A stretch of DNA of 6,369 bases from Elusimicrobiota bacterium. GTDB taxonomy: Bacteria; Elusimicrobiota; Elusimicrobia; UBA1565; UBA9628. Within the stretch, counting starts at the first letter, position 1; each line of letters starts with the position of its first letter. The stretch is from contig JAGWMT010000186.1 in the NCBI GenBank assembly GCA_028871595.1, positions 1 to 6,369 on the forward strand, read 5' to 3'. Below are positions 1-6,369 of this stretch, one piece after another. The position numbers were made by a program, and so were the translations under genes. The notes beneath the pieces were generated by a model that had not been told where the DNA came from, did no database searches, and was given only the letters and a program-made list of their open reading frames with translations.

Positions 1-264
1 CTGGACTACATGAACATCATGCTGCGCGAGGGGCGGTCCCTGGAGGACGCGGTCCTGGCCGCGGCGCTCAAGCGCCTGCGCCCGATCCTGATGACGGCCG
101 CCGTCATGGTCCTGGGGCTTCTGCCGCTGGCCGTCGGCTGGGGCACCGGTTCCGAACTGCAGAAGCCGCTGGCGATCGCGGTCATCGGCGGGATTCTGAC
201 TTCGACTCTGCTGACCTTGATCGTGCTCCCCGCCGCGGCCCTGATCGCGCGGCGCAAAACCTAA
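1..264 (+). CDS. Heavy-metal RND efflux transporter, C-terminal end (CusA/CzcA type), 5' truncated
   Basis: This is the last 87 codons of an inner-membrane proton-driven RND pump; the reading frame is open through the left edge. The visible part has the features of the end of the HME-RND family: a cytoplasmic loop with REGRSLEDAV, then KRLRPILMTA leading into a penultimate helix (MVLGLLPLAVG), the loop GTGSELQKPLAIAVIGG, and a last helix (STLLTLIVLPAAAL) followed by a short basic tail RRKT. This family exports Cu+/Ag+ or Zn2+/Co2+/Cd2+ across the envelope with a periplasmic adaptor and an outer-membrane channel. The metal-selective residues lie further upstream, outside the window, so CusA and CzcA cannot be told apart. 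The stop codon is followed within ten bases by the start of a relic gene, so the pump gene probably sat inside a longer operon. Confidence 0.9.
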   Translation: MDYMNIMLREGRSLEDAVLAAALKRLRPILMTAAVMVLGLLPLAVGWGTGSELQKPLAIAVIGGILTSTLLTLIVLPAAALIARRKT

Positions 265-265
265 C

Positions 266-270
266 GGAGG
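266..270 (+). promoter_or_regulatory. Shine-Dalgarno sequence of the relic gene
   Basis: A GGAGG motif lies 3 bases before the ATG at 274 and just after the stop codon of the RND gene. It indicates that the short reading frame behind it was once a genuinely translated downstream gene of the pump operon. It also shows that this genome uses Shine-Dalgarno initiation inside operons, in contrast to the leaderless-looking starts elsewhere in the window. Confidence 0.6.
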
Positions 271-273
271 CTC

Positions 274-444
274 ATGAATCCTCTTCGCCGCGTCGCCGCG
301 GGCGTCCTGCTGCTCGGCTGGACCGCGTCGAGCCCGGGCGCTCGCCGCCGCTCCGGCCCGATCAGCCTACCGCCTGAGCCGCGCGCTCCCGATCGGAGCG
401 GGCAACGACGCGACGAGATCCTTCAGGTTTCCCTGAAATCCTGA
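274..444 (+). pseudogene. Frameshifted, truncated relic of an exported protein after the RND gene
   Basis: The ATG at 274 opens a 56-codon frame starting MNPLRRVAAGVLLLGW, a plausible Sec signal peptide (basic N-region, then a hydrophobic stretch). After about residue 22 the frame becomes an Arg/Pro-rich string without protein character. From about 338, the frame shifted by one base reads ALAAAPARSAYRLSRALPIG, where ALAA is a good signal-peptidase I site. That frame stops at 434-436. The simplest reading is one extra base near the CCCGGG run around 333-338 in a former signal-peptide gene whose remainder has been lost. The mature start, AYRLSRALPIG, faintly recalls the beginning of YncE-like periplasmic beta-propellers, but the match is too short to name. 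A real 56-residue protein is possible but less likely. Nothing else is seen between 265 and 460. Confidence 0.5.
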
Positions 445-462
445 AGCGCCGAGTCGCCAGTG

Positions 463-478
463 ATGACAGGATTGTCAT
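463..478 (+). promoter_or_regulatory. CusR/CopR-like operator 1 (perfect inverted repeat)
   Basis: The sequence ATGACAGGATTGTCAT is a perfect 6-4-6 inverted repeat. It fits the copper-box consensus known for OmpR-family regulators (E. coli CusR, Pseudomonas CopR: TGACA-N4-TGTnAT). Its right end is 45 bases before the A of the ATG at 523 and 32 bp before the -10 box. The same distances occur at two other promoters in this window. The likely ligand is a response regulator partnered with the kinase at the right end of the window (inference). Confidence 0.75.
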
Positions 479-510
479 GCCCTGGAAAGCTTATTGGCGC
501 GCCGCAAGCT

Positions 511-516
511 TATCCT
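511..516 (+). promoter_or_regulatory. -10 box (TATCCT) of the DUF347 gene
   Basis: TATCCT is separated from the ATG at 523 by exactly six bases, so transcription would begin at or within a base or two of the start codon (leaderless). The position for a -35 box (about 488-493) reads AGCTTA, which is no match, as expected of an activator-dependent promoter. The spacer contains AAGCTTAT twice (487-494 and 506-513) around the palindrome GGCGCGCC (496-503); their role is unknown. Confidence 0.6.
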
Positions 517-522
517 ATCGTC

Positions 523-1353
523 ATGAAAACTCCATCGACGAACGCGATGCCGGTCGAGCAATTTCTCAACAAAGTCCCGGAAGTCACGGTCTATTTTTGG
601 ATCATCAAAGTATTGTGCACGACGATCGGGGAGACCGCCGCCGACTACCTCAACGAAACGCTCCATTTCGGCTTGACGGGGACTTCGCTCGTCATGGGAG
701 CGCTGCTGGCCGTCGTCCTGCTCTTTCAGTTCCGTAAGAAGAAATATGTACCGTCAATCTACTGGCTCGCCGTGGTCCTTCTGAGCGTGGTCGGAACCCT
801 GATCACCGACAACTTGACGGACCACCTCGGCGTTCCTCTGACGACGACGACTATGGTCTTTTCTGTTTTGCTGCTTCTGACTTTCGCGGCGTGGTATTCG
901 TCCGAGAAGACCCTTTCCGTGCATTCCATTTTGACGACCCGCCGCGAGGTCTTCTATTGGGTGACGATCCTGTTCACGTTCGCCCTGGGCACGGCCGCAG
1001 GCGACCTCTCCGCGGAAAAGCTCGGTTTGGGGTACTTGACCTCTCTGATCATCTTCTTCGGCCTCATCGCGGCCGTGACGGCGGCGCATTACGCCATCAG
1101 GAAGATCCTGGGCATGGAACACCGACATCAGTCGACAAACGCGGTCGCCTCGTTCTGGCTGGCTTACATCCTGACGCGGCCCCTCGGCGCGTCGATCGGC
1201 GACTTCCTGTCTCAGGATCGCTCCGCCGGCGGCCTCGGCCTAGGAACGACGGCGACCAGCGCGCTCTTCCTTGCCGCGATCCTGATTTTGGTCGGATATC
1301 TCACGCTGACGAAAAAAGACGTGATCAAGTCCGTCGCCCGGCAGGAACAGTAA
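523..1353 (+). CDS. DUF347/COG4705 integral membrane protein with four two-helix repeats
   Basis: This 276-residue inner-membrane protein of unknown function belongs to the family built from four DUF347 repeats, each with two membrane segments and a conserved Trp. The repeats can be seen directly: W26-G36-D41, W81-G91-D96, W146-G156-D161 and W212-G222-D227 all fit W-x9-G-x4-D with identical spacing. Each is followed by a Gly/Thr-rich turn and a second hydrophobic helix, giving about eight helices. The intramembrane aspartates suggest cation handling, but no substrate is established. The ATG at 523 is chosen because it lies six bases after a -10 box, as at two other promoters here. An in-frame ATG at 547 is the alternative. 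The longer frame from GTG 460 would translate the operator. The gene is monocistronic by position, 69 bases before the next start, with its own copper-box-like operator. The cytoplasmic loop MEHRHQ (198-203) has two His. Confidence 0.85.
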   Translation: MKTPSTNAMPVEQFLNKVPEVTVYFWIIKVLCTTIGETAADYLNETLHFGLTGTSLVMGALLAVVLLFQFRKKKYVPSIYWLAVVLLSVVGTLITDNLTDHLGVPLTTTTMVFSVLLLLTFAAWYSSEKTLSVHSILTTRREVFYWVTILFTFALGTAAGDLSAEKLGLGYLTSLIIFFGLIAAVTAAHYAIRKILGMEHRHQSTNAVASFWLAYILTRPLGASIGDFLSQDRSAGGLGLGTTATSALFLAAILILVGYLTLTKKDVIKSVARQEQ

Positions 1354-1362
1354 ACCGCCGGC

Positions 1363-1378
1363 ATGTCAGGAGTGTCAT
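1363..1378 (+). promoter_or_regulatory. CusR/CopR-like operator 2
   Basis: ATGTCAGGAGTGTCAT matches operator 1 (463-478) at 14 of 16 bases. It again ends 45 bases before the start codon (ATG at 1423), with 32 bp to the -10 box. Here the left arm is TGTCA, so the site reads as a direct repeat TGTCA-N4-TGTCA rather than an inverted one. This could mean a different affinity for the regulator. It begins nine bases after the stop codon of the DUF347 gene. Confidence 0.72.
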
Positions 1379-1379
1379 C

Positions 1380-1405
1380 CCCGCGCAAGGCGCGCTCCGC
1401 GCGGG
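1380..1405 (+). other. GC-rich inverted repeat inside the promoter spacer
   Basis: CCCGCGC (1380-1386) and GCGCGGG (1399-1405) form a perfect seven-pair stem with a twelve-base loop. It lies between operator 2 and the -10 box, directly downstream of the DUF347 gene. It may end transcription of that gene, but no T-run follows. It may instead be only a GC-rich spacer: the other two promoters have no matching structure at this place. Confidence 0.35.
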
Positions 1406-1410
1406 CGGAC

Positions 1411-1416
1411 TATACT
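1411..1416 (+). promoter_or_regulatory. -10 box (TATACT) of the PepSY-Sel1-lipoprotein operon
   Basis: TATACT is followed by six bases (GAATTC) and then the ATG at 1423, which predicts a leaderless transcript. No -35 hexamer is present at the usual distance (1388-1393 reads AGGCGC). No Shine-Dalgarno sequence lies 5-9 bases before the ATG. The promoter is expected to drive all three overlapping genes up to 3614. Confidence 0.65.
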
Positions 1417-1422
1417 GAATTC

Positions 1423-1989
1423 ATGAAACACATACCCCTGACGTTCGCGATGGCGTTGACGTTCGCCGTCTCGCCGGCAATGGCCGAGACGGCTCCGAAA
1501 ATCGGACAGGACCAGGCCACCAAAACGGTGCTGGCGGCCGTCCCCGGCGCGCGCGTGGAAAGCGCCGAGCATGAACAGGAGGACGGCCACGACATCTGGT
1601 CGTTCGACCTGAAGACGAAGGAAGGCCTGCGCGAGGTGTGGGTGGACGCCCAGACGGGCGCGGTCATTCAAAACGTGCTGGAAACCCCGGCCGAACAGGG
1701 CAAGGAAAAGATCCTGGACAAGGCCGAGGAAGTCGTCAAGAAGCGCATCTCCGGCGAAGTCATCGACAGCAAACAGTCCAAGCTGGGGAAACGCCGCGTG
1801 AGCGAAGTCACGATCAAGGCCAAGGACGGCCGCGTCCTGCTCGTGACGGTGGACGCGGGCAACGATAAGATCCTCAAGATCAGACCGGTCCGCTCCAAGA
1901 AAGACGAGGCGAAGGAGCGCGGCGAGAACGGAGAGAAGGGCGAGGCCGGGGAGAAAGGCGAACACGGGGAACAGGGCGAGCATGACTAG
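1423..1989 (+). CDS. Periplasmic double-PepSY protein with Gly-Glu-X tail
   Basis: A 188-residue exported protein. Residues 1-21 form a signal peptide ending AMA, with cleavage before ETAPK. Two PepSY-like units follow. The first (about 27-86) has helix IGQDQATKTVLAAVPGARV, then strands around HDIWSFDL and LREVWVDAQTGAVI. The second (about 96-155) starts KILDKAEEVVKKRISG and ends RVLLVTVDAGNDKILKI, the typical helix-strand-VDA.TG-like ending. The tail (from 155) is first basic, then runs as seven Gly-Glu-X triplets ending HD, rich in acids with two His. PepSY proteins are often encoded near two-component systems and envelope-stress or metal regulons. They are thought to inhibit proteases or sense the envelope; the target here is unknown. 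The ATG at 1423 is chosen over 1363, which lies in the operator and would hide the signal peptide. The 3' end overlaps the next gene by 8 bases. Confidence 0.85.
   Translation: MKHIPLTFAMALTFAVSPAMAETAPKIGQDQATKTVLAAVPGARVESAEHEQEDGHDIWSFDLKTKEGLREVWVDAQTGAVIQNVLETPAEQGKEKILDKAEEVVKKRISGEVIDSKQSKLGKRRVSEVTIKAKDGRVLLVTVDAGNDKILKIRPVRSKKDEAKERGENGEKGEAGEKGEHGEQGEHD
1921..1983 (+). repeat. Seven tandem Gly-Glu-X codon triplets
   Basis: Seven consecutive nine-base units encode GEN, GEK, GEA, GEK, GEH, GEQ and GEH, just before the final Asp and stop of the PepSY protein. Gly codons alternate among GGC, GGA and GGG, and Glu among GAG and GAA. The array is therefore not a fresh exact duplication and the peptide pattern appears to be maintained. 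The Gly-every-third-residue pattern is collagen-like but short. Confidence 0.8.
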
Positions 1990-1992
1990 CCG
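1981..1992 (+). repeat. Gene-junction repeat, copy 1 (CATGACTAGCCG)
   Basis: This 12-mer holds the start of the Sel1 gene (ATG 1982) and the end of the PepSY gene (TAG 1987-1989). An identical 12-mer forms the next junction at 2900-2911. It encodes HD-stop in the upstream frame and MTSR (with the next base) in the downstream frame. The 8-base overlap implies translational coupling by termination and re-initiation. Confidence 0.8.
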
Positions 1993-2908
1993 ATTCCGGG
2001 TCGCCGCCGCGGGGGGACTGATCGTCCTTGCGGCGGCGGCCTCTCACGCGGGTCATCTGGAGGACGCAAAGACGGCCTACGAGGCCGAACATTACGAAGA
2101 GGCGGCCGAGGATTTGAGGCAGGCGGCCGCAGTGGGCGACGCGAAAGCGGAATACGGCCTGGGCCTTCTCTATGAGCATGGACGCGGCGTGCCGCAAGAC
2201 GTAAGCCGGGCCTTCGAGTGGTACCTGAAAGCGGCGGCCCAAGGGAACGCGGCGGCCCAGAACAACCTAGGCTATATGTACTCGCTCGGGCGCGGCGTGA
2301 AGCAGAGCGACGCGGAGGCCTTCCATTGGTTCTCGCGGGCTTCCGATTCCGCGAGCAGTTGGGACGAAGCCGTAGCCTGGTGCAACCTGGGCAACATGTA
2401 CTTGCACGGCCGCGGCGTCAAGAAAGACGCGAAGAAGGCATTCGGGCTGTATTTGAAGGCGGCCCGGAAGGACAACCCATACGCCCAGAACAATCTGGCT
2501 TATCTCTACGAGCACGGGGTGGGCGTACGCCGCGACTTGGCCCAGGCCGCGCGTTGGTATCGCGAGGCGGCCGAACAGGGGTTTCCGTTCGCCGAGGACA
2601 ACCTCGCGATCATGTACGAAACCGGGCGCGGCGTGGCGCGCGACGAAATCGAAGCCGTCAAGTGGTACTCTCTAGCCGCTCGGCACGGCAGTGCGATGGC
2701 GTTTTACAAACTGGGTCGCGCGAGTGAACTGGGTCGCGGGACGGCCATGGATATGGTCGCCGCCTACCAATGGTACTTCCTGGGAGCGGCGCGGGGGGAC
2801 GGCCCCTCCCAGGACGGCCGGCGGCGTCTGGACGGGGTGTTGACCGCCGATCAGCGCGCCCGGGCCGAGACGCTCGCCGGCGCCTGGGAGGCCGCCGACC
2901 ATGACTAG
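1982..2908 (+). CDS. Secreted Sel1-repeat (TPR-like) protein
   Basis: A 308-residue exported protein. The signal peptide is about residues 1-23 (MTSRFR, then an Ala/Leu-rich core, cleavage after SHA). A half-repeat (AYEAEHYEEAAEDLRQAA) is followed by six Sel1 repeats at about 53-88, 89-127, 128-163, 164-200, 201-236 and 237-272. Each has an A..NLG.MY..GRGV..D...A..WY..AA.. pattern, and the third spaced copy follows a slightly longer unit (SDSASSWDEA). The C-terminus is a short charged helix ending HD. Sel1 arrays form helical scaffolds that bind other proteins; several act in signalling or as periplasmic partners of envelope complexes. No catalytic motif is seen. The gene overlaps both neighbours by 8 bases through the same junction sequence, so it should be made together with the PepSY protein and the lipoprotein. 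Only a weak ribosome-binding site (AGGGCGAG) precedes the ATG. Confidence 0.9.
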   Translation: MTSRFRVAAAGGLIVLAAAASHAGHLEDAKTAYEAEHYEEAAEDLRQAAAVGDAKAEYGLGLLYEHGRGVPQDVSRAFEWYLKAAAQGNAAAQNNLGYMYSLGRGVKQSDAEAFHWFSRASDSASSWDEAVAWCNLGNMYLHGRGVKKDAKKAFGLYLKAARKDNPYAQNNLAYLYEHGVGVRRDLAQAARWYREAAEQGFPFAEDNLAIMYETGRGVARDEIEAVKWYSLAARHGSAMAFYKLGRASELGRGTAMDMVAAYQWYFLGAARGDGPSQDGRRRLDGVLTADQRARAETLAGAWEAADHD

Positions 2909-2911
2909 CCG
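2900..2911 (+). repeat. Gene-junction repeat, copy 2 (CATGACTAGCCG)
   Basis: Identical to 1981-1992. It contains the ATG (2901) of the lipoprotein gene and the TAG (2906-2908) of the Sel1 gene. A Shine-Dalgarno-like GGGAGG at 2886-2891, nine bases upstream of the ATG, supports initiation here. Outside the 12-mer the two junctions differ, apart from general GC richness. Confidence 0.8.
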
Positions 2912-3614
2912 CGCGCGGCTTCTCCTATCCCTGCTTCTGGCGGCCGCGACGTTGTCCTCCTGCGCGCCGGCGGCGGTCGTCGTCGTCAGCTCCGCCTACG
3001 ACCCCGCGGTGACCCGCCGAGTCGCGCTCGTCTCCTTCGACGACTATCCGGGTACGCCCGGCTCAGGTGAGATCGCGGCGGGCATCTTCGACAAGTACCT
3101 CCTGCTCGGCGGCTACCGTCTGATGGAGCGCCGACAGGTGGTCCAGGTGCTCCGTGAGCACGCGTTCGAGCTCTCCGGCTCCTTCGACCGCAATCAAGTC
3201 CGCGCGCTGGGCAAGCTCCTGGGCGTCGACGCGCTGGCCTTCGGGTCGCTGACCGACTTTACGGACGCGCGCCAGCAGACATCGCTGGTGGACATGCCGC
3301 TGGAAAACACGAATCCGATCTACGGGCAGGTCGTGACCGTCCAGAAGAACCGCGGCACACGGGTCACGACGATCCAGAACGTCGTGACCGGCTACAGCAC
3401 GACGCGGACGAGCGCGGTGATGCCCCAGACGATGACGTTGCCTGCCCATGTCGGACTGTCCATGCGCCTGGTCGACGCGCGTACGGCCGAGGTCCTTTGG
3501 AGCGCTTCGGCCTCCTCCAGCGGCTCCGACCTGCCGTCCGCGGCGGAAGAGGCCGCCGCGTCCGCGATGAGAGCGGTCGCCGCGCAATTGAAGGCCGCTC
3601 TGCAACACCATTAG
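2901..3614 (+). CDS. CsgG-like lipoprotein
   Basis: A 237-residue lipoprotein. Residues 1-20 form a lipoprotein signal (MTSRAR, poly-Leu core) and the lipidated residue would be C21 in TLSSC. With Ala and Pro at +2/+3 there is no inner-membrane retention Asp, so the outer membrane is likely. From residue 39 it shows the CsgG/GNA1162/LpoB-like pattern: RRVALVSFDDY (first strand), YLLLGGYRLMERRQVVQVLREHAF (the 'vveR..l..iL.E' helix), VRALGKLLGVDALAFGSLTDF (the 'lGkllGad.l..G' motif) and, late, LSMRLVDARTAEVLWSAS, the usual strand before the last helix. In CsgG the insert builds the curli secretion pore; here the insert (about 122-180, Thr/Gln/Val-rich) is different and no curli genes are nearby, so a pore role is not supported. 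Last gene of the three-gene operon, translationally coupled to the Sel1 gene. Confidence 0.8.
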   Translation: MTSRARLLLSLLLAAATLSSCAPAAVVVVSSAYDPAVTRRVALVSFDDYPGTPGSGEIAAGIFDKYLLLGGYRLMERRQVVQVLREHAFELSGSFDRNQVRALGKLLGVDALAFGSLTDFTDARQQTSLVDMPLENTNPIYGQVVTVQKNRGTRVTTIQNVVTGYSTTRTSAVMPQTMTLPAHVGLSMRLVDARTAEVLWSASASSSGSDLPSAAEEAAASAMRAVAAQLKAALQHH

Positions 3615-3625
3615 CCGGGTCCGGC

Positions 3626-3646
3626 GCCCGGGCGAGGCGCTCGGGC
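3626..3646. terminator. Possible bidirectional terminator hairpin between convergent genes
   Basis: GCCCGGGCG (3626-3634) can pair with CGCTCGGGC (3638-3646) as nine pairs including one G-U, with an AGG loop. It fills almost all of the 36-base gap between the plus-strand lipoprotein gene and the minus-strand lipoprotein gene. Neither strand has a T-run after the stem, so it is not a classical intrinsic terminator. Position and stability are the only support. Confidence 0.45.
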
Positions 3647-3650
3647 CTTA

Positions 3651-4418
3651 TCAGTCCGCTCCGTCCTTGGACACGGCCGCGTTCCGCGCCGCGGCTTTCG
3701 TCAGCTTCCTCATCAGGTCGCCGCGCGCCCGATCGAAGACAAGCCCGAGGCGAACTTCTTTTTTCGCACGCTCGGCCGACGGCAGTTTCTTAAGGGCCTT
3801 GCGGTCCCGGTCGCCCCAGGCCCAGGCGCGCCAGATCACGCGTCCGTCTCTCGCGCTGACGAGCTCCGCCTTGAGCACCACCGGCGTGAACCAGCGGTCG
3901 AGGAGAAAGACGCCGCCCACGTCCACGGCGACCTCCTGCAGAACTTCCTCGCAGGCCACGGCGATCGCGGCGGGGACGCTTCCGGCGGCTTCTGCGACCG
4001 CGACGCCCTGAACCGTCCCCTCGACCAGGCCGCCGCCGAGAAGAAGGAATATCCAGGAGCGTTTGATGCGGCCATAGCCCAGGACCGTTACGCGGAGATT
4101 CACGTCCGCCGTCGCGGTGCTCGCGGAAAAGTAGTAGCTCTGGTCCAGCGCCGAGGCGAAGGAGTCGCGCATCGAGGCGGAAAGCGCCGCCGTCGCGCTC
4201 GAGACCGCGGACGCTTCCGCGTCCGCCGACGGCGCGGGGCCCGCCGGGACCGTCTCGATCTCCTTCAGATGGCGGATCTTGACTTCAAAACGAACAGGGA
4301 GGACGGCCACGCGGAGCTTGCGCGGAGCGACGAGCTCGACCCCATGTTTGGCCCAGGTCGCGCAGCCCGACGCCAAGACGGCAATCAAGAGCAGGCCGCT
4401 TCCCGCGCGGGGTCGCAT
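3651..4418 (-). CDS. Putative lipoprotein, CsgG/LpoB-like fold suspected
   Basis: A 255-residue protein with a lipoprotein-type signal peptide: MRPRAGSG, hydrophobic LLLIAVLAS, then C19 in ASGC. Ala at -3 makes the lipobox slightly weak. The mature part starts a strand KLRVAVLPVRFEVK. It continues with an Ala/Ser-rich linker and helix (SATAALSASMRDSFASAL), a strand with ADVNLRVTVLGYG, a hydrophobic stretch SWIFLLLGGGLVEG, and then VVLKAELVSARDGRVIWRAWAWG. The order VAVLP...ADV.L.V...AELVSARDG.VIW resembles the strand pattern of the CsgG-like lipoprotein encoded opposite it, but the central 'veR' helix is not evident, so this is inference. The C-terminus is a basic helix. The start at 4418 is chosen because it overlaps the TAA of the upstream gene (TAATG) and precedes the signal peptide. 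The longer in-frame extension to 4817 runs inside that gene and is not credible. Confidence 0.7.
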   Translation of the reverse strand: MRPRAGSGLLLIAVLASGCATWAKHGVELVAPRKLRVAVLPVRFEVKIRHLKEIETVPAGPAPSADAEASAVSSATAALSASMRDSFASALDQSYYFSASTATADVNLRVTVLGYGRIKRSWIFLLLGGGLVEGTVQGVAVAEAAGSVPAAIAVACEEVLQEVAVDVGGVFLLDRWFTPVVLKAELVSARDGRVIWRAWAWGDRDRKALKKLPSAERAKKEVRLGLVFDRARGDLMRKLTKAAARNAAVSKDGAD

Positions 4419-5134
4419 TATGGGATTTCCGTGATCGTCAGATGCTTGAAGTCGACCAGAATCTTCCCTCCCCGGCGATGCGCGCTGAGCAGGCGGGCGT
4501 ATTGCGCGGGCGGGAAGAATTCCTTGAAATCCTGGTTCACGTCCTGCCAGACCGCGTCCGGGAACTTCGACGTGTCCATCCCGATCTCGTAGCGGAAGAT
4601 GAAGTTTCCGCTCGTCCAGAGCGGCGCGTCCGGCGCGTCGGCCGTAGCCGACGACGGCAAGGCCGCGGGGTCCGCGGCGGGGACGGGCGCGGCCTTCACA
4701 GAATCGAGTTCCGCTCGACGCAGCGGCAGCCAATAGCCGAGGGAGCCGAAGCCGACCTCGCGGCTCAGACGATAGGCTTGGTAGCTGACGCTGAACGGAT
4801 AGTTGCCCGCGCCCCAAGTCTGTTTTTCCACCAGGCAGTTCGCGCCGAGTTCGCCGCCCTTGTCTTTAGCGAGCCGCTGTGCGCCCACGTACCACTGCGT
4901 GTAAACAGTGACGTGGATCGCGCCCAGTTCTTCGAGCCGCGCTCCTCTTCGCCGATCGGAAAGAGCCCGGCAGTCGCCAATGACCACGTCGCTGGGCTCA
5001 AGGCTCGGGTAGCGTCCCGCGGACGGCAACCGCGCGACTTCGACGCGCGGCGGAACGTACTGCGCCCGGACCGGTACGGCCGTCAGGAGCGCCAAGATTG
5101 CGGCCAGGGCCGAGTATCGGGTGAATATATCCAT
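4418..5134 (-). CDS. Secreted protein of unknown function
   Basis: A 238-residue protein not assigned to a family. Residues 1-24 form a signal peptide (MDIFTRYSALAAILALLTAVPVRA, cut before QYVPP is likely); no lipobox. The first half (about 45-125) has VVIGDCRALSD, LGAIHVTVYTQWYVGAQRLAKDKGGELGANCLVEK and SVSYQAYRL. A helix ending in G-A-N followed by Cys and a strand, and two cysteines (C55, C100) that could form a disulfide, recall small envelope sensor domains such as RcsF or DUF4156, without a firm match. An Ala/Pro linker (about 147-170) leads to a second part, LWTSGNFIFRYEIGMD to ILVDFKHLTITEIP, mostly strands. It has its own promoter with the copper-box-like operator and is coupled to the lipoprotein gene by a TAATG overlap, so the two products probably act together in the envelope. 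Confidence 0.75.
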   Translation of the reverse strand: MDIFTRYSALAAILALLTAVPVRAQYVPPRVEVARLPSAGRYPSLEPSDVVIGDCRALSDRRRGARLEELGAIHVTVYTQWYVGAQRLAKDKGGELGANCLVEKQTWGAGNYPFSVSYQAYRLSREVGFGSLGYWLPLRRAELDSVKAAPVPAADPAALPSSATADAPDAPLWTSGNFIFRYEIGMDTSKFPDAVWQDVNQDFKEFFPPAQYARLLSAHRRGGKILVDFKHLTITEIP

Positions 5135-5140
5135 TGGCCC

Positions 5141-5146
5141 ATTATA
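5141..5146 (-). promoter_or_regulatory. -10 box (TATAAT) of the minus-strand secreted protein/lipoprotein pair
   Basis: On the minus strand a consensus TATAAT is followed by six bases (GGGCCA) and the ATG at 5134, the same spacing as at 511-523 and 1411-1423. The position of a -35 box (5169-5164, minus strand) reads AGGCGA, no match. A leaderless transcript is predicted. Confidence 0.7.
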
Positions 5147-5178
5147 CTCCGCCGGAGTCCGCGTCGCCTTACAGAGGC

Positions 5179-5194
5179 ATTACGACCGTGTCAG
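5179..5194 (-). promoter_or_regulatory. CusR/CopR-like operator 3, overlapping the kinase stop codon
   Basis: On the minus strand the site reads CTGACACGGTCGTAAT. It fits TGACA-N4-TGTnAT with one mismatch (C for the first T of the right arm). It ends 45 bases before the ATG at 5134 and 32 bp before the -10 box, exactly as at the two plus-strand promoters. Its TGA is also the stop codon of the kinase gene (5193-5191), so the operator is embedded in the gene end. It is weaker as a sequence match than operators 1 and 2; the conserved position is its main support. Confidence 0.62.
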
Positions 5195-6369
5195 GCGGCG
5201 GGAAAGCTCAGGAGGAACGCCGATCCTTCCCCGGTCCGGCTCTCGACTGAGGCCCGTCCTCCGTGGGCCTCGACGATCGCCTTGACCAGGCTGAGGCCGA
5301 GTCCCAAGCCGCGCTCGGAACGGCTGCGGTCACCGCGGAACAGTCGGTCCCAAATCCGCGGCAGGTCGGTCTCAGGGATGCCGGGACCGTCGTCGCGCAC
5401 CGAGAGGACGATCCGGTCGTCCGCGAGGGAAGCCATCGCGATGATCGTGCCGCCGCGCGGCGTGAATTTGACCGCATTGTCGACCAGATTGGCGACGGCC
5501 CGGCGCAGGCGCGCGCGATCCGCGCGCAGGACGAGTCCGGCGGGCGCCTCGGCCTGAAGGCGGAGGCCTTTTTCCTCGGCCGACGGCCCGTAAAGTTCGA
5601 CGGCCTCCTCGAGGAGACCCCGGGCGTCCACGTTCTCCAAACGAAGCCGCATCGTGCCGGACTCGGCCTCGGCGACGTCCATCAATCCGTCGAGCATCGC
5701 CAGGATCGCATCGGATTCCTCCACGCAGTCGGCGAGCGATTCCTTCAACGCCGCAGCGTCGCCCGAACGAAGCGCCAGTTCCGCTCCGCCCCGCAAACGC
5801 GTCAGCGGAGTGCGCAGGTCGTGCGCGGCGTCGTCCAGCGCGCCGCGCATGCCCGCGACCAGCGCCGCGACCTTATCGAGCATGCCGTTAAACAGCAACC
5901 CCAGTTCGTCGAGCTCGTCGCCGGTCCCGCGAATCGCCACGCGGGAGTCGAGCGAGCCTCCTTCGATAGCGCGGATCGTCGCGATCAAATCCCGCAGAGG
6001 AGACAAGGCTCGCCGGGTGAGGAGGATCCCGCCGACGATCGAAAGCAGGGCCAGCGGCAGAAGGACGGCGGCGACGATTCCGCGGAACCTCTCCAGGAAC
6101 GCTTCTCGCGCCGCGGTGCCCATCCCGACTTGCAGGAGGGCCCCCCCTTCGAGCCTTTGCGAGGCGACGTCAAGCGCGTCTTCGTCGTCCGGGGACGGCG
6201 CGGTCCCCCAGGCCGGGGCTTGCCCTTGCGGCGGAGCGAGACGGCCCAGGTCATAACGCGCTTGGGGGTTGGGATCGGCGAAAGCCATGACCGCCCCGTC
6301 GGGTTCGATGAGGCGGATGTAGGCGGCGCCCTCGGGAAGGATCTTCTGGGACGCGGCTTCCTCGCGCAG
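5191..6369 (-). CDS. Sensor histidine kinase (HAMP-HisKA-HATPase), 5' end beyond the window
   Basis: The visible 392 residues are the C-terminal majority of an inner-membrane two-component sensor kinase; the frame is open through the right edge, and the internal ATG at 6288 is not the start. In order, numbering from the edge: the end of the periplasmic sensor domain (to about residue 96), a membrane helix (about 97-117, IVAAVLLPLALLSIVGGILL), HAMP (about 118-167, with RRALSPLRDL and GDELDELGLLFNGML), H-box AAHDLRTPLTRL with phospho-accepting H183 (codon 5823-5821), N-box NLVDNAVKFTP, G1 box RDDGPGIP, F-box IWDRLFRGD and G2 box GLGLGLSLVKAIVEAHGG. All catalytic boxes look intact. The layout is that of the CusS/CopS/QseC-like class paired with OmpR-family regulators. 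No regulator gene is in the window. The likely place is just upstream, beyond 6369. Copper-box-like operators at its 3' end and two other promoters suggest these are the targets of its partner (inference). Confidence 0.92.
   Translation of the reverse strand: MREEAASQKILPEGAAYIRLIEPDGAVMAFADPNPQARYDLGRLAPPQGQAPAWGTAPSPDDEDALDVASQRLEGGALLQVGMGTAAREAFLERFRGIVAAVLLPLALLSIVGGILLTRRALSPLRDLIATIRAIEGGSLDSRVAIRGTGDELDELGLLFNGMLDKVAALVAGMRGALDDAAHDLRTPLTRLRGGAELALRSGDAAALKESLADCVEESDAILAMLDGLMDVAEAESGTMRLRLENVDARGLLEEAVELYGPSAEEKGLRLQAEAPAGLVLRADRARLRRAVANLVDNAVKFTPRGGTIIAMASLADDRIVLSVRDDGPGIPETDLPRIWDRLFRGDRSRSERGLGLGLSLVKAIVEAHGGRASVESRTGEGSAFLLSFPAA

Follow-up and report, generated by a model that had tools for sequence, protein, structure and literature searches.

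The window is the whole 6,369-nucleotide stretch of contig JAGWMT010000186.1 from an Elusimicrobiota bacterium. Its genes, together with the elements of three promoters that share one design, are collected in Table 1. The PepSY, Sel1 and CsgG-like lipoprotein genes are predicted to share one operon, and the secreted-protein and lipoprotein-like genes on the minus strand probably form another. Homologues of the secreted protein adjoin the kinase in two related genomes, G001 and G259.

Table 1. Genes and promoter elements of the window, numbered from its first letter.
Feature	Position	Strand	Remarks
RND efflux pump C-terminus	1..264	+	CusA/CzcA family as top NCBIfam match; 94.6 bits, partial
DUF347 membrane protein gene (PF03988)	523..1353	+	225.5 bits; start codon 6 bp after -10
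PepSY-domain protein gene (PF03413)	1423..1989	+	Signal-peptide-like start (by eye) at predicted leaderless ATG
Sel1-repeat protein gene	1982..2908	+	181.1 bits; overlaps PepSY gene
CsgG-like lipoprotein gene	2901..3614	+	33.2 bits, cutoff 20.8; overlaps Sel1 gene
Lipoprotein-like gene	3651..4418	-	Follows secreted-protein gene; without family match
Secreted protein gene	4418..5134	-	Signal-like start by eye; without Pfam family
Heavy-metal-type sensor histidine kinase gene	5191..6369	-	TIGR01386, 222.5 bits, cutoff 292.55; N-terminus past window end
Promoter 1 operator ATGACAGGATTGTCAT	463-478	+	ATGACA-N4-TGTCAT inverted repeat, 16 bp, 5' of DUF347 gene
Promoter 1 third half-site GAAAG	485-489	+	Promoter-proximal; aligned column conservation and bits
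Promoter 1 -10 box TATCCT	511-516	+	ATG at 523; 32-bp gap recurs in relatives
Promoter 2 operator ATGTCAGGAGTGTCAT	1363-1378	+	5' of PepSY gene; G259 PepSY promoter in alignment
Promoter 2 third half-site GCAAG	1385-1389	+	Promoter alignment
Promoter 2 -10 box TATACT	1411-1416	+	ATG at 1423
Promoter 3 operator CTGACACGGTCGTAAT	5194-5179	-	G259 counterpart at L136:12104
Promoter 3 third half-site GTAAG	5172-5168	-	Promoter alignment
Promoter 3 -10 box TATAAT	5146-5141	-	ATG at 5134

The positions of the 16-mers, -10 hexamers and start codons given in a preliminary description of this DNA proved base-exact on re-check, as did the gaps claimed there, 32 bp from 16-mer to -10 box and 6 bp from -10 box to ATG, in all three promoters. 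Counting by eye also reproduced the agreement reported among the 16-mers, with nine of 16 positions common to all three and 14 of 16 to sites 1 and 2. AGCTTA, AGGCGC and AGGCGA stand 17 bp 5' of the -10 boxes; by eye none of these hexamers resembles TTGACA, in line with the description of these promoters as having no -35 box. Sites 1, 2 and 3 fit the consensus ATKACA-N4-TGTMAT of the AgrR box (PMC7380067) at 12, 11 and 10 of the 12 specified positions; the departures are at position 4 in site 2 and at positions 1 and 11 in site 3. Two features are added here. GNAAG lies six bp 3' of the 16-mer in all three promoters, where it repeats the promoter-proximal half-site in phase at 11 bp, and operator 3 overlaps the end of the histidine-kinase gene, including its stop codon TGA (5193-5191). 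The pattern TGWCAN5GTNAT has four matches in the window (three places); 200 shuffles averaged 0.01. The looser ATGACAN4TGTCAT with three mismatches has three matches against a mean of 0.56, a number attained in six of 200 shuffles.

Recurrence of the promoters in related genomes

Conservation in relatives had been suggested as a check, and both the 16-mer and its 32-bp distance were found to recur in G001 and G259. The same operators lie there in matching gene clusters, which bears out the proposal of a local CusR/CopR-like regulon. TAnnnT was sought 5-79 bp beside the 16-mers in five cluster loci of these genomes (69,241 bases, about 100 of them common to two loci). It stands at exactly 32 bp in 11 of 16 cases, the other 74 gaps sharing five; this test was not blind, the first 32-bp sites in both genomes being already known, and the -10 boxes CATACT and CACAAT, which do not fit TAnnnT, were left out of the count. 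Simulation gave a mean of 0.02 such elements at 32 bp and a maximum of one in 60 runs. Elsewhere in the two genomes, none of 44 16-mers has TAnnnT at 32 bp; these 44 include the L176 site, which is probably a true target with a gap of 31.

A matrix with weights from the three window promoters alone, its columns picked after the alignment of 18 promoters, ranked 15 sites in the five cluster loci at 23.4-37.0 bits, ahead of a next best of 9.1; the best score in 198,751 bases of control DNA, from loci some of which overlap, was 17.4 bits. Matrices of this fixed-gap kind are blind to gaps other than 32 bp. In the third element, G22 and A25 are present in 18/18 aligned promoters. Information per column is 1.59 bits for the proximal half-site, 1.37 for the third element, 1.41 for the -10 box and 1.08 for the distal half, in a matrix that omits six near-duplicates of the 18 (five L118 promoters and one from L135). 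The box also lies 5' of an OEP/TolC-type (RND-type outer-membrane) gene in G259, and in G001 with a gap of 31. The search for Pfam DUF2127 covered L118 and L135 only. The two G001 clusters are paralogues and hence not independent of each other.

The sequence, spacing, conservation in two relatives and gene neighbourhood of these promoters are thereby established. The 16-mers were picked by eye and six of 200 shuffles attained the count of the loose scan, so one might ascribe the three-promoter match to chance in GC-rich DNA aligned post hoc. Such a coincidence is extremely improbable: a search with an unconstrained gap recovered the pattern in two further genomes, far above the simulated expectation, and the window-weighted matrix recovers the sites in those genomes.

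Homologues of the secreted protein occur in 8 of 235 genomes of the class, and only those of G001 and G259 are close; in G219 and G260, whose homologues have 49-50% identity, the promoter was not found in the stretches scanned. Across the phylum, the whole pattern with two mismatches occurs in 33 of 247 genomes, versus 23 for a reversed control (hand count). The design was also considered as a general companion of DUF347 and rejected. A fixed-gap scan of at least 80 DUF347 loci from many phyla and seven further loci (1,417,493 bases) gave five sites of at least 31.2 bits each in L001, which is the G001 contig; the best score outside L001 was 15.7 bits, so DUF347 loci in general do not carry the design. 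DUF347 had one distant match in viral contigs. A search of the open-access literature, weak for that restriction, gave no title on this regulon in Elusimicrobia among those listed.

Proposed regulation, start codons and signal

We infer binding, activation, transcription starts, operons and the metal as set out below. With a probability of roughly 0.88, the three promoters would be targets of one heavy-metal response regulator of the OmpR family and of CusR/CopR/AgrR type. The window shows the kinase only, and any regulator gene would sit past its end; by analogy with G001 and G259, it would lie just upstream of the histidine kinase. The regulator would bind the ATKACA-N4-TGTMAT inverted repeat together with the in-phase GNAAG 11 bp further on, a contact extending to where a -35 box would otherwise stand. 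From this position it would bring RNA polymerase to the -10 box, whose distance from the inverted repeat is kept at 32 bp. With 6 bp between -10 box and start codon, transcription would most likely begin at the start codon and yield a leaderless mRNA. Induction may then raise the DUF347, PepSY, Sel1, lipoprotein and secreted proteins together with an RND efflux operon. Other bacteria have switches of this kind; here the switch often stands right at the start codon.

The fixed 6-bp spacing of the preliminary description holds for 3/3 window promoters but only for 9/18 aligned promoters, these nine belonging to five gene families, and this distance is rejected as part of the operator design. The gene starts further downstream in 8/18, five of these behind a GGAGG-type Shine-Dalgarno, and the G259 TolC-type promoter has 7 bp. 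These exceptions would suit real operators with an incidental 6-bp distance, the transcripts starting elsewhere and not being leaderless. We regard this as quite unlikely: exactly 6 bp recurs across those five families, such a distance gives the mRNA no space for a Shine-Dalgarno, and signal-peptide-like N-termini begin at these very start codons in PepSY, Sel1, TolC-type and secreted proteins (by eye). In addition, all three window promoters have TANNNT about 10-12 bp 5' of the start codon without a Shine-Dalgarno, and TANNNT about 12 bp before the start is described as the mark of leaderless bacterial genes (PMC3160421). Where the 6-bp distance is present, the mRNA is thus probably leaderless. 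Since czcI2 of C. metallidurans is reported as a leaderless target (PMC10127602), leaderless output in such regulons has precedent.

A CusR-like regulator gene adjoins the kinase in G001 and G259 (L136:10046-10720 in the latter), with Asp51 and the recognition helix kept. The best NCBIfam match of both regulators is TIGR01387 (219.8 and 233.7 bits, cut-off 279.2); these regulators, the kinases and the G259 RND pump all score below NCBIfam cut-offs. The periplasmic His/Met loop of CusS, MMMPGHGHGHMEH, binds metal. The window kinase and those of L117, L118 and L136 show an alignment gap opposite it. A copper sensor proper is not supported, and copper itself is not established, because the kinases are without this loop. 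Of the earlier copper-box reading, the CusR/CopR-like operator is supported and copper as the metal is not. The motif given with that reading is in print as TGACA-N4-TGTCA for CopR/CusR (PMC12428095), and window site 3 is an exact match to the CTGACAn5GTAAT given for P. aeruginosa CopR (PMC11195947).

There is about an even chance that the operator belongs to a related regulator with a signal other than copper or silver, such as zinc (CzcR), reactive species (HprR) or another envelope stress. Besides the missing loop, this is favoured by the one palindrome described as common to Pseudomonas CusR, CopR and CzcR (PMC11195947), by the similar layout of E. coli hiuH and by the near tie of the CusR and HprR models on the G001 regulator (197.8 and 197.1 bits). 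On the other side, the clusters accompany RND pumps whose best model is CusA/CzcA, and a role in metal transport has been proposed for DUF347 in Frankia (PMC4531530). A different signal would alter the inducer but leave the mechanism as it is; the odds of this reading therefore overlap those of the regulator-target explanation.

The results indicate that the CusR/CopR/AgrR promoter layout, characterised in Pseudomonadota, is kept near base-exact in Elusimicrobia. Because it is held there, regulons become predictable in uncultured genomes from sequence alone, as in the 15 sites top-ranked from three. The shared switch links proteins without an assigned role (DUF347, PepSY, Sel1 and the Pfam-less secreted family) to an RND-type efflux operon, and provides a clear example of expression that is controlled by an activator and probably leaderless. 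More tentatively, it is possible, if somewhat unlikely, that the 60-bp cis-module (inverted repeat, third half-site, 32 bp, -10 box, 6 bp and start codon) is one portable unit of Elusimicrobia, in which the activator position sets both polymerase site and translation start. Unrelated genes (DUF347, PepSY, Sel1, glycosyltransferase and secreted protein) would have acquired it repeatedly and so form a metal- or envelope-stress regulon, and the unnamed proteins would be a new envelope defence set.

Comparison with known metal-responsive promoters

The comparators were pMOL30, two regions of the E. coli chromosome and five of the 60 plasmid matches listed out of 3515 records. Proteobacterial comparators have nine TAnnnT at 32-33 bp versus 0.41 per other gap. 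The gap is 32 bp in E. coli cusR and three Variovorax promoters, and 33 bp in cusC, hiuH, silE and silC; Acinetobacter has TAnnnT at 32 and 33 bp among several other gaps. No TAnnnT was found at 32-33 bp in E. coli hprR, plasmid silR, Pantoea or Sphingobium. GNAAG recurs as a third half-site in hiuH of E. coli and copA1 of C. metallidurans.

E. coli CusR/CusS resembles the present system in its ATGACA-N4-TGTCAT operator, 32 bp from TACTCT (cusR) and 33 bp from TAAAGT (cusC), and in a regulator-kinase pair adjoining an RND system. It differs in that a single palindrome serves the divergent cusR and cusC, whose start codons lie well downstream, in that a third half-site was not found in the cusR promoter, and in the CusS loop, absent from the kinases here. 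The CopR1 target copA1 of C. metallidurans pMOL30, inspected because its start is published, has CTGTCCGGAATGTAAT, GTAAG in the same register and 33 bp to TACTCT. The published, RACE-validated start, assumed to be in the coordinates of the analysed record, leaves 8 nt between -10 box and start. Unlike the promoters here, copA1 has a 44-nt leader and heads a multicopper oxidase operon; pMOL30 overall misfits the strict 16-mer, with none at 11/12 and, at 9/12, 52 whose gaps show no clear peak.

AgrR, which responds to silver in Cupriavidus metallidurans, is described with a 16-bp 6-4-6 inverted repeat, ATKACANNNNTGTMAT, a stronger promoter-proximal half-site and, at some operators, an extra in-phase direct repeat whose alteration reduced activation (PMC7380067). 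Its promoters likewise have a fair -10 box and no good -35 box, and it activates metal and envelope genes (PMC7380067), a set comparable to the one whose activation is predicted here. In the promoter of AgrR itself the box is centred at -43.5, and most other promoters have it slightly further upstream (PMC7380067); here a transcription start at the start codon would place the centre at -52.5, and the phylum, the target genes and the many predicted leaderless targets also differ. Leaderless bacterial genes as described elsewhere likewise lack a Shine-Dalgarno and have TANNNT 12 bp 5' of the start codon (PMC3160421), whereas here this arrangement is coupled to an activator site at a fixed distance.

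Gene content and promoter design of the window

The window (6369 bp, GC 66%) contains the genes listed in the table. Named Elusimicrobia MAGs are among the close relatives of its DUF347 protein, which makes an Elusimicrobia genome the probable source. Re-reading of its sequence confirmed the preliminary description in the coordinates of the three 16-mers and -10 boxes, both gaps and the start codons. Each promoter consists of a copper-box-like 16-mer, 32 bp, a -10 box, 6 bp and a start codon, ahead of the DUF347 gene (site 1), the predicted PepSY-Sel1-lipoprotein operon (site 2) and the minus-strand secreted-protein/lipoprotein pair (site 3). A tight motif scan of the window gave 4 matches versus 0.01 in shuffles, and a loose one 3 versus 0.56. 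Since the motif was chosen by eye, other genomes are a better test than shuffles.

Features of the window and of two loci elsewhere (L136, a locus of the related genome G259; L194, a Variovorax plasmid)
Feature	Coordinates	Strand	Remarks
RND efflux pump, 3' end		+	best NCBIfam model CusA/CzcA
56-aa open frame	274-444		between RND pump and DUF347; signal-peptide-like start (by eye); no Pfam family
DUF347 membrane protein		+	Elusimicrobia MAGs among close relatives
PepSY protein		+	
Sel1-repeat protein		+	
CsgG-like lipoprotein		+	
Sensor kinase, heavy-metal type, partial		-	first in reading order; TIGR01386, below cut-off
Secreted protein	4418-5134	-	between kinase and lipoprotein-like gene; no Pfam family
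Lipoprotein-like gene		-	last in reading order, after secreted protein
Kinase stop codon within operator	5191-5194	-	
Kinase stop codon within operator	L136:12104-12107		
Promoter of same geometry	L194:7938	-	ahead of lipid A phosphoethanolamine transferase gene

The 56-aa open frame may be a remnant. A sample of 247 genomes from across the phylum yielded DUF347 in just two (one of them at 39% identity), a rarity that may reflect gain by transfer; a metal-transporter role was proposed for it in Frankia (PMC4531530). Among the genomes searched, close homologues of the secreted protein were found only in G001 and G259, and G219 and G260 possess distant copies, some side by side. A single TGA serves as the sensor-kinase stop codon and as part of the next gene's operator, which is the one before the secreted-protein gene in the window and G259 alike.

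Conservation in related genomes

G001, an Elusimicrobia MAG, was reached through DUF347 homology and G259 through secreted-protein homology. Contig L001 of G001 has three places with the 16-mer at one mismatch (reversed control, 0), and two of them display the exact design of 16-mer, 32 bp, TATACT, 6 bp and GTG. Both begin Sel1 genes in two paralogous clusters, which also contain DUF347, PepSY, a CusR-like regulator, a heavy-metal-type kinase and the secreted protein. At least one such promoter occurs in each of these two copies and in an additional, incomplete copy located where a contig ends (L117, L118 and L135). The G259 cluster is similar, with a DUF347 protein 84% identical to that of the window.

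When any gap of 5-79 bp was allowed in five cluster loci of G001 and G259, 30 16-mers had 16 TAnnnT hexamers in range, eleven of them at exactly 32 bp; none lay at 32 bp among 44 16-mers from elsewhere in these genomes, and simulated sequences gave a mean of 0.02. A matrix weighted from the three window promoters only, with columns picked after alignment of 18 promoters, found 15 places at 23.4-37.0 bits in 69 kb of cluster loci (next place, 9.1), and its best score in 198,751 control bases was 17.4 bits. Neither test was blind, the first 32-bp sites in both genomes having been seen beforehand. Conservation in relatives, on which the preliminary description had made its case depend, was thus found in the G001 and G259 clusters, and the promoter was not found in the stretches taken from G219 and G260.

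The start codon follows the -10 box by 6 bp in 9 of the 18 aligned promoters and by 7 bp in one. The other eight have their start codon at a greater distance, in five cases behind a GGAGG-type Shine-Dalgarno sequence. The published mark of leaderless genes is TANNNT about 12 bp ahead of the start codon (PMC3160421), and czcI2 of C. metallidurans is a leaderless target on record (PMC10127602). The 6-bp distance probably belongs to leaderless initiation; the simplest account of these sequences is that an activator would fix the operator-to-minus-10 spacing and that many targets would be leaderless.

Additional half-site and predicted regulon

The gap-free alignment of the 18 promoters reveals a third element, GNAAG, beginning 6 bp past the 16-mer and absent from the earlier description (G 18/18, third-position A 17/18, fourth-position A 18/18, last G 17/18). 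It lies 11 bp from GTMA of the promoter-proximal half-site and forms an in-phase direct repeat. Among 12 non-redundant promoters, bits per column are 1.08 in the distal half, 1.59 in the proximal half, 1.37 in the third element and 1.41 in the -10 box.

The genes with the box in front of them are, in G259, those of DUF347, PepSY, the secreted protein and an outer-membrane efflux protein (OEP, TolC-type), the last with adaptor- and RND-type genes behind it. The corresponding genes of G001 are those of Sel1, PepSY, DUF347, DUF2127, a glycosyltransferase and, on a separate contig, an OEP protein, whose promoter has a gap of 31 and then 7 bp to GTG, the same sum as 32 + 6. In two G001 clusters the regulator-kinase genes come after the boxed DUF2127 gene and are therefore probably autoregulated. 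The regulators of both genomes keep Asp51 and the recognition helix, with 42-47% identity to CusR and scores under the family cut-off; the kinases are without the CusS loop. The reading of a CusR/CopR-like operator with a candidate regulon stands, as boxed cluster genes recur in both genomes; the extra half-site is added to it, and in the relatives the efflux gene would join the predicted regulon.

Comparison with characterised systems

As in the window, the palindrome of E. coli cusR lies 32 bp ahead of TACTCT; a TAnnnT hexamer follows after 33 bp in cusC, hiuH, silE and silC and after 32 bp in three promoters of the Variovorax plasmid. The 32-33 bp geometry did not fit the hprR, silR, Pantoea and Sphingobium comparators. 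Over seven comparator loci with 20 oriented perfect 16-mers, 9 TAnnnT were found at 32-33 bp versus 0.41 per other gap. The promoter before the phosphoethanolamine transferase gene of the Variovorax plasmid ties the box to envelope modification. In E. coli the third-element register reads GTAAG in hiuH, GTCAC in cusC and silC and GTCAT in silE, and the element is absent from cusR.

In C. metallidurans, copA1 has the box and GTAAG in the same register as here, with TACTCT 33 bp past the box; relative to its RACE-validated transcription start at 191,243 (PMC7563307), the box centre is at -55.5. The rest of that plasmid region gave no gap peak with the strict motif. AgrR of this species was footprinted on a 6-4-6 repeat of consensus ATKACANNNNTGTMAT, with the promoter-proximal half better conserved; some operators have an in-phase direct repeat whose alteration lowered activation, and the targets have a fair -10 and a poor -35 (PMC7380067). 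Window site 3 matches exactly the P. aeruginosa CopR consensus CTGACAn5GTAAT, as given in PMC11195947. The shared operator design is well supported as real and of a known kind.
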